Shown here piece by piece: positions 1-64,000 of a DNA stretch of 64,000 bases; within the stretch, counting starts at the first letter, position 1, and each line of letters starts with the position of its first letter. Source of the stretch: Streptomyces sp. NBC_01314 (GTDB lineage: Bacteria > Actinomycetota > Actinomycetes > Streptomycetales > Streptomycetaceae); contig NZ_CP108394.1 of the NCBI RefSeq assembly GCF_041435215.1, positions 1,240,001-1,304,000 of the forward strand, given 5' to 3'. Below the pieces are notes generated by a model. It made no database searches, was not told the DNA's origin, and worked only from the letters and a program-made list of their open reading frames with translations. The position numbers and the translations under genes are program-made.

Positions 1-2
1 GC

Positions 3-794
3 ACGAGTTGGCGTCCGGACAAGGGCACCCCCAGGCACCAGCGCGCCACCCGGGCCGGTGCCCTGGCCCGCTCCGTGCACCGCCGCCAGGACGACCTGGA
101 ACGCCACAAGGTCACCGCGCCCGTACCACCGCGGCGTTTCCACATGCCCGAACTCCCCGCCCGTCCCGGCGTCCTGCTGCTGCGCGCACACGAGGTGAGC
201 GTCCACGGCCGGTTGCACCGGTCGACCACCCTGGCGGTGGCGTCCGGCGACCGGCTGGCCGTCACCGGACCGAACGGAGCCGGCAAGTCCACGCTGCTGT
301 CCGTTCTGGCCGGGCAGATCGCGCCCACCATGGGCCGGGTACACCGGGCGCGCACCGTACGTCTGCATCTCCTGGGCCAGGAGTCGCCGCCCGCGACGCG
401 GCGACGAGCCCGCGACCTCTACGAGGCGCACACCGCGCGGCTGGTGACCGCCGGGGTCCTCGCACAGGGCGAGGTCGTGGGGCTCGGGGCGCTGGGTCTG
501 CTCGGCTCACGCGACGCGGGGAAGCCGGTGGCCGAACTGTCGACGGGTCAGCAGCGCCGTCTCGACCTCGCCCTGGCACTCGCCGCCCGGCCGCACGTCC
601 TGCTGCTGGACGAGCCGACCAACCACCTGTCCATCGCCCTCGTCGACGAACTCACCGAAGCCCTGCACGCCACGGACGCGGCCGTCGTCGTCGCCACACA
701 CGACCGCCAGCTGCGACGCGACATCCACGACTGGCCACGCCTGACGCTGTCCCGACCGGAGGCGACGCACCGGGCAGGGCCGAGGGCCCGCTGA
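3..794 (+). CDS. ABC-F family ATPase, C-terminal part (cut by window edge)
   Basis: Carboxy-terminal half of an ABC-F ATPase; the frame is open to the first bases, so the true start lies outside. ABC-F proteins have two ABC domains and no membrane domain, and work on the ribosome as translation or antibiotic-protection factors (family knowledge). Seen here: the end of the basic interdomain linker, then the second ABC domain with Walker A GPNGAGKST, signature LSTGQQRR, Walker B VLLLDEPTNHLS and the THD switch histidine. The NHLS after Walker B is typical of the family. The subgroup (housekeeping or resistance) cannot be judged from half a protein. The gene ends 21 nt from the convergent carbonic anhydrase gene. 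Confidence 0.88.
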   Translation, partial: TSWRPDKGTPRHQRATRAGALARSVHRRQDDLERHKVTAPVPPRRFHMPELPARPGVLLLRAHEVSVHGRLHRSTTLAVASGDRLAVTGPNGAGKSTLLSVLAGQIAPTMGRVHRARTVRLHLLGQESPPATRRRARDLYEAHTARLVTAGVLAQGEVVGLGALGLLGSRDAGKPVAELSTGQQRRLDLALALAARPHVLLLDEPTNHLSIALVDELTEALHATDAAVVVATHDRQLRRDIHDWPRLTLSRPEATHRAGPRAR

Positions 795-815
795 GCGTCC
801 GTGCCGCTGCCGCCG

Positions 816-1592
816 CTACCACCACCGGTGGCGGTCGACAGCGATCCGTCGGTCGCCGAGCGGCTGCACCGCGCGGGCGTTGCCCCTGGGGAAGAGCCTC
901 CGATAGTGCGCCAGAGCGGTGACCGAGACCTGGACGGGGTGGGTCAGCAGGTTCCAGCGCACTCCTGGGGTGTAAGGGCAGACGGTGGTGGAGCCGAGGT
1001 AGCGGTAGGACTCGGTGCAGGGCGGCAGCAGTGCGTCGAGTTCGACATCGGGGACCGCCCAGGGCCGTTCGTCGCGGCGGGCCGAGGTCAGCAGGCGGTC
1101 CAGGGAGTCGTTGGCCTGTCCCGGGTGGACGAAGACGCCGACGACCGTGTAGCCGCTGTCCCCCGCTTCGGCCGGGCCGACGTCATCGGTCACGCGCCGG
1201 TACTTCATGTGTTGTTCCATCGGGAACGCCACGCCGCCGACGGTGTGCTCGGAGGGCATGTGCCAGTGCACGTCGACCAGCTCGTAGCGGTCCGAGCCCA
1301 CCCGCAACAGGCACTCTTCACCGGGCGGCGGCTCGGCCTTGACGGCACCCTCGTCGTCCCGGACGCATCCGGCCCGGCCGCTCCGACGAGGGCCGCTCTC
1401 GGGCCTGCGCCTGCCCGGACCGTCGAAGTGCAGGCGCAGGTCAAGTCCCGTCGGGTGGTGGAACCGTAGGGGCGGCAGGGCGCAGGGGTAGGTGTCCTGG
1501 GCGCGGATGTCGACCGGGCTCTGTGTCAGGAGCGGGCTGCGGAAAGCGGACGGCGCGGGTGTGGTTGTGGTTGCGGGTGTGGTTCGGGGCAT
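816..1592 (-). CDS. Alpha-class carbonic anhydrase
   Basis: Zinc enzyme interconverting CO2 and bicarbonate. The 258-residue protein shows the alpha-class landmarks: QSPVDI near residue 24, the zinc ligands in HWH (His109, His111) followed by MPSEHTVGG, the third His in MEQHMKY (about His128), and a C-terminal YRYLGSTTVCPYTPGVRW block before NARAVQPL. The start is supported by AAGGTGAT a few bases upstream. Most bacterial alpha enzymes are secreted, but this start gives no convincing signal peptide, only a Thr/Pro-rich tail, so location is uncertain. It is convergent with the ABC-F gene, and I see no operon partner. Confidence 0.88.
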   Translation of the reverse strand: MPRTTPATTTTPAPSAFRSPLLTQSPVDIRAQDTYPCALPPLRFHHPTGLDLRLHFDGPGRRRPESGPRRSGRAGCVRDDEGAVKAEPPPGEECLLRVGSDRYELVDVHWHMPSEHTVGGVAFPMEQHMKYRRVTDDVGPAEAGDSGYTVVGVFVHPGQANDSLDRLLTSARRDERPWAVPDVELDALLPPCTESYRYLGSTTVCPYTPGVRWNLLTHPVQVSVTALAHYRRLFPRGNARAVQPLGDRRIAVDRHRWW

Positions 1593-1873
1593 GAGCGATC
1601 ACCTTGGGCCGAGTCGGGAGCTCTGGGATGGATTCACCGCATATCTCCCCATACCGTCACGACGGAACTCGCAAGCTCACCTGGACTGCTGAACAGGGGG
1701 CACGACCTTGACGCCCATTCCGGCTCTCCGCCTCACGGACAGCGCACTGACGAGCCGTCCCTCGCGCTCTCCCACAGCCACGCCGACCTGCTGATCCGCT
1801 GAACTGCTTAACTGCCCCTGAAATAGGCTAGGTTGCCCGGACCTGACCCCAAGACCCCGAGGGAGCGGCAGTC
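1593..1873. other. Divergent intergenic region
   Basis: This 281-bp gap separates the divergent carbonic anhydrase and C45 hydrolase genes and must hold both promoters. A TAGGCT element lies near 1827, about 40 nt before the hydrolase start, and could be its -10. I see no clear -35, no gene and no strong palindrome. Confidence 0.4.
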
Positions 1874-2818
1874 ATGAACCGCCAGCAGATGACCTTTCGC
1901 GCGGTTGACGTCGGTGACGGCGGTGACGGGCGGTGGGCCTCGCACACCCAGGGGCTGTGGTCGGCCGCCGAGGGCTGGACGAGCGAGGAGGGCCGGACTC
2001 CCGAAGGGGCCAAGCGTGCCCGGAAGCTGTTCGAGGAGCACATGCCGGAGCTGGTCCCGGTGCTCGACCGGCTCACCCGTCAGCTGGACCGGCCCGGCGG
2101 GGAAACCTTCCTCACCCACGCCGCCCTACGCCCGTTCTTCTCGGGCTGCACCCAGATCGGCGGCAAGGGCGCCTTGCTGCGCAACTACGACTTCAGCCCC
2201 GCCGAGTGCGAGGGCACGATCGTCTCCTCCCACTTCCTCCGGCCGGTGATCGGCATGCAAGAGGCGGGCTGGGGCCTGCTGGACGGGATGAACGACGCCG
2301 GGCTCGCGGTCTCGCTCACCTTCGGCGGGCGATTCGTCCACGGTCCCGGCTTCGCCATCCTCATCGTGCTGCGCTATCTGCTGGAGACCTGTGACACCGT
2401 CGAGGAAGCGGTCGGCAGACTGCGGACCATACCCATCGGGATCCCGCAGAACGTCACCCTCGTCGACCCCGACCGTGCGGTGACGGTGTTCGTGGGACCG
2501 GACATCCCACTGACCGAGGCACCGGACGCCTGCGCAGCCAACCACCAGCACCTGCCCGTGCCCGATGAACAGGAGCACTTCTCCCGGACACAGGAACGGC
2601 TGGAGACCGTTCGGGCCACGGGGACGGACGTGGCAGCCATGTTGAAGCCGCCGCTGTATCAGTACGCGTACGACGAGGGGCTGGGAACGATCCACACCGC
2701 CCACTACCGGCCCTCGGAGGGCCGCGTGACCTACCACTGGCCCGGCGAGTCCTGGGAGCAGTCCTTCGCCGGCTTCGCCCCGGGATCCCGCACCGTGCTC
2801 CTCGGCCGGACGGACTGA
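1874..2818 (+). CDS. C45-type Ntn acyltransferase/hydrolase
   Basis: Member of the C45/choloylglycine-like Ntn-hydrolase superfamily, which includes acyl-CoA:6-aminopenicillanate acyltransferase; substrates of the bacterial members are mostly unknown. The 314-residue protein has the expected nucleophile block SGCTQIGGKG (Cys92), followed by the conserved RNYDF, and a mid-protein GLLDGMNDAGLAVSLTFGG segment typical of the fold. In autoprocessed members the Cys becomes the N-terminus after cleavage; here about 91 residues would be removed. There is no signal peptide. Start ATG has GGGAGCGG upstream. It could hydrolyse an amide such as an N-acyl compound, but the neighbours do not say which. Confidence 0.78.
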   Translation: MNRQQMTFRAVDVGDGGDGRWASHTQGLWSAAEGWTSEEGRTPEGAKRARKLFEEHMPELVPVLDRLTRQLDRPGGETFLTHAALRPFFSGCTQIGGKGALLRNYDFSPAECEGTIVSSHFLRPVIGMQEAGWGLLDGMNDAGLAVSLTFGGRFVHGPGFAILIVLRYLLETCDTVEEAVGRLRTIPIGIPQNVTLVDPDRAVTVFVGPDIPLTEAPDACAANHQHLPVPDEQEHFSRTQERLETVRATGTDVAAMLKPPLYQYAYDEGLGTIHTAHYRPSEGRVTYHWPGESWEQSFAGFAPGSRTVLLGRTD

Positions 2819-2858
2819 GCACCGCGCGACGGCGGCGTCATGGGGGACGATGGTCGGC

Positions 2859-3209
2859 ATGACGACTTGAAGAGCACGGAACGAGCGGCTGATCTGGCGA
2901 AAGGTCGGGACCTGGGACACGGTCGCCGACGGGGACCGGCGCGTCTGTGCCGACTGCCGGACGCCTGTCCGCTCGTACAAGTACCGCTGTCACCCGCCCG
3001 AGTCCGCCGCGTTCGAGCGGTGCGTCGGGCTCGCCTGGTGTACCGGCTGCCGGATCTACTGCGGCTCGATGGTCCATGTGCCCCGCACACAGGTCATCGT
3101 CGACCCGCTGGCCTCGTTGCCCGACGACGAGCGGGAACGCCTCGTACGGAGCGAGGTCAGGCTGATCAAGTTCCTGGAGCGGCAGGCCCGGGAGGCGAAG
3201 GGCTCCTGA
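2859..3209 (+). pseudogene. Small Cys-rich (zinc-ribbon-like) protein with early stop or non-standard start
   Basis: A gene-like frame runs to the stop at 3207-3209 and encodes a Cys-rich protein: CADC, then CHPP, then CVGLAWCTGCRIYC, a spacing that suggests a zinc-binding fold, followed by a charged helix. An ATG at 2859 is in frame but is followed by TGA at codon 4 (2868-2870). After that stop there is no ATG or GTG before the conserved-looking WRKVGTWDTV segment; only a CTG at 2889 with GGAACGAG before it could start. So it is either a gene with a CTG start or one recently inactivated by an N-terminal change. Function not recognised. Confidence 0.5.
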
Positions 3210-3334
3210 GACGGGGGCTCCTCGGCCTGCGCGCATGCTGTGACCTGTGACTCCTCGCCCCGGGCCGGTGGAAAACCCGGTGTGCTCGGGGGCTCCCCCA
3301 CGTGACAATCAGGGACCAGCAAGGGGAGGAACAC

Positions 3335-4543
3335 ATGAGCCAGGCCCACCTGACTCTTCATGAGCTGCTGCCGCCGGAGGAGCTTGCGGCGGCGCTCGAA
3401 GCGGGGCACGTCACGCGCAAGCCGCACCCGGAACTGCCGTTGTCCATCTACACGTACACGAGGACATGCCAGTACGAGCGGGTGTGGAACCGGGTGACCA
3501 CGCGCTGCCGCGGTCTCGTGGCCGACGACGGCACCGGTGAGATCGTCGCGCTTCCGCTGCCGAAGTTCTTCAACGTCGGTGAGCACGAGGCCGGTCAGCC
3601 GTATGCCCCGAGCCTCCCGGACGAGCCGTTCGAGGTGTACGACAAGGTCGACGGCAGTCTGGCGGTGGTGTTCCACTACGCCGGCCGGTGGCGGGTCGCG
3701 TCCAAGGGTTCGTTCGTCAGCGTCCAGGCCACCTGGGCGCAGCGGCTGCTCGACGGGAAGGACACCTCCGGTCTCGTTCCCGGGGTGACCTACCTCGCCG
3801 AGATCCTGTACCCCGAGAACCGGATCGTCGTCGACTACGGCGACCGGCGTGACGTGGTGCTGCTGGCCGCGTTCGCGAAGGACGGCACCGAGGTCGCCCT
3901 CGCGGAGGCCGCGACCGGCTGGCTCGGCATCGGCTCGGTCGTCACCGTCCGGCCCGCCCTGCCGCTCGCCGAGCTGCTGGCCATGACGGAGGGCAACCGG
4001 CTGCCCGGCGGCCTGGCGGCCACGGGCACCGACGCGGAGGGCTTCGTGCTGCGCTTCGCGTCGGGCGTACGGGCCAAGGCCAAGTTCGCCGAGTACGTGC
4101 GGCTTCACAAGGTGCTCACCGGGGTGACCGAGCGGGACATCTGGCGAGGTCACGGCATCCAGCGGTTCGCGGGCCTGCCGGCCAAGCAGGTGGCGCAGGC
4201 GCTGGGCTGCTCGGCCGAGGACATCGTCGCGTCCGGCGGCCGGCCCCTGGACGCGCTGCTGGAGCAGGTGCCCGACGAGTTCGACGCCTGGGTGCGCGGT
4301 GTCGTCGCGGGCATCGAGAAGCAGGTGGAGGGCCGCGAGCGGGCGATCGACGAGGCGTTCGGGTCCCTCACGCACCTCGCCGACGACCGGGGGGCCTTCG
4401 CCCGCGCGGTGCGGGAACTGCCCGACGCGGCCGTACGTCCCGCCATGTTCCTGCGCCTGGACGAGCGACCCACCGAACTCGTGACGTACCGTGCCACCCG
4501 GCCGGAGGCGTCCGACCCCTTCAAGAACGACGAGGAGAACTGA
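3335..4543 (+). CDS. T4 Rnl1-like ATP-dependent RNA ligase
   Basis: RNA ligase of the T4 RnlA type, which joins 3'-OH and 5'-phosphate RNA ends using ATP, through a lysyl-AMP intermediate. The nucleotidyltransferase motifs are visible: motif I VYDKVDGSL with the nucleophile Lys104, upstream RCRGLV and LPKFFNVGE blocks, motif III TYLAEIL, motif IV DAEGFVLRF and motif V RAKAKF. A C-terminal helical domain (about 270-402) follows, as in Rnl1. I chose ATG 3335 because AAGGGGAGG lies 5-6 nt upstream; an in-frame GTG at 3302 precedes the ribosome site. The next gene begins 2 nt after the stop and encodes a matching RNA end-healing enzyme, so the pair forms an RNA repair operon. Confidence 0.9.
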   Translation: MSQAHLTLHELLPPEELAAALEAGHVTRKPHPELPLSIYTYTRTCQYERVWNRVTTRCRGLVADDGTGEIVALPLPKFFNVGEHEAGQPYAPSLPDEPFEVYDKVDGSLAVVFHYAGRWRVASKGSFVSVQATWAQRLLDGKDTSGLVPGVTYLAEILYPENRIVVDYGDRRDVVLLAAFAKDGTEVALAEAATGWLGIGSVVTVRPALPLAELLAMTEGNRLPGGLAATGTDAEGFVLRFASGVRAKAKFAEYVRLHKVLTGVTERDIWRGHGIQRFAGLPAKQVAQALGCSAEDIVASGGRPLDALLEQVPDEFDAWVRGVVAGIEKQVEGRERAIDEAFGSLTHLADDRGAFARAVRELPDAAVRPAMFLRLDERPTELVTYRATRPEASDPFKNDEEN

Positions 4544-4545
4544 CC

Positions 4546-5466
4546 GTGCCCGTGGTACACGTCATGACGGGGCTCCCCGCCTCGGGGAAGACGACGGCCG
4601 CGCGGAAGCTGCAGGCGGAGTCCGAGGGGCGGCTGCGCCGCGTCAACCTCGACGATCTGCGGGCGATGCTCGACGTCCCGCTGCCCGAGGGGTCCGAGCG
4701 TCGGTCGTACGCGCACGAGCAGACCGTGCTGGCGATCCAGGACGCGGCGGTACGGGCGGCCGTCGACGGCGGTTTCGACGTCGTCGTGGACAACACGCAC
4801 ATGACACCGCACATCCCGAAGCGGCTGAAGGCCGCGGTGGCGGGGCTGGCCACCTTCGTCGTGCACGACTTCACCGACGTGCCGGTGGAGGAGTGCCTGC
4901 GGCGCGACGCCGAGCGGGAGCGGCCGGTCGGCGAGGAGATCATCCGGATCCTCGCCGACAAGCACGCGAAGTCCCGCAGGGGCGGCTGGCGGCTCACCGC
5001 GGAGTGGCTGAACGACCAGCCCCCCGTCGAGCCGTACACCGCCGATCCGACGCTTCCCTCGGCGGTCATGTGTGACATCGACGGCACCCTCGCCCTCAGG
5101 GGTGACCGGGGCGCCTACGACTTCACGCGCTGTGAGGAGGACCCGCTCAACGTGTCGGTGCGCGGGGCGCTGCGCGCCTTCCGCGGTGCCGACGGCGATG
5201 TCGTCGTCCTGCTCTCCGGACGCGGCGAGGAGCACCGCGACCGGACGGAGGCCTGGCTGCGCGCGCACGAGGTCCCGTACGACGAGCTGTGGATGCGCGC
5301 CGCCGGTGACCAGCGCCGCGACGACGTGGTCAAGGCCGAGCTCTTCGACCGGCATGTACGCCACCGCTTCGCCGTCCGGGTCTCTCTCGACGACCGCGAC
5401 CGGGTGGTCGCCGTGTGGCGCCGCATGGGCCTGCCGACGTGGCAGGTCAACTACGGCAGCTTCTAG
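4546..5466 (+). CDS. T4-like polynucleotide kinase/phosphatase
   Basis: Bifunctional RNA end-healing enzyme with T4 Pnkp domain order and length (306 residues; T4 enzyme 301). The N-terminal kinase has the P-loop GLPASGKTT (9-17), a catalytic Asp in NLDDLR (36-37) and an Arg-rich lid RRDAERERPVGE. The C-terminal phosphatase of the DxD acylphosphatase superfamily has CDIDGTLAL (Asp177, Asp179), LLSGR and a late DD pair. The kinase would phosphorylate 5'-OH ends and the phosphatase remove 2',3'-cyclic phosphate or 3'-phosphate, making ends for the upstream ligase. The GTG start lies 2 nt after the ligase stop, with GAGGAG in the end of the ligase gene. Confidence 0.9.
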   Translation: MPVVHVMTGLPASGKTTAARKLQAESEGRLRRVNLDDLRAMLDVPLPEGSERRSYAHEQTVLAIQDAAVRAAVDGGFDVVVDNTHMTPHIPKRLKAAVAGLATFVVHDFTDVPVEECLRRDAERERPVGEEIIRILADKHAKSRRGGWRLTAEWLNDQPPVEPYTADPTLPSAVMCDIDGTLALRGDRGAYDFTRCEEDPLNVSVRGALRAFRGADGDVVVLLSGRGEEHRDRTEAWLRAHEVPYDELWMRAAGDQRRDDVVKAELFDRHVRHRFAVRVSLDDRDRVVAVWRRMGLPTWQVNYGSF

Positions 5467-5607
5467 CCGGCGGCGGCCTGCCGGTGCGCCCGGACGATCA
5501 GGCGTCTGCATGTCATGAGGCGGCCACAGTCCCGCGCCCGGTGCGGGGGCGACCGGACCGGCGGGCAGACGGGCGCCCGCTGGTAAAATGGGGGCACGCT
5601 TCGACAC

Positions 5608-5643
5608 CGCCGGGGCCCGTACCTTGGGGTACGGGCCCCGGCG
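5608..5643 (+). promoter_or_regulatory. Perfect 16-bp hairpin in helicase leader
   Basis: Arms CGCCGGGGCCCGTACC and its exact reverse complement are separated by the loop TTGG. The hairpin ends 31 nt before the helicase start and lacks a U-run, so it looks more like a leader structure than a simple terminator. A TAAAAT element at 5584-5589 upstream could be the helicase -10, which would place the hairpin inside the 5' untranslated region. Confidence 0.6.
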
Positions 5644-5674
5644 TGTTCCGGGCGTCGGATCAGAAAGGTTCCCC

Positions 5675-7090
5675 ATGAACGCGAAGCCGTCGGCCTCTGG
5701 GCTCCCCCGTGTCGGCAAGCCCCGGCAGGCGACAGCGCCGCAGGGCGAACTCTCGATGCCGCGGACGGTGGCCCCGGGCCTGCCGCCGGCCGAGTCCTTC
5801 GACGCGCTGGGGCTGCCGCCTGAGCTGACGAAGACGATGACCGGCCTCGGGGTGACGGAGCCCTTCCCGATCCAGGCGGCGACGCTGCCCAACGCGCTGG
5901 CCGGCCGCGATGTCCTCGGCCGCGCACGCACCGGCTCCGGCAAGACGCTGGCTTTCGGTCTTGCGCTGCTCGTCCGGACGGCAGGCGTGCGAGCGGAGTC
6001 GAAGCGGCCGCTCGCGCTGGTCCTGGTACCGACCCGGGAACTCGCCCAGCAGGTGAGCGACGCGCTGGATCCGTACGCGAAGGTGCTGAACGTACGACTG
6101 GCGACGGTGGTCGGCGGGTTGTCGATCAACCGGCAGTCGGCGCTGCTGAAGACCGGAGCGGAGGTGGTCATCGCGACGCCGGGGCGGCTGGCCGACCTGG
6201 TCTCGCGCCGCGACTGCCTCCTGAACCACGTGCGGACCACGGTGCTGGACGAGGCGGACCAGATGTGCGACCTGGGATTCCTGCCGCAGGTGTCGGACAT
6301 CATGGACCAGCTCCCCTCCGGCGGGCAGCGGCTGCTGTTCTCGGCCACCCTCGACCGCAACGTCGACCAGCTGGTGCGTGACCACCTGAACGACCCGGTG
6401 CTCGCATCGGTCGACCGGCTCGCGAGCTCGGTCACCACGATGGAACACCACGTGCTGAACATCCACGCCGCCGACAAGTACGCGACCGCGACGGAGATCG
6501 CCGCGCGGGACGGCCGGGTGCTGATGTTCCTGGACACCAAGGCCGGCGTGGACCAGTTCACCCGCCACCTGCGGGCCAGCGGCGTACGGGCGTCCGCCCT
6601 GCACAGCGGGAAGTCGCAGCCGCAGCGCATGCACACGCTCGGCCAGTTCAAGAGCGGTGAGATCACCGTGCTGGTGGCCACCAACGTCGCGGCGCGGGGC
6701 ATTCACATCGACGCGCTCGACCTCGTCGTCAACGTCGACCCGCCGACCGACGCCAAGGACTACCTGCACCGTGGTGGGCGCACGGCTCGCGCCGGGGAGT
6801 CCGGGAGCGTGGTCACCCTGGTCACCCCCAACCAGCGGCGCGATGTGAACCGGATGATGTCCGACGCCGGGATCCGGCCGACGGTCACCCAGGTGCGCTC
6901 CGGAGAGGAGAAGCTGACCGCCATCACCGGGGCGAAGCGCCCTCCGGTCGGCGCGAAGACGACCGGCGGCAACGCCTCCTTCCGCGGCCTCGGCACCCGC
7001 CCGGGCCCCGCGAAGGAGTCCCGCAAGACCGCCGATGCCCGCAAGGCGGCGGAGGCCCGCGCGGCGGCCCGGGTACGCAAGGGCCGCTGA
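5675..7090 (+). CDS. DEAD-box ATP-dependent RNA helicase
   Basis: RNA-unwinding ATPase. All motifs are present: Q-motif region FDALGLPPEL...PFPIQ, motif I ARTGSGKT, Ia PTRELAQQ, motif II DEAD, motif III SAT, motif V ATNVAARGIHID and motif VI HRGGRTARAG. The 471-residue protein ends in a basic, Ala/Lys/Arg-rich tail (RKTADARKAAEARAAARVRKGR-like) expected to bind RNA. ATG 5675 is chosen because of the AGAAAGG site just before it; the frame is open further upstream across the hairpin, which is not expected to be coding. Such helicases in streptomycetes are often cold-induced. It sits 208 bp after the RNA repair cassette and is convergent with the LuxR gene. Confidence 0.9.
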   Translation: MNAKPSASGLPRVGKPRQATAPQGELSMPRTVAPGLPPAESFDALGLPPELTKTMTGLGVTEPFPIQAATLPNALAGRDVLGRARTGSGKTLAFGLALLVRTAGVRAESKRPLALVLVPTRELAQQVSDALDPYAKVLNVRLATVVGGLSINRQSALLKTGAEVVIATPGRLADLVSRRDCLLNHVRTTVLDEADQMCDLGFLPQVSDIMDQLPSGGQRLLFSATLDRNVDQLVRDHLNDPVLASVDRLASSVTTMEHHVLNIHAADKYATATEIAARDGRVLMFLDTKAGVDQFTRHLRASGVRASALHSGKSQPQRMHTLGQFKSGEITVLVATNVAARGIHIDALDLVVNVDPPTDAKDYLHRGGRTARAGESGSVVTLVTPNQRRDVNRMMSDAGIRPTVTQVRSGEEKLTAITGAKRPPVGAKTTGGNASFRGLGTRPGPAKESRKTADARKAAEARAAARVRKGR

Positions 7091-7100
7091 CGCCTTCGGA

Positions 7101-10115
<3,015 letters not shown>

Positions 10116-10121
10116 CGGCCC

Positions 10122-10127
10122 ATTATC
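10122..10127 (-). promoter_or_regulatory. -10 element of LuxR gene, leaderless layout
   Basis: GATAAT on the minus strand is followed by exactly 6 nt and then the GTG start codon, the spacing expected when transcription begins at the start codon. No good -35 is seen. Confidence 0.5.
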
Positions 10128-10143
10128 CGTTGATCCGTGGCGT

Positions 10144-10174
10144 CTCCGTGGTGGATTCCGTGCTCACCACGGAG
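10144..10174. promoter_or_regulatory. 10-bp inverted repeat in the divergent region, candidate operator
   Basis: Arms CTCCGTGGTG and CACCACGGAG are separated by 11 nt, so half-site centres are 21 bp (two helical turns) apart. It lies between the LuxR gene and the divergent oxidoreductase gene and could bind a dimeric regulator, perhaps the LuxR protein itself. Confidence 0.45.
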
Positions 10175-10277
10175 GCGGGCCGTGGCCCGGTGGGGAGAGG
10201 CTGTGAGCACGGCGATCGCACCTGGCGGACACTCCGGGAGGATCGCGGCCCGCCACCACGGAACCGAGGAGCACCGA

Positions 10278-10745
10278 GTGACCATGACCAGTTCGTCCAC
10301 CGGCCCACGTCCCCGTACGGAGCGTCGGCGCGACACCGAACACCGGCTCGCCCATGACGTCGACGTCTGGGTGGCCAGCGCCTCGGTGGACGGTGTGCCG
10401 TATCTGGTGCCGCTGTCCTTCGACTGGGACGGCGGGACGCTGTTGGTGGCCACCCCGGCCGACAGTCCGACCGGCGGGAACCTGGCCGCGACCCGGACCA
10501 CTCGGCTGGGGCTGGGCCCGACCCGGGACGTGGTCATGATCGAGGGCGAGGTCGAGGTCCTCCGGATCGACGCGTTGCCGCGGGAGCGGGGGGACCGGTT
10601 CGCCGCGCGCACCGGCTTCGACCCCCGGGCATCGGCCACGCCGTACCGCTGGTTCCGTATCACCCCGCGCCGCGTCCAGGCCTGGCGCGAGGCGGACGAG
10701 TTGACGGGGCGTGAACTGATGCGCGACGGCCGCTGGCTCGTCTGA
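10278..10745 (+). CDS. Pyridoxamine 5'-phosphate oxidase-family (F420/flavin split-barrel) protein
   Basis: Small split-barrel protein of 155 residues with the usual pattern: [35 protein letters not shown], then a strand [21 protein letters not shown] and a C-terminal [20 protein letters not shown] block. Actinobacterial members bind flavin, F420 or haem and often reduce substrates or handle reactive compounds; the substrate here is unknown. I chose GTG 10278 for its GAGG ribosome site 8 nt upstream, though ATG 10284 two codons later is possible. It is divergent from the LuxR-ATPase gene with an inverted repeat between them, so co-regulation is likely. Confidence 0.75.
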
Positions 10746-10858
10746 ACCACCGCGATGGCGCGTCCCCGAAACGAGTCGGCGCGCCCCCGGGGCGACATCC
10801 AGGAAACGAAATCGACGATCAGATCAGACAGTGCGAGATGCGAGAGAGGAATCCCGTT

Positions 10859-11335
10859 ATGACGAACACACGGAAGTCCACCCGGAGCAGCGGCACGGCC
10901 GAGGCCAAGTTCGACGGGTTCACGGCCGAGGAACGCGAAGCGATGAAGGAGCACGCCCAGGAGCTGAAGACGTCCGCGCGTCGCGGCCCGCGCACGGCCA
11001 AGGCGGACGGGGAGAGCGATGTGCTGGCGAAGATCGCCGGAATGGCGGACGCGGACCGGGTGATCGCCGAACGGCTGCACGAGATCGTCCGGTCCACCGC
11101 CCCGGATCTCTCGCCGAAGCTCTGGTACGGCATGCCCGCGTACGCCAGGGACGGCAAGGTCGTCTGCTTCTTCCAGAGCGCGCAGAAGTTCAAGTCGAGG
11201 TACGCCACGCTCGGCTTCAGCGACCAGGCGCAGCTCGACGAAGGCACCCTGTGGCCCACCACGTACGCCCTCACGGAACTGACCGCCGCCACGGAGGCAC
11301 GGATCGGCGAGCTCATCAGCAGGGCCGCGGCCTGA
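10859..11335 (+). CDS. DUF1801 (YdhG-like) domain protein
   Basis: 158-residue protein of the DUF1801/YdhG fold, which includes frataxin-like iron-binding proteins, though most members are uncharacterised. The first 60 residues are charged and Lys-rich with [20 protein letters not shown], followed by the domain core [36 protein letters not shown] and an acidic C-terminal half. ATG 10859 is preceded by GAGAGGA at a good distance; an earlier in-frame ATG at 10838 lies before this site and is rejected. It stands alone between the oxidoreductase gene and a gene-poor stretch. Confidence 0.72.
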
Positions 11336-11910
11336 GACCGCGGAACACATCGTTCGGCATCGTGCGGTGGCCTCGCGTAGGGCGCCCAAGTGACGGGCGC
11401 CAAATGGCCGAGCGCGAAGGTGGGCGAAGGGCGTGGCACCTCGGAAGGTGACGCGAGAGCGGTTGGCGGGGCGGCGGCGTGGGCCGCACTGGGTGACGGG
11501 CGACGGCTGAAGGCGGTCGAGCGCCTCACTGGCGACGCCGCGCTGCCTCACCGAGGCGGCATCACGTGACCGGAGGATCGCGACGCCGCCGACCAGATGG
11601 AGGAGCGGGGCTGCGCGGCCGCGCCGCTGCGGCGCGGCCGGGAAGCGAGTACGCGGTCGTCCATGGCGAGTTGGGCCGGACCATGTGCCGGTGGACCGGG
11701 ACGACGACCCCGTCCTGATTACGAGAGCCGGGTCGCGCTCTACACGCTCACCCAGCGGCTGTCGCTGACGGCGGGTCCACTCCGGTTGCCCGACGGAGAC
11801 TTCCCCGACCGGGCATTCATGCGGGGAGCCGCGGAGCGCCACCTGAACGAGGCGCCGGCGCCGGTCGGTGGGGTGAAGCGTGGGGAAGCGTGACATCGGG
11901 CCGATTGGGC

Positions 11911-12009
11911 TCCGGCGACCTCACCGACTCCGTCCACCCCGACGACCAGGGGCACCGCGCCGTCCCCGACCGTCTCGCCGCCATCATCGCCGCCACTATC
12001 GGAGCCTGA
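11911..12009 (+). pseudogene. C-terminal relic of an SGNH/GDSL hydrolase
   Basis: The frame ending at TGA 12007-12009 encodes SGDLTDSVHPDDQGH, the Asp-x-x-His catalytic block V of SGNH/GDSL lipases, followed by the usual RAVPDRLAAIIAA helix. Upstream the frame loses similarity and a stop lies near 11717, so only the last ~32 residues remain. The catalytic Ser block is gone. Confidence 0.6.
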
Positions 12010-12026
12010 TGCCGGTCGTTCGGACC

Positions 12027-12032
12027 TACCAT
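12027..12032 (+). promoter_or_regulatory. -10 element of VOC gene, leaderless layout
   Basis: TACCAT, then 6 nt (GGGGTC), then ATG 12039. The spacing fits a leaderless transcript; no -35 is clear. Confidence 0.45.
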
Positions 12033-12038
12033 GGGGTC

Positions 12039-12380
12039 ATGCCCGTCGTCCTCTTCGCAGGTATCCCCGTGAACGACTACACAGCGGCGCTCTCCTGGTA
12101 CGAGCGTCTGTTCGGCTCCCCGCCGACGTTCTTCCCGAACGACTCGGAGGCCGTGTGGGAACTGGCCGAGCACCGCTATGTGTACATCGAGCACCGTCCC
12201 GGACGCGGCGGCCAGGCCCTGCACACCGTCTTCGTCGACGACCTGGACGCCCGCGTCGCCGGGATCGCCGGTCGGGGTCTGGGACCCAGGACCCGCGAGA
12301 CCTACGCGAACGGCGTACGCAAGGTCACGTACGAGGACCCGGACGGGAACGAGATCGGTTTCGGCGGTGGCCCGGTCTGA
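12039..12380 (+). CDS. VOC family (glyoxalase/bleomycin-resistance fold) protein
   Basis: 113-residue metalloenzyme-fold protein with two beta-alpha-beta-beta-beta units: LFAGIPVNDYTAALSWYERLFG in the first and YEDPDGNEIGFGG in the second, with the Glu of DPDGNEIG a usual metal ligand. VOC proteins include glyoxalases, dioxygenases and antibiotic-binding proteins; I cannot assign the substrate. ATG 12039 is preferred over ATG 12009 because TACCAT is placed 6 nt ahead of it, giving a leaderless start, and residues 1-10 of the longer form do not look conserved. The longer start would overlap the stop of the SGNH relic. Confidence 0.75.
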   Translation: MPVVLFAGIPVNDYTAALSWYERLFGSPPTFFPNDSEAVWELAEHRYVYIEHRPGRGGQALHTVFVDDLDARVAGIAGRGLGPRTRETYANGVRKVTYEDPDGNEIGFGGGPV

Positions 12381-12458
12381 CCGGGCAGGGAGGCGAAGGG
12401 CACACGTCCGGTTCCCGGTCCCCGACTCGCCTTGCGGACCTACCCGGCCGGATGGTTG

Positions 12459-12554
12459 CACGTGACCCAGACCGGTCTCGGACATGCCGAAGCCCTCCAG
12501 CACCGCGCGGCCCAGGCGCCGCGCGCAGCCGTGCAGGATCTCCGCCGGCAGCGA
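12459..12554 (-). pseudogene. Relic of an AMP-binding (acyl-CoA synthetase/ligase) enzyme
   Basis: The minus strand encodes SLPAEILHGCARRLGRAV followed by LEGFGMSETGLGHV. This matches the core of ANL-superfamily adenylating enzymes, where PLPxE and the A5-type GxGxSE block follow each other at this distance. Both flanks diverge, no start or catalytic A3/A10 motifs remain, and the rest of the 12381-12882 gap shows no other gene. This is a dead internal fragment. Confidence 0.6.
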
Positions 12555-12882
12555 GGGCTCCGTCGGAGACTCACATGCGCAGCGGCGAGGAGTCGCTGAC
12601 GGGGGTCGAGGCCGCGCCGCGTCAGGCGCGCCTCCCGTCGGCAGGGCGACTGTTGCCCGATCAGCAGACCGGCACCTACGGCGCGGCACAGTGACCGGAC
12701 CTACGACGTTCGGCACGGCCCGGTGACCGATCATCGCCGTGTCGGGCGCCTCGCGGCAACGGGCACCGATGGGCGGCTCCATCGGCATGCTGCCGCCGCA
12801 CGGTGGGCGTATGGTCCGCATATGGGTGATATGCGGCGGCTGCCTGTTCGCTCCCCCGGACCGGTCCGGGGGAGGTGAGGGT

Positions 12883-15006
12883 GTGCCCGGTCCTGGCTTC
12901 GTCGGTCCGGACGCGCTGGAGTCCGTTCTGATCAAGGTCGCCAGGGAGAGCGGCACGTCGGTGACGGCGCTGTATCTGCTGCCGCCGGAGGATCCGGTGC
13001 TGCAGTTGGCAATGCTGGGCGGGGTCCCCTGGGAGATCTCCATGCCCTGGGCACGGGTGGCGCTGAAGGGCTCCTCCCCGGTGTCCGACGCCGTGCGGGA
13101 GCGCCGGCTGGTGTGGGTGAGCGGGCAGGAGGAGCTGGCGAGCCGCTATCCACGGCTGGCGCTGGTCGTGCCGTACCGCTTCACGCTGGCCGCCGCGCCG
13201 ATCACCACGGGCACGGACACCTGGGGCGGCCTGGTGCTGCAGTGGCCGGCCTCGCACCCGCCGGGGCCGAGTCCCGGAGAGCGGGAGGAGATCGCCGGCG
13301 CCTGTGACCGGCTGGGGCTGCTCCTGCGGAGCGCGGCCGACAGCGGCCACCCGGTACGGCCGGCCGCCGAGCCGGTGATGCTGCCCCCGCCGCGGTCCCG
13401 TATCGCGGGACCGGCCGAGGCGCAGGCCGCCGTCGACTTCGCGGAGCGCATTCCCGGCGGCTGCTGCTCGCTCGACGTGAACGGGAGGATCACCTTCCTC
13501 AGCACCAGGGCCGCCGAACTGCTCGGCGTCGGCATCCCCGATCTGCTCGGCGCCAAGCCGTGGGAGGCGCTGCGCTGGCTGGACGATCCGACCGCCGAGG
13601 ACAGCTACCGGGCGGCCATGCTCAGCCGTGAACCGGTGTCCTTCATCGCCCTGCGCCCCCCGGACCGGTGGCTGTCGTTCAGTCTCGTGCCGGACGCGTC
13701 CGGGATCAACGTACGGATCGCGCCCACGCACTCGGCCCACGCCCACGCCCCGGTCACAGCCCCTCAGCGGTCGCGTCCGTCGTCCCCCGTCGCGCCGGTG
13801 CGGGCCACCGTCCTGTACCACCTGATGCATCTGGCCGCCACGCTCACCGAGGCCGTCGGCGTACGCGACGTGGTCGACCAGGTCGCCGACCAGGTCCTGC
13901 CCGCGTTCGGCGCGGCGGCGCTCGCCCTGATGACGGCGGAGGACGGCCGACTGCGGATCATCGGCTACCGCGGCTACACCGCCGAGCTGATGGAGCACTT
14001 CGACGCCGCCCCGCTGACCTCGGACACCCCCGCCGTGCGCGCCCTCACCACGGGCGTCCCCGCCTTCTTCGACACGTTCGCCGACCTCAAGCGCGCCTAC
14101 CCCCCGGCGGTCCGCCAGGACGCCATGGCCGCCTGGGCCTTCCTGCCCCTGATCACCTCGGGGCGCCCGGTCGGCTCCCTCGTCCTGGCCTACGAGCAGC
14201 CCCACCCCTTCACCTCGGAGGAGCGGGCCGCCCACATCTCCACCGCCGGACTGATCGCCCAGGCCCTGGACCGGGCCAGGCTCTACGACGCCAAGCACCA
14301 GCTCGCCCGCAATCTCCAGGCCGGGCTGCTGCCCCACACCCTGCCCCACGTCGCCGGTCTCGACGTGGCCGCCCGCTATCTCCCGGCCACCCGGGGCATG
14401 GACATCGGCGGCGACTTCTACGACCTCATCCGCCTCGACCCCACCACGGCCGCCGCGACCATCGGCGACGTACAGGGCCACAACGTCAAAGCCGCCGCAC
14501 TCATGGGACAGGTCCGCACCGCCGTCCACGCCACCGCCGGCGCGGCCCCGGACGAAGTCCTCGCCCGCACCAACCGTCTGCTCACCGACCTCGACCCCGA
14601 CCTGTTCACCAGTTGCCTCTACGTCCACCTCGACCTGAGCAGGCGCACCGCCTGTCTGGCCAACGCCGGACACCCTCCCCCGCTGCTGCGCCACCCCGAC
14701 GGCCGCACCGAACCCCTCCACCTGCCACCCGGGCTCCTCCTCGGCATCGACCCCGACGCCGGTTACGCGTCCACCGAGATCCCGCTGCCGCCCGGCTCCG
14801 TCCTGGCCCTCTACACGGACGGACTCGTCGAGGCCCCCGGCATCGACATGGACGACGCGGTCGACGACCTCGCCCGCGCACTCGCCCGCGCCGATCCGGC
14901 CGGCGTCCGCTCCATGGACGCCGTCGCCGACACCCTCGTCCAGCACGCCTGCCGCTCCGCTCCGCGCAGCGACGACATCGCCCTGCTCCTCATCCACTCG
15001 GCCTGA
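12883..15006 (+). CDS. PAS/GAF-domain PP2C (SpoIIE-type) serine phosphatase
   Basis: Signal-sensing phosphatase of 707 residues, of the type that dephosphorylates anti-anti-sigma factors in streptomycete stress networks. Order: an N-terminal GAF-like segment (about 5-160), a PAS-like segment with FAERIPGGCCSLDVNGRI (about 190-280), a second GAF domain (about 305-470) and the PP2C catalytic domain (about 480-705), with metal motifs GGDFYDL, GDVQGHNVKAA, LYTDGLVE and SDDIALLL. There is no C-terminal RsbW-like ATPase. GTG 12883 is chosen for GGAGG 7 nt upstream; the frame is open to 12739 but without a better site. Partner proteins are not encoded nearby. Confidence 0.85.
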   Translation: MPGPGFVGPDALESVLIKVARESGTSVTALYLLPPEDPVLQLAMLGGVPWEISMPWARVALKGSSPVSDAVRERRLVWVSGQEELASRYPRLALVVPYRFTLAAAPITTGTDTWGGLVLQWPASHPPGPSPGEREEIAGACDRLGLLLRSAADSGHPVRPAAEPVMLPPPRSRIAGPAEAQAAVDFAERIPGGCCSLDVNGRITFLSTRAAELLGVGIPDLLGAKPWEALRWLDDPTAEDSYRAAMLSREPVSFIALRPPDRWLSFSLVPDASGINVRIAPTHSAHAHAPVTAPQRSRPSSPVAPVRATVLYHLMHLAATLTEAVGVRDVVDQVADQVLPAFGAAALALMTAEDGRLRIIGYRGYTAELMEHFDAAPLTSDTPAVRALTTGVPAFFDTFADLKRAYPPAVRQDAMAAWAFLPLITSGRPVGSLVLAYEQPHPFTSEERAAHISTAGLIAQALDRARLYDAKHQLARNLQAGLLPHTLPHVAGLDVAARYLPATRGMDIGGDFYDLIRLDPTTAAATIGDVQGHNVKAAALMGQVRTAVHATAGAAPDEVLARTNRLLTDLDPDLFTSCLYVHLDLSRRTACLANAGHPPPLLRHPDGRTEPLHLPPGLLLGIDPDAGYASTEIPLPPGSVLALYTDGLVEAPGIDMDDAVDDLARALARADPAGVRSMDAVADTLVQHACRSAPRSDDIALLLIHSA

Positions 15007-15109
15007 GGACGGCGGCGGCCACAGCACAACCTTTGAACCGTTTGACTCGTCTTCATCACCGAACGGCACAATCCAACCCTTTGTCCCGACTCGTTCCACG
15101 GGGGAACAC

Positions 15110-15553
15110 ATGAACTCGACCCGCACCCGTCGCGGCACCGCCGCGGCCCTCACCGTCCTGCTGGCGGCCGCTCTCGGAGCCGCCGGCGCCGGCGCGTCGA
15201 ACGCGGACTCCGCCGCGCCGAAGACACGGCAGATCGCCTCGTCCGTCCTGGGATCCGACTACAAGATCACTCTGACGGCGCTGCGTTCGACGGAGGACGA
15301 GTACGCCGCCTCCGTGCGCCTGCAGGTCTACACACGGTCCGCCGGTGCCTGGAAGGAATCGGACCGCGCGACCGTCGGCGACATGGACGGCTGGTTCTGG
15401 TACCCGCTCACGGGCAAGGGTGCCGTCTGTCAGCTGTCGACCGCCAGTACCGAGCCCGCCCCGCTCACCGTGAGCCTGCTGCTCACCCCTTCGCTCGGCT
15501 GCTCCGACCCCGCCCACTTCGTGGTGAAGCAGGGCAGGATCTACGCCGACTGA
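15110..15553 (+). CDS. Small secreted protein of unknown function
   Basis: 147-residue protein with a clear signal peptide: basic start MNSTRTRRG, hydrophobic AAALTVLLAAALGAAGAGA and a likely cleavage after ASNA. The mature part (about 115 residues) has two cysteines, in AVCQLS and LGCSDP, that could form a disulfide, and aromatic residues in DMDGWFWYPL. No domain recognised. GGGGGAA lies before the ATG. It follows the phosphatase gene by 103 bp on the same strand but probably has its own promoter. Confidence 0.65.
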   Translation: MNSTRTRRGTAAALTVLLAAALGAAGAGASNADSAAPKTRQIASSVLGSDYKITLTALRSTEDEYAASVRLQVYTRSAGAWKESDRATVGDMDGWFWYPLTGKGAVCQLSTASTEPAPLTVSLLLTPSLGCSDPAHFVVKQGRIYAD

Positions 15554-15587
15554 CCTCCCTTCCCCCACAGCACCCTCACCCTCTAGT

Positions 15588-15599
15588 TCACATACGTGA
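15588..15599. promoter_or_regulatory. Upstream TCAC-N4-GTGA box of MFS promoter
   Basis: TCACATACGTGA lies about 17 bp upstream of the -35. It has the same TCAC-N4-GTGA core as the operator at 15667-15692, with centres 86 bp apart, near eight helical turns. Fits looping or cooperative binding by one regulator. Confidence 0.5.
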
Positions 15600-15615
15600 C
15601 TACGGAACCAGCCCA

Positions 15616-15644
15616 TTGACCCGGAGGCGAGCCCTCCGTAAGGT
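15616..15644 (+). promoter_or_regulatory. Promoter of the MFS gene
   Basis: TTGACC and TAAGGT are separated by 17 bp, a good vegetative-type promoter. The spacer itself contains the inverted repeat CGGAGG/CCTCCG. Start of transcription is expected near 15651, about 55 nt before the gene. Confidence 0.65.
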
Positions 15645-15666
15645 TCCCGCATTCCTACGTACGTGA

Positions 15667-15692
15667 TGGTGGTTCACACATGTGAACCACCA
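15667..15692. promoter_or_regulatory. Operator-like perfect palindrome before the MFS gene
   Basis: Arms TGGTGGTTCACA and TGTGAACCACCA are perfect over 12 bp with a 2-nt centre. The site is just downstream of the expected transcription start, ideal for repression. It ends 13 nt before the start codon. The regulator is not encoded next to it. Confidence 0.7.
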
Positions 15693-15705
15693 GAGGGAGA
15701 CAACG

Positions 15706-17058
15706 ATGTCAGAAGTCGTCATACCCGACGCCGAACGGCGTGCTGTCGGCAAGTTCCTGCGCCGCATGCTGCCGATCCTCGTCCTGATGCTGCTGATCAA
15801 TCAGATGGACCGGACGAACGTCGGCTTCGTCCAGGACGAGCTACGGGCCGACGTCGGGGTGAGCGCCACCGCGTACGGACTCGGCGCGGGGCTCTTCTTC
15901 ATCGGATACGCCCTGTTCGAAGTGCCCAGCAACATGCTCCTGGAGCGGTTCGGGGCCCGCGTCTGGCTGACCCGCATCATGATCACCTGGGGTCTGGTGA
16001 TCGTGGCGATGTGCTTCATCCACAACGTATGGATGTTCTACGGGCTGCGCTTCCTCCTCGGTGTCGCGGAGGCCGGCTTCTTCCCCGGGGTCCTCCTCTA
16101 CTTCACCCAGTGGCTGCCGGACTCCAGCCGGGGCCGGGCGAGCGCGATCTTCCTGGGCGGCTCGGCCACGGCGTACATCGTGACCGGCCCGGTCACGGGG
16201 GCGCTGCTGGAGCTGCACGGCGTCGGCGGGTTCGCCGGCTGGCGCTGGATGTTCGTGCTGGAAGGGCTGTTCTCCATCGTCGTCGGCTTCGTCGCCGGGT
16301 TCTTCCTCGTCTCCCGCATCAAGGACGCCAAGTGGCTCACGGCGGAGGAGAAGGACGCGCTGGGCGCGGCGGTCGCACGGGACGAGGAGGCGCGCAGCCG
16401 GGCCCCCAGGGTGTCGCGGCTGAAGCTGCTGGTCCACCCTCAGGTCGCACTGCTGACCACGGTGTTCTTCGCGATGGCCCTCACCGGGTACGCCATCACC
16501 TTCTGGCTGCCCAGTCTGGTCGAGGAGATCGGGGGGCTGTCGCCGTTCCAGATCGGCCTGCTGTCGGCGATCCCGTGGATCTGCGCGGTGATCGCGATGT
16601 ACTCGATGAGCCGGTTCACCGACCGCGCCCCCGACCGCCGCCCCTACCTGGCCGCCGCGCTCGTCCTGTCCGCCACGGGCACCTTCCTGGCCACGCTGGG
16701 CTCCCCCTGGTTCGGCCTGGCGGCCATCACGCTGGCCGCGGTCGGCGGGAAGTGCGCGGCCACACTGTTCTGGCCGATGGCGCAGTCGGGGCTCGACCTG
16801 AGGATCGCCGCGCCCGGGCTCGCGGTCGTCAACTCCCTCGGGAACCTGGGCGGTTTCGTCTCCCCCACCCTCTTCGGCTACCTCAAGGACACGACCGGCA
16901 CGACCAACGGCGGCCTGTACACACTGTCGGCGGCCTCCCTGCTCGCGGTGATCGGCGTGGCACTGATTCACCGGAGTGACGGCGGGTCGGGCACAGCTTC
17001 GGGTGCCGACGAACCCGCCACCGTGCAGGGCAGGTTGGCGACGGGTGACGCGCGGTGA
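15706..17058 (+). CDS. MFS transporter, anion:cation symporter (ACS)-like
   Basis: Twelve-helix carrier of 450 residues. The N-terminal part AVGKFLRRMLPILVLMLLINQMDRTNVGF and the loop YALFEVPSNMLLERFGARVWLTRIMITWG are typical of the ACS/phthalate-tartrate family of organic anion importers, with a second half starting after a charged central loop (about 200-235). A carboxylate substrate is therefore likely but not shown. ATG 15706 has AGAGGGAG upstream. The promoter and two matching TCAC-N4-GTGA boxes suggest tight induction by substrate. No catabolic genes are adjacent, so the pathway it feeds is unknown. Confidence 0.85.
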   Translation: MSEVVIPDAERRAVGKFLRRMLPILVLMLLINQMDRTNVGFVQDELRADVGVSATAYGLGAGLFFIGYALFEVPSNMLLERFGARVWLTRIMITWGLVIVAMCFIHNVWMFYGLRFLLGVAEAGFFPGVLLYFTQWLPDSSRGRASAIFLGGSATAYIVTGPVTGALLELHGVGGFAGWRWMFVLEGLFSIVVGFVAGFFLVSRIKDAKWLTAEEKDALGAAVARDEEARSRAPRVSRLKLLVHPQVALLTTVFFAMALTGYAITFWLPSLVEEIGGLSPFQIGLLSAIPWICAVIAMYSMSRFTDRAPDRRPYLAAALVLSATGTFLATLGSPWFGLAAITLAAVGGKCAATLFWPMAQSGLDLRIAAPGLAVVNSLGNLGGFVSPTLFGYLKDTTGTTNGGLYTLSAASLLAVIGVALIHRSDGGSGTASGADEPATVQGRLATGDAR

Positions 17059-17136
17059 AACCGTTCGGCCCCGCATCAGCTCCTGTTCGCTCGCGGAGGC
17101 GTGGAGGCGCGGGCCGAGAAGCCGGAGCGGTGGCCG

Positions 17137-17655
17137 TCACAGGGGCGTGGCGTGGATGTGGACCGGGAGGCCCGAGCGGGAGATCGCGTCGCGTTCGAAG
17201 GGGAGGCCGATCTTCTCCGCGACCCGTTGGGACGGGCGGTTGTCGGGGCGGATGATCGCGACGAGTCGCTTCGCGTGCAGGACGTCGCGGGCGTGGTCAC
17301 GGCAGGCTGCCGCCGCCTCGGTGGCGTAACCGTGCCCCTGGAGGTCGGCCCGGACGCGGTAGCCGACCTCCAACTCGGTGACTCCCTCGATCTCCTGCGG
17401 TGTCAGACCGCAGTCGCCGACGAACTCGCCGGTGGCGCGGAGGGTGACCAGCCAGAGTCCGTATCCCTGCCGCCGGTAGAGGCCCTGGTTCCAGTCGATC
17501 CAGGCCAGGGCCTCCTCCCGGGTCCGGGGGCGCGGGTAGTGGCGCATCACGTCCGGGTCGCCGAGCAGCGCGGCCATGTCGTCGAGGTCGTCCTGTGTCA
17601 TCTGCCGGAAGGCGAGCCTCGGGGTGGGGGCCGGGGGCCGGTGGTGCCGGGCCAC
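17137..17655 (-). CDS. GNAT N-acetyltransferase, RimJ/RimL type
   Basis: 172-residue acetyltransferase using acetyl-CoA. It has TPRLAFRQMTQDDLDDMAALLGDPDVMRHY at the N-terminus, typical of the RimJ/RimL subgroup, then GDCGLTPQEIEGVTELEVGYRV and the acetyl-CoA loop ADLQGHGYATEAAAA. The C-terminal RPDNRPSQRVAEKIGLPFE is also characteristic. The substrate (protein N-terminus or small molecule) is unknown. GTG 17655 has GAAGGAGA in front and is preferred to a start 17 codons earlier, which would include an unconserved tail. It is convergent with the MFS gene. Confidence 0.82.
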   Translation of the reverse strand: MARHHRPPAPTPRLAFRQMTQDDLDDMAALLGDPDVMRHYPRPRTREEALAWIDWNQGLYRRQGYGLWLVTLRATGEFVGDCGLTPQEIEGVTELEVGYRVRADLQGHGYATEAAAACRDHARDVLHAKRLVAIIRPDNRPSQRVAEKIGLPFERDAISRSGLPVHIHATPL

Positions 17656-17703
17656 GGATTCTCCTTCGTCCGGCTGAACCGGTGCGTTCACGTTCGTCCA
17701 CCT

Positions 17704-17795
17704 CATCCGTACGTCCCTTTCATCCGTACGTCCCTTTCATCCGTACGTCTCTCTCATCCATCCGTCTCTCTCGTCCATCCGTCTCTCTCGTCCGT
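17704..17795. repeat. Degenerate 16-17 bp tandem repeats
   Basis: Three units of CATCCGTACGTCCCTTT or its close variant CATCCGTACGTCTCTCT are followed by two shorter CATCCGTCTCTCTCGTC units. Together they fill most of the gap between the GNAT and TetR genes. No open frame is associated. Confidence 0.85.
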
Positions 17796-17799
17796 TCGC

Positions 17800-18414
17800 T
17801 CATCTCACCCGGCGCGCACGTCTCTTCAGACGGGGTACTCGGTCGAAGATCGCGGCGAGCCGCGCTGCCTGGGCGAAGAGGGTGGCCGGGCGGGAGCGGT
17901 CGCCGTCGAGGTGGGTGAGGGTCTCCATGCCGAGGTAGAAGGCCACCGCGGCGCCGGCGAGTACGCGAACCCGGACGACGGACGCGAGCGGTTTGCCGCG
18001 CAGGAGCACCGTGAGCTGTTCCTCGGCCAGGTCCTCCCATTTCCGGGTTTCGAGGGCCAGTTGGGCGGCCAGCCGTGTTCCGGGTCTCGCCCCGGCGTAC
18101 AGCTCCTGGACGGCGGCGATGTGCCCGGTCTCGGTGTCCTCGTCGTACAGCTCGCGCAGCCGTGCGATCGCGGGCACGGCGCGGTCGATGCCGGACAGTT
18201 CGGCCCGGTAGCGGTCGATGCGGGCTCCGCTGGTCCGTTCCAGCGCCGCCACCAGCAGGTCGTCCAGGTCCGCGAAGTGGTAGTAGATCACTCCGGGTGC
18301 GAAGCCGCCGGCCTGCGCTATCGCCCGCGCGGTGGTCCCGCCGTAGCCGTTGCGGACCAGGCAGACGAGAGCGGCTTCCAGGACGCGGTCCCGGGTGCCA
18401 CGGGTGTCAGACAA
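17800..18414 (-). CDS. TetR family transcriptional regulator
   Basis: 204-residue repressor. The N-terminal helix-turn-helix is clear: TRDRVLEAALVCLVRNGYGGTTARAIAQAGGFAPGVIYYHFADLDDLL (about 7-55, in parts). The remaining helices form the ligand and dimer domain; it ends with a basic RLKRRARRVR tail. Its start overlaps the end of the desaturase gene by 8 bp, making it the last gene of a three-gene operon. The tandem GAAC-N4-GTTC palindromes at the operon promoter are the most likely binding site, so the operon would be self-regulated. Confidence 0.88.
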   Translation of the reverse strand: MSDTRGTRDRVLEAALVCLVRNGYGGTTARAIAQAGGFAPGVIYYHFADLDDLLVAALERTSGARIDRYRAELSGIDRAVPAIARLRELYDEDTETGHIAAVQELYAGARPGTRLAAQLALETRKWEDLAEEQLTVLLRGKPLASVVRVRVLAGAAVAFYLGMETLTHLDGDRSRPATLFAQAARLAAIFDRVPRLKRRARRVR

Positions 18415-19261
18415 CGCGCACCGGCCGTACTCCGTGCGCCGCGAAGTGGCCTTCGAGTCTGCGTGCCAGCTCCGGGAGGTGGTGGCTGGGCACCCGGGGG
18501 TAGAGGTGGTGCTCCAAGTGGTACGTCAGCTCCAGGAAGACGGCGAGGATGATCCTCCCGCGCAGCGTACGGGTCTGCGTCAACGGGGTGTCTCCGTAGT
18601 CGTGATGCGGCAGATACACCGTCAGAAGGGGGTACACCCAGCTCCCGACGATCGCCATCACCGTATAGACCAGCAGCCCCGGCGTGTACGGCAGGAGCAG
18701 CACTCCCCCGACCAGCGCGGCGAAAGGAGCCACGGCCTCCGCCAGCAGCCAGCGGCGGTCCCGTCCGCGCCGGTAGGACCAGAACCAGAGACGTACGAGG
18801 AAGACGGGGCCGTAACAGATCGCGCCCAGGAGGGACAGTTCGGCGGGATGGCCCTCCGGGTCGTCGGGATGCGGAAAGAGGCGGTGGTGCTGGGTGTGCG
18901 TGGCACGGTAGGCGTGGCCGCTCTCCAGCAGGGCCAGTCCCATCGCGAACAGCGCCCAGTCGGCGGCCCGTGGCGACAGGCCGATCGTGCGGTGCACCAC
19001 GTCGTGGGTGACGGTCACGACCGCGACGAAGATCCCGAACACGATCACGGGCGTCAGCCACCACCAGCCGAGCCACACCGCGCCGGCGAAGACCAGCGCT
19101 CCGGCGCCCGGCCGGACCAGCGCGACGATCCGCTGCCGGCGCGTGGTGACGAGCAGATCCTCGCCTAGCTCGGCCAGGGTCGGCAGACCGGGGACCGGAG
19201 GACCTGGGGGTCCGGTGAGTCCTGAGGGTCCGGTGAGTCCTGGGTGGTCGGACGAAGTCAT
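18407..19261 (-). CDS. Membrane fatty acid desaturase/hydroxylase family protein
   Basis: Integral membrane di-iron enzyme of 284 residues. The three histidine boxes are HDVVH, HTQHH and HLEHH, with a further SHHLPEL near the end. Hydrophobic pairs at about 48-90 and 165-205 would span the membrane. The family desaturates or hydroxylates acyl chains or carotenoid-like lipids. The N-terminus is an odd Gly/Pro-rich repeat (GLTGPSGLTGPPGPPVPG). The ATG overlaps the end of the FAD oxidoreductase gene (ATGA), so the two are translationally coupled and probably act on the same lipid substrate. Confidence 0.85.
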   Translation of the reverse strand: MTSSDHPGLTGPSGLTGPPGPPVPGLPTLAELGEDLLVTTRRQRIVALVRPGAGALVFAGAVWLGWWWLTPVIVFGIFVAVVTVTHDVVHRTIGLSPRAADWALFAMGLALLESGHAYRATHTQHHRLFPHPDDPEGHPAELSLLGAICYGPVFLVRLWFWSYRRGRDRRWLLAEAVAPFAALVGGVLLLPYTPGLLVYTVMAIVGSWVYPLLTVYLPHHDYGDTPLTQTRTLRGRIILAVFLELTYHLEHHLYPRVPSHHLPELARRLEGHFAAHGVRPVRVV

Positions 19262-20838
19262 CCGGCGCGTCTCCTCTCCTTCAGCAGTCCCTCGGCGACG
19301 ATGCGACTGCCCAGCACACAGGCGACCGTGCCGAGGCCCGGCCAGGTCGAGTCGCCGACCAGCCACAGGCCGGGGCCGCCGAGGTCGTGCGGTATCGCGT
19401 GCTGGTTGGTGTTGGCCAGGCGCTGGCGTACGCCGCCGACCGCGCCCTGCGGACGGAAGCCGAACCGTTCGTAACTTCGGGGCGTTCCGGTCTGGGCGAT
19501 CACGGCACGTTCCCCGAGCCGGGGGTACACCCGCCGCGCCCGGGCGAGGAGTTGTTCCCCGGTCTCCTTCTTGCGTTGCTCGTACTCCGCCGGGCCGAGG
19601 TCGCGCCAGTCGGCGAGGTCGGTGTGGGTGGAGATCATCACGGCGCGATGGCCGGGCGGTGCGCTGAGTGGGTCTCCGGGTGCGGACACGGAGACGAACA
19701 TGTTGTTGCCGTCGCCCAGGGGACGGTCGTAGGACTGCAGTAGTTGATGGTGCGTCAGTTTCTGGTCGGTGACCTCGGATTCGGGAACGCCCAGGAAGAC
19801 GACGGCCGCGCCGCCGAGGGCGTCCGCGTCGCGTCGCAGGTATCTCCGGAGCGCGCGGGCGACGGGGAGCCCCGCGCAGAGCGTCGCCGTGGTGGCGGCG
19901 GGGACCGCGCAGACGATCCGGCGGGCGTGGAGGTCACCTTGACGGGTCGTCAACTGATAGGCACCGGGCGTACCTTGGACTCCTGTGACGCGGCAGGCGG
20001 TCCGGAGCGAGCCGCCCAGCTCTCTGTAGCGCCCGACCAGCACCCGCCAGAAGCCGTGCATGCCGCCGTTGTGCCGACTGAGGCCCGCACCCCGGATGGT
20101 CACGCCGAGCGCCGCGTTGATGAGGGGCGCGTTGTCGACACCCGTGTGGACGGTGTCCTCGACCAGCATGGCGAGCAGCCCGACCAGCGCGGCGTCCGCG
20201 CGCAGGCCGTGGTCGCGCAGCGCGTCCCCCAGGGTTCGGTTCAGGTGGCGGGTGTACGGGAGTCCGGACCAGCCGACCGCCCGCAGGTCATGGAGGGCGT
20301 CGGCGGGGCCGCGGACCGGCAGTCGTATGCCTGCCCGGCTGGCCCGCCAGAAGGTGTGCGCGAGCCGGTCGAGCAGGTCCCAGAACGCGCGATGCCGCTC
20401 GCTGTCGCCGAGTGTGCGCAGCCGTTCGGCGTGCCAGGCGGCCTGATCGCGGTGGAGCACGATCCGGCGGTCCGGCAGATGTGCCTGGTAGCCCGGCAGT
20501 TCCTGGGCGTCCAGTGGTGGAATCCCGACGCTGTCGAGAAGTTCACCACCGACACCTCCGGGGCCGAAGTCGACCAGGGTGGTCGCGCCCACGTCGAACG
20601 AGAAGCCGCGTTTGCGGTAGTAGCCGGCGCAGCCGCCCGCGTGCCCGTGCGCCTCCAGCACGATCGTGGACAGACCCGCCGCCTGCAGGCGCAGCGCCGT
20701 CGCCATGCCGGCCATCCCGCCGCCGATCACGGCCACATCGGCACAGCCGCCGGTGAAGCCGCCGGCCCGCCCGCCGGTGCCCTCCTCGCCGCAACTGTCC
20801 GCGTCACGGCCCGCGTTCTGAACAAATGTTCTGAACAT
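19258..20838 (-). CDS. FAD-dependent oxidoreductase, phytoene desaturase (CrtI)-like
   Basis: 526-residue flavoprotein with the dinucleotide fold VAVIGGGMAGMATALRLQAAG, the following VLEAHGHAGGCAGYY and the C-terminal GLWLVGDSTWPGLGTVACVLGSRIVAEGLL, which is typical of CrtI/CrtISO-like desaturases and isomerases. No other carotenoid genes are near, so the substrate may be another isoprenoid or fatty compound. ATG 20838 is preferred: a CATTCT -10 lies 6 nt ahead with TTGACG 17 bp further up, giving a leaderless start inside the operator. It heads the operon with the desaturase and TetR genes. Confidence 0.85.
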   Translation of the reverse strand: MFRTFVQNAGRDADSCGEEGTGGRAGGFTGGCADVAVIGGGMAGMATALRLQAAGLSTIVLEAHGHAGGCAGYYRKRGFSFDVGATTLVDFGPGGVGGELLDSVGIPPLDAQELPGYQAHLPDRRIVLHRDQAAWHAERLRTLGDSERHRAFWDLLDRLAHTFWRASRAGIRLPVRGPADALHDLRAVGWSGLPYTRHLNRTLGDALRDHGLRADAALVGLLAMLVEDTVHTGVDNAPLINAALGVTIRGAGLSRHNGGMHGFWRVLVGRYRELGGSLRTACRVTGVQGTPGAYQLTTRQGDLHARRIVCAVPAATTATLCAGLPVARALRRYLRRDADALGGAAVVFLGVPESEVTDQKLTHHQLLQSYDRPLGDGNNMFVSVSAPGDPLSAPPGHRAVMISTHTDLADWRDLGPAEYEQRKKETGEQLLARARRVYPRLGERAVIAQTGTPRSYERFGFRPQGAVGGVRQRLANTNQHAIPHDLGGPGLWLVGDSTWPGLGTVACVLGSRIVAEGLLKERRRAG

Positions 20839-20848
20839 GCGTTCAGAA
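20816..20848. promoter_or_regulatory. Tandem TetR-type operators over the operon start
   Basis: Three copies of the half-site TTCTGAAC or its complement form two GAAC-N4-GTTC palindromes, 20820-20831 and 20833-20844, with centres 13 bp apart. The right one extends to 8-bp arms TTCTGAAC/GTTCAGAA. They cover the -10 and the start codon of the FAD oxidoreductase gene. Confidence 0.75.
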
Positions 20849-20873
20849 TGGAGCGGTTCCTCATCCACGTCAA
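20845..20873 (-). promoter_or_regulatory. Promoter of the CrtI-like/desaturase/TetR operon
   Basis: On the minus strand TTGACG and CATTCT are separated by 17 bp, and the ATG at 20838 follows the -10 after 6 nt. This gives a leaderless transcript whose initiation region is occupied by the operator. Confidence 0.6.
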
Positions 20874-20980
20874 TGGTTCAGGCGTGTGCGAAGAGACTCC
20901 CGGGAACCGCTCCCGCCGGGATTGCGTACCTCTGTACGATCACCGGTCACGCACGGGGTATCGCGGTGGAGGGGACGGGG

Positions 20981-21838
20981 ATGGACGACAAGTCGGCTGG
21001 ACGAAGAGGTGGTTGGCGGCTGAGGGCCGTCGCCTCGGGGGCCGCTGCGGCGGTGCTGCTCGGCGGTTGCGGCGTGGGGGCGTCGGAACGGGCGGACGAG
21101 CCCGGGACCAAGGCGTCGGGGTCCCCGACGCCTTCCGCTTCCGCGAACGGGCAGGTGTCGGCGGACGGCGGAAAGCCGTCGGCGACACCGTCCGTGACGC
21201 CCTTCGAGGCGGACCCGGATCGCGCACCGCGCTCGAGGCGGCAGGGCGCCGTACTGGCGGAGGCGGTCGCGATGCGGCCGCAGGACTGGGGCGCGGGCTT
21301 CCGGGCGCAACCCCTCGCCCGCAGCGCCGAAGGCACGGCCGCCGTGCTGGACGAGGAGTGCCGGTGGCAGCGTCGGGCACTGCCCGACGGTGTGCTCGCC
21401 TCGCTGTCCCTCTACAGCGAACTGCCGGGCACGGGGAAGCGCGGCACGGTCAAGGTGACGGCGACGGTGACCGTGCACACCACGGTGCTCGGCGCCGACG
21501 ACCATCTGTCCGAAATGCTGGAGGAGGCGCTCCGCTGCCCGGAGCAGCAGGTGCGCGCCGACGAGCGGATCGCGAAGTTGATGTCCGTGGGCACCCCCCG
21601 CGGCATACGCGACAACAACTACGCCGATGACTCGATCCTGGAGGACGGCGTCTATCTGACCGGCGGCAGCGAGGCCATGTACCGGTGGATGGTCACTCGG
21701 CTCGGCCAGGTGACCGTAACGGTGTCGCTGAAGGGCGCCGAGGGATACACCGTCAAAGAGTTGGAGCCGTACGTGACCCGTGGCACCGTCACCATGCTCG
21801 ACCGGGTGGCATACGAGCTGGGCGGAGGCGAGGGCTGA
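20981..21838 (+). CDS. Lipoprotein of unknown function
   Basis: 285-residue protein with a lipoprotein signal: basic GRRGGWRLR, hydrophobic AVASGAAAAVLLGGC and a lipobox LGGC, so it should be acylated at Cys34 or so and anchored outside the membrane. A Ser/Pro/Thr-rich spacer (about 45-75) precedes a globular domain with two cysteines (EECRW, RCPEQ). No family recognised. GGAGGGGA precedes the ATG. The stop shares one base with the ATG of the first kinase-receptor gene, so it belongs to that operon and may be an accessory surface protein for the receptors. Confidence 0.7.
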   Translation: MDDKSAGRRGGWRLRAVASGAAAAVLLGGCGVGASERADEPGTKASGSPTPSASANGQVSADGGKPSATPSVTPFEADPDRAPRSRRQGAVLAEAVAMRPQDWGAGFRAQPLARSAEGTAAVLDEECRWQRRALPDGVLASLSLYSELPGTGKRGTVKVTATVTVHTTVLGADDHLSEMLEEALRCPEQQVRADERIAKLMSVGTPRGIRDNNYADDSILEDGVYLTGGSEAMYRWMVTRLGQVTVTVSLKGAEGYTVKELEPYVTRGTVTMLDRVAYELGGGEG

Positions 21839-24339
21839 TGGAGCGGCTGCGTTCTTCCGATCCCGCGCGGATCGCCGACCACCGTCTGCTCGGCCGGCTC
21901 GGCGCCGGCGGCATGGGCGTGGTGTACCTCGCGCGTACGCCGGGCGGTTCGCTGGTGGCGCTGAAGGTGCTGGCGGCGGAGTACGCCGAGGACCCGGGGT
22001 TCCGCGGACGGTTCCGGCGTGAGGTCGAGGTCGCCCGGCGCATCAGCAGCCCTTGGGCGGTGCCGCTGGTGGACGCCGACGCGGACGCGGAGGCGCCCTG
22101 GCTGGCGACGGCGTACGTGCCCGGTCCGTCCCTCGCCGAGGCGGTGGCCGCGCACGGGCCGCTCACCGAGCACGGGCTGCGGATCCTCGGGGGCCGGCTG
22201 GCGCTGGCACTGGGCGAGGTGCACCGGGCGGGGCTCGTCCACCGGGACCTCAAACCGGGCAACGTCCTGCTCGCGCCGGACGGGCCCCGGCTCATCGACT
22301 TCGGCATCGCCAGGGCCCCCGAGGACACCTCCCTCACGGCGACGGGGTTCGTGGTCGGTACGCCCGGCTATCTCTCGCCGGAGCAGGCCGAGGGGCGTGG
22401 CGGCGAGACCATCGGCGCGCCCAGCGACGTGTTCTCCCTCGGCTGTGTTCTGGCGTTCGCGGCGACGGGCCGCCCGCCGTTCGGTGCGGGGGCACTCGAC
22501 GCGCTCCTCTACCGGGCCGTGCACGACCCGGCCGACCTCGACGGCGTCCCCGTCGCGCTGTCCGGCCTGCTGTCCCGCTGCCTGGAGAAGGACCCGTCCC
22601 TCCGGCCCGAGGTGGACGAGGTCGTACGGGAGTTGCTGCCAGGAGACCCCGCGGAGGGTGGGGTTCACGGGGAGGGGATGGAGAGTTCGGCTCCCGGAGG
22701 AGCGGCGGACGGCCCGGGAGCGGGGTCCGGTGAGGCACCCGCCGAGACGCCGGTCGAGGCCGCGGACGCCGAGGGTGCGGACGGCACCAAGGCCGCCGAG
22801 GGTGCGGACGCCGAAGCCGAGGTCCGCGATGCCGAGGTCCGCGAGACGTCGGCCGAGCCCGCTGACGCCCCCGCCGATACGCCCGGCGGCGCCCCCGCCT
22901 CCTGGCTGCCCGAGGAGGTCATCAGGCTGATCGCCCGGCGTTCGACCGAAGCGCTCGCGTTGCCGGACATCGACCACACCGAGATCTCGGTCGGCACCTC
23001 GCGCGCGGGCACCGCCCCGGGCGGCGGGTCCCCGAAGGGGAGCGGTCCGCGGCGCTCCGCCTCCGACGACGACACCGCGTCCCCGGCTTCCGGCACCGAC
23101 GACACCCGGCCCACGGCGGCCACCGACACGCCCGAAGCCCCCGCGAGGCGTCGCATCCTGCTCGCCGGCGCGGGCGCGCTCCTCACCGCAGGCGGCGCCA
23201 CGACCTGGTGGGCCCTGGGCCGGGACGACGGCTCGGGCGACAAGAAGCCGGCCGCCGCCTCCCGGCGCCCCGCCTACACCGTCGCGCTGCACGGCGACCT
23301 CAGCGGCGGCCAGAGCGCCACGGGCAAGGCCCAGGAACGCGGACTGCGGCTGGCCGTCGAGGAGTTCAACGCGCGCGGCAACGCCCCCTTCCAGGTGGAC
23401 GTGCGGGCCGTGGACGACGCCGGCGACCCGGCCGAGTCGGCCCGGCTCGCGAAGCGACTCGCCGACGACCCTTCCGTCCTCGCCGTGGTCGGCCCGACCA
23501 CGGACGCGACCGCCCAGTCCGCGCTGGCCGCGTACGACGCAGCCCTCCTGCCCGTGATCGCGGTGTCCCCCGGCGCCATCTCCCTCACCGGGCAGGGCTT
23601 CCGCTCGTTCCTGCACGCAAGACTGACCGACTCGCTGCTGCCGTTCTTCATCGACCCGTTCCTGCGGAGCACCCACCCGCGCAGGGTCGGTGTCGTCGTG
23701 GACCGGGCAGCCGACAACTACGGCTGGGAGGTCAGCAGCAACCTGAGCAAGCAACTGAAATCGGCCGGGCAGCCGTTCCTGCCCCGCGTGGTCGGCATCA
23801 TGCGGTCCGGCTTCGGTGACACGGTGGACGACCTGCTGGCCGCCGACACCGACTCCTTCGCCTTCGCCGGTCTGCCCGACCGGGCCGCGTCGTTCGCCCG
23901 GACGCTGCGCGAGCGCGGCTTCTCCGGTGCCCGCGCCTCCGGACCGGCCCTGCTCGACCCGCGCTTCCTCACGGCCGCGAAGGAGGCCGCCGAGGGGTGG
24001 ACGATCGTCGCACCGGTCGTCGACCCGACGGGCATCCCCGAGGCGAAGGCGTTCGTGAGCGCCTACCGGAAACGTTGGAAGAAGGCACCGCCCCGGTACG
24101 CGGCGGAGGCCTACGACGTGACCTCGATGGTGCTCAAGTCGCTCGGGGACCTCCCGTCCAAGAGCCGTACCCGCGAGGAACTGCTCGCCGCGCTGCGGGC
24201 CGCCAAGTACCAGGGCGTCACCAGGACGTACGGGTTCCAGAAGAACGGCGTGGCGGCCATCGACGGCACCGGAGGCTACCTCTGGCGTGTCGAGGACGGG
24301 GCGTTCGTGTACGGCGGCCCCGCGCCGCTGACAGCCTGA
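21838..24339 (+). CDS. Ser/Thr protein kinase fused to solute-binding domain (receptor kinase 1)
   Basis: 833-residue transmembrane receptor kinase. The cytoplasmic Hanks-type kinase (about 15-265) has [14 protein letters not shown], the ATP Lys43 in ALKVL, HRDLKPGN (135-142), DFG and GTPGYLSPEQ. An acidic, Ala/Pro-rich linker (about 280-435) leads to one membrane segment, ARRRILLAGAGALLTAGG, at about 437-460. The outside part (about 475-833) is a type I periplasmic-binding fold like those of branched-chain amino acid transporters: YTVALHGDLSGGQSATG, AVVGPTTD, PVIAVSP. It probably senses an extracellular amino acid or similar ligand. ATG overlaps the lipoprotein stop. Confidence 0.9.
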   Translation: MERLRSSDPARIADHRLLGRLGAGGMGVVYLARTPGGSLVALKVLAAEYAEDPGFRGRFRREVEVARRISSPWAVPLVDADADAEAPWLATAYVPGPSLAEAVAAHGPLTEHGLRILGGRLALALGEVHRAGLVHRDLKPGNVLLAPDGPRLIDFGIARAPEDTSLTATGFVVGTPGYLSPEQAEGRGGETIGAPSDVFSLGCVLAFAATGRPPFGAGALDALLYRAVHDPADLDGVPVALSGLLSRCLEKDPSLRPEVDEVVRELLPGDPAEGGVHGEGMESSAPGGAADGPGAGSGEAPAETPVEAADAEGADGTKAAEGADAEAEVRDAEVRETSAEPADAPADTPGGAPASWLPEEVIRLIARRSTEALALPDIDHTEISVGTSRAGTAPGGGSPKGSGPRRSASDDDTASPASGTDDTRPTAATDTPEAPARRRILLAGAGALLTAGGATTWWALGRDDGSGDKKPAAASRRPAYTVALHGDLSGGQSATGKAQERGLRLAVEEFNARGNAPFQVDVRAVDDAGDPAESARLAKRLADDPSVLAVVGPTTDATAQSALAAYDAALLPVIAVSPGAISLTGQGFRSFLHARLTDSLLPFFIDPFLRSTHPRRVGVVVDRAADNYGWEVSSNLSKQLKSAGQPFLPRVVGIMRSGFGDTVDDLLAADTDSFAFAGLPDRAASFARTLRERGFSGARASGPALLDPRFLTAAKEAAEGWTIVAPVVDPTGIPEAKAFVSAYRKRWKKAPPRYAAEAYDVTSMVLKSLGDLPSKSRTREELLAALRAAKYQGVTRTYGFQKNGVAAIDGTGGYLWRVEDGAFVYGGPAPLTA

Positions 24340-26600
24340 TGGAGCCGCTGCGTACCGCCGATCCGTCGCGGCTGGGCGACTACCGCCTGCTGCGGCGGCT
24401 CGGCGCCGGCGGCATGGGCGTCGTCTTCCTGGCGCGCGCGCCGGGCGGGGCCTTCGCCGCGGTCAAGGTCGTACGGGCGTCCTATGCGGACGACCCGGGG
24501 TTCCGGGCCCGGTTCCGCCGGGAGATCGAGGTGGCCCGGCAGGTGGACAGCCCTTGGGTGGTCCCGTTGCTGGGCTCGGACGCCGACGCGGAGGATCCGT
24601 GGCTGGCGACCGCGTTCGTACCGGGTCCCTCGCTCTCGGAGGCGCTGGAGGGTCACGGGCCGTGGTCCCCCGCATCCGTGTGCGTGCTGGGGATGCGGCT
24701 CGCCGAGGCACTGGACGCCGTCCACCGGGCGGGGCTGGTGCACCGCGACGTGAAGCCGGGCAACCTGTTGCTGGCCCCGGACGGTCCGCGCCTGATCGAC
24801 TTCGGTATCGCGCGCACGCCGGAGGGTACGGCGCTCACGTCGACCGGCGTCGTCGTGGGTTCCCCCGGTTTCCTGTCGCCCGAACAGGCTCGGGCGCGCG
24901 GCGCGGGGGTCGGCCCGCCCAGCGATGTCTTCTCGCTGGGCTGCGTCCTGGCCTTCGCCGCGACCGGCGTACGGCCGTTCGGCGGCGGCGCTGCCGCGGC
25001 GATGCTGTTGCGCACGGTCTACGACGAGCCGGAGCTGCCCGGCCTCCCGGAGGCGCTGGAGCCGATCGTACGGGCGTGTCTGGACAAGGATCCGGCGCGG
25101 CGGCCGACCGCCGTCGAGGTCGGTGCGGCGCTCGACGCGGCCGTGCCCGCCGACCGGGAGCGGTGGCTGCCGGAGCCGGTGACCCGGCTGATCGCGGACC
25201 GGTCCGCGACGGTGCTCGCCATGGGCGCGATCGAACCGACCCGGGTGTCGGCACCGGCCTCGACCGCGCGGGGAGGCGCGGTCGCGGTCGCGAAGGGTCC
25301 GGTGGGCCCGGCGGGCTCGGTGGGCTCGGACGCGGTGACGGTGACGTCCCTGAAGAAACCGGATGCCGGTCGCCCGGGCACGAGTCGCCGCGGATTCCTG
25401 ACGCTCGGCTCCACGGGGGCGGCGGGGGTGCTGGCGGCCGGCGGCGGGGCCTGGTGGTGGAGCAACCGTGGCAGCCGGAAGGCCGGCGCGGCCGGCTCAC
25501 CCTCGTCCGCCCCGCGCACCGAACTCGCCGTGGCCTTCCAGGGCGACCTCTCCGGCGCGACCGGTGAGGTCGGGCGGGCCCAGCTCAACGGCGCCCGGCT
25601 GGCCGTGGCGCGCGTCAACGCCGACGCCGGCCGGCCGTTGCGGCTGAGGCTGCGGGCGTACGACGACGGGGGCGAGCCCGACCGGACCCTGGACCGTGCC
25701 CGACGGCTGGTGGCGGACAAGCGGGTCCTCGCGGTGCTGGGGCCCACCACGGACGACTGTTTCCTCGCCTCGGAGACCACGTACACGAAGGCCGTACTGC
25801 CCGTCGTCTCCGTCTCGGTGGGGGTGTCGGCGCAGGTCAGGGAGGCCGGCCTGTCCACGCTGCGTTCGCATGCGCAACTGTCGCCGACCGATGAGTTGCT
25901 CGCCGCCCCGTGCAACGTCTATCTCTCGGGCAAGACCGACGCCCGCAAGGTTTTCCTGGTCGACGACCGGGCCGAGGGCGACTTCGCCTGGACCCTCTGC
26001 AACTTCATCCAGCGCGCACTGAGCCGTGACGGGAGGGACACAAGCGTCACGAGCGTCGCCGCCGGGAAGTTCGACCCCACGGCGCTCGCCGGGAAGGTCG
26101 TCGCGGATCGCGCGGACGCGGTCGTGTTCAGCGGGGGCCAGGAGCGGGCGGGTGCCTTCGCGGCGGCGCTGCGCGGGGCCGGCTTCTCCGGGGCCCGGGT
26201 CGCGACCCAACGCGCCTTCGGTACAAGGTTCTTGAAGAGCGCGGGCCCGGCCGCCGACGGGTGGGTGTTCGCCACCACGTTCATCGATCCGAGGGCCACC
26301 CCGGCGGCCCGCGCGTTCAACAAGGCGTACGAGGCACGGTACGGGGAGCGCCCGGGCTGGTACGCGGCGGAGGCGTACGACGCGGTGCTGTTCCTGGCCG
26401 AGGCGTGCGTGAGCGGGGACTCGCCCCTGACGGAACGCGGCGCGATCGTTCGCCGTATGCGCGAGGTGACCTACAAGGGCATCAGCCGCACCGTCGCGTA
26501 CACCTCGGACAACGGATACAACCACGACGCGCTGTTCCTGTTCCGCACGGTCGACCGGGAGTTCGACTTTCTCGGGCAGTACCAGCAGGCGGATGTGTGA
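24339..26600 (+). CDS. Ser/Thr protein kinase fused to solute-binding domain (receptor kinase 2)
   Basis: 753-residue paralogue of the preceding gene, its ATG sharing a base with that gene's stop. Kinase domain (about 14-265) with [13 protein letters not shown], Lys43, [11 protein letters not shown] and [10 protein letters not shown]; a shorter linker; a hydrophobic segment at about 350-370 that begins [15 protein letters not shown], which resembles a twin-arginine signal; then a type I solute-binding domain with [26 protein letters not shown] and a [11 protein letters not shown] block. Ligand pockets of the two paralogues differ in sequence, suggesting different ligands. Together they look like a tandem duplication that has diverged. 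Confidence 0.9.
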
Positions 26601-26718
26601 GACGGGACGTCGAGGCCGACCGTCCGAGCTGGTCGTCAAGGGTGAGGGGCGGCACCGGCGTCGAGAACGGGGCCGGGAGTGGGGGCGGGGGTGGTCACGG
26701 GGGCCGGGCCCGAGGGGC

Positions 26719-26724
26719 TATCGT
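26719..26724 (+). promoter_or_regulatory. -10 element of hemC-like gene, leaderless layout
   Basis: TATCGT, 6 nt (GCCTTT), then ATG 26731. There is no ribosome site at a usual distance, which supports a leaderless start. Confidence 0.5.
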
Positions 26725-26730
26725 GCCTTT

Positions 26731-27663
26731 ATGTCGCAGGACCTGATTCGCATCGTTTCCCGAGACTCGCCCATGGCTCTGGCCCAGGTGGAGCGTGTAC
26801 GCGCCGAACTCGCCGTGCTCCACCCGGCGCTGCGCACCGAAGTGGTCCCCGTGAAGACGACCGGGGACAAGTGGATGGGCGATCTCTCCCAGGTCGAGGG
26901 CAAGGGGGCGTTCACCAAGGAGGTCGACGCCGCTCTCGTCGCGGGCGAGGCGGATCTCGCCGTGCACTGTGTGAAGGACATTCCCGCCGACCGGCCCCTC
27001 CCCGCCGGCACGATGTTCGCCGCGTTCCTGAAGCGGGACGACATCCGTGACGCGCTTGTGGACCCCGCCGGGCGCACCCTGGACGAGTTGCCCGCAGGGA
27101 CTCGTATCGGCACCTCTTCCGTACGGCGTACGGCGCAACTCGCCGCTTCCCACCCACACTTGGAGTGCGTGCCGTTCCGCGGCAACGCCAACCGCCGCCT
27201 GCAGAAGCTCGCCGCCGGCGAGGTGGACGCGCTGTTGCTGGCCGTCTCCGGGCTGGAGCGGATCGGCCGCGCGGACGTGATCAGCGAGGTCCTGTCCGTC
27301 GAGACGATGATGCCGCCGATCGGCGCGGGCATTCTGGCGCTCCAGTGCCGGGAGGGCGACGCCCTCACCATCGACACCGTCAGCGGCCTCGGCGACCCGG
27401 ACACGCACCGCGAGACCCTCGCCGAGCGGATGTTCCTGCATGTCCTGCAGGGCCACTGCAACAGCCCCATCGCCGGGTTCGCCCGGACGGACCGCAGCGG
27501 CGAACTCTCCCTCCGCGCTTCCGTGTTCACCCCTGACGGCAAGACGGTCATCAACGCCCACGAATGGGCGGGCCGCCTCGACCCGGCGACCCTGGGCACC
27601 TCCGTCGCCGTCGCCCTGCTCCGCCAGGGCGCGCGAGACCTCATCGACGGCATCCCCCACTGA
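26731..27663 (+). CDS. hemC: Hydroxymethylbilane synthase (porphobilinogen deaminase)
   Basis: Condenses four porphobilinogen molecules in tetrapyrrole synthesis. The 310-residue protein has the catalytic Asp in HCVKDIPAD, the basic [11 protein letters not shown] and [12 protein letters not shown] blocks, and the cofactor Cys in [11 protein letters not shown]. The usual cofactor loop is closer to GGCxVP, and the usual Asp block is HSxKDxP, so this is a divergent branch. No other haem genes are adjacent, whereas streptomycetes usually keep hemC with hemA and hemD; it is probably a second copy. The start at ATG 26731 has a -10-like TATCGT 6 nt before it. Confidence 0.85.
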
Positions 27664-27743
27664 CCCTCGCCCGGACCTGCCGGATCGACCGGTGGTCGAT
27701 CACGACGCTCGGCGACAACGGTCGGTGACGCGTGGCGGCCCGG

Positions 27744-28274
27744 TCAGTCGACGCGCCGGGCCAGTACCTGGCCCGGCCAGGTGTCGGAGAGGAAGCGGTC
27801 GGTGGGGGTGAAGCCGTTGCGTTCGTAGAACGCGACGAGTTGGCCGCCGCCGCCCGCCCAGCAGTCCACCCGCAGGAGCCGTACGCCGGCCCGGCGGGTC
27901 TCCTCGGCGGCGTGGGCCAGCAGGGCCGCGCCGATGCCCCGCCCCGCGTGGCGGCGGTCGGAGACCAGTAGCCGGACGTACCGCTCGGGTTCCCCGGCCG
28001 GTGCGATGGGCATCTGCGGGCTGGGGCCGGAGTCCAGCACCAAGGCCCCGACGGGTGTTCCGTCCAGCTCCGCGATGTACGGGGTGTTCTCGGTGGTGTA
28101 CCGCTCGACCCGTGCCGCCCCGTCGGGCCGCCGCGAGTACGGGATCGTGCCCCACTGTTCGGTGTTGCCACGCTCGTTCATCCAGGCCACCGCCGCGTCG
28201 AGCATGCCGAGGACGGCTGGAGCATCGGCCGGGCCACCCGGCCTGATCCGTATGCCGTGGGGGGTGTCGGTCAC
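27744..28274 (-). CDS. GNAT family N-acetyltransferase
   Basis: 176-residue acetyltransferase: IRIRPGGPADAPAVLGMLDAAVAWMNERGN at the N-terminus, then the acetyl-CoA signature VSDRRHAGRGIGAALLAHA, the central RLLRVDCWAGGGGQLVAFYERNGF and a short end. The substrate is not known. GTG 28274 lies 6 nt after TAGGCT on the minus strand, again a leaderless layout, and no ribosome site is visible. The gene is convergent with hemC, 80 bp apart. Confidence 0.82.
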   Translation of the reverse strand: MTDTPHGIRIRPGGPADAPAVLGMLDAAVAWMNERGNTEQWGTIPYSRRPDGAARVERYTTENTPYIAELDGTPVGALVLDSGPSPQMPIAPAGEPERYVRLLVSDRRHAGRGIGAALLAHAAEETRRAGVRLLRVDCWAGGGGQLVAFYERNGFTPTDRFLSDTWPGQVLARRVD

Positions 28275-28280
28275 GCCTGC

Positions 28281-28286
28281 AGCCTA
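28281..28286 (-). promoter_or_regulatory. -10 element of GNAT gene, leaderless layout
   Basis: TAGGCT on the minus strand, 6 nt (GCAGGC), then GTG 28274. No -35 is clear. Confidence 0.45.
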
Positions 28287-28366
28287 CTGGGAGCGGGGAG
28301 GACGCGTGTCGTCCGGTGCACGGCGGTGCACGGCTTCTGCGTACGGCGGTGGGCGGCCGGGCTCGC

Positions 28367-29446
28367 TCACCGGGCCGTCTCCCCTGCGGGGTCGTCGAGC
28401 CGGGCGAGACCGAGTTCGCGGTCGCCGAGCGGCTGGAAGTAGCGCTCCACGTCGGCGTCGGTGACGTCGGCGAGGGCGGCCGGGGACCAGCGGGGGTTGC
28501 GGTCCTTGTCGATGACCTGGGCGCGGACGCCCTCGACCAGGTCGGCGTTGGCCAGGGCCGCGCAGGAGACGCGGTACTCCTGCTCCAGCACTCGCTCCAG
28601 GGAGCCGAGTCGGCGGGCGCGGCGCATGGAGGCCAGGGTGACCTTGAGCGCGGTGGGCGACTTGGCGAGCAGGGTCTCGGCGGTCTCCTTCGCGGCCGGG
28701 TCGCCGTGGGCGAGGAGCCGCCGGACGATCTCCTCGACCGTGTCGGCGGCGAAGCAGGAGTCGATCCACTCCCGCTGACCGGCCAGTTCGCCGGGCGGCG
28801 GCTGCCCCACCTGCCGGGCGACGGCTTCCCTCACGGGCAGTTCGGCGAGGTCGTCGAGCAGGTGCCCGAGCGACGCGGACGGTACGTAGTGGTCGGCGAG
28901 TCCGCACAGCAGGGCGTCACCGGCGCCGATCTGCGCGCCCGTCAGGGCGAGGAGGGTGCCGAGTTCGCCCGGCGCGAGGGCCAGGAGATGGGTGCCGCCG
29001 ACGTCCGGTACGAAGCCGATGCCGGTCTCGGGCATGGCGATCCTCGACCGCTCGGTGACGATGCGGACGCTGCCGTGCGCGGAGACACCGACGCCGCCAC
29101 CCATCACGATCCCGTCCATGACGGCGACGTACGGCTTGGGGTAACGGGCGATTCGGGCGTTGAGGTGGTACTCGTCCCGCCAGAACGCGGCCGAGGCGGT
29201 GCCGTCCCCGTCGCGGGCGTCGTCGTGGACGACGCGGATGTCGCCGCCCGCGCACAGGCCGCGCTCCCCCGCGCCGGTGATCACGACGGTCTCCACGGCC
29301 GGGTCGTGCTCCCAGGCGGTCAGCGCCTCGTCGATGCGCCGCACCATGGCGTGGTTGAGGGCGTTGAGGGCCCTCGGACGGTTGAGGGTCATGTGAGCGG
29401 CCCGGCCGACGGTGTGCAGGAGGACGGGCTCTTCGCCGCCGGTCAT
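28367..29446 (-). CDS. Enoyl-CoA hydratase/isomerase, 3-hydroxyisobutyryl-CoA hydrolase type
   Basis: 359-residue crotonase-fold protein. The long form and sequence blocks fit 3-hydroxyisobutyryl-CoA hydrolase of valine breakdown: LNRPRALNALNHAMVRRI, CAGGDIR, KPYVAVMDGIVMGGGVGVS (oxyanion region), and MPETGIGFVPDVGGTHLL with the catalytic Glu. Its ATG overlaps the stop of an upstream acyl-CoA dehydrogenase tail (ATGA), so it was once the second gene of an operon in which that enzyme, perhaps isobutyryl-CoA dehydrogenase, came first. With the partner mostly deleted, its own promoter and activity are open questions. Confidence 0.83.
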   Translation of the reverse strand: MTGGEEPVLLHTVGRAAHMTLNRPRALNALNHAMVRRIDEALTAWEHDPAVETVVITGAGERGLCAGGDIRVVHDDARDGDGTASAAFWRDEYHLNARIARYPKPYVAVMDGIVMGGGVGVSAHGSVRIVTERSRIAMPETGIGFVPDVGGTHLLALAPGELGTLLALTGAQIGAGDALLCGLADHYVPSASLGHLLDDLAELPVREAVARQVGQPPPGELAGQREWIDSCFAADTVEEIVRRLLAHGDPAAKETAETLLAKSPTALKVTLASMRRARRLGSLERVLEQEYRVSCAALANADLVEGVRAQVIDKDRNPRWSPAALADVTDADVERYFQPLGDRELGLARLDDPAGETAR

Positions 29447-29532
29447 CGGCAGGCCTCCGTCAGGCCTCGGGCCACGCTGACGCGCATGATCTCGTCGCTT
29501 CCTTGCAGGATCTGGTGGGCACGCGGGTCCCG
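29443..29532 (-). pseudogene. C-terminal relic of an acyl-CoA dehydrogenase
   Basis: The minus strand just upstream of the hydrolase encodes RDPRAHQILQGSDEIMRV and then SVARGLTEACR before a stop. This is the conserved C-terminal block of acyl-CoA dehydrogenases (R-x-x-x-H-Q-I-L-x-G-x-x-E-I-M-R). Further upstream similarity stops, so about 350 residues are missing. The ATGA overlap with the next gene is intact, showing the deletion removed the front of a working operon. Confidence 0.75.
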
Positions 29533-29731
29533 GACGATCGCGGTGGGTGCGGTCGCCGGTCCACGCCCGAGTCTGTCGGCGCCCCGGACCGCCGAGCGTA
29601 CCCGACCCGCTCCTCCACACCTCCGCCCCGGGCATGGCCCTTAGATCTCTCCCGGCCCCGAGACCGCCCGAGACCGACAGCGGCCACCGACAGTCCCAAC
29701 GACAGCGCCGCCAGCCCGCCGCTGACGCCAT

Positions 29732-29790
29732 GGCTCACGGCTCACGGCTCACGGCTCACGGCTCACGGCTCACGGCTCACGGCTCACGGC
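29732..29790. repeat. Heptanucleotide tandem array (GGCTCAC)n
   Basis: Eight perfect GGCTCAC units plus a partial one. The array contains the stop codon of the methyltransferase gene (29784-29786, read on the minus strand) and fills the space up to the acyl-CoA dehydrogenase relic side. Seven-base units shift frame, so changes in copy number would alter nothing before the stop, only the 3' flank. Confidence 0.92.
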
Positions 29791-30623
29791 AGAGGCTTGC
29801 GCCAAGTCCTGATCTCGGTGGCCGGAAGACGTTCCGCGAAGCGGTGGTCGGGGGCCGTCTCCTCCAGCAGCGCGCGCAGGTCCCGCTCGAAGTCCGCGAG
29901 CCTGTCGCCGAACAGATGCGGCGCCGAGTCGGACCGGGAGAACGTCCACGCGACGATGTCGTCCGTGGTACGGGTGACGACGTCCCCGGCCGGCACCACA
30001 AGTCGCGCGAAGTCCTCGAAACCGGCGCGCTCGATGACGAGTTCCTCCCCGCCCGGCGTGCCGTTGACGAGCACGCCCTGCCCCGCTCGGCGCACCGGGC
30101 CCAGGTACCGGCGTACCAGGTCAGCGATGCGGTCGTACGGCGGCCCGAGCGCGGGCGGCGGCGCCGGCTCAGGGGGCGAGTCCTTCAGGTCGCTCACGTG
30201 GACGAGCGCGCCGCCCGGCTCCAGCATGTCCAGCGCGGTGGCCGCGACCCGGTCGCGATCCATCCAGTGGAAGGACTGCGCGAACACCACCACCCGGAAC
30301 TCCCCCAGTCCCGCCGGCAGGTCCTCGGCACGGGCGGCCACCCAGCGCGCGTTGGTCACCCCTCGATGTCCGGCCTGTCGCTCGGCCTCGGCCAGCATGT
30401 CCTCGTCCGGATCGACGCCGACGGCCTCCGTGAAGAACCGTGCCATCGGCAGCAGCACGGTCCCCGGGCCGCAGCCGACGTCGAGGAGTCCGCCCCGGCC
30501 GTCCAGACCTAGCGCCTCGGCGAGGGCGTCGGGAAAGCCGGGAGCGTACGGGAGCCGGCCTCGCCCGTAGTGGGCCGCGCTTCCCTGGAAGAGCGTGCGG
30601 TCCCACTCCCATCCCTCAGGCAT
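29784..30623 (-). CDS. Class I SAM-dependent methyltransferase
   Basis: 279-residue methyltransferase. Motif I is LLDVGCGPGTVLLPMA (about 48-63), followed by the acidic VGVDPDEDMLAEAE, motif for adenine VAARAEDLPAGLGEFRVVVFAQSFHWMD and a motif III-like MLEPGGALVHVSD. The F-Q-S-F-H-W-M pattern is common in small-molecule methyltransferases of the ubiE/YcgJ type; the substrate is unknown. ATG 30623 has AAGGGAATC before it and is preferred to an upstream start. The stop codon lies inside a (GGCTCAC)n array. Confidence 0.82.
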   Translation of the reverse strand: MPEGWEWDRTLFQGSAAHYGRGRLPYAPGFPDALAEALGLDGRGGLLDVGCGPGTVLLPMARFFTEAVGVDPDEDMLAEAERQAGHRGVTNARWVAARAEDLPAGLGEFRVVVFAQSFHWMDRDRVAATALDMLEPGGALVHVSDLKDSPPEPAPPPALGPPYDRIADLVRRYLGPVRRAGQGVLVNGTPGGEELVIERAGFEDFARLVVPAGDVVTRTTDDIVAWTFSRSDSAPHLFGDRLADFERDLRALLEETAPDHRFAERLPATEIRTWRKPLP

Positions 30624-30664
30624 GTCGATTCCCTTCACCCGCCCGGTCCGTGCGGACCCGCACG

Positions 30665-30859
30665 CTACTCGGGTCGGTCGCACTCCTCGACGTACTCCTG
30701 CGGCGGTCCCAGCTCGGGGCGGTCCCGCAACTCCTGCTCCCAGCCGAGTCGTTCGACTTCGAGGACCGTCACCGAGTTCCCGCCTGCGCGAAGCAGGGGT
30801 GCCGGGCAGTACGGCGTGACCTGCGGTCCGATCTCACGATGGCGGCCGACGCCGCAGTT
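30665..30859 (-). pseudogene. C-terminal relic of a GH35-type beta-galactosidase
   Basis: A 64-codon open stretch on the minus strand reads NCGVGRHREIGPQVTPY, then CPAPLLRAGGNSVTVLEVE, and ends ELGPPQEYVEECDRPE before TAG. The order G-R-x-x-x-I-G-P-Q-x-T-x-Y-x-P-A-P-L-L-R and the following N-x-V-x-V-L-E are the C-terminal jelly-roll end of family 35 glycoside hydrolases. The catalytic barrel (over 400 residues) is absent. Within 30860-31077 no frame continues it. Confidence 0.65.
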
Positions 30860-31077
30860 CGGTGGCCGCGAACCCCGCCCGCGCGGTCACGGAGCCGGGC
30901 GCGCGTGGTCCCGGGCCCGGTGGCGACCGCGTCGGCCAACTCGTCGGTCGTCGTCGGACCATTCCCGCATGCGAGGTTGCCGGTTCCGTCGACACGCAGT
31001 TCGGGGGAGTCGGGATCGGCGACACCGACGAGGTACCGCCGCCGGTGACCGGTTCGCGCGTCCGTAGGAGGAGCCTG

Positions 31078-31296
31078 CTAGAAGGCGAAGCCGAGCAGGG
31101 CGACTTCGAGGGGAAGCGCGGGGCGCTCGGGCAGAGCCGGAGGGTCCTGGCCGCGGCCGGTGTGCGTGGGCGGGACGGGGCGCAGGGCCTTGATTCCGTC
31201 GGCGGCCCATTCCGCGTCCGTCGGAGGCAGCGACAGGGTCATGCGCCGGCCGTCAGCCAGCGTGGTCTCGATCTTGGTCGGGTCGTTCGTCGTCAT
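31078..31296 (-). CDS. Small hypothetical protein
   Basis: 72-residue protein starting MTTNDPTKIETTLADGRRMTLSLPP, with a middle AEWAADGIKALRPVPP and a Pro/Leu-rich end. Codon use (G/C at third positions) fits a gene. The ribosome site is weak (AGCAGGG). No domain, signal or membrane segment seen. It may be a short standalone protein or the remnant of something longer. Confidence 0.4.
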   Translation of the reverse strand: MTTNDPTKIETTLADGRRMTLSLPPTDAEWAADGIKALRPVPPTHTGRGQDPPALPERPALPLEVALLGFAF

Positions 31297-31394
31297 GGCA
31301 ACCCTGCTTCCGTCGCGCACCAGGTGCGTTCAGCCTCAACAAGATGGACGCCAGTTCGATCCAAGAAGTTCCCGCCCGCCCCCTCTCAACGCAC

Positions 31395-31434
31395 CACCGG
31401 GCCACCGGGCCACCGGGCCACCGGGCCACCGGGC
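31395..31434. repeat. Octanucleotide tandem repeat (CACCGGGC)5
   Basis: Five perfect CACCGGGC copies in the gap between the small hypothetical gene and the SDR relic. The array is flanked by a further CAC. No gene overlaps it. Confidence 0.92.
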
Positions 31435-31460
31435 AGACCCTCCCCCGAAAGAGCCGCGCT

Positions 31461-32194
31461 CTAGGCAGAACCACCGTTGCTCATGAGCAGTTGGCCGTTG
31501 ATCCACTGACCTTCGTGGGAGCAGAGGAAGTCGACGAGGTGGGCGGTGTCCTGTGGGGTGCCCAGGCGGCCGAGCGGGGTGGCGCGGACGCAGTGTGCCC
31601 GGACTTCCTCGGTCATCCAGCCCGTGTCGACCGGGCCGGGGTTGACGACGTTGGCGGTCACGCCGAGGTGGGCGAGTTCATGGGCGGCGGCGAGGGTGAT
31701 CCGGTCCATGGCTCCCTTGCTCGCCCCGTAGGGGAGGTTGCCCACGGTGTGGTCGCTGGTGAGGCTGACGATCCGGCCGCTCCCCGGCTCAACCGCGAAA
31801 CGGCGCCCGAACTCACGGATGAGCAGCCAGGTGGCGCGTGCGTTGACGGTGAAGTGGCGGTCGAAGCTCTCGACGGTGGTGTCGAGGAGACCGGAGTCGA
31901 CCGACTCGCAGTGACACATGACCAACGCGGTGACGCCGCCGTGACGGACGCGCCGTGTGCGGCCAGGGATCGACTGATCACCTCCGTCGCCCCGGACTCC
32001 CTGCCCCAGGGCATGCGGTCGTCGTAGGGCGGCCAGTGGGTGAAGGCGACGTCCCACCCCGACGCACCCAGCCGACGGGCGATGCCGACGCCGATACCGG
32101 CGGTACGGCCCACGCCGGTGACCAAGGCCCGCGGGCGGGGCGCGGAAGGGTTTCCGTCCTGGGTGAACCGGTCCTGCTCACTGCTGTTCGTCAC
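31461..32194 (-). pseudogene. Short-chain dehydrogenase/reductase, broken by frameshift and deletion
   Basis: The N-terminal part starts at GTG 32194 and has the Rossmann block RALVTGVGRTAGIGVGIARRLG; the C-terminal part has NARATWLLIREFG, the active-site YGASKGAMDRITLAAAHELAHLGVTANVVNPGPVDTGWM and an SDR-like ending LMSNGGSA. The two parts are in different frames, joined near 31935-31945, where GASVTA of one frame abuts GVTALVMCHCES of the other. A normal protein needs roughly 25 more residues (the NAD-binding D-x-x-D strand and helix) here. So a deletion, perhaps between two VTAL-coding repeats, also shifted the frame. The product is likely non-functional. Confidence 0.75.
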
Positions 32195-32360
32195 GGCGTG
32201 CGATCGTCCCCGAGCAGCGCGGCACCGTCAAACTCGTTTCTCAGGACCGGGTTCCCCTGTTCGGGCCCACCGGAAATGTGAACTGACGTACGGAGTACGG
32301 GTGTCGGGACGTAAGTTGTGTCTGAAACTCCTCGCTTCGGCTGAAAGACGGACGGTAGAC

Positions 32361-33176
32361 ATGACCGACCACGCGACCACGCCCGGACCTGCGGCGCATC
32401 AGAAGATCGACACCTCGGTGCCCCACTCGGCCCGCATCTGGAACTACTGGCTGGGCGGGAAGGACAACTACCCCGTCGACGAGCAGGCCGGTGACGCGTA
32501 CACCGCCGTCTTCCCCGGCATCGTGACCATCGCCCGCAGCAGCCGCGCCTTCCTGCGCCGCAACATCACGTACTTGGTCGCCGAGGCGGGCATACGGCAG
32601 TTCCTGGACGTCGGAACGGGTCTGCCGACCGCCGACAACACCCATGAGGTCGCGCAGCGGATCGCGCCCGAGACCCGGATCGTCTACGTCGACAACGACC
32701 CGATGGTCCTGGCCCACGCCCGTGCCCTGCTCTACTCCACGCCACAGGGGGCGACCGCCTACGTCGACTCCAACGTGCTCGACCCGGACCGTATCCTCGC
32801 GGCCGCCGCCGACACGCTGGACCTCAGCCGGCCCACCGCGCTGATCCTCAGCAACATCCTGGGCCACGTGGCCGACCATGACCGGGCGCGCTCCATCATC
32901 GACCGTCTGCTGGGGGCGCTGCCGTCCGGGAGCTACCTCTCCATCAACGACGGCTCCCGTGGCATCGACCCGGTCTTCGAACGGGCCCAGGACGGGTACA
33001 ACGAGAGCGGCGCCGTGCCGTACAACCTGCGCACCGTCGACGAGATCACCTCGTTCTTCGACGGCCTGGAACTCCTGGACCCCGGCGTCGTCTCGGTCCC
33101 CCTCTGGCGCCCGGACACCACCGACCCGGCCCCGCAGGTCGTCGCCGAACACGGCGGCCTCGCCCGCAAGCCGTGA
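32361..33176 (+). CDS. DUF574 (S-adenosyl methyltransferase) family protein
   Basis: 271-residue methyltransferase of the actinobacterial PF04672 family, abundant in Streptomyces and often near regulatory ATPase/roadblock genes. Diagnostic blocks: SARIWNYWLGGKDNYPVDEQAGD near the N-terminus, FLDVGTGLPTADNTHEVAQ for SAM binding, VYVDNDPMVLAHARALL, ILSNILGHVAD and SYLSINDG. The target is not known. Start ATG 32361 begins the conserved region; the ribosome site is weak. It is divergent from the broken SDR gene. Confidence 0.9.
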   Translation: MTDHATTPGPAAHQKIDTSVPHSARIWNYWLGGKDNYPVDEQAGDAYTAVFPGIVTIARSSRAFLRRNITYLVAEAGIRQFLDVGTGLPTADNTHEVAQRIAPETRIVYVDNDPMVLAHARALLYSTPQGATAYVDSNVLDPDRILAAAADTLDLSRPTALILSNILGHVADHDRARSIIDRLLGALPSGSYLSINDGSRGIDPVFERAQDGYNESGAVPYNLRTVDEITSFFDGLELLDPGVVSVPLWRPDTTDPAPQVVAEHGGLARKP

Positions 33177-33567
33177 TGCCGCATTGCCCCGAAACTGTCA
33201 CGCCGTGATGCCGTGATGTGAAGTGGTGCGGGTCTGGGGGGTTTCACCACCATCCAGGCCCGCTCTGCTGTCTTCGGGCTCCCGAGCAGGGCCGGTGAGT
33301 GCCGACGACCGCGTACGCCCCACTCCGAGCGCCGCCGCCGGGAAGCGCCAGGTCACCAATGGTCGATGATCGATCAGTTTCCGGCCAAAGACTTGATATG
33401 CCCCTGACATACCTGGCTCGCGTCTGTCACTCTGTGTCCATCCCGTCTCACGACGGCGCACGCGCACCCGCATCGCAGTACTCCCTGCACTACCCGGTGC
33501 CTCGACCCGTGCACCGGGTCCTTCGTACGGCCGTTCGTCCAACGTCGGCCGCAGCTAAGGAGTTCGC
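33177..33567. other. Intergenic region before the protease gene
   Basis: 391 bp with no gene found. It contains a GTGGTG...CACCAC inverted repeat around 33223-33252 just after the methyltransferase, which may be part of a terminator, and the protease promoter should be near its right end. I cannot place -35/-10 with confidence. Confidence 0.4.
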
Positions 33568-35847
33568 GTGAGATCCACCCCCCACAGACGTACCACGGCC
33601 ACGGCCGCCCTCGTTGTCGCGGCGGCGATGCTCGCCGTCGCCGTCCCGGGCGCCCCGGCGATGGCACGCGGTGACGGCGGCGAAGGCACCGCCCGTACCG
33701 CGGCCGCGAAGCCGGACCGCGGGGCCCTGCCCGCGCAGCTCACTCCCGCCCAGCGCAAGACCCTCATCCGCAAGGCCGAGAAGGCCACGGACACCACCGC
33801 GGACCGCCTTGACCTGGGCGGCAAGGAGGAGTTGCGGGTCCGTGACGTCGTCAAGGACGCCGACGGCACCGTGCACACCCGCTACGAGCGCACCTACGCC
33901 GGACTCCCGGTGCTCGGCGGCGACCTGGTCGTCCACGCCGCCAAGAGCGGCGCGGTCGAGAGTGTCACCCGGGCCTACAAGCCCGAGTTGAAGGTCTCGG
34001 ACCTCAGCGCCGGGATCACCGGGGCCGCGGCCGAGAAGCAGGCGCTCGCGGCGGCCAAGGAGGAAGGTTCCTCCAAGACCGAGGCGGACAGCAGCCGCAA
34101 GGTCGTCTGGGCCGCGAAGGGCACGCCGACCCTCGCATACGAGACCGTCGTGAGCGGCTTCCAGCACGACGACACACCCAGCGAACTGCACGTCATCACC
34201 GACGCGCAGACCGGGAAGAAGCTGTTCGAGTACGAGGCCGTGCACACCGGCACGGGCAACACCCGCTACAGCGGCTCGGTCACGCTCGGCACCAGCCAGT
34301 CGGGCTCGTCGTACACACTGACCGACGCGGACCGGGGCAACCACCGGACGTACAACCTGAACCGCGGCTCGTCCGGGACGGGCACGCTGTTCAGCGGGAC
34401 CGACGACGTCTGGGGCGACGGGACCGCCGCCGACCTGGAGACCGCCGGCGCGGACGCGCACTACGGGGCCGCGCTGACCTGGGACTACTACAAGAACGTC
34501 CACGGTCGGAACGGGCTGCGCAACGACGGGGTCGCGCCGTACAGCCGGGTCCACTACGGCAACAACTACGTCAACGCGTTCTGGCAGGACTCCTGCTTCT
34601 GCATGACGTACGGCGACGGGTCGGGCAACGCCAACCCGCTCACCTCGATCGACGTGGCCGCGCACGAGATGACGCACGGTCTGACCTCGGTCACCGCCGG
34701 CCTCAACTACAGCGGTGAGTCCGGTGGGTTGAACGAGGCGACCTCCGACATCTTCGCCGCCGCCGTGGAGTTCGCCGCCGGCAACACCAGCGATGTCGGG
34801 GACTACCTCGTCGGCGAGAAGATCGACATCAACGGCGACGGCACGCCGCTGCGGTACATGGACAAGCCCAGCAGGGACGGCTCCTCGCGCGACTACTGGT
34901 CCTCCACGCTCGGCAACGTCGACGTCCACTACTCCTCGGGCCCGGCCAACCACTGGTACTACCTGGCCTCCGAGGGCAACGGCGCGAAGGTCGTCAACGG
35001 CGTCTCCTACGACTCGCCGACCTTCGACGGGCTTCCGGTGACGCCGATAGGCCGGGACGCCGCCGAGAAGATCTGGTTCCGGGCGCTCACCACGTACATG
35101 ACGTCCACGACCAACTACGCGGCCGCCCGCACCGCCACCCTGCAGGCCGCCGCCGACCTGTACGGGCTCGGCTCGGTGACCTACAACAACACCGCCAACG
35201 CCTGGGCCGCGATCAACGTCGGCTCCCGGATCCTCGACGGCGTGACGGTGGTCCCGCCGGCCGCCCAGTACTCCCTGACCGGCCAGGCCGTCACGCTGGA
35301 CGTCCAGGCGTCGTCCACGAACGCCGGCGCCCTGTCGTACGAGGCCACCGGTCTGCCCGACGGGCTGTCCATCGACGCCGCCACGGGCCGCGTCTCGGGT
35401 ACGCCGACCACGGCCGGCAACTGGACGCCGACCATCACCGTGACGGACGCGGCAGACGAGACCGGTACGGCGAGCTTCGCCTGGCGCGTGGACGAGGAGG
35501 GGAACCAGTCGGTGTTCGAGAACACCGCCGACTACCAGATCCCCGACAACTCCACCGTCGAGTCCCCGATCAACGTCAACCGGGCCGGAGCGGCGTCCAG
35601 CGCGCTCACCGTGGACGTGAACATCGTCCACACCTGGCGCGGTGACCTGGTCATCGACCTCGTGGCCCCGGACGGTACGGCGTACCGGCTGAAGAACTCC
35701 GCCTCGTCCGACTCGGCCGACAACGTGGTCGCGACGTACACGGTGGACGCCGCCTCCGAGACCGCCGCGGGCACCTGGAAACTGCGGGTCCAGGACGTGG
35801 CCAGCCTCGACACCGGTTACATCAACAGCTGGAAGCTGACGTTCTGA
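33568..35847 (+). CDS. Secreted M4 (thermolysin-like) metalloprotease with P-domain
   Basis: 759-residue secreted zinc endopeptidase. A signal peptide (RRTTATAALVVAAAMLAVAVPGAPAMA region) leads to an FTP/PepSY propeptide (about 50-225), then the M4 catalytic domain with HEMTH (366-370), GGLNEATSDIF providing the third zinc ligand Glu, and the substrate-site ANHWYYL. After it come a putative Ig-like domain (about 570-640) and a C-terminal proprotein-convertase P-domain (about 650-759), common in exported actinobacterial proteases. GTG 33568 has TAAGGAG in front. It is convergent with the MMPL transporter gene. Confidence 0.92.
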   Translation: MRSTPHRRTTATAALVVAAAMLAVAVPGAPAMARGDGGEGTARTAAAKPDRGALPAQLTPAQRKTLIRKAEKATDTTADRLDLGGKEELRVRDVVKDADGTVHTRYERTYAGLPVLGGDLVVHAAKSGAVESVTRAYKPELKVSDLSAGITGAAAEKQALAAAKEEGSSKTEADSSRKVVWAAKGTPTLAYETVVSGFQHDDTPSELHVITDAQTGKKLFEYEAVHTGTGNTRYSGSVTLGTSQSGSSYTLTDADRGNHRTYNLNRGSSGTGTLFSGTDDVWGDGTAADLETAGADAHYGAALTWDYYKNVHGRNGLRNDGVAPYSRVHYGNNYVNAFWQDSCFCMTYGDGSGNANPLTSIDVAAHEMTHGLTSVTAGLNYSGESGGLNEATSDIFAAAVEFAAGNTSDVGDYLVGEKIDINGDGTPLRYMDKPSRDGSSRDYWSSTLGNVDVHYSSGPANHWYYLASEGNGAKVVNGVSYDSPTFDGLPVTPIGRDAAEKIWFRALTTYMTSTTNYAAARTATLQAAADLYGLGSVTYNNTANAWAAINVGSRILDGVTVVPPAAQYSLTGQAVTLDVQASSTNAGALSYEATGLPDGLSIDAATGRVSGTPTTAGNWTPTITVTDAADETGTASFAWRVDEEGNQSVFENTADYQIPDNSTVESPINVNRAGAASSALTVDVNIVHTWRGDLVIDLVAPDGTAYRLKNSASSDSADNVVATYTVDAASETAAGTWKLRVQDVASLDTGYINSWKLTF

Positions 35848-35879
35848 CGCACCGTCAACTAACGTCGCGCTGAAGCAAA

Positions 35880-38171
35880 TCAGCTGCTGAGCGGTCGGTC
35901 CTGCGCCTGCGGGACCGGCCGTTCGGCCGTGTTCCCCTCCGCGTCGATGTGCGGCAGCACGCGGTCCAGCCAGTGCGGGGTCCACCAGGCGTGACGGCCG
36001 AGGAGAGTCATCACCGCCGGGACGAGGAGCAGCCGTACGACCGTCGCGTCGATGAGGACACTCACGGCGAGGCCGAGGCCGAGCATCTTGACGACGATGT
36101 TGTCGCTGATGATGAACGCGGCGAAGACGCTCACCATGATCAGGGCGGCACAGGTGATGACGCGCGCGGTGATCTCCAGGGCGTGGGCGACGGCGGCGCG
36201 GGCGTCGCCGGTCTGCAGCCAGGCCTCGTGGACACGGGAGAGCAGGAAGATCTCGTAGTCCATGCTCAGCCCGAAGATGATGGCGAACATCATCATCGGG
36301 ACGTAGCTCTCGATGGGCACCTTGCCGGAAACACCCAGGGCGGGGCCGCCCCAGCCCCATTGGAAGACGGCGACGACCACACCGTACGAGGCGGTGATGG
36401 ACAGGACGTTGAGAGCCGCCGCCTTCAACGCGACGAGCAGGCCCCGGAAGACGATGAGGATGATCAGGAAGGCCAGGGCCACGACGACGGCGATGATCAG
36501 CGGCAGTCGGCTCGCCACGATGTCGCGGAAGTCGACCTGGGCGGCCGTGGTGCCGGTGACGTACCCCTCGGCCTTGGTTCCGGAGACGGAGGCGGGCAGC
36601 GTGTCGTCGACCAGGCGGTTCACCAGGTCCGTGGTGTCGGCGTTCTGCGGGGACTCCTTCGAGTAGACCGTGCCGACGAGGACGTCCCCGTCCTGGGTGA
36701 CGGAGAGCGGGGTGACCGCGTGCGCTCCCTCCACGGCGTCGAGGTTCTTCTGCGCGGTGCTCTGGAGGCTCTGGCGGTCGGACGACGGGACGGAGGTCTG
36801 GTCGATGACGACGGTGAGCGGGCCGTTGGAGCCGGGGCCGAAGGCGTCGGTCATCAGGTCGTAGGCGCGCCGGTCGGTGAAGGAGGTGGGGTCGGCACCG
36901 TCGCCGATGTGGCCGAGCTGGATGGAGAAGACCGGGATGGCGAGGATCGCGATGGTCGTGACACCCGCGGCCAGGAACTGCCAGGGCCGGTGCTCCACGC
37001 GCTGGGCATAGCGGTGCCAGGTGCCCTCGATCTCGGCGCCCTCCTCGACGCCTGTCTCGGCGACCGGCCTGCGCACGTGGTAGCGGTCGATGCGGCGGCC
37101 GATGAGCCCCAGCAGGGCCGGGACGAGGGTCAGGGCGCCGATGACCGCCGAGACCACGGTGACGGCGGCCGCGAGGCCGAGTTTCCCGATGAAACTCACC
37201 CCGGACGTGTACAGCCCGCACAGGGCGATGATCACCGTGCAGCCGGAGACGAGGACGGCGCGGCCACTGGTCGCCACGGCGTAACCGGCCGCGCGCACCG
37301 GGTCGGCGCCGTTCATGAGGTTCTGCCGGTGACGGGTGATCAGGAACAGGGCGTAGTCGATGCCCACGCCGAGGCCGATCATCGTCGCCAGGGTCGGGGA
37401 GACGGTGGCGAACGTGAAGGCGGAGGCGAGCAGCCCGAGACAGGCGAGGCCGCCGACCGCGCTCAGCAGCGCGGTCACCAGGGGCAGACCGGCCGCGATC
37501 ACACTGCCGAAGCCGACGAGCAGGACGACGATCGCCACCGCGAACCCGATGAGTTCGCTCACCCGGTCGTCGGCCGCGGGACGGGCCAGTTCGCCGAGCG
37601 GTCCGCCGTACTCGACCTCGGCGCCCGCCGACCGCAGCGGCTGGACCGAGTCGTCCACGCCGTCGAGGTAGCTGTCCTTGAGGGTCGAGGGCTGCACATC
37701 GAAGCGGACGGTGATGTACGCGGTCTTCTGGTCGGACGACAGCGGGCCGACGTTCGGCTGCTGCGACTGGGACGACGACTGCGACGGCTGTGTGGAAGGT
37801 GCGGTGAGCGGGTTCTGCACCGACAGCACGTGCGGAAGTTTCTGCAGGTCGTCGACCGTGTCGGACATCTGGGAGCCGAGGGAGGTGAGCGCCTTGTCCT
37901 TGTCGTGCAGGACGATCTGGCTGCTGTAGCCGCCGGCCGCCGGATCGTGCTTCTCCAGGACGTCCAGGCCTTCCGTGGACTGCACGCCCGGGAGGTCGAA
38001 GTCGTCCGAGTAGTCGCCGCCGTAGGACCGGTTCAGCACCTGCAGGGCCGCGAGGGCGACCAGCCAGGCGACGATGACGACCACGAAGTGCCGGGCGCAC
38101 CACTCGCCGAGCCGCCGCAGCCTGCCCGCGGCCTTGGCCCCGCCTTCCCCACCGGAACGACCTGAGCGCAT
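35880..38171 (-). CDS. MMPL/RND family transporter
   Basis: 763-residue membrane protein with two repeats of a large outer loop followed by five or six helices, the RND/MMPL plan. Helix 1 is [16 protein letters not shown], and [17 protein letters not shown] and [25 protein letters not shown] are the paired helix-4-type segments with the proton-relay Asp (DYALF, DYEIF). MMPL proteins export lipids or small molecules. ATG 38171 is preferred over GTG 38183, as GGGAGAG lies just ahead. No lipid biosynthesis genes are adjacent, so the substrate is unknown. Confidence 0.9.
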
Positions 38172-38321
38172 CGTCTCTCCCACGGGAGCGATCTCCCGGA
38201 CCCCATTACACGACGCTCCCGGTGGCCCGGCACCTCCGGTGGGAACCGTCCCCCCGGTTGGCGGCCCCGGCTTGACAGGCGGACGATGGGAAGGTGGGAC
38301 GGCCTAGCGGAAGGAGCCGTC

Positions 38322-38687
38322 ATGCTGGAGATCAAGACGGTCGAGAAGCCGGACGAGCGGCGCGATTTCCCTCGGGGTCACCTGGAGGCCGTGCACCTCA
38401 CGGGGCTCGACTTCGCCGTGGCCACGTTCGAGCCGGGCTGGCGCTGGTCGGAGTCCGTCGCCCCCATCGCGGGCACGGAGAGCTGCCAGGTCCACCACAA
38501 CGGCTATGTGGTCCGGGGGCGCATGCACATCCGCATGGACGACGGTGGTGAGGGCGAGCTCGGACCGGGCGACGCCTTCGTGTGCCCGCCGGGGCACGAC
38601 GCGTGGGTCGTGGGCGACGAGCAGTGCCTGGTGTACGACTTCGCCGGCCAGATGGCGAAGGACTACGCCAAGGCGAAGGACAACTGA
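38322..38687 (+). CDS. Cupin-fold protein
   Basis: 121-residue single cupin. The barrel shows CQVHHNGYVVRGRMHIRMDDG, the first cupin motif with a His pair, and GPGDAFVCPPGHDAWVVGDE, the second motif with PPGHDAW. This subtype is common in actinobacteria; it may bind metal, and its substrate is unknown. AAGGAG lies 6 nt before the ATG. It is divergent from the MMPL gene; TTGACA occurs 50 bp upstream but no -10 at proper distance is clear. Confidence 0.82.
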   Translation: MLEIKTVEKPDERRDFPRGHLEAVHLTGLDFAVATFEPGWRWSESVAPIAGTESCQVHHNGYVVRGRMHIRMDDGGEGELGPGDAFVCPPGHDAWVVGDEQCLVYDFAGQMAKDYAKAKDN

Positions 38688-38836
38688 GCCGAGCCAGGTG
38701 CGAGAGGGGCCGGAGGCGGTGGCGTGCGCGCCCCGCCTCCGTCCGGTCCGCACGCACGTTCGAGCCCTGCGGCCTCGATTTGCTCCCGTCGGCCGGCCCT
38801 GGATCCCGTGCCCCAGTAGCACCGTTGCAGTACCAG

Positions 38837-39850
38837 CTAGATCCCGTCCGAGTCCCGCAGGTTGTCCAGCGTCGCGTTCGTGTCGCTCTTGAGCCACTCC
38901 ACGACGTCGTTCACCTCCGGCATCGCCACGTCGTCGTAGGTGGAGCCGTAGGCGCTCCACCTCATCTCGTACGTCATCCAGCCGTCGCGCACCGCGAGGG
39001 TGGCCGACCGGCTGCCGCTGGTGTCGTCGCCGGAGGTGGTGTCCTCGGTGACGAGATACGCCTCGTCACCGAAGCCGGAGACCTCGTCCACGTCGTAGTC
39101 CTCGTACCGCTGGTCGTACTCGGACCACAGGGCCGTGAACTCGGGGCCGGGGTCGGTCTTCTTGTGGAGGTCCAGCTGGACCGAGAAGTACGCGTCGGAG
39201 AGGGAGGAGGTCGAGGATGTCTTGAGGGAGATGCTGCAGTAGCTCTGGTCGAGGGCCTCGTGCTCCAGGGAGTTGTTCACCGGCGCGTCGTCCTCCTCCG
39301 GGTACTCGTTCTTGAACGACGCGTACTCCACCGAAGAACAGAGGTTGGACTTGGCCTCGTACCCGCGCAGGTCCGCCTCCGTGTCGTCCTTGCCGAGCAG
39401 GAAGACACCGCCGGCCCACGCGGCGGAGGCCACCACCGCGCCCACCAGTACCCACAGCACGGCGCGTCCGCCGGCGCCCGTCGCGGGCGGGGCGCCGAGG
39501 GGCGGGTAGCCGCTCGGCGGGTATCCGCCCGCAGGCTGGCCGTACGGATGGGCCTGGGCCGGCAGTGGCGCGACCGGGGGGCCGTAGCCGGCCGGTGACT
39601 GGGGATTCGGGTAGGGGTAGGCGCTCGGGGTCGCCGCCTGGGTCGGTACCTGCGCAGGGATCGGTATCTCCGCCTGGGTCGGCGTCGGCGCCTGAGCCGG
39701 CCCCTCCGGCTGGGACTGCGCTGCGGGCGGGGCCTGCTGAGGCGTGGCTGCCCGCGGGTCGGGCTGTGCCGGGGGCGGCCAGGCCGGGGACGCGGACGGC
39801 TGGTCCTGCGGCTGCGGTTGGGCCGGCGCGCCCTCGGGACGTTCGGTCAT
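38837..39850 (-). CDS. Membrane-anchored protein with Pro-rich cytoplasmic arm
   Basis: 337 residues: a Pro/Gln/Ala-rich disordered N-terminal half (1-125, ending in GGYPPSGYPPLGAPP repeats), one membrane helix AVLWVLVGAVVASAAWAGGVFLLG (about 132-155) and an acidic outer domain with two cysteines (NLCSSVEY, SYCSIS). This plan is frequent in actinobacterial envelope proteins and those next to sensory kinases, but no domain is recognised. ATG 39850 has GAGGAGA ahead. Its strand neighbours are unrelated. Confidence 0.65.
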   Translation of the reverse strand: MTERPEGAPAQPQPQDQPSASPAWPPPAQPDPRAATPQQAPPAAQSQPEGPAQAPTPTQAEIPIPAQVPTQAATPSAYPYPNPQSPAGYGPPVAPLPAQAHPYGQPAGGYPPSGYPPLGAPPATGAGGRAVLWVLVGAVVASAAWAGGVFLLGKDDTEADLRGYEAKSNLCSSVEYASFKNEYPEEDDAPVNNSLEHEALDQSYCSISLKTSSTSSLSDAYFSVQLDLHKKTDPGPEFTALWSEYDQRYEDYDVDEVSGFGDEAYLVTEDTTSGDDTSGSRSATLAVRDGWMTYEMRWSAYGSTYDDVAMPEVNDVVEWLKSDTNATLDNLRDSDGI

Positions 39851-40141
39851 CGGCTTCTCCTCGTGTCGTGGTGGACGGGGTGCGGCGGCGGAGACGGAGC
39901 TCGCCCGACAGGGCCGCCGGACCGGGCGGCAGGGTGTCGTGTTCGAACGCGTGGAGGAGAAGTACCCGCGGCCCGACCCCTTCCATGCGGCCGCGGGGGC
40001 CCCGGCCGCACCTGAAGATCCAAGCCTCTCAGAACGCCTCCGGCGCGGTCGTCCGTAGAACTACGCACCCCGACTACGCAACCTGGCGAACCGGCCGGGG
40101 CCGCGGCCGTCACGGGGCGGGGGTCGGTGCCCGGTGCTTTC

Positions 40142-40615
40142 ATGGGAGTCATGACCAGCAGAAGTGTCGTAGTCGAGCGGCGGGTCGCCGCTTCTCAGGG
40201 GCGGGTGTGGGAGGCCCTGACGGACCTCGGCGGCATGGATCGGATGCTCAGCGGTGTCACGAGGGTGGAGGTCCTCTCGGACGGGGGCTTCGGGGTGGGC
40301 ACGCGGTGGCGGGAGACCCGCCGCATGTTCGGCAAGGACGCCACCGAGGAGATGTGGGTGACCGTCAGCGAGCCGCCCGAGCGCTATGTGGTGGAGGCCG
40401 AGTCGCACGGCTCCCGCTATGTCTCGGAGTGGGTGCTGCGGACGGACGGACCTGAGTCGACGACGATCCGGATGACGTTCTCGGCGGAGTCGACCGGTGC
40501 CGTCGCGGGCCTGCTCGCCAAGGTCATGGGCTCCGTCGGCGCCCGTGCCGTGCGCAGGGCCGTCGCGAAGGATCTCGACGATGTCGCCGGGTGGGTGGAG
40601 GGCCGCAGGAGCTGA
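40142..40615 (+). CDS. SRPBCC (START-like) family protein
   Basis: 157-residue helix-grip-fold protein, which usually binds a hydrophobic ligand. VERRVAASQGRVWEALTDLGGMDRMLSGV and the central EMWVTVSEPPERYVVEAESHGSRY fit polyketide-cyclase-like or activator proteins of unknown function. The C-terminal helix is amphipathic (AVRRAVAKDLDDVAGWVEGR). Two ATGs are in frame, at 40142 and 40151; GGGAG lies between them, too close to the second, so the start is uncertain. Confidence 0.7.
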   Translation: MGVMTSRSVVVERRVAASQGRVWEALTDLGGMDRMLSGVTRVEVLSDGGFGVGTRWRETRRMFGKDATEEMWVTVSEPPERYVVEAESHGSRYVSEWVLRTDGPESTTIRMTFSAESTGAVAGLLAKVMGSVGARAVRRAVAKDLDDVAGWVEGRRS

Positions 40616-40650
40616 GCCGCGCCTGCGGCCCTCCGGTCACCGGGTGTGCG

Positions 40651-42240
40651 TCAGGAGTCCAGGCCGTAGCCCGAGGTCACGTAGGCGCACTCCGTGTAGA
40701 TGTAGCCCGACTCCAGCTTGGCGGTGTCGGAGGCGGCGCTGGACGCGCTTTCGCCCTTCGGCTTGTGCAGGAAGTACGTGGTGCCCACCGGCAGGCTGAT
40801 CGTGCGCTGCGGGTAGTTGTCGTTGCCGCTGCACGGCTTGAAGCCGGTGACCAGGGTGCTGCTCCAGTCGTAACTGGAGCAGGTGCCGCAGCCCTTGAGG
40901 GTGAAGGTGCCGGTCACCGGGCCGGTGTACATGACCTGGATCTCGTCGGGGCTGTCGTTCTTGACCGTGACGGAGATGCTGCCGCCGGAACGCGTCGTGG
41001 GCAGCTTCTTGCCGGCCGCCGGGACCTCCTGCGCGATCTCGGCGGCGATCGCTATCTTCTTCGCGCGCGGCGCGTTCTTGTGCTTCTTGTTGGCGTCGAC
41101 GAAGTCGTTCATCGACGTCACCGCCTCGGCGAAGTCACCGTCCTTGTACTGGTCCACGCCGCAGGTGTAGACGCCCGCGGACGCGGCGTTCTCGGCCCGT
41201 CCGGCGTCGGCGGCGAGAGCGTCGGCCACGCCCGCCTTGTCGCCCGGCAGCGCCTTGACCTGGCCGCCGAGCGTGCCCAGCTGGTCCACGGCGGTGCACG
41301 GGTCGTCGCCGCTCACAGCCTTGACGGCCTTGTCGACGGCCGCCTTGACGTCGGGCTCGACCTTCGCCGCCTGGTCCGATTCGGGGAACGTGGTGAGGAG
41401 GTCCCTGAACTGGTCCTGCCAGCCCGCGGTGTTGCCCGCCAGGCTGCCGGAGGCGCACTCGTACAGCGAAGTGGCGAGCCGGTCGTCGGGCCAGGCGGCC
41501 AGCGAGCCGAGGTCCTGCTTGCTCACGGTCTGCGGGACCGTGCGCAGGTATTCGAGGGGAGCGACCGCGGCGCAGTACTCCTGCTTCTCGTAGGGGGCGC
41601 CGACCGTCGTGTAGAAGGTCTTCAGCCGGTCCGGGACCTTCTCGGCCGCCCGGGAGTCCGGGTGGTCGGTACGGAGGTCGTCGTAGGCGGTCAGGGCCCT
41701 GCGGAACTCGGACTGGGTCGTGGAGAAGGTCCCACCGGAGGCCTTGTCCACGAGGTCGTCGGCCTTCTCCAGCCGGTCCAGGAGCATCTCCTCGACGGCT
41801 TCCTTCCGCGCGGTCTCGTACAGCAGACCGCTCGCTACCGGTACGCCGAGGAGAAGGACGCCGAGCGCGATGGCGAGCGGGGACTTCGCGGGCCACACCA
41901 GGCGGTTGCGCAGACCGAGGAAGGCGCCGTGGGCGGCCACGAGGAGCAGGAACAGGCCGTAGACGGTGAGGGTCGCGCCCGAGACGCCGTCGGGGTCGGC
42001 CGGGAGCACCGTGAAGAGGAGGAGGCCGGTGGCCGCCCAGCACAGCAGCGTCAGGAGCGGCCGGCGCATCAGGGCGTAGCCGAGCCCGAGACCGCTGAGG
42101 TTCAGCAGGCCCACCCCGACGGCCCGCCAGCCGTCCGCCGGGCCGGGCGGCGGTCCCGGCGGCATGGGCGGCACCGGCGGCACGACGTAGCTGTGGCTCC
42201 AGCCGTCCTGGTCCCTTACGCCGTACTGATCCCCGGACAT
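40651..42240 (-). CDS. Polytopic membrane protein with large extracytoplasmic domain
   Basis: 529 residues. A Pro-rich start (VPPVPPMPPGPPPGPADGW) precedes three or four membrane segments (about 37-140, e.g. LLTLLCWAATGLLLFTVLP and IALGVLLLGVPVASGLLY). The rest is a large, probably outer, domain with TPR-like helical stretches and at least seven cysteines, ending in a beta-rich region SVTVKNDSPDEIQVMYTGPVTG and CGTCSSYDWSS. I know no function. GGGGGGACC lies before ATG 42240. The same-strand gene to its right is the decayed two-component system, not an operon partner. Confidence 0.6.
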   Translation of the reverse strand: MSGDQYGVRDQDGWSHSYVVPPVPPMPPGPPPGPADGWRAVGVGLLNLSGLGLGYALMRRPLLTLLCWAATGLLLFTVLPADPDGVSGATLTVYGLFLLLVAAHGAFLGLRNRLVWPAKSPLAIALGVLLLGVPVASGLLYETARKEAVEEMLLDRLEKADDLVDKASGGTFSTTQSEFRRALTAYDDLRTDHPDSRAAEKVPDRLKTFYTTVGAPYEKQEYCAAVAPLEYLRTVPQTVSKQDLGSLAAWPDDRLATSLYECASGSLAGNTAGWQDQFRDLLTTFPESDQAAKVEPDVKAAVDKAVKAVSGDDPCTAVDQLGTLGGQVKALPGDKAGVADALAADAGRAENAASAGVYTCGVDQYKDGDFAEAVTSMNDFVDANKKHKNAPRAKKIAIAAEIAQEVPAAGKKLPTTRSGGSISVTVKNDSPDEIQVMYTGPVTGTFTLKGCGTCSSYDWSSTLVTGFKPCSGNDNYPQRTISLPVGTTYFLHKPKGESASSAASDTAKLESGYIYTECAYVTSGYGLDS

Positions 42241-42524
42241 CTCGGGTCCCCCCGTCAACTCCACCCGCATGCTTACGAATTGTCAGTGTACGGCCGAAAC
42301 TCGATGCGGCGACAGGTGATTCCCGGGCGCCGACAGAGATCGACTTCTATTCGTGACCACGCCCGAGAGGTGGCGCGAAGAGATCGTTCGCCCGCCCGCC
42401 GACGCGTGAAAGTCACAGTCCCCACAGCCTCTTGACGCACGGGGGTCACCGTCCGGTTCGCTCGACGGGCGGGGTTTTTTCCGCGTCCGGTCCGGGATCC
42501 GGGGCGCGACGGGCGGGGGCCGCC

Positions 42525-42593
42525 CGGTCGACGGGCGTCGTCGGTCAGGAGCACCCGGACGATCATGGCCGCGGCAGCCCGGGTGGTGGTCAC
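42525..42593 (-). pseudogene. N-terminal relic of a response regulator
   Basis: Starting at GTG 42593, the frame reads VTTTRAAAAMIVRVLLTDDARRP. The hydrophobic strand followed by DD is the first strand and acidic pocket of receiver domains. Similarity ends after about 23 residues. The start overlaps the stop of the kinase relic (TGACC/GTGACC), the usual coupling of kinase and regulator genes. Confidence 0.55.
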
Positions 42594-42863
42594 GGCAGCG
42601 GCAGTTCGACGCCGAGAGCGAGGGCGAGGCCGAGGGCGCCGTCGTCGCCGGCCGGGCGGTGCCCACCACGTACCCCGCCGGTGGGGCGCGGCGCCTGGCC
42701 GCCAGGCTTCCGGCGATCACCGCGCCGAGAGCGACCGTCACGGGCAGGGGGCGTCGGTGCCGCTTCCCGAGCCCAGCCGGACGGCCACCATGGCCACGAG
42801 CACCACGGCGGCCGACGCGACATCGGCGAGCAGCGGCAGCCGCCGGGCCCAGAACTCCGCCAT
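42590..42863 (-). pseudogene. Relic of a sensor histidine kinase
   Basis: ATG 42863 (GGGGCGGAG ahead) begins MAEFWARRLPLLADVASAAVVLVAM, a first membrane helix. After a G5 run (42747-42751) the frame changes and continues LPVTVALGAVIAGSLAARRRAP and GYVVGTA, a second membrane segment as in NarL-type kinases. Then a large deletion joins the final GVELPLP and stop, the usual end of such kinases. The dimerisation and ATPase domains (about 250 residues) are lost. The following regulator is also truncated. Confidence 0.6.
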
Positions 42864-42957
42864 GCTCCGCCCCAAGTCATTCGATACTGGAACAAGTCCC
42901 GTTCGAATCAACAGGGTTGGCGGAGCATGGGGATCGCATCCGGACGGTTCTTCGGGG

Positions 42958-45027
42958 TCAGTAGCCCTCGCGCCTGACCCGGCGGAGCAGGACGACGCCG
43001 GCCAGCACGGCCACGCCGCCGATCATCGCCGGCCACAACTGCGCCCCGGTCTCGGCGAGGTCGCCCGTCGCCGACTCGGACCCCTGCGAGCCGGGCTGGC
43101 CGGCGGCCGACGGGATGTTGGCGACGGGCGTCGTCTGCTCGGGGGCCACGACCGCGCCGCCGTTGTCACCGCCGTCGTCCGCGCCCTCTTCGGCGCCCTC
43201 GTCGGCGCCCTCGTCCCCGGCGGCGTTGCCGCGCTGGGTCGCCTTCACCGAGCCGAGGACCTGGGGCTCCTTGTCGCCGCCCTGGTTCGCCTCGTCGTCC
43301 CCGGCGCCGGGGGCCTGCGCGGTCTGGGTGGGTTCGGCCGTGTTCTCGTCCTGGTTCTGACCCTCGTCCTGGCCCTCGTCCTGGCCCTCGTCCTGGCCCT
43401 GGTCGTTGCCCGGCTGCTCCTGGCCCTGATCCTGGTCGTCGCCCTGACCGGTGTCGCCGCCCTGGTCGCCACCGTTGTCCTGGCCACCGTCATTGCCCTG
43501 GCCGCCGCCGCCGACGTCGGCCGCGTCGCACTCGCGACCGCCGTTGATGCAGTCCACCATCTCCCGCATCAGGTCCTCGTCGAAGACGTTGATGAAGTCG
43601 CCGTGGTCGGTGACGGGCTTGTGGAGCTGCTCGGGGAAGGAGTCCACGGCGAACAGCGGGGTCGTACGGCCGCCGTCCTGGAGGCTCGGGGCGTCGACGT
43701 CGTAGACGATGCGCTGGACCAGCCGCGGAATGGCCTTGAAGCCGGCGGCGCAGCTGCCGTCCGCGGCGGCGAAGGCCACGTGGGTGCGGTGGTTGGCGCT
43801 GTCGATGTTGCGGCCGTCCCAGCAGCTCTGGAACTCGAAGGTACGCACGACGTCGCTGCCGGCGGGGCAGAGCGGGTACTTGTCCTTCAGCTGGCGGTCC
43901 TCGAAGCCGGTGCAGCTCCAGGACGCGTTGACGTTGGCCGGGCCGTTGACGAAGGCCTTGGCGTCGCCGGTGATGATGCGCAGCAGCCGCGGCATCTCCG
44001 TGACGTCGCCGCGCGGGCTGCCCTCGAACGTCATCGTGACGTCCTTGGGCGTCACGATCTGACCGGCGTTGCCCTCGATGCCACCGCCGGGAGAGTTGGC
44101 GTCCTGCTCGGCGGTGCCGTTCTGCAGCCGGATCACCGGCCAGAAGTACGAGGACCTGTCGCCCTGGTTCTCGCAGCTGGTGTCGGCGGCCGCGAGGTCC
44201 TCGTCGCCGGCGAACGCGCTGTTGTCCTGGTTGCCGACGTAGTCGTGGAAGTGGTGGGCGCCGTTGGACACACCGGGGGCGACGATGACGTTGTCGGAGT
44301 TGAACACACCGTTGGCGTTCACACCGCAGGCGGTGCTGAACGAGCCGGTGGAGCCGTTCTGCTGCCCGCTCCGGTTCCCGGCGTTCGGCTGGACGGACCT
44401 GATGTCGGCGTAGTCCGCGGCCACCGGCCCGTTGCCGGCCTGACCGCCGTTGCCCTGCTGGCCCTGGCCGCCCTGCTGGTCGCCCTGGTCCTGGCCGTCG
44501 CCGCCGTCGTCCTGACCGCCGCCGTTCTGCTCGCCACCGTCCTGGCCGGCGTTCTGGTTCTCGGCGGGGCGCAGTTGGCAGGCGGCCAGGGAGTCGAGTC
44601 CGTCGGGCCGGTCCCCGACGCGGTCGATGGCGATCGCGATCCGCTCGATCGTCGCGGCCCGCTTCTCCTTCAGCGGGTTCATGATCGCGTTGTCGGCGAA
44701 CCCGCCGTCCTGCTGCTGGGCCTGCGCGGAGTTCTGCAACCGCTGGTAGGCCTCGGCTGTCTGCTGGTCCAGGGCGGCGAGTTCCTTGTCGACCTCGGCC
44801 CGTGCTCCTTCGGGCACCTCCGTCAGTCCGTCGCCGACGTCCGGGCAGTCGATCGTGCCGGCAGCGGAGTTGACCTGCTGGACGGAGTCGTCCGTCGGGT
44901 CGCCCTCGGTGGCCGACGCGTAGACGTTGACGACCACGAGCCCGCCTCCGCCCAAGATCAGCGCGATCGCGGCGGAGGTCGCGCGCCGTGCTCCTGATGG
45001 GCGTCTGCGCCTGGTGGTACGTCCCAC
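42958..45027 (-). CDS. Secreted DUF1996 protein with LAETG sorting signal
   Basis: 689-residue surface protein. A signal anchor ([24 protein letters not shown]) is followed by a Gln/Gly/Asp-rich spacer (about 155-205), the DUF1996 domain (about 210-490, with [27 protein letters not shown]-like and AHVAFAA-like blocks), a second low-complexity stretch with [10 protein letters not shown] repeats, and a C-terminal sorting signal: LAETG (about 657-661), a hydrophobic segment and RRVRREGY. LAxTG is the motif used by class E sortases of actinobacteria, so it should be linked to the wall. Start GTG with TAGGAG ahead. Function of DUF1996 in bacteria is unknown. Confidence 0.83.
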
Positions 45028-45266
45028 GGATAGCTCCTACAACGTCGTGGTCGGATCCGGGCAGGGAAAACCCCAGCCAAATACGGAGCCGGACCGCCGT
45101 GCGTTCAAACGTCTCGTGAATTCACAGGAACCCGACAGGAAGCGGCACGTCCCAGGTGGTCACAGCGGTGGAGAACGCCTTGTGCACCGTGCTGCCGGCG
45201 CCATGGACCGTGACAGCGCGTGACCCCCTCTCGCCTCCGGGCGCGGGGCAGTGTAGACATGGGCAC
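45028..45266. other. Divergent intergenic region
   Basis: 239 bp between the DUF1996 gene and the sensor phosphatase gene; I see no gene. TAGACA at 45254-45259 lies 7 nt before the phosphatase start and may be its -10. Confidence 0.35.
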
Positions 45267-48044
45267 ATGGTCCGTCTCCTGGGTCGATCTCGCTCTCAAT
45301 CGACCCGCCGCCCAAAGGGTCGGCCCGCGCAGGGCCGGGACGACCGCGCCCGGCGGGTGCCGCACGGATCCGACGGCGGCGCAAGTCGGGAGCCGGAAGC
45401 CGGACAGGGCCCGCTCGCGGGGCTACGGTCGACGCTGGGCGGGCGCAGTGTCGCCGGGCAGGTGTTCCTGCTGCAGGTCGTGATCGTGCTGGTGCTGGTC
45501 GTGTCGGCCGTGGTCGCGCTGGTCCTGCAGGTACGGCACGACAGCAGCGAGGAAGCGCACAACCGTTCGCTCGCCGTGGCGGAGACGTTCGCCAACGCGC
45601 CGGGCACCCGGGAGGCACTGAGCAGCGACGATCCGACGGCGGTGCTCCAGCCGAGGGCCGAGGCCGCCCGGATCCAGTCCAAGGTCGATTTCATCGTCGT
45701 GATGAACACCGACGGGATCCGCTACACCCATCCGAAGACGGACCGCATCGGCAAGCAGTTCGTCGGCACCCTCGGACCCGCGCTCAAGGGCGAGTCCTTC
45801 ACCGAGGAGGTCAACGGCACCCTCGGCCCGCTCGTCCAGGCCGTGGTACCGATCAAGGATCCGGACGGCAAGGTCGTGGGCCTGGTCTCGGCCGGGATCA
45901 CCACGGAGAACGTGGGCGGGGTCGCGGACCAGCAGCTGCCCCTCGTGCTGGCCGCCGCCGCGGCGGCCCTCGCCCTGGCCACGGCGGGCACGGCGCTCGT
46001 CAGCAAGCGGCTCCTGCGCCAGACCCATGGCCTCGGTCCGTCCGAGATGACCCGCATGTACGAGCACCACGACGCGGTGCTGCACGCCGTGCGGGAGGGC
46101 GTGATCATCGTCGGGGGCGGGGGCCGGCTGCTGCTCGCCAACGACGAGGCGCACCGTCTGCTCGATCTGCCCGCAGACGCCGAGGGGCAGGACGTCCACG
46201 CCCTGGGCCTGGAATCACACATGGCCGACCTGCTGACCTCGGGGCGCGTCGCCAACGACGAGGTGCACCTGGTGGGCGACCGGCTGCTCGCGGTCAACCA
46301 GCGGGCCACCGATCTGCAGGGGGAGCCGTCCGGCAGCGTCGCCACGCTCCGCGACTCCACCGAGCTGCGCGCCCTGTCCGGCCGCGCGGAGTCCGCCCGG
46401 GAGCGCCTGAGGCTGCTCTACGACGCCGGAGTGGGCGTCGGCACCGGCCTGGACGTCACCCGCACCGCCGAGGAGCTGGCGGAGGTGGCCGTCCCCCGGT
46501 TCGCGGACTTCGTCACCGTGGACCTGGCCCCCGCGGCGCTGAGCGGCGACGAACCCGATACGGTCACCACCCTGCGCCGTACGGCGTGCAGCGGGATCCG
46601 CAAGGACGCGCCGCTGTACAAGGTGGGCGAGCGGATCGACCTCGTCCCCTCCTCGCCGCAGGCCCGCAGCATCGACAGCGGCAGTTCGACCCTCGTGGCC
46701 GACCTCAGCGGGGCATCCGGCTGGCAGGCGCAGGATGTCGAACGGTCCGCGCAGGTCGTCGAGTACGGCATCCACTCGCTGATCACCGTGCCGTTGCGCG
46801 TGGGACAGCTGGTGATGGGTGTCGCCAACTTCTGGCGCTCGGAGAAGCCCGAGCCGTTCGACCAGGAGGAGCTGGCCCTCGCCGAGGAACTCGTCGCCCG
46901 CGCGGCGGTCTCCATCGACAACGCGCGCCGCTACACACGCGAGCACACGATGGCCGAGACCCTGCAGCGCAGCCTGCTGCCGCGCAACCTTCCCGAACAG
47001 AGCGCCCTGGACATCGCCTACCGCTATCTGCCCGCGCAGGCCGGGGTGGGCGGGGACTGGTTCGACGTACTGCCCCTGTCCGGCACCCGGGTCGCGGTCG
47101 TCGTGGGCGATGTCGTGGGCCACGGGCTGCACGCCGCGGCCACGATGGGGCGGCTGCGTACCGCGGTCCACAACTTCACCGCGCTGGACCTGCCGCCGGA
47201 CGAGATCCTCGGGCTGCTCGACGAGATGGTCAGCCGTATCGACCAGGACGAGGCGGCCCTGGACGGCACCGCCCCGATCACCGGGGCGACCTGCCTGTAC
47301 GCGATCTACGACCCGGTCTCGCGGCGCTGCGACGTCGCCCGGGCCGGTCATCCGCCGCTGGCGGTGGCCCGCCCCGACGGCACGGTCGAGTTCCCCGAGG
47401 TACCGGCCGGTCCACCGCTCGGTCTGGGCGGACTGCCCTTCGAGACGGCCGAGCTGGAACTCGACGAGGGCACCCGGCTCGTGCTGTACACCGACGGCCT
47501 CGTCGAGCACCGGGAGCGGGACATCGACGACGGTCTCGAACTACTGCGCACCGCGCTGACCGGGGCCGACACCTCACCGCAGGGCACCTGTGAGGCCGTG
47601 CTCGACGCGCTGCCGCCGAGCCGGGCGAGTGACGACATCGCGCTGATCGTCGCCCGCACCCGCGCGCTGGACAGCGACCGTGTCATCGAGTGGGAGGTGC
47701 CCGGCGACCCGGCGGCGGTCCGCCGGGCGCGCGCCGACGCCACCCGGCAACTGACCGAATGGGGCCTGGAGGAGCTGGAGTTCACGACCGAGCTGATCCT
47801 CAGCGAGCTGGTCACCAACGCCATCCGGTACGGCGGCGGCCCCATCCGGGTCCGCCTCATCCACGACCGCCAGCTGATCTGCGAGGTCACCGACAGCAGT
47901 CACACCTCGCCCCATCTGCGGTACGCCGCCACGACCGACGAGGGCGGCCGCGGCCTCTACCTCATCGCCCAGCTCACCCAGCGCTGGGGCACCCGCTACT
48001 CCCCCACGGGCAAGACCATCTGGACCGAACAGGCGCTGCCCTGA
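45267..48044 (+). CDS. Cache/PAS/GAF sensor PP2C phosphatase with RsbW-like ATPase
   Basis: 925-residue membrane sensor for the partner-switching stress network. Order: basic N-terminus; helix VFLLQVVIVLVLVVSAVVAL; a single-Cache-like outer domain (about 95-220, HDSSEEAHNRSLAVAETFANAP, DFIVVMNTDGIRYTHP); helix; a PAS domain (about 265-375); GAF (about 390-560); PP2C phosphatase with GGDWFDV, GDVVGHG, LYTDGLVEHR, SDDIALI; and a C-terminal HATPase_c kinase like RsbW (SELVTNAIRYGGGP, GGRGLYLI). It thus joins phosphatase and anti-sigma kinase in one protein. ATG 45267 chosen; a usable ribosome site is not visible. Confidence 0.88.
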   Translation: MVRLLGRSRSQSTRRPKGRPAQGRDDRARRVPHGSDGGASREPEAGQGPLAGLRSTLGGRSVAGQVFLLQVVIVLVLVVSAVVALVLQVRHDSSEEAHNRSLAVAETFANAPGTREALSSDDPTAVLQPRAEAARIQSKVDFIVVMNTDGIRYTHPKTDRIGKQFVGTLGPALKGESFTEEVNGTLGPLVQAVVPIKDPDGKVVGLVSAGITTENVGGVADQQLPLVLAAAAAALALATAGTALVSKRLLRQTHGLGPSEMTRMYEHHDAVLHAVREGVIIVGGGGRLLLANDEAHRLLDLPADAEGQDVHALGLESHMADLLTSGRVANDEVHLVGDRLLAVNQRATDLQGEPSGSVATLRDSTELRALSGRAESARERLRLLYDAGVGVGTGLDVTRTAEELAEVAVPRFADFVTVDLAPAALSGDEPDTVTTLRRTACSGIRKDAPLYKVGERIDLVPSSPQARSIDSGSSTLVADLSGASGWQAQDVERSAQVVEYGIHSLITVPLRVGQLVMGVANFWRSEKPEPFDQEELALAEELVARAAVSIDNARRYTREHTMAETLQRSLLPRNLPEQSALDIAYRYLPAQAGVGGDWFDVLPLSGTRVAVVVGDVVGHGLHAAATMGRLRTAVHNFTALDLPPDEILGLLDEMVSRIDQDEAALDGTAPITGATCLYAIYDPVSRRCDVARAGHPPLAVARPDGTVEFPEVPAGPPLGLGGLPFETAELELDEGTRLVLYTDGLVEHRERDIDDGLELLRTALTGADTSPQGTCEAVLDALPPSRASDDIALIVARTRALDSDRVIEWEVPGDPAAVRRARADATRQLTEWGLEELEFTTELILSELVTNAIRYGGGPIRVRLIHDRQLICEVTDSSHTSPHLRYAATTDEGGRGLYLIAQLTQRWGTRYSPTGKTIWTEQALP

Positions 48045-48106
48045 CGGTCGTCGAGAGGCCCTGTTCCGAGAGACACGGCCCCCAACACGCAAGGAGAGAC
48101 CGGAAC

Positions 48107-48994
48107 ATGCGTATCGGACTGCTCGGAACAGGACCGTGGGCCGAGATGACCTACGCCCCCGCACTGAGCGCGCACCAGGAGCTGGACTTCGTGGGGGTGT
48201 GGGGCAGGCGGCCGGAGGCGGCCAAGGAACTCGCCGCCCGGCACGGCGGACTGCCCGTGTACGAGGACGTCGATGCCCTGTTCGCCGACGTGGACGCGGT
48301 GGCTGTGGCGCTGCCGCCCTCCGTCCAGGCACCGCTCGCGGTGCGTGCGGCCCGGGCCGGCTGCCATCTGCTGCTGGACAAACCGCTGTCGACGGACGTC
48401 GAGCAGGGGCGGGCCGTCGTCGCGGCGGTCGAGGAGGCCGGAGTGGCGTCGGTCGTCTTCTTCACCGGCCGTTTCCAGACCGCGATCGACGCGTGGATCA
48501 CCGAACATGCCGCCGACCGGGGCTGGTTCACCGCCCGTGCGGAGTGGTTCGGATCGCTGTTCGACGAGGAGAGCGACAGCCCCTTCGCGGCCTCGCCGTG
48601 GCGGCGGGAGAAGGGCGGCCTGTGGGATGTGGGTCCGCACGCCCTGTCCGTCCTGCTGCCGGTCCTCGGGGACGTGGAGAAGGTGGCCGCCGCCGTGCGC
48701 GGGCCCAAGGACACCGTCCATCTCATTCTCCTGCACACCGGCGGGGCGTCCAGCACGGTCACCCTCAGCCTCACCGCCCCGCCCGCGGCCTCCGGCGCCA
48801 CGGTCGAGCTGCGCGGCCGGGCCGGGACGACCGTACTGCCCACGTCCGACGAAGGTCCCGTTCCGGCTCTCGTACGGGCGGGGGACGCGCTGCTGGCGGC
48901 CGCCCGTAGTGGCCGTCCGCATCCGTGCGACGCCGCCTTCGCTCTGCGGGTGACGGAACTACTGGTGGCCGCGGAAGGGCAGTTGACCGGCTGA
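48107..48994 (+). CDS. Gfo/Idh/MocA family oxidoreductase
   Basis: 295-residue NAD(P)-dependent dehydrogenase of sugar- or inositol-type substrates. N-terminal Rossmann block MRIGLLGTGPWAEMTYAPAL, the E/D-K-P site in LLLDKPLSTDVEQG (48-group Lys-Pro) and the C-terminal substrate domain with GGLWDVGPHALSVLLPVLG, where the His is the usual catalytic residue. AAGGAGAG lies 6 nt before the ATG. The natural substrate is unknown. Confidence 0.85.
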   Translation: MRIGLLGTGPWAEMTYAPALSAHQELDFVGVWGRRPEAAKELAARHGGLPVYEDVDALFADVDAVAVALPPSVQAPLAVRAARAGCHLLLDKPLSTDVEQGRAVVAAVEEAGVASVVFFTGRFQTAIDAWITEHAADRGWFTARAEWFGSLFDEESDSPFAASPWRREKGGLWDVGPHALSVLLPVLGDVEKVAAAVRGPKDTVHLILLHTGGASSTVTLSLTAPPAASGATVELRGRAGTTVLPTSDEGPVPALVRAGDALLAAARSGRPHPCDAAFALRVTELLVAAEGQLTG

Positions 48995-49105
48995 CAGGCA
49001 CGGGACGCGCACTCGCGTTCGAGTTTATGTTCGACTGATACCGGACATCGACCGATGGCGGGCGTGCCTTCGCCTCGCGCGTTTCGCGAGCGCGAGGAGG
49101 TGCCC

Positions 49106-49897
49106 GTGAGTGCGACGGACGGGAGCGCCGCCGAGAACCTGCGGCGCAGGGTGGCGGCCGGGAAGAAGGATCAGGACGCGCGGACGGTCATGCGGCTGCG
49201 CATGGGGGTCGGGGTCATCGGTGTCGCGCTGCCCCTGGCGCTGCCGGCCGGCAACTGGATCGCGGCGCGGCTCGACGGCAGGACCGGGGAGGACGTCTGG
49301 CCCGGTTCCATGAGCGGCTCGTACTACACGAGCACCCGTGACATCTTCGTCGGCGGGCTGTGCGCCCTCGGGATCTTCCTGGTCGTGTACCGCTTCAACA
49401 GGTTCCACGACGTCCTGGGCACCGTCGCCGGACTCTTCGCCCTCGGCGTCGCCCTCTTCCCCACCGCGCCGGGATCCGGGAGCGACGCGGGCCAGCAGAC
49501 GGTCTCCGTGTTCCACCAGGTCTTCGCCATCGCCCTGTTGACGGCGATGGCGGCCTTCTGCCTCTTCATGTACGGGGCGCCGGGCATCAAGGAACGGTCC
49601 TATGTGCGGCGTCCCTACCTCGTGGCCGGTGTACTGATCCTCGTCTTCATGGCGCTCGCCGCCGCGGCGGCGGTCACCAAGGTGGGCGACCACTGGCTGA
49701 TCACGCCCCTGTACCTGTGCGAGTGGCTCTCCGTCTGGTCCTTCGGCTTCGCCTGGACGGGCGCGGCCCTGTCCCTCGCCGCGGACATCGACCGCCTGCC
49801 CCGGACCCGCGCGGTCGTCGGCGCCGTACTCGCGTGGCTCCGTGCGCTCGGCGGCCTCCTCGGCCGGGGGCGGGCACGGTCGCGCACGGCGATGTGA
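49106..49897 (+). CDS. DUF998-like membrane protein
   Basis: 263-residue integral membrane protein with six or seven helices, such as MGVGVIGVALPLALPAG, RDIFVGGLCALGIFLVVYRF, VLGTVAGLFALGVALFP and PYLVAGVLILVFMALAAAAAV. The motif GSMSGSYYTSTRD before helix 2 is typical for this family, whose role is unknown. An earlier in-frame start is possible, but GTG 49106 has GAGGAGG at the right distance. A basic tail (GRGRARSRTAM) ends it. It is convergent with the alpha/beta hydrolase gene. Confidence 0.7.
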   Translation: MSATDGSAAENLRRRVAAGKKDQDARTVMRLRMGVGVIGVALPLALPAGNWIAARLDGRTGEDVWPGSMSGSYYTSTRDIFVGGLCALGIFLVVYRFNRFHDVLGTVAGLFALGVALFPTAPGSGSDAGQQTVSVFHQVFAIALLTAMAAFCLFMYGAPGIKERSYVRRPYLVAGVLILVFMALAAAAAVTKVGDHWLITPLYLCEWLSVWSFGFAWTGAALSLAADIDRLPRTRAVVGAVLAWLRALGGLLGRGRARSRTAM

Positions 49898-49930
49898 CCA
49901 CGCCCGGCCGGTCCGCATTCGGTGGCGGGG

Positions 49931-50713
49931 TCAGGGGCGGGTGCCGGTGAGGAAGCGGTCGAGGGTGGCGGTCAGCTCCGCCGGTTTCTCCACGGGGAGT
50001 TCATGACCGGCGTCCAGGATGCGCACTTCGGCGTCCTGGCAGGCCTTGGCCATGCGGAGCATCTGGGAGACGGGGAGCTGGATGTCGTGGTAGCCGTGGA
50101 CGAGGAGGGTGGGGGTGCTGATCTCGCCGAGGCGGTCGAGGACGTCGAAGGCGCGCATGGCGCCGTACAGGGTCATGACGACCTCGCGCGGGGTGGCCGC
50201 GGAGGCGCGGATGTATGCGCGGATCTCCTCGCGGGGGTAGCCGGGGGCGAAGGCCCGCTGGATGTTGGCGGCCACGAACAGCTTGTAGGGGACGCGGGAG
50301 GAGGCCGCCATCAGCAGCCCACGGCCGCGGCTGTAGGTCATACGGCCGATGGAGTTGACCAGCACCAGGCGCTCCACCCGCTCGGGGTGGGCGAGGGTGA
50401 TGGTCTGGGAGATCATGCCGCCCATGGAGTGGCCGACGAGGACGAACCGCTCGACCTCCAGGTGATCGAGGAGGGCGAGCACGTCTCTCGCCAGCTCCTC
50501 GATCGTGCGCACTCCTGCGCCGCGGCTCTCGCCGTGCCCACGCAGGTCGAGCCGGATCACGCGCCGCTTCCCGGCGAAGTGCGCCACCTGGTGGTCCCAG
50601 CGGTGCCGGTTCGCGGTCCAGCCGTGGACGAACACGAGGGGCACGCCGTCGCCGTCGCGGGGGCCCTCGTCGTCGTACGTCAGCGCGGCGCCGTCGACTT
50701 CGAGCTGCGGCAT
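49931..50713 (-). CDS. Alpha/beta-fold hydrolase
   Basis: 260-residue hydrolase. VPLVFVHGWTANRHRWDHQV carries the oxyanion HG motif, VLVGHSMGGMISQ the nucleophile Ser (about 97), followed by an acidic residue region STPTLLVHGYHDIQLP and the catalytic His in LDAGHELPVEKP. Sequence resembles esterases and lactonases acting on small acyl compounds. AGGAGG lies 6 nt before ATG 50713. Neighbours give no pathway. Confidence 0.85.
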   Translation of the reverse strand: MPQLEVDGAALTYDDEGPRDGDGVPLVFVHGWTANRHRWDHQVAHFAGKRRVIRLDLRGHGESRGAGVRTIEELARDVLALLDHLEVERFVLVGHSMGGMISQTITLAHPERVERLVLVNSIGRMTYSRGRGLLMAASSRVPYKLFVAANIQRAFAPGYPREEIRAYIRASAATPREVVMTLYGAMRAFDVLDRLGEISTPTLLVHGYHDIQLPVSQMLRMAKACQDAEVRILDAGHELPVEKPAELTATLDRFLTGTRP

Positions 50714-51003
50714 GGGGCCTCCTGCGGTGCGGTCCGGTCCGGTTCCATCCGGTTACTGACCGGTACGGTATCCGGCGGTCCGGCCCCGCGTCACTGTCGT
50801 GCGCCGACGTATATGAGGAGCGGCGCTCGCGGCCGCCGTACCGGCGGGTCAACTGCCGTGGCGGCCGACGGTCACGGGGGCCGACGATGGTGGGGTTTGA
50901 CGGTCCTTGCGGCCGACGGTCGGCAGCCGCGTCGGCGCCTGCTCATGTGGTCATGTCCGAGGGGCGGTCCCGGAAATCGCGCGCGGCTCCCGCACCACCC
51001 TGT

Positions 51004-51009
51004 TAACTT
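51004..51009 (+). promoter_or_regulatory. -10 element of DUF1152 gene, leaderless layout
   Basis: TAACTT, 6 nt (CCCCCG), then GTG 51016. No ribosome site or -35 is seen. Confidence 0.45.
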
Positions 51010-51015
51010 CCCCCG

Positions 51016-51981
51016 GTGTTCTCCCTCCAGCAACCCCCGTTCTTCACACGGCTGCGCGACGCGCGGCGCGTGCTCATAGCCGGTGCCGGTGGCGGTTTCG
51101 ACGTCTACGCCGGCCTGCCGCTGGCCCTCTCCCTACGGTCGGCGGGCAAGGAGGTCCATCTCGCGAACCTGTCCTTCGCCGATCTGTACGGCCTGAGCCA
51201 GGACGTGTGGCTGGAGCCTGACGTCGCTGCCATCGGCCCGGACACCACGTTCCGCGGCGACTACTTCCCCGAGCGTGCCCTGGCCCAGTGGCTGGCCCTG
51301 CACCGGCTGCCCAGCACGGTGTACGCGTTGTCCCGTACGGGTGTGGCCCCCCTGCGGGCCGCCTATCGCGCGCTCATCGAGCATCTGGGCGGGGTGGACG
51401 CCGTCGTCCTGGTGGACGGCGGCACCGACATCCTGATGCGCGGTGACGAGCACGGGCTCGGGACGCCGGAGGAGGACATGGCGAGTCTGGGCGCCGTAGC
51501 CGGTCTCGACGAGGTCCCGGAGCGGCTGGTGGCCTGCCTGGGCTTCGGCGTGGACTCCTACCACGGGGTCAACCACTCGCTGGTCCTGGAGAACCTGGCC
51601 GCGCTGGAGCGCGACGGCGCCTACCTCGGCGCGTTCTCACTGCCCCGCGACAGCCGTGAGGGCGCCCTCTACCTGGACGCGGTGGCCCACGCGCAACAGT
51701 GCACACCGACCCACCCGAGCATCGTCAACGGCTCCGTCGCGGCCGCCGTGCGCGGCGAGTTCGGCGACGTCCGCTTCACCGACCGGACCCGGAACAGCGA
51801 ACTGTTCATCAACCCGCTGATGGCGCTGTACTTCTGCGTGGACGCGGTGGGACTCGCCCGCCGCAATCTCTACCTCGACCGGCTGGAGAAGACCGAACTC
51901 ACCCGGCAGATCAGCTCGGCCGTCGAGGAGTTCCGGGACGAGCTGCCCCGGCAGCGCCAGCCGCGCGTCTTCCCGCACTGA
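51016..51981 (+). CDS. DUF1152 domain protein
   Basis: 321-residue protein of the DUF1152 family, found in actinobacteria and archaea, with no known role. It begins FTRLRDARRVLIAGAGGGFDVYAGLPLALSL, a glycine-rich nucleotide-binding-like loop, and holds GVDAVVLVDGGTDILMRGDE and a conserved GVDSYHGVNHSLVLENLAALE. GTG 51016 directly starts the conserved region and follows TAACTT by 6 nt. It is followed by a short repeat-rich gap and the aldo/keto reductase gene. Confidence 0.8.
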   Translation: MFSLQQPPFFTRLRDARRVLIAGAGGGFDVYAGLPLALSLRSAGKEVHLANLSFADLYGLSQDVWLEPDVAAIGPDTTFRGDYFPERALAQWLALHRLPSTVYALSRTGVAPLRAAYRALIEHLGGVDAVVLVDGGTDILMRGDEHGLGTPEEDMASLGAVAGLDEVPERLVACLGFGVDSYHGVNHSLVLENLAALERDGAYLGAFSLPRDSREGALYLDAVAHAQQCTPTHPSIVNGSVAAAVRGEFGDVRFTDRTRNSELFINPLMALYFCVDAVGLARRNLYLDRLEKTELTRQISSAVEEFRDELPRQRQPRVFPH

Positions 51982-51992
51982 CCACGCCGACC

Positions 51993-52024
51993 GACCATGC
52001 CGCTGACCATGCCGCTGACCATGC
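51993..52024. repeat. Short 12-bp tandem repeat
   Basis: Two complete copies of GACCATGCCGCT and a third partial copy in the gap between the DUF1152 and aldo/keto reductase genes. Confidence 0.85.
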
Positions 52025-52047
52025 GGAGCGGAGGACAGGACGGATGA

Positions 52048-52053
52048 CAGACT
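52048..52053 (+). promoter_or_regulatory. Possible -10 of aldo/keto reductase gene
   Basis: CAGACT is placed 6 nt before ATG 52060. The match to TANNNT is partial (A at position 2, T at 6). Confidence 0.3.
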
Positions 52054-52059
52054 GACGCC

Positions 52060-53043
52060 ATGGAAGAACGCGCATTCGGTAGGTCGGATCAGCACGCATC
52101 CGTCGTCGGTCTCGGCACGTGGCAGCTGGGCGCCGACTGGGGGGACGTCGACGACAAGGAAGCCCTGGCGGTGCTGGAGGCGGCGGCCGAGGCAGGAGTG
52201 ACCTTCTTCGACACCGCCGACGTCTACGGCGACGGGCGCAGCGAGCAGACCATCGCCACGTTCCTGCGGAGCAGGCCCGACCTCCATGTGTTCATCGCGA
52301 CGAAGATGGGCCGCCGTGCGGACCAGATCCCCGAGAACTACGTCCTCGACAACTTCCGGGCCTGGAACGACCGGTCCCGCCGCAACCTCGGTGTGGACCG
52401 TCTCGACCTGGTCCAGCTGCACTGCCCGCCCACGCCCGTCTACTCCTCGGACGAGGTGTTCGACGCCCTGGACACCCTCGTCGAGGAGGAGCGCGTCGCC
52501 GCGTACGGCGTCAGCGTGGAGACCTGCGCCGAGGCGCTGACGGCGATCGCCCGGCCGAACGTGGCGAGCGTGCAGATCATCCTCAACCCGTTCCGTATGA
52601 AGCCGCTCCTCGACGTCCTCCCGGCGGCCGAGAAGGCGGGGGTGGCGATCATCGCGCGTGTTCCGCTGGCCTCGGGGCTGCTGTCCGGCAAGTACACGAA
52701 GGACACGGTCTTCGCGGAGAACGACCACCGCACGTACAACCGGCACGGCGAGTCCTTCGACCAGGGCGAGACCTTCTCCGGCGTCGACTACGGCACGGGC
52801 GTCGAGGCGGCCGTCGAGTTCGCCGCGCTGGCTCCCGACGGTTACACCCCGGCCCAGCTGGCGCTGCGCTGGATCATCCAACTGCCGGGTGTCACCACGG
52901 TCATCCCGGGTGCCCGCACCCCGGACCAGGCCCGCGCCAACGCGGCCGCCGCCGCGCTGCCGGCACTCTCCGACCAGACGCTCACGGCGATCCGGGACCT
53001 GTACGACCGGCGCGTCAAGGAGCAGGTGGAGGAGCGCTGGTAG
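52060..53043 (+). CDS. Aldo/keto reductase
   Basis: 327-residue NADPH-dependent reductase with a TIM-barrel fold. GLGTWQLGADWG, FDTADVYGDGRSEQTIATFL (catalytic Asp and Tyr), the Lys in FIATKMGRR, VQLHCP (catalytic His) and a C-terminal cofactor block TTVIPGARTPDQARANAAA support it. The family reduces aldehydes and ketones or acts as a channel-beta-like subunit; substrate unknown. The start follows a GGAGG at 52031 too far off to be a good site. Confidence 0.86.
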   Translation: MEERAFGRSDQHASVVGLGTWQLGADWGDVDDKEALAVLEAAAEAGVTFFDTADVYGDGRSEQTIATFLRSRPDLHVFIATKMGRRADQIPENYVLDNFRAWNDRSRRNLGVDRLDLVQLHCPPTPVYSSDEVFDALDTLVEEERVAAYGVSVETCAEALTAIARPNVASVQIILNPFRMKPLLDVLPAAEKAGVAIIARVPLASGLLSGKYTKDTVFAENDHRTYNRHGESFDQGETFSGVDYGTGVEAAVEFAALAPDGYTPAQLALRWIIQLPGVTTVIPGARTPDQARANAAAAALPALSDQTLTAIRDLYDRRVKEQVEERW

Positions 53044-53127
53044 GGCGGTCGGGCGCGCCATGCCGTCGCGCGGGAAGCGGCCGGTGGGCCGTTTCCCGCG
53101 CGTGGCTTCCGTGGCACGGCGGGCGGG

Positions 53128-53589
53128 TCAGATGCGGCCGCCCGTGAGCCGGGTGAGCGGGCCCTGGGCGGGGCGTCCTGAGCGGCGGCCGACCGCGTAG
53201 GAGGCGGCGGTCAGGGCCGTCAGGCCCGCGCCGACACCGGCGGCGACGAGCTTGCGGTGGGCGATGACGGTCATGGCCGTCCTGGCTGTGGCGGCCACCT
53301 GGCCGGATGCCTGGACGACCGCCTGGCGGCCCGCCTCGACACCCTTCACCGCGCTGTGCACGGCGGCACTCGTACTGTCGGCCGCGCGCTTGGTCGCGTC
53401 GGCAGCGTGTCCGGCACCGGCCTTGGTGGACGACGCCGCGTCGTCCATCGTGATCGCGGCCGTCTTCGCGCCCTTGGTGGCCGGTGCCGTCGCCCTGGCG
53501 GTGGTCCGGCGGGCCTTGGCCGCGGCCGTCTCGGCGGACGCCGAGTTCTCGTTCGGGTCCTTGTTCGGGTCCTTGTTCGATCGATTCAT
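53128..53589 (-). CDS. Alanine-rich, possibly membrane-associated protein of unknown function
   Basis: 153-residue protein: an Asn/Lys/Asp-rich start with NKDPNKDPN repeats, then an Ala/Thr/Lys-rich helical part (about 25-115) resembling phasins or LEA-like stretches, then a hydrophobic segment LVAAGVGAGLTALTAASYAVG and a basic end. Starts at 53589, 53610 or 53625 are all possible; none has a good ribosome site. No family recognised. Confidence 0.5.
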   Translation of the reverse strand: MNRSNKDPNKDPNENSASAETAAAKARRTTARATAPATKGAKTAAITMDDAASSTKAGAGHAADATKRAADSTSAAVHSAVKGVEAGRQAVVQASGQVAATARTAMTVIAHRKLVAAGVGAGLTALTAASYAVGRRSGRPAQGPLTRLTGGRI

Positions 53590-53735
53590 GGAGACCGCGT
53601 TGCCGTTCATCGCCCCGGCAAACACATCGCGTCGACGTCCTTGTCCGGCGCCGGTCCCCGACCCTCCCCTGCCGTCCGTCCATTCCCTCGCATGGCATAA
53701 GATCGCCTTATGAGGTCATAGACCCGACCCGTGTA

Positions 53736-53754
53736 CCTGGTAAGGGTTACCTTA
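53736..53754. promoter_or_regulatory. Possible DtxR/DmdR-type iron box
   Basis: The 19-bp window CCTGGTAAGGGTTACCTTA contains TAAGG/CCTTA arms with a 4-bp centre and matches the streptomycete iron-box pattern at roughly 12 of 19 positions by my comparison. It lies 51 bp before the FprA start; TAGTTT at 53753-53758 could be a -10. A weak candidate. Confidence 0.4.
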
Positions 53755-53804
53755 GTTTAGGGTTGCCGTCGAGTCGCTTTCTTCCGCTCGAAGGGAACCT
53801 GAAC

Positions 53805-55169
53805 ATGCCCCGCCCTCTGCGGGTAGCCATTGTCGGAGCCGGACCCGCCGGGATCTACGCCGCCGACGCGCTGCTGAAGTCCCACGTCGCCACCGAGCCC
53901 GGTGTGTCCATCGACCTCTACGAGCGGATGCCCGCCCCGTTCGGACTGATCCGTTACGGCGTGGCCCCCGACCACCCCCGTATCAAGGGCATCATCACCG
54001 CCCTGCACCAGGTGCTCGACAAGCCGCAGATCCGACTCTTCGGCAACGTCGACTATCCGGCGGACATCAACCTGGACGATCTGCGCGCGTTCTACGACGC
54101 CGTGATCTTCTCCACGGGCGCCACGGCCGACCGCGCGCTCGACATCCCCGGCACCGACCTCGACGGCTCGTACGGCGCGGCCGACTTCGTCTCCTGGTAC
54201 GACGGCCACCCCGACGTCCCGCGCACCTGGCCCCTGGAGGCCGAGAAGGTCGCCGTCCTCGGTGTCGGCAACGTCGCCCTCGACGTGGCCCGCGTCCTCG
54301 CCAAGACGGCCGACGAACTGCTGCCGACCGAGGTCCCCGCGAACGTCTACGAGGGGCTGAAGGCCAACAAGGCGCTGGAGGTCCACGTCTTCGGCCGCCG
54401 CGGCCCGGCGCAGGCGAAGTTCTCCCCCATGGAGCTGCGGGAACTGGACCACTCCCCCAACATCGAGGTCATCGTCGACCCCGAGGACATCGACTACGAC
54501 GAGGGCTCCATCGCGACCCGGCGCGGCAACAAGCAGGCCGACATGGTCGCCAAGACCCTGGAGAACTGGGCGATCCGCGACACCGGCGACCGCCCGCACA
54601 AGCTGTTCCTGCACTTCTTCGAGTCGCCCACCGAGATACTCGGCGAGGACGGCAAGGTCGTCGGCCTGCGCACCGAGCGCACCGCCCTCGACGGCACCGG
54701 CAACGTCAAGGGCACCGGCGAGTTCAAGGACTGGGACGTCACCGGCGTCTACCGCGCGGTCGGCTACCTCTCGGACAAGCTGCCCAAGCTCCCCTGGGAC
54801 GTCGAGACCGGCACCGTCCCGGACCAGGGCGGACGGGTCATCGAGGAGACCGGCGCGCACCTGCAGTCGACGTACGTCACCGGCTGGATCCGGCGCGGTC
54901 CGGTGGGCCTCATCGGGCACACCAAGGGCGACGCCAACGAGACCGTCGCCAACCTCCTGGACGACTTCGCGAACGGCCGGCTGCACGAGCCGTCCGCGCC
55001 CGCCCCGGAGGACGTCGACGCCTTCCTCGCGGAGCGGAACGTCCGCTTCACGACGTGGGAGGGCTGGTACAAGCTCGACGCCGCCGAGAAGGCGCTGGGT
55101 GAGCCGCAGGGCCGCGCGCGCGTGAAGATCGTCGAGCGTGAGGACATGCTGCGGGCCAGCGGCGCGTAG
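53805..55169 (+). CDS. fprA: FAD-dependent ferredoxin-NADP reductase, FprA-like
   Basis: 454-residue flavoenzyme transferring electrons between NADPH and ferredoxin, as in mycobacterial FprA (about 456 residues). FAD fold VAIVGAGPAGIYAADALL at the start, then YERMPAPFGLIRYGVAPDHPRIKGI, the NADPH fold VAVLGVGNVALDVARVL and the C-terminal WIRRGPVGLIGHTKGDANETV block. It could feed cytochrome P450 or iron metabolism. AAGGGAA precedes ATG 53805. A possible iron box upstream suggests iron control. Confidence 0.9.
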   Translation: MPRPLRVAIVGAGPAGIYAADALLKSHVATEPGVSIDLYERMPAPFGLIRYGVAPDHPRIKGIITALHQVLDKPQIRLFGNVDYPADINLDDLRAFYDAVIFSTGATADRALDIPGTDLDGSYGAADFVSWYDGHPDVPRTWPLEAEKVAVLGVGNVALDVARVLAKTADELLPTEVPANVYEGLKANKALEVHVFGRRGPAQAKFSPMELRELDHSPNIEVIVDPEDIDYDEGSIATRRGNKQADMVAKTLENWAIRDTGDRPHKLFLHFFESPTEILGEDGKVVGLRTERTALDGTGNVKGTGEFKDWDVTGVYRAVGYLSDKLPKLPWDVETGTVPDQGGRVIEETGAHLQSTYVTGWIRRGPVGLIGHTKGDANETVANLLDDFANGRLHEPSAPAPEDVDAFLAERNVRFTTWEGWYKLDAAEKALGEPQGRARVKIVEREDMLRASGA

Positions 55170-55209
55170 CGCTCGCGAAGAGCGTGGGGGACTGTGCGAC
55201 CGTGGTTCG

Positions 55210-55275
55210 ACTGCGGATGGTTCGTGGCTGGTCGCGCAGTTCCCCGCGCCCCTTCGTGGGGCCTGCGGCCCCGAC
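55210..55275. repeat. Streptomyces dispersed hairpin repeat
   Basis: The sequence TTCGTGGCTGGTCGCGCAGT followed by TCCCCGCGCCCCTTCGTGGG resembles a repeat found between genes in many Streptomyces genomes (recalled, not searched). It contains two competing hairpins: GCCCC-TTCGT-GGGGC (55248-55262) and GGGGCC-TGC-GGCCCC (55258-55272). It may serve as terminator for fprA. Confidence 0.6.
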
Positions 55276-55300
55276 AGCGGGCGCGCGCCCCCCGGAGGCA

Positions 55301-55306
55301 TAAGCT
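55301..55306 (+). promoter_or_regulatory. -10 element of YciO-like gene, leaderless layout
   Basis: TAAGCT, 6 nt (CGACGG), then ATG 55313. A GGAGG at 55294-55298 is too far to serve as ribosome site. Confidence 0.45.
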
Positions 55307-55312
55307 CGACGG

Positions 55313-55933
55313 ATGGCCAAGTACTTCGACGTTCATCCCGAAAACCCCCAGCCACGTGCCATCGGGCAGGTGGCCGACAGCATCCGTCAGGGTGGGCTCA
55401 TCGCGTATCCGACGGACTCCTGCTTCGCGCTGGGGTGCCAGCTGGGCAGTCGTGACGGCATCGAGCGGATCCGTACGATCCGGCAGCTCGACGACCGTCA
55501 TCACTTCACCCTGGTGTGCGAGAACTTCGCGCAGCTGGGACAGTTCGTGCACGTCGACAACGACGTGTTCCGCGCCGTGAAGGCGTCGACGCCCGGCAGT
55601 TACACCTTCATCCTCCCCGCGACCAGGGAGGTGCCCCGCAAGCTCCTCCACCCCAAGAAGAAGACCGTCGGTGTGCGCATCCCCGACCACCGCGTGGCCC
55701 AGGCCCTGCTGGCGGAGCTGGGCGAGCCGCTCGTCTCCAGCACCCTGCTGCTGCCCGACGAGGAGGAGCCGCTGACGCAGGGCTGGGAGATCAAGGAGCG
55801 CCTCGACTACCTGGTCGACGCGGTGGTGGACTCCGGGGACTGCGGCACGGAGCCGACGACCGTCATCGACTTCTCCAGCGGCGAGGCGGAGATCATCCGC
55901 AAGGGCGCGGGCGACACCTCCCGATTCGAGTGA
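55313..55933 (+). CDS. Sua5/YciO/YrdC family protein (YciO-like)
   Basis: 206-residue member of the family making threonylcarbamoyl-AMP for tRNA modification. GGLIAYPTDSCFALGCQLG and KPKKKTVGVRIPDH-like RNA and nucleotide-binding blocks, plus PGSYTFILPAT, are typical. The order and length fit the YciO subgroup, which is a paralogue whose role is less certain than TsaC/Sua5. The start ATG begins the conserved MAKYFDVHPENPQPR and lies 6 nt after TAAGCT, a leaderless layout. Confidence 0.85.
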   Translation: MAKYFDVHPENPQPRAIGQVADSIRQGGLIAYPTDSCFALGCQLGSRDGIERIRTIRQLDDRHHFTLVCENFAQLGQFVHVDNDVFRAVKASTPGSYTFILPATREVPRKLLHPKKKTVGVRIPDHRVAQALLAELGEPLVSSTLLLPDEEEPLTQGWEIKERLDYLVDAVVDSGDCGTEPTTVIDFSSGEAEIIRKGAGDTSRFE

Positions 55934-55964
55934 CCTCGGCGGGCAGCGCGGGTCGGGGCGCGGC

Positions 55965-56990
55965 TCAGGTCTGCCGCAGCGGCTCGTACGCCTCGGCGCT
56001 CAGCCCGAACGTCCAGGCCACCCCCTGGCGGGCCGTGGCCGTCGTGGGCGGCACCCGCAGCCAGTAGGTACGGCTCGTGCCGTCCGGCTCCGGCGTGGAG
56101 TTGACGACCTCCACCATCACCACGTCCTCGTCACCGGGCAGGGCTGTCCGCCACAGCACACCCGTCTCGTCGCGGTGCACCGGCTTCGCCCCGGACTCCT
56201 CCAGGTAGCGGTCGTAGCCGTAGTACTCGAGCATCACGCGGCGCAGCTCCGCGTTCTCCTCCCCGCGGATCTCCGCCGGGGTCAGCGCGTCCAGCCGGTC
56301 GAGGAACGCTCCGGGGACGGGCAGCCCGCGCCAGGCGTACAGAACGAATCCGTCGGTGTAAGCGACCGCGGGTCCGTCGCCGCGGTCCAGGCGGCCCGCC
56401 TCGTCGCGGTGCAGTTCCACGGGCCGCTCGGCGACGACCGCGACGTTCTCGTAGGGCCACCACCAGCCGGCCGTGCGGGCCACCTCGGCGAGTCCGTCGA
56501 GACCGGGGGCCCCGTCGAAGGCGGACAGCCAGGCCGCGTCGTGCTGGCCGAGGACGGCGTCCAGGAGGAGCAGGCGGATGCCGGTCTCCGCCTTGCGGTC
56601 GGCGGGGGCCAGGGCCTCGACGACGCCGGTACGGACGCGGTCGACGAGCGGCCGGGTCGTCTCCCAGAGGTCGGCGCCCGTCGCGCGCCAGTGGTCGCTC
56701 CAGCCGGTGGGGCCCAGCCGGGTGTGCAGCCGGGCCCGTTCGGCGGCGACCGGTCTGTTGCGGACGGCGTCACGGACGCTCGCCCCGGTCGCCGGCAGCG
56801 CCTCACCGTCCTTTGCCGATGCTCCCGACAGCAGGCGTACCGCCTCCAGGGGCGAGCGGGCCCACACGATCCGCTCGGGCTCCCGCAGCCCCGCCCGCCG
56901 GTAGGCGAGCCGTACGCCCGCCTCGGTCCGCGCCCGGTCGCCCGCGCCGGTGGCCGCCGCCACCGCCCGCCAACTCGCCTGTTCCGTCAC
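55965..56990 (-). CDS. DUF6745-like protein
   Basis: 341-residue soluble protein. It begins with a helical region (WRAVAAATGAGDRARTEAGVRLAYRRAGLREPERIVWARSPLEAVRL in parts) and has a middle DGPAVAYTDGFVLYAWRGLPVPGAF and LEYYGYDRYLEESGAKPVHRDETGVLWR, which match the actinobacterial DUF6745 family as I remember it. Function unknown. It shares a strand with the small gene 74 bp upstream, and is divergent from the STM4015-4011 operon, near which such genes tend to occur (recalled, not checked). Confidence 0.6.
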   Translation of the reverse strand: MTEQASWRAVAAATGAGDRARTEAGVRLAYRRAGLREPERIVWARSPLEAVRLLSGASAKDGEALPATGASVRDAVRNRPVAAERARLHTRLGPTGWSDHWRATGADLWETTRPLVDRVRTGVVEALAPADRKAETGIRLLLLDAVLGQHDAAWLSAFDGAPGLDGLAEVARTAGWWWPYENVAVVAERPVELHRDEAGRLDRGDGPAVAYTDGFVLYAWRGLPVPGAFLDRLDALTPAEIRGEENAELRRVMLEYYGYDRYLEESGAKPVHRDETGVLWRTALPGDEDVVMVEVVNSTPEPDGTSRTYWLRVPPTTATARQGVAWTFGLSAEAYEPLRQT

Positions 56991-57064
56991 GCCGTTCCTC
57001 CTGTGTCCCGATGCTTGTCACCTGCGGGCTGCCGCACACCACGGCCGCCGTCTCCCTCACGGGT

Positions 57065-57391
57065 TCAGTCGGCGACGATCCGCACCGACCCCGGTACGTA
57101 CTCGCGCTGCCGTACGACCCGGTACCAGCCCTTGGGCAGGGAGATGGCCGCGTGCTCCTCGTGGACGACGCGGGCGCCCTCCGGCACGTGCAGCAGCATC
57201 GGCCCGAACACGCTCACCTCGCGGACGAGACGGCCGGGTCCGACCACGGCGTGGGCGTGACCGGTGACCTCGCCGAGGGCGAGGACGAGCCGGCCGCGCC
57301 CGTCGCGCGGTTCCGACACGGCGTCGAGCGCACTGCCGGGCACCGCGCTCTCCGCCAACGGCGCGATGAGGACGTCTCCTTGCCGGTACAT
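57065..57391 (-). CDS. Small conserved protein, partner of the DUF6745-like gene
   Basis: 108-residue protein: MYRQGDVLIAPLAESAVPG, then VLALGEVTGHAHAVVGPG and EHAAISLPKGWYRVVRQREY. The beta-rich pattern with a His-x-His pair in GHAHAV is often seen in short conserved proteins next to DUF6745 genes (recalled). ATG 57391 has GAAGGGAGA ahead and is preferred over upstream starts. Likely co-transcribed with the DUF6745-like gene 74 bp downstream. No function known. Confidence 0.6.
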   Translation of the reverse strand: MYRQGDVLIAPLAESAVPGSALDAVSEPRDGRGRLVLALGEVTGHAHAVVGPGRLVREVSVFGPMLLHVPEGARVVHEEHAAISLPKGWYRVVRQREYVPGSVRIVAD

Positions 57392-57650
57392 GGGTCTCCC
57401 TTCCATCGGGCACTCGCCGTGCCACGAAAAAACCGTAGAGGCAGCCACTGACAATCGACCCGCGGACGGCTGTTCGTCGGGCCGCGCACGAGTGTTTGTC
57501 CACAGGACGGGGGTCCGCCGCACACGATGTCAGTCGGACTTGGTAGAACTCCCCTACCCGGCGGCGCTGTGCGCTCCGGGTGCGCAACGGGCGGACCGTG
57601 CACGGACTCGGCTGCCGCCCATGGACATGGAACGAAGGGGCGGGGCGCAC
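57392..57650. other. Divergent promoter region of the STM4015-4011 operon
   Basis: 259 bp between the small partner gene and the STM4015-like gene. It must hold promoters for both directions. I see no clear palindrome, and no -35/-10 pair convincing enough to name. Confidence 0.4.
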
Positions 57651-58619
57651 ATGACCATCGGGAGCCATCTGGAGGATTTCCACGGCCTGCCGGTCCACCG
57701 CTTCCCCACGTCGGTGAAGGGCCCGGAGGGCGCGGGGCACCTGCCCGCCCCCGAGTCGGTGGCCTGGAGCATCGCCGTGGACTCGTACGACAGCGAGGAG
57801 GAGTGGGAGGACGCGTTCGCGCGGTTCCTGGCCTCGGTCGACACCACGCAGGTGCGGGCGCTGGTCGTGGGGTCCTGGAGCGAGGCGTACGACAACGGCC
57901 CCGAGAAGATCGTCGAGGCCCTCGTCGCGGAGAAGGACCGGCTGCCCGCGCTGCGCGCGCTGTTCCTGGGCGACATGGTGGTGGAGGAGTGCGAGATCTC
58001 CTGGATCAACCAGGGCGATGTGGGCCCGCTGCTGAACGCCTTCCCCGAGCTGGAGGAGTTCGGGGTGCGCGGCGGCCAGGGGCTCGTCTTCCCGGCCGTG
58101 CGGCACGAGGGGCTGCGGACGCTGACGGTCGAGACCGGCGGCATGCCCGTCGAGGCCGTCCGGGGTGTGGCGGGCAGCGATCTGCCGGCTCTCGTCGAGC
58201 TGGACCTGTGGCTGGGCACGGCCGAGTACGGCGGCGACTCCGAGGTGGCGGACCTGGCGCCGATCCTCGCGGGCACCCGGCTGCCGGCCCTCAAGCATCT
58301 GGCGCTGCGCAACAGCGAGATGCAGGACGACATCTGCGCGGCCCTGGCCTCGGCCCCGGTGGTGGCCCGCCTGGACGTCCTCGACGTGTCGATGGGCGTC
58401 CTCACCGACGACGGCGCGACCGCGCTGCTCACGGGCCAGCCGCTCACCCACCTCACCACGCTGGACCTGCACCACAACTACCTCAGCACGGCGATACGCG
58501 ACCGCCTCCGGGACTCCCTTGAGGCCGCCGGGGTCCAGGTCGACGTCGACGCCGACGACGCCGAGTCGGATGAGGAGGAGGACGGCACGGTCTGGCGGTT
58601 CGTCGCGGTGGGCGAGTGA
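57651..58619 (+). CDS. STM4015-family leucine-rich-repeat-like protein
   Basis: 322-residue repeat protein. It starts GSHLEDFHGLPVHRFPTSVKG and has repeated Leu-rich units, such as LPALVELDLWLGTAEYGG, LPALKHLALRNSEMQDDI and LTHLTTLDLHHNYLS, giving an LRR-like solenoid, and an acidic end DVDADDAESDEEEDG. It fits the family called STM4015 after the Salmonella locus. Role unknown; possibly a scaffold or substrate-binding protein. First gene of the operon, with AAGGGGCGGGG ahead of ATG 57651. Confidence 0.82.
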   Translation: MTIGSHLEDFHGLPVHRFPTSVKGPEGAGHLPAPESVAWSIAVDSYDSEEEWEDAFARFLASVDTTQVRALVVGSWSEAYDNGPEKIVEALVAEKDRLPALRALFLGDMVVEECEISWINQGDVGPLLNAFPELEEFGVRGGQGLVFPAVRHEGLRTLTVETGGMPVEAVRGVAGSDLPALVELDLWLGTAEYGGDSEVADLAPILAGTRLPALKHLALRNSEMQDDICAALASAPVVARLDVLDVSMGVLTDDGATALLTGQPLTHLTTLDLHHNYLSTAIRDRLRDSLEAAGVQVDVDADDAESDEEEDGTVWRFVAVGE

Positions 58620-58657
58620 GTACGTAGGCGCTCGCGAGCGAGACAAAGGGGGATGGT

Positions 58658-59833
58658 GTGTCCGGTTGGAGCGGTGTGGCGGGGGCGGGGCCCGGCCCGT
58701 ACAGGTGGGTGGTCGTCGGCAACGGGGAGAACCGGCGGGTCGGGCTGTTCGTCGCGGCGGCGGAGGCGGCCGGTGTCGGCACGCCGCGTGTCGTCGAGTG
58801 GCGGGACGTGCTGCGCGACGGCGGTCACGAGTTCGCCGACGACGAGCTCGTACGGCTGGATTCGCCGGGCGAGAACGCCGAGGTGGACCGGCTGTTGCGG
58901 GGCGTGGACGATCCGACGCGGGTGGAGGGCTCGGCCACCTGGTACGCCCGTTTCCTGGCCGCGGTGGGGTCGTTGCGGGGCGGGCTGCGACTGGACGATC
59001 CGGCGGATCTGCCGGTGCTGTTCGACAAGCGGCTGTGCCACGCCCGGCTCGACGCGGCCGGGGTCCCGGTGCCGCCGTCGCCCACCTCGGGCGACGCGCG
59101 GCCGGTGCGCGGCTGGGACGACGTACGGGCGGCGATGCGGGAGCACGGCATGCCGCGCGTCTTCGTGAAGCCGGCCCACGGGTCCTCCGCGTCCGGGGTG
59201 CTGGCGATCGAGTCGTCGTCGAGCGGGCGGATCAGGGCCACCACCTCGGTGGAGGTGGCTTCCGACGGCCGGCTGCGCGCCCCGCTGCGGCTGCACAACT
59301 CGCTGCGCGTACGGCGCTACTCGGACGAGCGGGAGATCGCCGGCATCGTCGACGCCCTCGCGGCCGACGGGCTGCACATCGAGCGCTGGCTCCCGAAGGC
59401 GTCCGCGCACGGCAAGTCCGCCGACCTGCGGGTCCTGGTCGTGGCGGGCCGGGCCACGCACGCAGTCGTCCGCACCAGCCGTTTCCCGATGACCAATCTC
59501 CATCTCGGTGGGGTCCGGGGCGATCTGACGTCGGTCGTGGACGCGGCGGGCGACCGCTGGCGGCAGGCGCTCGACATCTGTGAGCGGGCCGCCGCCTGCT
59601 TCCCGGCCACCCTGTGCGTCGGAGTGGACCTGCTGCCGGCAATCGGCTGGCGGCGGTTCGCCGTGGGCGAGGTCAACGCGTTCGGCGATCTGCTGCCCCG
59701 CCTGACGGGGCTGCCGGGCGGCCCGGCGGAGGGCCTGGACACCTACGCGGCGCAGCTCGCGGCGGTGCGCGCCGCGCTGTCCCCGGCCCCCTCGCACCAC
59801 CCCCAGGCAAGGAAAGACCATGCACCCTTCTGA
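58658..59833 (+). CDS. STM4014-family ATP-grasp-like protein
   Basis: 391-residue protein with ATP-grasp features: an N-terminal Rossmann-like part WVVVGNGENRRVGLFVAAAEAAG, a central lid RVFVKPAHGSSASGVLAI with the ATP-binding Lys, ADLRVLVVAGRATHAVVRTS, and a C-terminal VGVDLLPAIGWRRFAVGEVNAFGDLLP with acidic and Asn metal ligands. ATP-grasp enzymes form amide or thioester bonds through acyl-phosphate. The GTG start has AAAGGGGG ahead, 38 nt after the STM4015-like stop. The end overlaps the next gene by 14 nt. Confidence 0.85.
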   Translation: MSGWSGVAGAGPGPYRWVVVGNGENRRVGLFVAAAEAAGVGTPRVVEWRDVLRDGGHEFADDELVRLDSPGENAEVDRLLRGVDDPTRVEGSATWYARFLAAVGSLRGGLRLDDPADLPVLFDKRLCHARLDAAGVPVPPSPTSGDARPVRGWDDVRAAMREHGMPRVFVKPAHGSSASGVLAIESSSSGRIRATTSVEVASDGRLRAPLRLHNSLRVRRYSDEREIAGIVDALAADGLHIERWLPKASAHGKSADLRVLVVAGRATHAVVRTSRFPMTNLHLGGVRGDLTSVVDAAGDRWRQALDICERAAACFPATLCVGVDLLPAIGWRRFAVGEVNAFGDLLPRLTGLPGGPAEGLDTYAAQLAAVRAALSPAPSHHPQARKDHAPF

Positions 59834-60770
59834 CACGACCGACAGGGCTGACACCGCAGGCCGGGCTGACCCGGCGGACACGGCTGACACCGCAGGCCCG
59901 GCGAACACGGCCCACCGGCCTTCCGAGGCAACGCGGACACCCGAGGCAGTACGGACACCCGACATGAACGAGGTGGTGGGCCGCGACGACCTGCTGCTGC
60001 TCACCCTCGACACCCTGCGGTACGACGTGGCCGTGGCGCTCGCGGCGGAGGGCCGGCTGCCGAACCTGGCCGCCCACCTGCCGGGCGGCACCTGGGAGAA
60101 GCGGCACGCGCCCGGCAGCTTCACCTACGCCTCGCACCAGGCGATGTTCGCCGGTTTCCTGCCGACCCCGGCGGCGCCCGGACCGCATCCGCGGCTCTTC
60201 GCGAGCCGGTTCGCCGGCAGCGAGACCACCGAGCGGCGCACCTTCGTCTTCGACAACCCCGACCTGGTGTCGGCGCTCGCCGAGCACGGCTATCGCACCG
60301 TGTGCGTCGGCGGTGTCGGCTTCTTCAACAAGCAGGGGGCACTCGGCAGCGTCCTGCCGGGCCTGTTCCAGGAGAGCCACTGGGAGCCCGAGTTCTCCGT
60401 GGCGTCGCCGACGTCCTTCGAGTCCCAGGTGGCCCGCGCCGAGCGGATCGTGACCGAACTGCCCGCCGAGGAGCGGCTGTTCCTGTTCCTCAACGCCTCG
60501 GCTCTGCACCAGCCCAACTGGTTCCATCTGCCGGGCGCCACCCGCGAGGCGGGCGACAGCCTGGTCACGCACGCGGCGGCCCTCGTCTACATCGACCGGC
60601 ACATCGGGCGGCTCTTCGCCGCGATGAGTTCGCGGCGCCGCTGCTTCGCCGTCGTCTGCTCCGACCACGGGACGACATACGGCGAGGACGGCTACACCGG
60701 GCACCGTCTCGGCCACGAGGCCGTGTGGACCGTCCCCTACAGCCACTTCTTCCTGGAGCCGTCCGCATGA
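59820..60770 (+). CDS. STM4013/SEN3800-family hydrolase (alkaline-phosphatase fold)
   Basis: 316-residue enzyme of the alkaline phosphatase/sulfatase superfamily. LLLLTLDTLRYDVA has the first metal Asp; PGSFTYASHQAMFAGFLP is where the nucleophile Thr/Ser lies; VCSDHGTTYGEDGYTGHRLGHE holds the Asp-His and two further metal His. It would hydrolyse or transfer a phosphate- or sulfate-type ester. The first 48 residues are an Asp/Thr/Ala repeat (ADTAGRADPADTADTAGPAN) seemingly added to an older start at 59964 (MNEVVGRDD). ATG 59820 has AAGGAAA ahead; it overlaps the ATP-grasp gene by 14 nt. Confidence 0.83.
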   Translation: MHPSDTTDRADTAGRADPADTADTAGPANTAHRPSEATRTPEAVRTPDMNEVVGRDDLLLLTLDTLRYDVAVALAAEGRLPNLAAHLPGGTWEKRHAPGSFTYASHQAMFAGFLPTPAAPGPHPRLFASRFAGSETTERRTFVFDNPDLVSALAEHGYRTVCVGGVGFFNKQGALGSVLPGLFQESHWEPEFSVASPTSFESQVARAERIVTELPAEERLFLFLNASALHQPNWFHLPGATREAGDSLVTHAAALVYIDRHIGRLFAAMSSRRRCFAVVCSDHGTTYGEDGYTGHRLGHEAVWTVPYSHFFLEPSA

Positions 60771-62131
60771 CCCTCACCACGACCACCGCTGTCACCGCCG
60801 CCCCCGCACCGGCGCGGCCGTACCAGCACTACGTGTACGCCTACCCGCACAAGACGGCCTACCGGAAGCTGCCCGGCACCCCACGGCTCGCGGACCTGTG
60901 GGCCGGGGAGTCCCGGCAGGCGCTGTCGCTGTACGCGCACATACCGTTCTGCGAGGTGCGCTGCGGTTTCTGCAACCTCTTCACCCGGATCGGCGCGCCG
61001 GACGGGCTGACCGGCCGCTACCTCGACGCCCTCGAACGGCAGGCGATCGCGGTGCGGGAGGCGCTCGGGGACGCGGAGCCCGCGCGGTTCGCGAACGCCG
61101 CGTTCGGCGGCGGCACCCCCACCTATCTGGAGGCCGCCGAGCTGGAGCGGCTGTGCGACATCGCCGAGCGGCACCTGGGTGCGGACCTGCGGGCGATCCC
61201 ACTGTCGGTGGAGGCCTCCCCCGCCACGGCGACGGCCGACCGGCTGGCCGTCCTCGCCGAGCGGGGCGCCACGCGGCTGAGCCTCGGCGTGCAGACCTTC
61301 GTGGCGGAGGAGGCGCGGGCGGCCGTACGCCCGCAGCGGCGCTCCGATGTGGAGGCGGCGCTGTCGCGTGTCCGCGACACGGGCATCCCGGTCCTCAACA
61401 TCGACCTGATCTACGGCATCGACGGGCAGACGGCGGCCAGTTGGCGGCTGTCGCTGGACGCGGCCCTCGCCTGGCTGCCGGAGGAGATCTATCTGTATCC
61501 GCTGTACGTCCGCCCGTTGACGGGCCTCGGCCGCAACGCGGACCCGGCAGTAGCGGACCGTGACTGGGACGAGGCCCGGCTGCGGCGCTACCGCGAAGGC
61601 CGCGACCATCTGCTCGCGCACGGCTACGAGCAGGTCTCCATGCGGATGTTCCGCCGTACGGACGCGCCGCCGCAGGGCCCGGACGACTACGCCTGCCAGA
61701 CCGACGGCATGATCGGCCTGGGCTGCGGCGCCCGTTCGTACACATCGAAGCTGCACTACTCCTTCGACTACGCGGTCGGCATGGGCCAGATCCGCACGAT
61801 CATCGACGACTACACGGCCACCGAGGACTTCAGCAGGGCCGTGCACGGCCGTGCGGTCGACGAGGACGAGGCACGGCGCCGCCATCTGCTGCAGTCGCTG
61901 CTCCAGGCGCGGGGGCTGCCGGTGACGGAGTACCGGCAGCGGTTCGGGTCGGACCCGTACACGGACTTCCCGGTGGAACTGGACCTGCTGGTGGCGCGCG
62001 GCTGGCTGGCGGAGGCGGACGGCGGGCTGCTGAAACTCTCCGCCGAGGGGCTGGCCCACTCGGACGCCATCGGGCCCGGCTTCTTCTCCCCCGCCGTACG
62101 GGCGGCGATGGCCGGGTACGAGCTGAAGTGA
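60767..62131 (+). CDS. STM4012-family radical SAM protein (HemW-like)
   Basis: 454-residue radical SAM enzyme of the HemN/HemW branch. It begins with a Thr/Ala-rich tail, then YVYAYPHKTAYRKLPG and the cluster motif AHIPFCEVRCGFCNLF (Cys62, Cys66, Cys69), FGGGTPTYLEAAELERL, the SAM-site VEASPATATADRLAVLAERGATRLSLGVQTF, DLIYGIDGQT and a HemW-like C-terminal half ending in a winged region with YTDFPVELDLLVARGWL. Anaerobic radical chemistry is expected; the substrate is unknown. ATG overlaps the previous stop (ATGA). Confidence 0.88.
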   Translation: MTLTTTTAVTAAPAPARPYQHYVYAYPHKTAYRKLPGTPRLADLWAGESRQALSLYAHIPFCEVRCGFCNLFTRIGAPDGLTGRYLDALERQAIAVREALGDAEPARFANAAFGGGTPTYLEAAELERLCDIAERHLGADLRAIPLSVEASPATATADRLAVLAERGATRLSLGVQTFVAEEARAAVRPQRRSDVEAALSRVRDTGIPVLNIDLIYGIDGQTAASWRLSLDAALAWLPEEIYLYPLYVRPLTGLGRNADPAVADRDWDEARLRRYREGRDHLLAHGYEQVSMRMFRRTDAPPQGPDDYACQTDGMIGLGCGARSYTSKLHYSFDYAVGMGQIRTIIDDYTATEDFSRAVHGRAVDEDEARRRHLLQSLLQARGLPVTEYRQRFGSDPYTDFPVELDLLVARGWLAEADGGLLKLSAEGLAHSDAIGPGFFSPAVRAAMAGYELK

Positions 62132-63024
62132 CGGCACCCATGGACCTGACGATCCTCTACCGCGGCCCTCTCGCCTCCTGCGACTACGACTGCCCCTACT
62201 GCCCGTTCGCCAAGCGCCGCGACTCGACGGCCCGACTGCGGGCCGACCGCGCGGCCCTGGAGCGGTTCACCGCCTGGGCACGGGAGCAGACCGGCGACCG
62301 GCTCTCGGTGCTCTTCACGCCGTGGGGCGAGGGGCTGGTGCGCTCCTGGTACCGGAAGGCCCTGATCGACCTCTCCCACGAGCCGCACATCGACCGGGTG
62401 GCGATCCAGACGAACCTCAGCTGCCGCACGGAGTGGCTGGAGCGGGCCGACCCGGACACCGTGGCCCTGTGGTGCACGTACCACCCGGGGGAGACCCCGT
62501 ACGAGCGGTTCCTGGACAAGACCCGCAGGCTGGCCGGGGCGGGGATCCGCTTCAGCGTGGGGATCGTCGGACTGCCCGAGCATCTGGAGCACGCCCGCCG
62601 GCTGCGCGGGGAGCTGCCGGAGCAGGTGTATCTATGGGTGAACGCCGCCGAGGGGCACACCTACACCGACGAAGAGGCCGCGGTGTGGAGCGGGTTGGAC
62701 CCCCTCTTCCCGTTCAGCCGCCATCCGCACCGCTCGGCGGGCCGCGCCTGCCGTACCGGCTCGACGGTCGTGTCGGTGGACGGCGAAGGAACGGTGCGGC
62801 GCTGCCACTTCGTCAAGGCCGAACTCGGCAACCTCTACGACGGTTCCTTCCGCACGGCACTCGCGCCCCGCCCGTGCCCGCTGTCCGTCTGCGACTGCCA
62901 CATCGGGTACGTCCACCTCGAAACGCTGCCGCTGTACGACGTCTTCGCGGGCGGCGTCCTGGAACGCGTACCGACAATGGAGGCACGACAGGGAACAGGA
63001 ACAGGAAAGCGAGTGAGTCCATGA
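62128..63024 (+). CDS. STM4011-family radical SAM protein
   Basis: 298-residue radical SAM enzyme with the cluster motif LASCDYDCPYCPFAKR (Cys18, Cys22, Cys25). It has a TIM-barrel pattern including LFTPWGEGL, VAIQTNLSC, LWCTYHPGE and FSVGIVGLPEH, and more cysteines in the last quarter, ACRTG, RRCHF and PCPLSVCDCHIGY, which look able to hold an extra Fe-S cluster as in SPASM-like tails. A second enzyme for the same substrate as STM4012 is likely. GTG start shares a GTGA overlap with the STM4012 stop. Confidence 0.88.
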   Translation: MTAPMDLTILYRGPLASCDYDCPYCPFAKRRDSTARLRADRAALERFTAWAREQTGDRLSVLFTPWGEGLVRSWYRKALIDLSHEPHIDRVAIQTNLSCRTEWLERADPDTVALWCTYHPGETPYERFLDKTRRLAGAGIRFSVGIVGLPEHLEHARRLRGELPEQVYLWVNAAEGHTYTDEEAAVWSGLDPLFPFSRHPHRSAGRACRTGSTVVSVDGEGTVRRCHFVKAELGNLYDGSFRTALAPRPCPLSVCDCHIGYVHLETLPLYDVFAGGVLERVPTMEARQGTGTGKRVSP

Positions 63025-63767
63025 CCTCAGCGGTCAACAGCAGTGTGTGGATACGTCGTTACCGGCCCGCGCCCGAAGCGGCTGTCAGACTGGTGTGTCT
63101 GCCGCACGCGGGCGGCTCGGCGAGCTACTACCTCCCCATGGCGCAGGCCCTCGCGCCCGGGGCCGATGTGCTGGCCGCGCAGTATCCGGGGCGCCAGGAC
63201 CGTTACGCCGAGCCGCCGTCGGAGAGCGTCCGGGAGCTGGCCGAGCGGATCGTCGAGGCCGTCGGCGGGGACGACCGTCCGCTCGCCCTCTTCGGGCACA
63301 GCATGGGCGCGGTGGTCGCCCACGAGATGGCGCTGAAGCTGGAGGCGGCGGGCCGGGCCCCGGTCCGGCTGTTCGTGTCGGGGCGGCGCGCCCCCTCCGC
63401 GCCCCGGGACGGCAGGCGACTGCACAGGGCGAGCGACGCCGAACTGATCGAGGCCGTACGCCGGCTCGACGGCACCGACGGCCAGGTCCTCGAGGACGAG
63501 GAGCTGCTGCAGCTCGTACTGCCGGCGCTGCGCGGTGACTACAAGGCCCTGGAGACGTACGAGCCGCGCCCCGGCGACCGGCTGACCTGCCCGGTCACCG
63601 TCCTCACCGGCGACGCCGACCCGGTGACCCCGGTGGCGGACGCGCGTGCCTGGGCGGACCACACCGGCGGGCCGACCGAGCTGTGTGTGTTCCCCGGCGG
63701 CCACTTCTACCTCAACGACCGGCCGGGGGAGGTCGTCGACGTCGTGCGTCGGCACCTCGGGCTGTAG
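63021..63767 (+). CDS. Type II thioesterase
   Basis: 248-residue alpha/beta hydrolase of the type II thioesterase (RifR/GrsT) class, which normally clears wrong acyl groups from carrier proteins or releases products in polyketide and nonribosomal peptide pathways. VRLVCLPHAGGSASYYLPMAQAL is the class marker, LFGHSMGAVVAHE the nucleophile Ser94, DADPVTPV the Asp site and FPGGHFYL the His. ATG overlaps the STM4011 stop (ATGA), so it is translated with the radical SAM genes. No carrier-protein or synthetase gene is seen in the window. Confidence 0.9.
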   Translation: MTSAVNSSVWIRRYRPAPEAAVRLVCLPHAGGSASYYLPMAQALAPGADVLAAQYPGRQDRYAEPPSESVRELAERIVEAVGGDDRPLALFGHSMGAVVAHEMALKLEAAGRAPVRLFVSGRRAPSAPRDGRRLHRASDAELIEAVRRLDGTDGQVLEDEELLQLVLPALRGDYKALETYEPRPGDRLTCPVTVLTGDADPVTPVADARAWADHTGGPTELCVFPGGHFYLNDRPGEVVDVVRRHLGL

Positions 63768-63785
63768 CTCCCCGGGGGCATGCCG

Positions 63786-64000
63786 TCACACCCGCCAGCT
63801 GTACCGCCGCTCCGGTCGCCCGGCCACTCCGTAGCGCAGGGAGACGTCCGCGCTTCCGGTGCCGTGGAAGTACTCCAGGTAGCGGCGGGCGCTGACGCGG
63901 GAGATGCCGGTGAGGGTGGCACACTCGGTGGCCGAGAGCGTGCCGTCGGTGCCGCGCAGGGTGCCTTCGATCAGCTCGGCGGTCTCGACGCTCATGCCCT
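63786..64000 (-). CDS. Citrate/malate-type response regulator, C-terminal part (cut by window edge)
   Basis: Seen is the C-terminal DNA-binding region of a CitB/DcuR-like response regulator: LSATECATLTGISRVSARRYLEYF helix-turn-helix, then a wing DVSLRYGVAGRPERRYSWRV. The frame is open to the window end, so the receiver domain lies outside. It is convergent with the thioesterase gene, 18 nt apart. Family members control carboxylate uptake with a CitA-like sensor kinase. Confidence 0.72.
   Translation of the reverse strand, partial: GMSVETAELIEGTLRGTDGTLSATECATLTGISRVSARRYLEYFHGTGSADVSLRYGVAGRPERRYSWRV

Follow-up and report, generated by a model that had tools for sequence, protein, structure and literature searches.

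A five-gene operon of Streptomyces that encodes an ATP-grasp ligase and a radical SAM enzyme pair and seems to work on the C-terminal tail of its own repeat protein

The ligases LysX, ArgX and RimK each have as their target the glutamate at the C-terminus of a second protein. LysX and ArgX belong to the amino-group carrier systems (LysW with LysX or ArgX, and AmCP in Streptomyces), of which LysW is a small zinc-binding globular protein and in which the isopeptide bond is formed at the gamma-carboxylate of the Glu, and RimK adds glutamates to ribosomal protein S6 (RpsF). Graspetides arise from a separate short precursor that receives intramolecular cross-links, and their ATP-grasp ligases, among them PsnB, act on a ribosomal substrate. 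In the biosynthesis of pearlins (the PEARL pathways, 3-thia amino acids and ammosamides), a ribosomally made carrier gains an amino acid at its C-terminus, and this residue is altered afterwards, with radical SAM chemistry among the reactions used (PMC9303977).

The window, i.e. the whole 64,000-nucleotide stretch of Streptomyces sp. NBC_01314 DNA that was analysed, contains an operon of the families STM4015, STM4014, STM4013, STM4012 and STM4011, followed by a thioesterase gene. The coordinates of these six genes were confirmed at the positions given in the original prediction, and two further genes were added on the opposite strand. Family scores are given below with their cut-offs where these apply.

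55965..56990, minus strand: DUF6745 protein, accessory partner (PF20530, 377 bits)
57065..57391, minus strand: 108-aa protein with invariant His and Glu, accessory partner, divergently transcribed
57651..58619, plus strand: STM4015, leucine-rich-repeat protein, proposed substrate or carrier (NF038076, 404 bits, cut-off 275)
58533..58592, plus strand: acidic linker of STM4015, 20 residues, preceding the tail octamer
58593..58616, plus strand: C-terminal octamer of STM4015, WRFVAVGE, with the fixed Glu codon at 58614-58616
58658..59833, plus strand, GTG start: STM4014, LysX/ArgX/RimK-like ATP-grasp ligase, proposed to act on the C-terminal Glu of STM4015 (NF038074, 447 bits, cut-off 175)
59820..60770, plus strand, conserved part from 59964: STM4013, alkaline-phosphatase-fold hydrolase/transferase (NF038075, 421 bits, cut-off 250)
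60767..62131, plus strand: STM4012, HemN-type radical SAM enzyme (NF006067, 633 bits, cut-off 380)
62128..63024, plus strand, start at GTG 62128 or ATG 62140: STM4011, radical SAM enzyme with a twitch/SPASM-like C-terminal part (NF038073, 415 bits, cut-off 200)
63021..63767, plus strand: type II-like thioesterase, adjacent to and outside the system (PF00975, 177.5 bits, cut-off 26.4)

STM4015 and STM4014 are separated by 38 nt, and the subsequent junctions overlap as originally claimed, by 14 nt between STM4014 and STM4013 and by 4 nt at each of the following three. Two of these overlaps hinge on start choice: in STM4013, sequence conserved across the family starts only at Met49, and a database copy of STM4011 (P0001, 294 aa) implies the ATG start. 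No tRNA, and no Rfam family at gathering score, was found within the window. The families are named by Salmonella locus numbers only. As had been expected, no function was assigned to any of the five in the papers found, and a literature search returned no account of the STM4011-4015 system.

All five genes were present, in order and on one strand, in 88 of 91 loci, and therefore form a conserved unit far beyond chance. The three exceptions were two loci cut by contig ends and one Bacteroides plasmid, in which most of STM4013 and all detectable STM4012 were missing. The complete set was found in Actinomycetota, Bacillota, Pseudomonadota, Deinococcota and Candidatus Melainabacteria, with partial occurrence in Bacteroidota, and four of the genes were matched in 154 of 5426 E. 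coli genomes. At the genus level, STM4015, STM4011 and STM4014 were scored against their cut-offs in 101 Streptomyces genomes: both STM4015 and STM4011 exceeded the cut-off in 42 genomes (41 of these also with STM4014), STM4015 alone in 3, STM4011 alone in 1 and neither in 55. The families thus keep together rather than occurring mostly apart, and the proposal of one dedicated, co-inherited system, comprising an ATP-grasp ligase, an enzyme of the alkaline phosphatase fold and a pair of radical SAM enzymes, is upheld.

The last residue of STM4015 was Glu in 93/93 complete copies, encoded by GAA in 47 and by GAG in 46; no fixed last residue was found for STM4014, STM4013, STM4012 or STM4011 when these were compared across family copies. 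This glutamate closes a tail consisting of the acidic linker, with a mean acidic excess of 6.3 over the 93 copies and a single copy at or below zero, and the near-fixed octamer, in which the aromatics and the Arg (at -7 in 90/93) are almost unchanging and position -2 is Thr in 63/93 and Gly or Ala in 24/93. A degenerate pattern for the tail plus stop had one match in the whole genome, and its reversed control had zero. As both Glu codons and all three stop codons occur at this site, and the terminal Glu persists in orphan copies that are not followed by STM4014, a start/stop overlap or ribosome-binding constraint was ruled out as the source of the fixed residue; STM4015 also still ends in Glu in one decayed operon. 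The AlphaFold2 model of STM4015 (mean pLDDT 92.3) has a fairly ordered tail, and the closest solved structure, PDB 2RA8, is a full-length orthologue (Q64V53 of Bacteroides fragilis) whose aligned part ends YPMITE, but it is a structural-genomics entry without function, and a literature search found no paper naming it.

By profile and by predicted fold, STM4014 is nearest to LysX/ArgX and RimK. Profile searches matched it to LysX (1.3e-5) and RimK (1.3e-4). Against the curated LysX and RimK families it scores below the cut-offs (17 against 276 bits and 23 against 143 bits, respectively). The nearest folds to its predicted model (pLDDT 90.4) were ArgX:LysW, LysX and RimK, the top match being ArgX bound to the carrier LysW. 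This kinship is evidence independent of the fixed glutamate. Given the two together, STM4015 looks like a substrate of its own operon, and the original prediction of a solenoid acting as a mere binder is not supported.

The remaining enzymes could be placed by their invariant residues and profile matches. STM4012 falls, on sequence grounds, among the HemN-like radical SAM enzymes, with core homology (PDB profile matches to HemN 1OLT at 1e-57, profile positions 15-413, and to NocN at 3e-35) and invariant cysteines of the CX3CX2C cluster motif. SPASM/twitch enzymes are defined by CX3CX2C plus a C-terminal SPASM cysteine pattern. The invariant residues of STM4011 are C18, C22 and C25, followed by C208, G221, C226, C250, C255 and C257; the spacing C208-X12-G221-X4-C226 fits the first half of the SPASM pattern, but C250, C255 and C257 misfit the second half. 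A twitch-like reading of this C-terminal part is supported by its match to SkfB (6EFN, 3e-4), and STM4011 probably carries one auxiliary cluster. A fusion of STM4011 with HAD was observed, and one single-protein query of viral contigs found no STM4011 relative. In STM4013 the residues D64, T102, D282, H283 and H299 are invariant, with Thr102 at the presumed nucleophile position; STM4014 and STM4013 are fused into one open frame in Embleya L190. The nucleophile motif of formylglycine sulfatases is Cys/Ser-x-Pro-x-Arg, and despite a Pfam Sulfatase score over the cut-off (30.9 against 25 bits) this assignment was rejected for STM4013, as the motif is absent and the invariant Thr102 lies there in FT(Y/W)xxH.

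A joint reading, in which the tail glutamate of STM4015 is the substrate, charged by STM4014 and modified by STM4011, STM4012 and STM4013, is judged to stand evenly between right and wrong. The repeat body would present the acidic, aromatic tail stopping in glutamate, and STM4014 would spend ATP to activate a carboxylate of this residue and couple it to an amine, probably an amino acid. STM4011 and the HemN-type STM4012 may then alter either the residue so attached or the aromatics of the tail. STM4013 may make or break a phosphate ester on the charged tail, and the product would either leave the protein, in the way that amino-group carrier proteins release theirs, or be kept as an integral cofactor or switch of the tail. 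Should the tail prove to be where the reaction takes place, the substrate question reduces to one mass-spectrometry experiment on one protein.

The amino-group carrier systems share with this locus a C-terminal Glu on an acidic carrier, and their LysX/ArgX ligases have the fold nearest to that predicted for STM4014. Unlike LysW, however, STM4015 has an LRR or WGR-LRR architecture and roughly 280-350 residues, without a small LysW-like zinc domain, and the STM set differs further in its two radical SAM enzymes and alkaline-phosphatase-fold enzyme, and in that no carrier peptidase was recognised. The RimK system is likewise without radical chemistry. Pearlins resemble the proposed pathway in C-terminal addition followed by alteration, but PEARLs use aminoacyl-tRNA, and the pearlin carrier is a peptide whereas STM4015 is a repeat protein. 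Graspetide systems, which share an ATP-grasp ligase acting on a ribosomal substrate, have no radical SAM pair. It is suggested only tentatively, as a rather doubtful possibility, that the LRR protein is a giant amino-group-carrier-like scaffold, on which a LysX-like ligase would charge the Glu, and the radical SAM pair together with the phosphohydrolase-fold enzyme would rebuild the charged residue to yield a released metabolite or a displayed covalent cofactor. If true, the strategy of building on a carrier protein would be widened to include repeat proteins and this radical SAM pair.

An unlikely alternative is that a small molecule or separate peptide is made or modified, with the solenoid only binding or scaffolding and the tail serving a structural or docking role. 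LRR proteins are usually binders, and this reading would accommodate phosphate-handling neighbours, such as the HAD gene adjoining STM4011 in E. coli and Salmonella and the APS-kinase-like frame (P-loop pattern) next to the locus in 21/61 Paenibacillaceae loci, as well as ABC transporter-like frames near several loci, but it leaves unexplained both the obligatory last Glu and the LysX/ArgX/RimK kinship of STM4014. BLAST clustering, with single linkage and judged from sequence alone, was applied to frames of at least 40 aa lying up to 6 kb from the core genes. Among the best 45 clusters, no small frame recurred across lineages, and a separate precursor peptide of that size, which the original prediction had proposed to look for as a conserved small open frame, is thus not supported. 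The recurring clusters were large and of general kinds: substrate-binding/regulator-like (26 frames, 20 loci, six groups), P-loop kinase (27 loci, four groups) and ABC transporter ATPase-like (25 frames, 18 loci, four groups), with transporters being candidate members of the system at most.

Modification of the tail in the manner of a RiPP, without outside addition, is quite improbable; here STM4014 would act as PsnB does, cross-linking carboxylates of the Glu or linker to Thr/Ser, and a radical SAM enzyme would cross-link Trp, Tyr or Arg of the octamer. PsnB is among the top Foldseek matches of STM4014, SkfB is a RiPP enzyme, and the near-fixed aromatics and Arg would provide sites, but LysX/ArgX outrank PsnB, which appears from rank 8 on, the top seven VIA rows are all LysX/ArgX and RimK, and an ester partner at -2 is not universal. 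Similarly low in probability is a chemically unchanged tail read by another protein as a docking motif, degron or assembly tag: signals of this type often include a free C-terminal carboxylate, and the fairly ordered tail model and the Glu of the decayed operon would fit, but the operon carries a member of the ligase group that recognises Glu at a C-terminus. An anti-phage defence system was rejected, as the eight proteins gave only partial matches of 17 and 29 bits in PADLOC-DB 2023 and no convincing defence model. Overall, the target of the system seems to be the tail of the operon's own repeat protein rather than a free small molecule.

The thioesterase, originally taken as an extension of the operon, was found in 1/91 loci. 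Thioesterase matches at E <= 1e-60 occurred in 71 of the 101 genus genomes, and among the matches listed (at most 27 candidates scored per genome) only that of the window adjoins STM4011; the gene is thus a local neighbour and was ruled out as a pathway member. Sulfur-related neighbours were seen at some loci (APS kinase in Paenibacillaceae, TauE in S. cadmiisoli and sulfoquinovose genes in E. coli), a theme that is inconsistent across lineages and is recorded as a remark only. The DUF6745 and 108-aa genes belong to the actinobacterial version of the system: DUF6745 copies above 360 bits were found in 35/101 genus genomes, all 35 beside the operon, and the 108-aa gene adjoins the operon in 23/91 loci, every time with DUF6745. 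Neither gene featured in the original prediction. The 108-aa protein had no match among PDB profiles, and its last residue was Asp in 23/23 copies.

Glutamate ends every row of the STM4015 alignment and was the last residue in 93/93 complete copies, a count from which the frameshifted copy of locus L034 was left out. The residue is encoded by GAA in 47 copies and GAG in 46, and is followed by TAA (41), TGA (28) or TAG (24) stops. Within the C-terminal octamer, Arg occupies position -7 in 90 of the 93 copies, Tyr or Phe position -6 in 90 and Trp or Tyr position -8 in 85, and the 20 residues preceding the octamer carry an average acidic excess of 6.3. The tail pattern occurred once in the host genome and its reversed control not at all, and the final residues of STM4014, STM4013, STM4012 and STM4011 are variable. 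The terminal Glu was also present in 120/120 homologues among the matches listed, all of them close relatives, in three Embleya copies, and in two E. coli copies (loci L186 and L187), one of which is annotated as frameshifted and was read from its downstream piece only. It also ends an orphan STM4015 (a copy with no operon behind it) from Calothrix:

L188:2014-3288, Calothrix plasmid: orphan STM4015-like protein, annotated as hypothetical, with the tail RYCSVAE

The predicted STM4015 model (pLDDT 92.3; mean of 88 over residues 311-320, with the last two at 66) had its best fold match in the solved orthologue 2RA8 (E 5.6e-19), the aligned part of which ends in Glu, followed by eight extra C-terminal residues that are presumably a tag. 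Copies from Bacteroides and Undibacterium have an N-terminal extension, which in Bacteroides matches WGR-domain proteins.

Genomes with an orphan STM4015 provided a small natural test of the terminal residue. Where the genome carried the operon elsewhere, Glu was kept in 8 of 11 orphans fetched (present in G161, G305, G299, G297, G288, G296, G487 and G538; absent from G321, G276 and G281), whereas it was kept in 0/5 orphans from genomes without STM4011 above cut-off (G270, G311, G335, G539 and G594). In a sixth genome of the latter kind, G552, the operon has decayed and its STM4014 is broken, but the orphan still has the Glu end. The difference gave a one-sided Fisher p of 0.013, or 0.043 if G552 is counted as lacking the operon, for cases that are non-independent, as the eight Glu-less tails fall into three clades of the tree and two of these clades also contain genomes with the operon. 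The second orphan batch comprised 17 genomes chosen from a longer list mainly for weak best matches. The cleanest case is G311, which has DUF6745 relics and an orphan ending in Val. Glu is the last residue of the four sister copies closest to this orphan (branch 100/99), each from a genome that carries the operon, and of two further copies at a weaker branch (90/75). A paralogous orphan class (L136, L138, L140 and L165) has the tail VGP(V/L)(S/T)Y in place of Glu and forms one clade with G335.

The expectation that the five families keep together was borne out, with the genes in fixed order on one strand in 88 of 91 loci (L002-L091 and the window). The exceptions were two loci broken off at contig ends and a Bacteroides plasmid, in which STM4013 is present as a fragment only and STM4012 is undetectable. 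Eighty loci came from a named-genome scan, as the best of 583 relatives, and 60 of these 80 were from Paenibacillaceae. Searching plasmids by tblastn with STM4011 as the query recovered 13 records, which belong to Streptomyces, Embleya, Nonomuraea, Methylobacterium, Deinococcus, Paenibacillus, Salmonella and Bacteroides. In E. coli, a Salmonella query spanning STM4015-4012 matched 154/5426 genomes, chromosomally, and in L186 and L187, the two loci inspected, the operon is flanked by the yih/sulfoquinovose region and typA. Across the phylum the operon is patchy, since only 6 of 246 sampled genomes exceeded the STM4011 cut-off. Within 101 genomes of the genus, for which co-occurrence covered STM4015, STM4011 and STM4014, STM4015 exceeded its cut-off in 45 and STM4011 in 43, with both in 42 and neither in 55; STM4015 stood without STM4011 in G270, G311 and G335, and STM4011 without STM4015 in G260, apparently as a deletion remnant. 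STM4014 was above cut-off in 42 genomes, namely 41 of the 42 with both genes and G310, one of the 55, which has a decayed operon. The decayed operons of G310, G552 and G260 (L147, L182 and L183) indicate recent loss within the genus.

In the window, the predicted coordinates and overlaps were correct at reading-frame level, and all five proteins exceeded the NCBIfam cut-offs of the families to which they had been assigned. Two of the overlaps are start-dependent (STM4013 and STM4011), the STM4011 start probably being the ATG at 62140. The conserved part of STM4013 begins at Met49, preceded by a low-complexity, Thr/Ala/Asp-rich stretch encoded by 9/18-base tandem repeats (59830-59962), in the same placement as the linker in an Embleya sp. 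NBC_00888 frame of 765 codons that holds both STM4014 and STM4013. STM4011 is single-copy in the 11.3-Mb host genome, and its closest named relatives are from Streptomyces. The original prediction also extended the operon by a thioesterase, which proved peculiar to the window, both across the 91 loci and, among the matches listed, in the genus sample.

STM4012 is HemN-like (1OLT, 1e-57) and also matches the radical SAM methyltransferase NocN (3e-35); its cluster cysteines are invariant, as are Y56, E149, R188 and D213, which we take to be counterparts of the HemN SAM-binding residues. STM4011 combines a SAM cluster with half a SPASM motif and shows a match to SkfB in its C-terminal part. The nearest relatives of STM4013 are arylsulfatases and nucleotide pyrophosphatase/phosphodiesterases, and its Thr in place of the sulfatase-motif Cys/Ser suggests that it is more likely a phosphate-ester enzyme. 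In the mechanism proposed, from anatomy and kinship only, STM4014 would charge the C-terminal Glu of STM4015, STM4011 and STM4012 would then carry out radical modification, STM4013 (or a HAD protein or APS kinase in some lineages) would perform a phosphate step, and the product would be released or displayed. The system is proposed to work like the amino-group carrier system, although the carrier-domain feature of that family is missing. No account of the system was found in the open-access papers searched, a set outside which most subscription papers and all preprints lie. A sigma-54 site inside STM4013.S is listed (PMC3844500), and STM4015 (PMC2784778), STM4010 (PMC4632510) and PRK08208 (PMC11964587) are named.

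Two accessory genes co-occur adjoining the operon in 23 of the 91 loci, in Actinomycetota, Deinococcus, Methylobacterium and Obscuribacterales. In the window these are:

55965-56990, (-) strand: DUF6745 protein, conserved C-terminus with Thr or Ala last
57065-57391, (-) strand: 108-aa protein, invariant H45, H47, H77, E79 and H80

The last residue of the DUF6745 protein was Thr in 20/23 copies and Ala in 3/23, and that of the 108-aa protein Asp in 23/23. DUF6745 scored above 360 bits in 35 of the 101 genus genomes, all 35 adjoining the operon by position (the G305 copy has an internal stop), and five weaker matches (90-107 bits) were located away from it. Deinococcus-type DUF6745 copies have leucine-rich stretches, and the profile of the protein hits 7crb, a plant NADase receptor, in its LRR. 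A profile search of the PDB with the 108-aa protein gave no match; a small metal-binding barrel is our guess. The gene after the operon in E. coli and Salmonella encodes a Cof-type HAD phosphatase, and in the Bacteroides locus STM4011 is fused to a HAD domain scoring below the curated cut-off. An APS-kinase-like P-loop frame directly follows STM4011 in 21/61 Paenibacillaceae loci (L045, L058, L025 and 18 others), with all three frames tested exceeding the apsK cut-off. In S. cadmiisoli, a TauE/SafE sulfite exporter gene (L002:9906-10616) overlaps the last 4 nt of STM4011.
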